DNA from: Candidatus Hydrogenedentes bacterium CG07_land_8_20_14_0_80_42_17
GTDB lineage: Bacteria; UBA8481
DNA: 8,845 nt
Reading direction: 5' to 3'
Assembly (NCBI GenBank): GCA_002780065.1
Contig: PEWQ01000109.1
Span: forward strand, 1-8,845
Below are positions 1-8,845 of this stretch, piece by piece. The translations under genes and the position numbers were made by a program. How positions within the stretch are numbered: position 1 is the stretch's first letter; each line of letters opens with the position of its first letter. The notes beneath the pieces were generated by a model. That model made no database searches, was not told the DNA's origin, and was given only the letters and a program-made list of their open reading frames with translations.

Positions 1-22
1 CGCAGGCTTATTCTGCACGTGC
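1..22 (-). repeat. Edge copy of a dispersed intergenic repeat motif
   Basis: Read on the minus strand, this stretch begins GCACGTGCAG and ends TGCG. It matches 19 of 22 bases of the plus-strand stretch at 4408-4429; the differences are A for G at the eleventh base and CC for AA near the end. It contains the self-complementary octamer GCACGTGC. It lies just downstream of the DUF2079 stop codon and runs off the window edge, so the full repeat cluster cannot be seen. Calling it a copy of the family found near 4408 is based on direct comparison; its function is unknown. Confidence 0.6.
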
Positions 23-29
23 CTCTTGC

Positions 30-1649
30 CTACTTGACGTATATCAGAGTTCCGCCTTCTTGATCGTAAAGTTTCATGTTGGCAGGAACACTTCCTCTGT
101 ATTCATCGCAGACCCAAACATTTCGTTCATCAAACATTTTAGATGTATCGATGTATGGAAGATCTATCACCGGATTTCTGTCTGCAAGAAGCGTCAGCAG
201 TCTGTGTTGCCCTTTTACAGCAACTTTGCCTCGCGGCATTCGTTCTATCAGAGCTCGCAAAGCCGGAATTTCTTTTGGAGGCTCAGAAAGAAAAACATCG
301 TAGAAAGCGCCGGTATGCGATACAGGCCCGATATTAGAAAATATTGCGGATAGAATTGCGGCAGAGCATACATATTTCATTGCAAAATGAGCCCACTCTT
401 CTTTTACCGTATGGAGATAACCTATGCCAGCTCCTGCCGCAAATGATATCAGAGGCAGTGACAGCGTAGAATAATGAGCGTCCATATAATACATAGGAAA
501 ACGGGAGATTAAGTTCAACAGAATTTCCGGCAGAGCCGGAATGAGGAATTGCCAACCAAGAAGCGAAATGCCACCTTGCGAAATGATGAGGTGTATCAAA
601 TACCCGATTCTTCCAAATAGAGTTCCTTCTCTCAAAGAATCTGAATGATGAGCCATTCTCAATGCAAATTGCGTCTTGAGATTCATCTGTCCTTCCAATA
701 AGAGACTGCATGTTAGAAACGAAGCGAGTCCGATAAGACCTATAATAAAGAGCCAATACGCTGTTTTATTTTTTCGGTCTTTTACGGCAAGGATTACCGA
801 CAAAATAATTATTGACGGTGCAAAAAGTTCTTTCGAGAACGCCGCAATGACAGCGCCGGCGATCATTGCATTTTTGTTTTTCGTTCCGAATCCGAAAAGA
901 ATCATGGAGATGCCAAGAGTGCCGATCACTCCGGGATCGAATTCGTGCAAAGCTTGTCCTACGAATGAAGGATGAAGAAAGAATGCGAAGAAAGCGGCAA
1001 TAGCGGCTTTATTGCCGTATCTATATTTAACCCCGGTTGTAGTCAGCAGAACGGCTATTCCTAAAAGAATAACTTGAATTGTCTGAATGGTTATCGAGTA
1101 AGGGAAGAAAGAGTAGATTGGCGCAAGAGCGGCAAGAGTGAAGAACGGATGATGAGTTAGGATTGACGCTCCGGTATAATCGCTGTAGAGAAATCTTCCA
1201 TTGAGCGTATTGACTAAAATATTTTGAACATGAGCGAGATCATAACCGTAAGATAATCTTTGATCGAGTTGAAATATTCGCGCCCAGATAAGAACGAGCC
1301 ATGCAAGAAAAAAGAAATAATGCCATGCTTTGATAGAATCAGTATTCGAATTTCTGAATCCGGCAAAAGTGAGGGCCGCGGACAAAATGAACAAAAATCT
1401 TGTCGGAGGATACGGACCGTTCAGCCCCGGAAGAAATGGAAGAAAGAATGTAGCGGAGAGAAGCGCCCAAGAAGTAACCGCAAGCCAATTCCATTTTTCT
1501 TGTTTGACTAATAAGATGACGATAGAAATAAAAGAGATGATTAAGATTGGATACAAGCCGGTTGAGCCGGAATGCTCTGCGGAGATTGCAGAGCCTGCGC
1601 CAGCAACGATCAATAAAGAGTATAGTATCGAGAAAGCAATTTTATTCAT
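30..1649 (-). CDS. DUF2079 family multi-pass membrane protein
   Basis: A 539-residue, very hydrophobic protein with roughly ten or more predicted membrane segments. It resembles the DUF2079 family of polytopic membrane proteins, whose biochemical role is unknown; a relationship to glycosyltransferase-type membrane proteins has been suggested. Visible family-like motifs are YDL at residues 136-138 followed by a short amphipathic stretch, HH at 166-167 before APIYSFFP, HEFDP at 235-239, SKEL at 272-275, and AHYSTLSLPL at about 391-400. A soluble tail (about 460-539) starts ALRALIERMPRGKVAVKG, the usual 'test for a safe residence' region of the family with LADRNPVIDLP. Start: ATG at 1649, beginning MNKIAFS; the bases upstream show no clear Shine-Dalgarno. 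It is co-oriented with ftsK and 126 bases downstream of it, with a repeat cluster between, so shared transcription is possible but not shown. The family call rests on motif memory, not a search. Confidence 0.8.
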   Translation of the reverse strand: MNKIAFSILYSLLIVAGAGSAISAEHSGSTGLYPILIISFISIVILLVKQEKWNWLAVTSWALLSATFFLPFLPGLNGPYPPTRFLFILSAALTFAGFRNSNTDSIKAWHYFFFLAWLVLIWARIFQLDQRLSYGYDLAHVQNILVNTLNGRFLYSDYTGASILTHHPFFTLAALAPIYSFFPYSITIQTIQVILLGIAVLLTTTGVKYRYGNKAAIAAFFAFFLHPSFVGQALHEFDPGVIGTLGISMILFGFGTKNKNAMIAGAVIAAFSKELFAPSIIILSVILAVKDRKNKTAYWLFIIGLIGLASFLTCSLLLEGQMNLKTQFALRMAHHSDSLREGTLFGRIGYLIHLIISQGGISLLGWQFLIPALPEILLNLISRFPMYYMDAHYSTLSLPLISFAAGAGIGYLHTVKEEWAHFAMKYVCSAAILSAIFSNIGPVSHTGAFYDVFLSEPPKEIPALRALIERMPRGKVAVKGQHRLLTLLADRNPVIDLPYIDTSKMFDERNVWVCDEYRGSVPANMKLYDQEGGTLIYVK

Positions 1650-1712
1650 TCAAAGAAGTCTATTCATTGAGCAAAGTTTATTCAAGAGTGATCAAATGCA
1701 AGAGTTTTCCTC

Positions 1713-1774
1713 GCACGGAGGCACAGGCGCCTCGCGTCAATGGGCGCCTCGCGTCAATGGACGCCTCGCCTGTA
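1713..1774 (-). repeat. Hairpin repeat cluster between ftsK and the DUF2079 gene
   Basis: Read on the minus strand, the cluster has three modules. At 1753-1769 is the 17-base module GCGAGGCGTCCATTGAC. At 1736-1752 is a copy with one change (CCC for TCC). At 1715-1735 is a 21-base module starting GCGAGGCGCCTGTGCCTCC. The same modules form the larger array at 4436-4576, but there on the plus strand. The ends ACAGGCG and CGCCTGT are inverted repeats, and GCGTC-CATT-GACGC forms an internal hairpin. The cluster begins directly after the ftsK stop codon. A U-rich run does not follow on the transcript, so it is not a classic intrinsic terminator, although it could affect RNA stability. The rest of the 1650-1712 gap holds no feature I can support. 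Confidence 0.8.
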
Positions 1775-1775
1775 A

Positions 1776-4223
1776 TTATATTTCTTCTTGGCTTTCTGAT
1801 TCGCTCTTTTCAAAATAAGTTTCGTCGAAGAGGAGCTTTCTCGGTTTGGAGCCGTCGGGCGGAGTAACCAGTCCCATAGCTTCCATTGTATCGACAAGCC
1901 TTGCGGCTCGTGGGTGCCCGACATTCAATACTCTCTGCAGTCTCGAAACACTTGCCATCCCGTCGCGCAGGCATATTCGCATTGCTTTTTCAAGAAACGG
2001 ATCAGGCTGATTTTCATCAAGCGTGTTTAAGTCGGAGTTATTTGAAACGTTATCTTTTAATATCATTGCTTTTTTCGCAATTCCTTGATCTCGATAATGC
2101 TTCACAACGGAATTAATCTCTTCATTGCTGACGTAACATCCTTGCAGTCTTACAGGCTTCGGAAACTCCGCAGCTCTGAAAAGCATGTCGCCTGCTCCCA
2201 GAAGCCTTTCCGAACCCTTTTGATCGAGAATGGTTTGACTGTCTACTTTCGAACTCACCTTGAATGAAATTCTTGAAGGCAGATTAGCTTTTATGACTCC
2301 TGTTATGACATCTACCGAAGGACGCTGTGTAGCGATAATCAGGTGAATGCCGACCGCGCGCGCCATTTGAGCCACTCTAATTATGGCTTCTTCACATTCT
2401 TTCGGAGCAACCATCATTAGATCGCTGAATTCATCAACGACAATTAGAACATACGGAAGACGGTTGGGACGCTTTGCAACGTTGGAAACCTCTTCATCGA
2501 TATCAGCGAAGTTATCGATATCTTCGGACTCTGATTTTGGCAAATCCGCAGAAAGCTTATTGTAAGATTCAATATCGCGGACACCGGCTTGAGCCAAGAA
2601 CCTGTATCTTCGGTCCATCTCTTCAACTGCCCACATTAATACCTGCGGCGCTTTTCTTGAGTCCGTGCATACCGGCGAGATCAGATGAGGGATATCGTCG
2701 TAACCTTGAAGTTCAACAACCTTGGGATCAACCATAAGCATCTTAACTTCTGTAGGAAGCGAAGAGAAGAGAATCGAATTAACTATTGCATTTATGCAGA
2801 CAGATTTGCCGCTCCCAGTTGAACCTGCAATCAATAGATGCGGCATTCTCCTGAGATCAGTAATAACCGGCGCTCCGGCTATGTCCGAACCCAATGCTAC
2901 AGTTAGAGGAGATTCTTTTCGCATCTTCTTGAACTCATCGGAAGTAATAATTTCTTTCAGTGTGACCTTATGCGCTTTTCGGTTAGGTATCTCTATTCCA
3001 ACCGCAGACTTACCGGGAATCGGCGCCTCGATGCGAATTGACGGAGCGGCCATTGCCAATGCGATATCGTCGGCTAATGCAGTTATCGAAGTGACTTTTA
3101 CTCCCGGATTCGGCACTACTTCAAATCTGGTGACAGTAGGTCCCGGCACTATGTCTCCAATTTTGCAGAGAACATTGAAGTCGGAAAGAGTTGTTTGAAG
3201 ATCCTGAGCTTTTTTCAAGAGGTCTTCTTGAGTGACAGCTTCAGTCAGCGGCTTTGGATCTTCGAGCAGATTAATATCAGGAAGCGTAAATTCATCTAAC
3301 GGCTTATAGATTGTGCTGTCGACAATTTCCGCCGAATTGTTTTTTTCATCTTCAAATGCTGTTTGATTCACATCAGGTTCTATCTTTTCTTCGGGCTCAG
3401 TTCCGCCGGACAAAAGTTTAAGAGCCGGAGTTTTTACAACTCGAGTTTGGACCTTATCGAAGTATTCTCTGATTGTGGAATCTGCCTCATCATTTTCAGT
3501 TTTTTGAGCAGGTTCTTTTTTCACTTTTCGTTCAGCTTTTGCCTCTTTCCACTTATCCGGATTTTCTCGTTTCTCATAAATTCGCTCTGCAATCTTTTCT
3601 TCGAGCGATAATGCGCCTTTCCAAACGAGCACAATTCCTTTGATGCATGCAGAAAAGACTCCGCTGAATGAAAGCGGAGTGCCGATAACCAGCGATATCA
3701 TTCCGGCAAAGATGACCATAAGAAATGAGACTAGTCCGAAATTCTGATAGAGATCGGCTGAAAGGCGGTCGCCGAGCGCTCCACCAAGATACCCGCCGCG
3801 ATTTATCAGACCGAGAAATGCAGATACTGAAATGAGTCCTACAGCCAATGCGAGTGCTTTAGCGAAGAGAGCTCTCGGCTGACGCCCCTTGAAAATTGAG
3901 AAACCCCACGCTCCAAAAGCGAGCGGCATTACAAGACCGCCGAGCCCAAAAAGTATTCCGATCTCTTTTGCGATCCATCTCCCGAATTTACCCGCAGGCG
4001 ACGGCAAAGCCGATGACTCAATGCCCATCAATTCGTTAGGGTTCAATATGAGAGACGCAAAGAGAACGATCGAAAGCGCGAGCATTACGAAGCCAAGAGC
4101 TTCACGGCGTTCAACTGTCGTGAAGAACCTGTTCTCTTCGGATTCCTCTTTGACTTTTCGTCTCTTCTCTATATTTACGACTCTGTCCTCTTCAACGCGG
4201 ACAGTATTTTCTCTACGTGCCAT
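1776..4223 (-). CDS. ftsK: DNA translocase FtsK/SpoIIIE
   Basis: An 815-residue, ATP-driven double-stranded DNA pump of the division septum, which clears chromosome ends during cell division. The N-terminus has a charged cytoplasmic stretch (1-41) and four membrane segments at about 42-60, 91-113, 125-145 and 165-190. An acidic linker (about 200-370) follows, then the RecA-like motor. The Walker A motif GSTGSGKS is at 467-474 with lysine 473, and the Walker B aspartate is in VVDEFSDL at 597-599. Other family blocks are MVDPKVVELQGYDDIPHL and IATQRPSVDVITGVIKANLP. The C-terminal winged-helix gamma domain (about 741-798, with MASVSRLQRVLNVGHPRAAR) binds orienting sequences. Length and order are normal for the family. 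The ATG at 4223 (MARREN) was chosen because the frame stays open to 4538 only through intergenic repeats; an in-frame ATG at 4277 is a weaker alternative. No strong Shine-Dalgarno is visible. Identification is near certain; the start is likely. Confidence 0.96.
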   Translation of the reverse strand: MARRENTVRVEEDRVVNIEKRRKVKEESEENRFFTTVERREALGFVMLALSIVLFASLILNPNELMGIESSALPSPAGKFGRWIAKEIGILFGLGGLVMPLAFGAWGFSIFKGRQPRALFAKALALAVGLISVSAFLGLINRGGYLGGALGDRLSADLYQNFGLVSFLMVIFAGMISLVIGTPLSFSGVFSACIKGIVLVWKGALSLEEKIAERIYEKRENPDKWKEAKAERKVKKEPAQKTENDEADSTIREYFDKVQTRVVKTPALKLLSGGTEPEEKIEPDVNQTAFEDEKNNSAEIVDSTIYKPLDEFTLPDINLLEDPKPLTEAVTQEDLLKKAQDLQTTLSDFNVLCKIGDIVPGPTVTRFEVVPNPGVKVTSITALADDIALAMAAPSIRIEAPIPGKSAVGIEIPNRKAHKVTLKEIITSDEFKKMRKESPLTVALGSDIAGAPVITDLRRMPHLLIAGSTGSGKSVCINAIVNSILFSSLPTEVKMLMVDPKVVELQGYDDIPHLISPVCTDSRKAPQVLMWAVEEMDRRYRFLAQAGVRDIESYNKLSADLPKSESEDIDNFADIDEEVSNVAKRPNRLPYVLIVVDEFSDLMMVAPKECEEAIIRVAQMARAVGIHLIIATQRPSVDVITGVIKANLPSRISFKVSSKVDSQTILDQKGSERLLGAGDMLFRAAEFPKPVRLQGCYVSNEEINSVVKHYRDQGIAKKAMILKDNVSNNSDLNTLDENQPDPFLEKAMRICLRDGMASVSRLQRVLNVGHPRAARLVDTMEAMGLVTPPDGSKPRKLLFDETYFEKSESESQEEI

Positions 4224-4284
4224 TGTATTGTTTATCGAAAGAAGAGAACTGAATCTAAAGAAAAAAATGAATCTCATCTGATTT

Positions 4285-4320
4285 GTCACTGCGAGCACCG
4301 AAGGTGCAAAGCAATCTCTT
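4285..4320 (+). repeat. Short hairpin element of the GCGAGC...GCAATCTC type
   Basis: The stretch GTCACTGCGAGCACCG continuing to GCAATCTCTT holds a perfect hairpin, GCACC (4295-4299), loop GAA, GGTGC (4303-4307), flanked by TGC (4290-4292) and GCA (4311-4313). From memory, many unrelated bacterial genomes carry short intergenic palindromes with this CATTGCGAGC...GCAATCTC outline; that recognition is not verified by a search. It sits in the 5' region of ftsK, directly next to the 22-bp tandem array. Function unknown. Confidence 0.5.
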
Positions 4321-4404
4321 GAATGGAGGCATGTGCGCGGCAGAATGGAGGCATGTGCGCGGCAGAATGGAGGCATGTGCGCGGCAGAATGGAGGCATGT
4401 GCGC
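4321..4404 (+). repeat. 22-bp tandem repeat array, 3.8 copies
   Basis: Three exact copies of a 22-base unit occupy 4321-4342, 4343-4364 and 4365-4386. A fourth copy matches the first 18 bases (4387-4404) before the sequence changes to CCCGCA. Each unit starts GAATGGAGGCATGTGCGCGG and ends CA. There is no spacer and no variation among the full copies, which fits recent slippage or unequal crossover. The unit shares TGGAGGCA with the reverse complement of the 21-base module in the array at 4436-4576, so the two may be related. It is not a CRISPR array because there are no spacers. Confidence 0.9.
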
Positions 4405-4407
4405 CCC

Positions 4408-4429
4408 GCACGTGCAGGATAAGAATGCG
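4408..4429 (+). repeat. Dispersed 22-bp motif linking two repeat arrays
   Basis: This segment, GCACGTGCAGGATAAG followed by AATGCG, matches 19 of 22 bases of the minus strand at 1-22. It joins the 22-bp tandem array to the 17/21-bp modular array and contains the palindromic octamer GCACGTGC. Its presence next to repeat modules at this site, and at the other window edge, suggests that it is a regular part of a larger composite repeat. Function unknown. Confidence 0.6.
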
Positions 4430-4435
4430 TTGCAA

Positions 4436-4576
4436 GCACAGGCGAGGCGTCCATTGACGCGAGACGCCTGTGCCTCCACGCGAGGCGTCCATTGACGCGT
4501 GACGCCTGTGCCTCCACGCGAGACGCCTGTGCCTCCACGCGAGGCGTCCATTGACGCGTGACGCCTGTGCCTCCAC
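4436..4576 (+). repeat. Modular 17/21-bp hairpin repeat array
   Basis: After a GCACAG lead-in, two modules alternate. X is 17 bases, GCGAGGCGTCCATTGAC, at 4442-4458, 4480-4496 and 4539-4555. Y is 21 bases, starting GCGAGACGCCTGTGCC or GCGTGACGCCTGTGCC and ending TCCAC, at 4459-4479, 4497-4517, 4518-4538 and 4556-4576. The order is X Y X Y Y X Y. The first unit can fold into one long hairpin: GCACAGGCG (4436-4444) pairs with CGCCTGTGC (4465-4473), and inside it GCGTC (4447-4451) pairs with GACGC (4456-4460) across a CATT loop. Both X and Y variants recur on the opposite strand at 1713-1774. The array is much richer in GC than the flanking AT-rich leader. Confidence 0.9.
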
Positions 4577-4627
4577 TTATAAAGATTTTAAGTTTCTTTT
4601 TTATTATTTTTGTTTATATTTGCTTTT
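4577..4627 (+). promoter_or_regulatory. AT-rich leader, candidate promoter for the small gene and comEC
   Basis: The sequence changes abruptly from the GC-rich repeats to an AT-rich stretch. TATAAA at 4578-4583 is a plausible -10 element; the nearest good -35-like hexamer is TTGACG (4551-4556) inside the last X module, but the 21-base spacer is too long for a standard sigma-70 promoter. A TAnnTTTG match (TATATTTG, 4615-4622) resembles the Bacteroidetes -7 element but would leave almost no leader before the ATG at 4628. I can support a promoter being in this region, but not which element is used. Confidence 0.3.
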
Positions 4628-4819
4628 ATGAAAGATAATGCTGCAAAATTGCTGATTATCATATTGGGAATTTCCATTCTTATTGGACTCCTTGTTCTTG
4701 GCGGCTATTTCATTTTTACAGGTGAGGCATACTCAGTTAAAAATATTTTTATTTCCAACAAAGAAAGCGGTTTTTATCCTTACGTACCGCCATTAAAAAG
4801 TCCTGACGAGGTATTGTGA
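4628..4819 (+). CDS. Small single-pass membrane protein upstream of ComEC
   Basis: A 63-residue protein not recognised as any named family. A short N-terminal stretch (MKDNAAK) precedes one strong membrane helix at about residues 8-30 (LLIIILGISILIGLLVLGG). A polar tail of about 33 residues then includes AYSVKNIFISN and ends PPLKSPDEVL. The layout fits an N-in/C-out anchor with a short extracytoplasmic tail, although topology is inferred. A TTG at 4610 would add six residues; the ATG at 4628 is preferred. No Shine-Dalgarno is visible in the AT-rich leader. Its TGA stop overlaps the comEC start (TGATG), so translation is probably coupled and a role with ComEC is plausible. The coupling and the preserved frame argue that it is real; a chance ORF remains possible. 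Confidence 0.6.
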   Translation: MKDNAAKLLIIILGISILIGLLVLGGYFIFTGEAYSVKNIFISNKESGFYPYVPPLKSPDEVL

Positions 4820-7800
4820 TGCAGAAACGCGTAATGCTTTTTACGTATACCTTTGTTTTAGGTGTTGCAATAGGACTTCATTTCAAACCTCCTTACGAGT
4901 GGGTTTGGCCGCTTTATATTTTCGGGGCTGTTTTTGCTGCGATAGCATGGTCGCTCGCTGTCATTCAGGACCAGGGAAATCGAAGCATTCGAAATTGGAT
5001 GGTGCTCATCAGCTTTTTACTTTCAGCGATTCCGCTTGGAGCAGGTAGATACGCGGATCGTTCTCACATTGCTAAATTCGACCCTGACATTTCGACAGGG
5101 AATCATATAAAGGCTCTTTTTGATGCGTATCCGGATACTGATTTCAATACGACTACTCGAATTGTCGGAAAGATAGTCAGCGAACCGGAATATAGACCTA
5201 AGGCCGGCACACCGGGAATTGTCGCCTTGACGATTCAGCCTTTTGAGGTCGAACCGATTCCGGGAAGCGGAAATATTTATCCAATATCTGAAGGACTCGT
5301 GCAGGTTTATTTGAGACCGACTCGTCCGTTTGCAAGTTATGAGATGGAATGGCAGAAAGCATTCGAGAAGCTGGCGGACAATGACGCTTACGGCTGGCTT
5401 ATCGAGGTCGAGGCTCCATTTACAGTTTTTCGTGGAGCAGACAATCCCGGGCTTTTTGATCCGGAAGTATTTTCGAACGATAAAGACGTTTACGCTCAAG
5501 CAGCGGTTTATTTCTGGAATAAAAACAAACCTTCGATAAAGATCATAAGTGAAGAAGAGAAAGGGAATTTTCTTGTTGAGTTTTCTCTCGCTTTAAAAAA
5601 GAAGATGCTTGGAATAATAAAACTCACGGTTCCATTTCCAGAATCGGCATTTCTTGCCGGAGTGACACTAGGCTCGCGCAGAGGGCTTGACGGAGTGAAA
5701 TGCAAGTTCGAAGAGGGACCACCTCAATCCGAATTTAAAGATGCAAATGCAGATGATGTGCCGGACTTACGGCAAGAGATTCTAAATGAATTTCGATGGT
5801 CGGGCACCAGTCATGTTCTTGCCGTGTCCGGACTTCACGTGACAATCATTGCCGGAGCTTTGTGGGGACTCTTCGTTCTCATGAGAATACCTCCAAAGAT
5901 TTATACTCCTTTGGTTTGTCTTGGTCTTGCAATCTTCTGTTTGATTACAGGAGCGGCTCCGAGCACGATGCGCGCCGCACTAATGAATTCCATTGTGATC
6001 ATCACTTACGTTTATTTCGGAGCCGCATTCAGAGCGTCTTTGCTATTAGCGATCGGAGTTGCGGGATTTATTATTCTTATGATGAATCCAAAGTGGCTTA
6101 TTGAGCCTTCATTTGCTCTTTCTTTTATGGCTGTTTTATCTTTGGGACTTTTGACCAAGCCAATCGAGCAGATTATGAGGCATATTCCCGGAATGAAAAA
6201 ACTGCCGAGTTGGCTGCAGCAGTTCACTTACGCTCAGGGCTCAATTCAGCTTGGAATGATGGGACCTCTTTCCGCTTATTATTTCTGCAGAATGTCATTG
6301 GCAGGCCCGATCGCAAATTTCTTCGCGATTCCGCTCATCGGCATAATTGTTCAATTGGGATTGTTCGCCGCACTTTTAGGATTGATTCCGTTTGCTGGAA
6401 TTTATTTAGCATTAGTCTTGAATGCCGCAAATTATATCATAATTTGGTTCTTTTTATGGGTAGCGCATTTCTCCACGGTTATTCTGCCATTTCCATTTGT
6501 TCAGACTTTGACTCCGAAAATGATAGCAACATATTATTTTCTGCTCGGACTCTTTGTCTGGAATAAACCCATTCTCCGCCGTGGCCGAATACTTTATTAC
6601 GATCTCATGATGGGTATTGGCGGAGCAAAGAGAAGAACCCAAGCGCTTTTAACTTTTGGAGCCGCATTTCTTTTGATTGGTTCAGTTGTAATTTATGGAT
6701 TCTGGCCGCGAGAGCCGGCGGGAGAGTTGCGCTTCAATGTTATTTCTGTGAGATACGGTCAAGCAATTCATATCGAGACTCCAAACGGCGCAAACATTTT
6801 GGTTGATGCGGGCCCTAACGATTACAAGAGCGGATGGAATACAGGAATTCGGACAGTCGCTCAGTATTTCTTGAAACAGCGTATTGGAGCTCTTGATGCG
6901 GTTATCATGACGAATACTTCGCCGGAGGACATGGGCGGAATTGCCGGAGTTCTTTCGATTTTTCCGACGCGCAGATTTTATTCTGCAATTCCGGTTTGGG
7001 ATTGGAACACTAAAGACGAGGCGCAATTCACTAAGCAGTTTGAAGAGGGAGTAGGGGCGGATGCGGCCGAGAGTAAACGGAATCCTGATTACGGCGCGGC
7101 TCTATTTTTGTTTCACGAGCTGGCGGAGCAACTCCAGAAACCATGGAGTATCGGAAGATTTGTTTCTTCCTTTTTAATTTCGCCCATGAGTGCGTTTTCT
7201 GTTACTGGCCCGCCTGACCCTGTCAAAGTTTCTTCCGGAATGGTTTTATGGAGAGAGGACGGCCCCGGAGGAAAATTCGAAATTGTGGCATTGCATCCTA
7301 ATGCTGATTATCCTTTGAAGCCTACGAACAACAACTCAATTGTTCTTCGAGTGACGTACGGTAAGAAGAGCTTTTTGATTGCTTCAGACATAACTGAAGA
7401 TGGAATACGAGAACTTCTAAGATTGCCGCCTGAATTATTGAGAGCAAATGTAGTTGTAGTTCCTGCTCACGGCTCTTCAAAATCGGACATTGAATTATTT
7501 TACAAATATGTATTGCCTGATGATGGTGAAGCTCGTTATGCGGTAATGTCATTTGGAAGAAATTCGGATTTGAAGCCGCCTCGTAGTGCTCATGGTTCAC
7601 GAGGTTCGCGTGAATCCTACCGCGACTCATTTCTCTCGCACAGACAGCTTTTTATGAAAGACATTCAAGGCGGAGCAGACGAGACTGAACGAAAACTCAG
7701 AGAGCGTGGAATTATTGTATCGAGAACTGATCGTGACGGAGCTTTCCTTAGCGCGTCGAACGGGATTGATTTAAGAATATCGACGATGCTTGGCGGAAAA

Positions 7801-7857
7801 CTAGTAGGCGATTTCGATTTAGCGGCGGAGGATGCAAACAAAGAGAGCGGATTGTAA
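4819..7857 (+). CDS. comEC: ComEC/Rec2 family DNA-uptake channel with degenerate C-terminal domain
   Basis: A 1012-residue inner-membrane protein of the family that passes single-stranded DNA into the cytoplasm during transformation. The N-terminus has two or three membrane segments and a DUF4131-like soluble region (about 100-240) with the usual NPGLFDPE motif. The Competence core (about 270-590, many membrane segments) has the signature SHVLAVSGLH at 331-340. The C-terminal metallo-beta-lactamase-like domain (about 636-1000) keeps the fold outline (NGANILVDAG, ALDAVIMTN, RTDRDGAF at 969-976) but lacks most metal ligands. TH is TN at 698-699, DH is DM at 704-705, GQGD is RYGQ at 645-648, GD is SD at 856-857, and HHGS is AHGS at 883-886. 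The ATG at 4819 overlaps the preceding stop, with GAGG at 4807-4810 as a possible ribosome site; the in-frame GTG at 4816 is less likely. Identity is strong; nuclease activity of the last domain is doubtful. Confidence 0.93.
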   Translation: MQKRVMLFTYTFVLGVAIGLHFKPPYEWVWPLYIFGAVFAAIAWSLAVIQDQGNRSIRNWMVLISFLLSAIPLGAGRYADRSHIAKFDPDISTGNHIKALFDAYPDTDFNTTTRIVGKIVSEPEYRPKAGTPGIVALTIQPFEVEPIPGSGNIYPISEGLVQVYLRPTRPFASYEMEWQKAFEKLADNDAYGWLIEVEAPFTVFRGADNPGLFDPEVFSNDKDVYAQAAVYFWNKNKPSIKIISEEEKGNFLVEFSLALKKKMLGIIKLTVPFPESAFLAGVTLGSRRGLDGVKCKFEEGPPQSEFKDANADDVPDLRQEILNEFRWSGTSHVLAVSGLHVTIIAGALWGLFVLMRIPPKIYTPLVCLGLAIFCLITGAAPSTMRAALMNSIVIITYVYFGAAFRASLLLAIGVAGFIILMMNPKWLIEPSFALSFMAVLSLGLLTKPIEQIMRHIPGMKKLPSWLQQFTYAQGSIQLGMMGPLSAYYFCRMSLAGPIANFFAIPLIGIIVQLGLFAALLGLIPFAGIYLALVLNAANYIIIWFFLWVAHFSTVILPFPFVQTLTPKMIATYYFLLGLFVWNKPILRRGRILYYDLMMGIGGAKRRTQALLTFGAAFLLIGSVVIYGFWPREPAGELRFNVISVRYGQAIHIETPNGANILVDAGPNDYKSGWNTGIRTVAQYFLKQRIGALDAVIMTNTSPEDMGGIAGVLSIFPTRRFYSAIPVWDWNTKDEAQFTKQFEEGVGADAAESKRNPDYGAALFLFHELAEQLQKPWSIGRFVSSFLISPMSAFSVTGPPDPVKVSSGMVLWREDGPGGKFEIVALHPNADYPLKPTNNNSIVLRVTYGKKSFLIASDITEDGIRELLRLPPELLRANVVVVPAHGSSKSDIELFYKYVLPDDGEARYAVMSFGRNSDLKPPRSAHGSRGSRESYRDSFLSHRQLFMKDIQGGADETERKLRERGIIVSRTDRDGAFLSASNGIDLRISTMLGGKLVGDFDLAAEDANKESGL

Positions 7858-7904
7858 AGTGATGCGTAATGCGAAATATTGGGTATTTTTTTTTCAGAAG
7901 AGTG

Positions 7905-7910
7905 TATAAT
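7905..7910 (+). promoter_or_regulatory. Candidate -10 element for the ComEA-like gene
   Basis: A perfect TATAAT lies in the 77-base gap after comEC, 25 bases before the ATG at 7935. No good -35 hexamer stands 16-18 bases upstream (the best is TTGGGT, 7879-7884, with a 20-base spacer). This could give the gene its own promoter in addition to read-through from comEC. Nothing else was seen in the gap apart from a run of T at 7886-7894. Confidence 0.35.
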
Positions 7911-7914
7911 ATTT

Positions 7915-7926
7915 GAAGGTGATGGA
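7915..7926 (+). promoter_or_regulatory. Ribosome binding site of the ComEA-like gene
   Basis: GAAGGTGATGGA is the best Shine-Dalgarno match in the window. Its AGGTGAT core lies about 11 bases before the ATG at 7935 and supports that start. It contrasts with the ftsK, DUF2079 and small-protein starts, where no such motif is visible. Confidence 0.6.
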
Positions 7927-7934
7927 CTGAACGA

Positions 7935-8792
7935 ATGAATTTTGGAAAGATTCAAAAATCTATTTTGGTTCTCGAGGTTGTTGCTATTATTGCCGGCGGC
8001 GGAGTGCTTGCGTTTGTTCCGAAGAAAGCTCCGAGACCTCCGAAAATTGCACAAACCTCTGTTGCGTTCGACACGTCGAGTCTTACAAGAAATCCGATTG
8101 AGATGCTTTCGGAAGAAGAACGCGCGAAGATGGAAGACAAATTGAAGGTGGATATTAATTCCGCGTCCGCTGATGAACTGATGAATATACCCAGAGTCGG
8201 AGTATCAACAGCCGACGCGATTGTAAAATACCGCGAAGAGCACGGCCCGTTTAAAACTTTTGAAGAGCTCGATGCGATTCCAAGAATAGGTGCAAGCTTG
8301 ATAGCTGTATTGCCTAAATACGCTCGATTATCCGGAGCAGATTCTGCGACGCCACAAACATCGTCTTCAAGTGAGCAGGGTTTGGATTTGAACACGGCAA
8401 CAGTTTCTGAGTTAATGACGATACCAGGTGTTGGCCAGTCCACAGCCGAGAAAATTATTTCTGCTCGTCCGTTCAGTAAAGTTGAAGATCTTTTGAATGT
8501 TCCGGGAATTGGCGAGGCAAAATTCGAAAGATGGAAGTCGTATCTCAGGGTTTCAGGAAATATTTCATCGGCAGTTCGTTCAGCTTCTTCTGCATCATCA
8601 ACTCTGGTAAACATCAATACTGCATCTGCGGAAGAACTCCAGAAGATTCCAGGAGTAGGTCCTTCAACTGCGACGGCGATTGTTGATTATCGAGAAAAAA
8701 ACGGAAGATTTTCTAAAATCGAAGACCTCGATAATGTGCCGCGCATAGGACCGGCGTTTATTGAAAAGGTCCGCTCTCAGGTGTCTCTATGA
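7935..8792 (+). CDS. comEA: ComEA-like DNA-binding protein with three HhH modules
   Basis: A 285-residue protein with an N-terminal membrane anchor or uncleaved signal (about 9-28), followed by a Pro/Lys-rich linker (29-71) that ends in a charged helix. Three ComEA-type helix-hairpin-helix modules follow. Module 1 (72-132) has VDINSASADELMNIPRVG and DAIPRIG; module 2 (150-206) has LDLNTATVSELMTIPGVG and NVPGIG; module 3 (225-283) has VNINTASAEELQKIPGVG and NVPRIG. Serine-rich linkers (about 133-149 and 207-224) separate them. ComEA binds incoming duplex DNA outside the inner membrane and feeds it to the ComEC channel; its position after comEC fits that role. Most ComEA proteins carry one such module. 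Module 2 is about four residues shorter at the second hairpin (ISARPFSKVEDL against VKYREEHGPFKTFEEL). The stop overlaps the next start (ATGA), suggesting an operon. Another extracytoplasmic DNA-binding HhH protein is possible. Confidence 0.85.
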   Translation: MNFGKIQKSILVLEVVAIIAGGGVLAFVPKKAPRPPKIAQTSVAFDTSSLTRNPIEMLSEEERAKMEDKLKVDINSASADELMNIPRVGVSTADAIVKYREEHGPFKTFEELDAIPRIGASLIAVLPKYARLSGADSATPQTSSSSEQGLDLNTATVSELMTIPGVGQSTAEKIISARPFSKVEDLLNVPGIGEAKFERWKSYLRVSGNISSAVRSASSASSTLVNINTASAEELQKIPGVGPSTATAIVDYREKNGRFSKIEDLDNVPRIGPAFIEKVRSQVSL

Positions 8793-8845
8793 GTCAAGCA
8801 GATTCTTCATACATCGATGCGTTTGAGAGATACCGCCAATCTAGA
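8789..8845 (+). CDS. Start of an unidentified gene, cut by the window edge
   Basis: The reading frame opens with ATG inside the ATGA overlap with the comEA stop and gives 19 residues, MSQADSSYIDAFERYRQSR, with no stop before the window ends. The four-base overlap is typical of translationally coupled genes and is the main evidence that this is a real gene. The fragment is polar with no membrane segment. It is too short to assign to a family. Confidence 0.6.
   Translation, partial: MSQADSSYIDAFERYRQSR

Follow-up and report, generated by a model that had tools for sequence, protein, structure and literature searches.

A dispersed family of tagged hairpin repeats resembling REPINs has copies on both sides of ftsK in an uncultured bacterium

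REPINs are extragenic doublets of inverted REP sequences that show compensatory changes, and for P. fluorescens population short reads have been searched for the junctions of excised doublets (Bertels and Rainey 2011, PMC3116915). CGTC REPs lack a dedicated transposase, and TIR-flanked Y1 genes (TIRYT), some of which carry a GGGGWSAS motif, have also been described (Di Nocera et al. 2013, PMC3733652). That work raised, for the CGTC REPs, the question of how REP-like repeats can spread when no transposase is linked to them. Here we describe a family of hairpin repeats from one uncultured bacterium, with copies at about a hundred intergenic spots, including both sides of the gene ftsK.

The analyzed DNA (the window) spans the 8845 bp of contig C154 in a draft host assembly of 2.39 Mb in 207 contigs that is 87% complete. 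Its features are as follows, where n is the number of tandem 17-nt units in a hairpin loop.

1-29, minus strand: incomplete composite element in which the foot-like AGAGGCACGTGC, with a type II arm, adjoins linker AGAATAAGCCTGCG
1649-30, minus strand: DUF2079 membrane protein gene
1709-1775, minus strand: solo type I hairpin with n = 2, ACAGGCGAGG - [CGTCCATTGACGCGAGG][CGCCCATTGACGCGAGG] - CGCCTGTGCCTCC
1776-4223, minus strand: ftsK (FtsK/SpoIIIE translocase, 815 aa), between both clusters and outside the element
about 4287-4320, plus strand: one copy of a second, unrelated dispersed repeat, GCGAGCACCGAAGGTGC...AAGCAATCTC, next to the cluster upstream of ftsK
4321-4407, plus strand: left half of a doublet, foot TGGAGGCATGTGCGC with four copies of the tandem 22-nt unit GAATGGAGGCATGTGCGCGGCA
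4408-4415, plus strand: type II hairpin, right arm (GCACGTGC)
4417-4438, plus strand: conserved doublet linker GGATAAGAATGCGTTGCAAGCA (consensus GGATAAGCATGCGTMGCWWGCA)
4436-4478, plus strand: type I hairpin with n = 1, GCACAGGCG AGG CGTCCATTGACGCG AGA CGCCTGTGC CTCCA
4479-4576, plus strand: type I hairpin amplified in place as a 59-nt direct repeat, which is built from blocks of 21 and 38 nt
4628-4819, plus strand: small ORF
4816-7857, plus strand: ComEC-like protein gene
7935-8792, plus strand: helix-hairpin-helix protein gene

The initial annotation of this DNA had noticed related modules in opposite orientations at the two ends of ftsK, and our comparison bears this out: positions 1709-1752 match 4442-4485 in inverted orientation over 44 nt (91% identity), 1743-1773 match 4438-4468 over 31 nt (97%), and there are five further inverted pairs. 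Exact inverted matches between the intergenic regions that flank ftsK are up to 26 nt long, which is beyond chance, as 1000 shuffles yielded 13 nt or less. As had been claimed, one copy follows the ftsK stop codon immediately on the minus strand and a cluster precedes the ftsK start on the plus strand, both in intergenic DNA. On its other side the former has the DUF2079 gene and the latter the small plus-strand ORF at 4628, and every copy in the window is outside predicted genes. The contrast in base composition that had been pointed out is also real, with 71% GC at 1709-1773 and 66% at 4325-4576, against 12-31% in the flanks. The ftsK product has the Pfam domains PF01580 (E = 5.8e-64), PF17854, PF09397 and PF13491, corresponding to a 4TM, alpha, ATPase, gamma architecture. 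By searching the window for tRNA genes we found none.

The cluster upstream of ftsK (4321-4576) is a single doublet, amplified locally in both of its halves. Its four tandem 22-nt foot units span 4321-4404, and this amplification is seen nowhere else in the 923-kb sample described below; the last 3 bases of the linker at 4417-4438 overlap the left arm of the type I hairpin. A related motif that had been noticed at the window edge (1-22) proved to be part of a composite element: the reverse complement of 1-29 contains GAGGCACGTGCAGAATAAGCCTGCG, which consists of foot, arm II and linker. This element sits just past the DUF2079 stop codon and ends at the contig end, and its short foot-to-linker join matches a copy at L042. 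The neighboring GCGAGCACCGAAGGTGC...AAGCAATCTC repeat has 12 core matches in the 923-kb sample, with other copies at, for example, L037, L058 and L059.

The family is dispersed. Its core sequence GGCGTCCATTGACGCG occurs 187 times in the 2.39-Mb host draft genome at up to 1 mismatch (108 copies are exact), so the modules are not confined to the vicinity of ftsK, whereas the reversed control of GGCGTCCATTGACGCG has no match in the host genome. The host is an isolated lineage–among 97 comparison genomes, one shares its order and the others only its domain–and none of these 97 genomes contains an exact GGCGTCCATTGACGCG. A search for the hairpin in 385 other genomes returned one single copy, which is untagged, and among viral contigs there were 13 with one unit match each and 0 matches to the tagged hairpin. 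When the full composite was used as a query, the matches outside the host were to an AT-rich module only. This module, TATATTTGAAATTGCAAATTGGAAAGTGCAAATTGAAAATTTTATTTTTCC...CACACGTTCTTTG, is present in 67 copies in the sampled contigs (for example at L040:2928 and in L038). It often comes after the hairpin's CTCCA end, adjoins other repeat families too, and has partial matches in eight distant genomes.

To place the copies relative to genes we used a sample of 80 stretches totaling 923 kb, picked mostly for carrying GGCGTCCATTGACGCG matches and containing 167 of the 187 copies, with genes predicted by a crude hexamer gene caller. Copies are found at about 96 sites, 94 of them outside predicted genes in DNA that is 90% coding, although the figure of 94 is approximate, since a bias of the hexamer caller against GC-rich repeats is possible; 54 of the 96 sites are terminal in their stretch, with no further predicted gene beyond them. 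The gene context was codirectional in 21 cases, divergent in 10 and convergent in 9, which resembles the background (179, 82 and 41 overall), and orientation resembles the background too. The family or the AT-rich module is within 200 bp of 58 of the 120 sampled contig ends, compared to 2% of random internal windows, a figure that is biased upward because the contigs were selected for carrying matches. The host genome also contains GTAG-tagged palindromes (GTAGCCGCAGGCTTTAGCCTGCG; 29 matches when as many as 2 mismatches are allowed, such as C3:13723-13745 and C37:2379-2401), which fit the published GTAG REP tag.

Individual hairpins have the structure GCACAGGCG-AGG-[CGTCCATTGACGCGWGG]n-CGCCTGTGC-CTCCA. 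The stem is 9 bp long, and the loop consists of 0-9 tandem 17-nt units, every one of which is itself a mini-hairpin. In solo copies the tag TGGAG (CTCCA on the strand shown) is present at one end only. There are three types of arm pair: CACAGGCG/CGCCTGTG, CACGTGCG/CGCACGTG and CACGCACG/CGTGCGTG. Copies that have feet at both ends and mismatched arms resemble the left half of a type II or III element joined to a type I right half.

The two arms of a hairpin covary. Across 45 elements that lack a second foot, 87% of stem cells are paired, compared to a mean of 73% when right arms are shuffled, and none of 10000 shuffles equaled the observed value. In 16 distinct copies with n = 1, 97.8% of stem cells are paired, both sides differ in 3 pairs, and compensatory changes are present in 13 cells, a cell count and covariation score attained by 0 of 500 shuffles. 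With about three arm types in all, these counts represent few independent events. Correction of one arm by template switching would yield an identical pattern of covariation.

Hairpins of type II or III, in inverted orientation, are often joined to type I by the linker GGATAAGCATGCGTMGCWWGCA, which has 25 matches in the 923-kb sample, several of them in complete doublets; solo hairpins are also numerous. In this respect the doublets are REPIN/BIME-like: a spacer separates a pair of REP-like hairpins in inverted orientation, and the whole can fold as one hairpin. A consensus doublet, composed from copies, is predicted to fold in this way at -50 kcal/mol (z = -10.7), and the real doublet copy at L038 folds likewise (z = -5.3). 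The clusters in the window beat their shuffles only moderately, with z = -3.75 for 4438-4576, -1.1 for 4300-4437 and -1.4 for 1709-1775. Within arrays, units are 91.0% identical, compared to 85.0% between arrays (0 of 2000 shuffles equaled this), and this likeness of units within an array therefore fits local expansion. Some arrays contain gaps of N, and it is possible that array lengths in the draft assembly are partly the product of mis-assembly.

We propose that the clusters probably belong to a dispersed palindromic element of the REPIN/BIME-like kind, which is non-autonomous, spreads in trans and has arrays that slip. What we observed is that the family is dispersed and intergenic, carries its tag at one end, has covarying arms, forms doublets and has units that are locally homogeneous; it is from the dispersal that we infer movement of the hairpin element. 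The basic element is the tagged hairpin with its 9-bp stem and loop of 0-9 units of CGTCCATTGACGCGAGG, and two hairpins that differ in arm type, placed in inverted orientation about GGATAAGCATGCGTMGCWWGCA, make a doublet able to form one long hairpin in single-stranded DNA. Copies may spread as single-stranded hairpin intermediates, on which a putative endonuclease or transposase (Y1-like or other) would act in trans, and the 17-nt, 22-nt and 38/21-nt tandem blocks would grow or shrink at each site through replication slippage. The ftsK region would then have received copies on either side. Counting against the proposal are the moderate folding of the window's clusters, the small number of arm types behind the covariation, and the Y1 genes described below, none of which the repeat bounds. 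A narrower version, which we regard as doubtful, is that this is a REPIN-like class confined to one isolated lineage, with an expandable loop minisatellite of mini-hairpins, that is moved by a non-RAYT enzyme; if so, spread of the doublet and amplification of units at a locus would be two separate mechanisms.

The initial annotation had suggested looking for a REP-type Y1 transposase, and our search did not support one as a partner. Using the PF01797 profile we found four Y1 genes in the 87% complete assembly, on contigs C131, C12, C2 and C205, none of which is bounded by the repeat; all four match the NCBIfam model for REP-associated tyrosine transposases, below its cut-off. The genes at C131:21991-22329 and C12:9065-9403 have long inverted ends (GGGGTCAGGCTTGAACTTTTTTACTTTTT and GGTGCCTGTCTTATAGTTATATAGTTAT, respectively) that are unrelated to the hairpin repeat, and at the C205 gene we recognized no ends. 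The gene at C2:6311-6766 has an upstream end, GGGGACACATAACTTATT, of the GGGGACAC kind that its relatives bear on both sides; the homologs found in other genomes are bounded by inverted ends of their own, several beginning GGGGACA, and the downstream end of the C2 gene is unseen because the contig end cuts the gene. We considered C2 as the repeat's own transposase since it has an n = 0 copy upstream, but that copy lies outside the end GGGGACACATAACTTATT, and because GGGGACACATAACTTATT stands between the repeat and the start of C2, the repeat is a neighbor of the gene and not its end. A dedicated transposase may possibly lie in the approximately 13% of the genome that is absent from the assembly.

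The family could instead be a dispersed minisatellite that needs no transposase, in which hairpin-prone arrays were seeded by recombination, template switching or stalled-fork repair and then altered by slippage. The strong local homogenization of units, the 22-nt amplification at the ftsK site only, and the lack of a repeat-flanked transposase among the Y1 genes found would all fit this; however, tag, arms and linker boundaries are kept over about 100 sites and the linker recurs 25 times, neither of which is expected from simple array seeding, and we regard this explanation as unlikely. In E. coli, BIMEs have been proposed to serve as terminators, mRNA stabilizers, or nucleoid or gyrase sites, and a functional RNA or protein-binding element of such a kind would account for the intergenic position, the stable hairpins, the compensatory stem changes and the copy directly past the ftsK stop codon. 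Against this, copies are unbiased in orientation (12 vs 9), their gene context is like the background, and a search of the window for Rfam families gave no match, so that we consider a functional element improbable; a role as transcription terminator in particular was rejected on orientation and gene context. Between the two possibilities raised in the initial annotation, a passive mobile element or a functional site, our results thus favor likeness to the former and disfavor the latter. That some tandem copies were mis-assembled is suggested by the 207-contig draft, by the N gaps in some arrays, and by the family or AT-rich module at 58 of 120 sampled ends of hit-bearing contigs, but as an explanation of the family an artefact is extremely unlikely: the approximately 96 sites are in different places and unit sequences vary between them.

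Inverted copies could also let the cell flip ftsK, as the initial annotation had suggested. The 44-nt inverted arms, 91% identical, on both sides of the gene speak for an invertible segment, but the longest exact inverted match of only 26 nt speaks against it, as does the absence of any invertase seen in the window. Judging from this one assembly, inverted neighbors are moreover ordinary: the 21 pairs of neighboring clusters on the same stretch comprise 12 inverted and 9 direct pairs, around unrelated genes. We therefore give inversion of ftsK hardly any credence. By eye, the genes between other close pairs look like housekeeping genes–for example, an aldolase, ATP synthase subunits, and the DNA polymerase III alpha subunit–and for this reason we also rejected a composite transposon around ftsK. 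At L063:8102-9749, inverted repeat copies flank three genes that by eye resemble ATP synthase subunits. Nothing singles ftsK out, and it appears to be a bystander that is merely flanked by copies; for the ftsK locus alone, the repeat finding is ordinary.

The family is of wider interest as a good natural test set: it has about 100 copies, its tag is clear, its stems are of three covarying types, and it holds a record of local slippage. Such a set could tell whether it is stem pairing or stem sequence that guides the putative mobilizing activity. Compared to known systems, the family is like REPINs (PMC3116915) in its extragenic inverted doublets, tagged palindromes, spacer, single long hairpin and compensatory changes, and unlike them in its TGGAG tag, its halves of different arm type (a heterodimer), its variable 17-nt loop minisatellite and in that no linked RAYT is seen. 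It shares with GTAG and CGTC REPs (PMC3733652) a short stem-loop, an unpaired one-ended tag, many intergenic copies and frequent inverted dimers, and with the CGTC REPs also that no dedicated transposase is seen. By the published tags it belongs to neither superfamily: the stem-loop and the many intergenic copies fit GTAG REPs but the tag is TGGAG, not GTAG, and CGTC REPs have an unpaired CGTC tag and an 8-9 bp stem, whereas here CGTC pairs with GACG in an inner 5-bp stem. Y1 genes of the TIRYT kind share the host genome, and their inverted ends, GGGGWSAS-type or other, are unrelated to the hairpin repeat. The variable loop minisatellite resembles the STAR elements of Staphylococcus (PMC3532100), which are likewise GC-rich intergenic direct repeats that expand and contract at many sites, with a mechanism of spread that is not known. 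In STAR, however, the repeats are 14 bp long and are set among recurring sequence of at least 40 bp, and the descriptions consulted give no covarying terminal stem, in both respects unlike the family that flanks ftsK.
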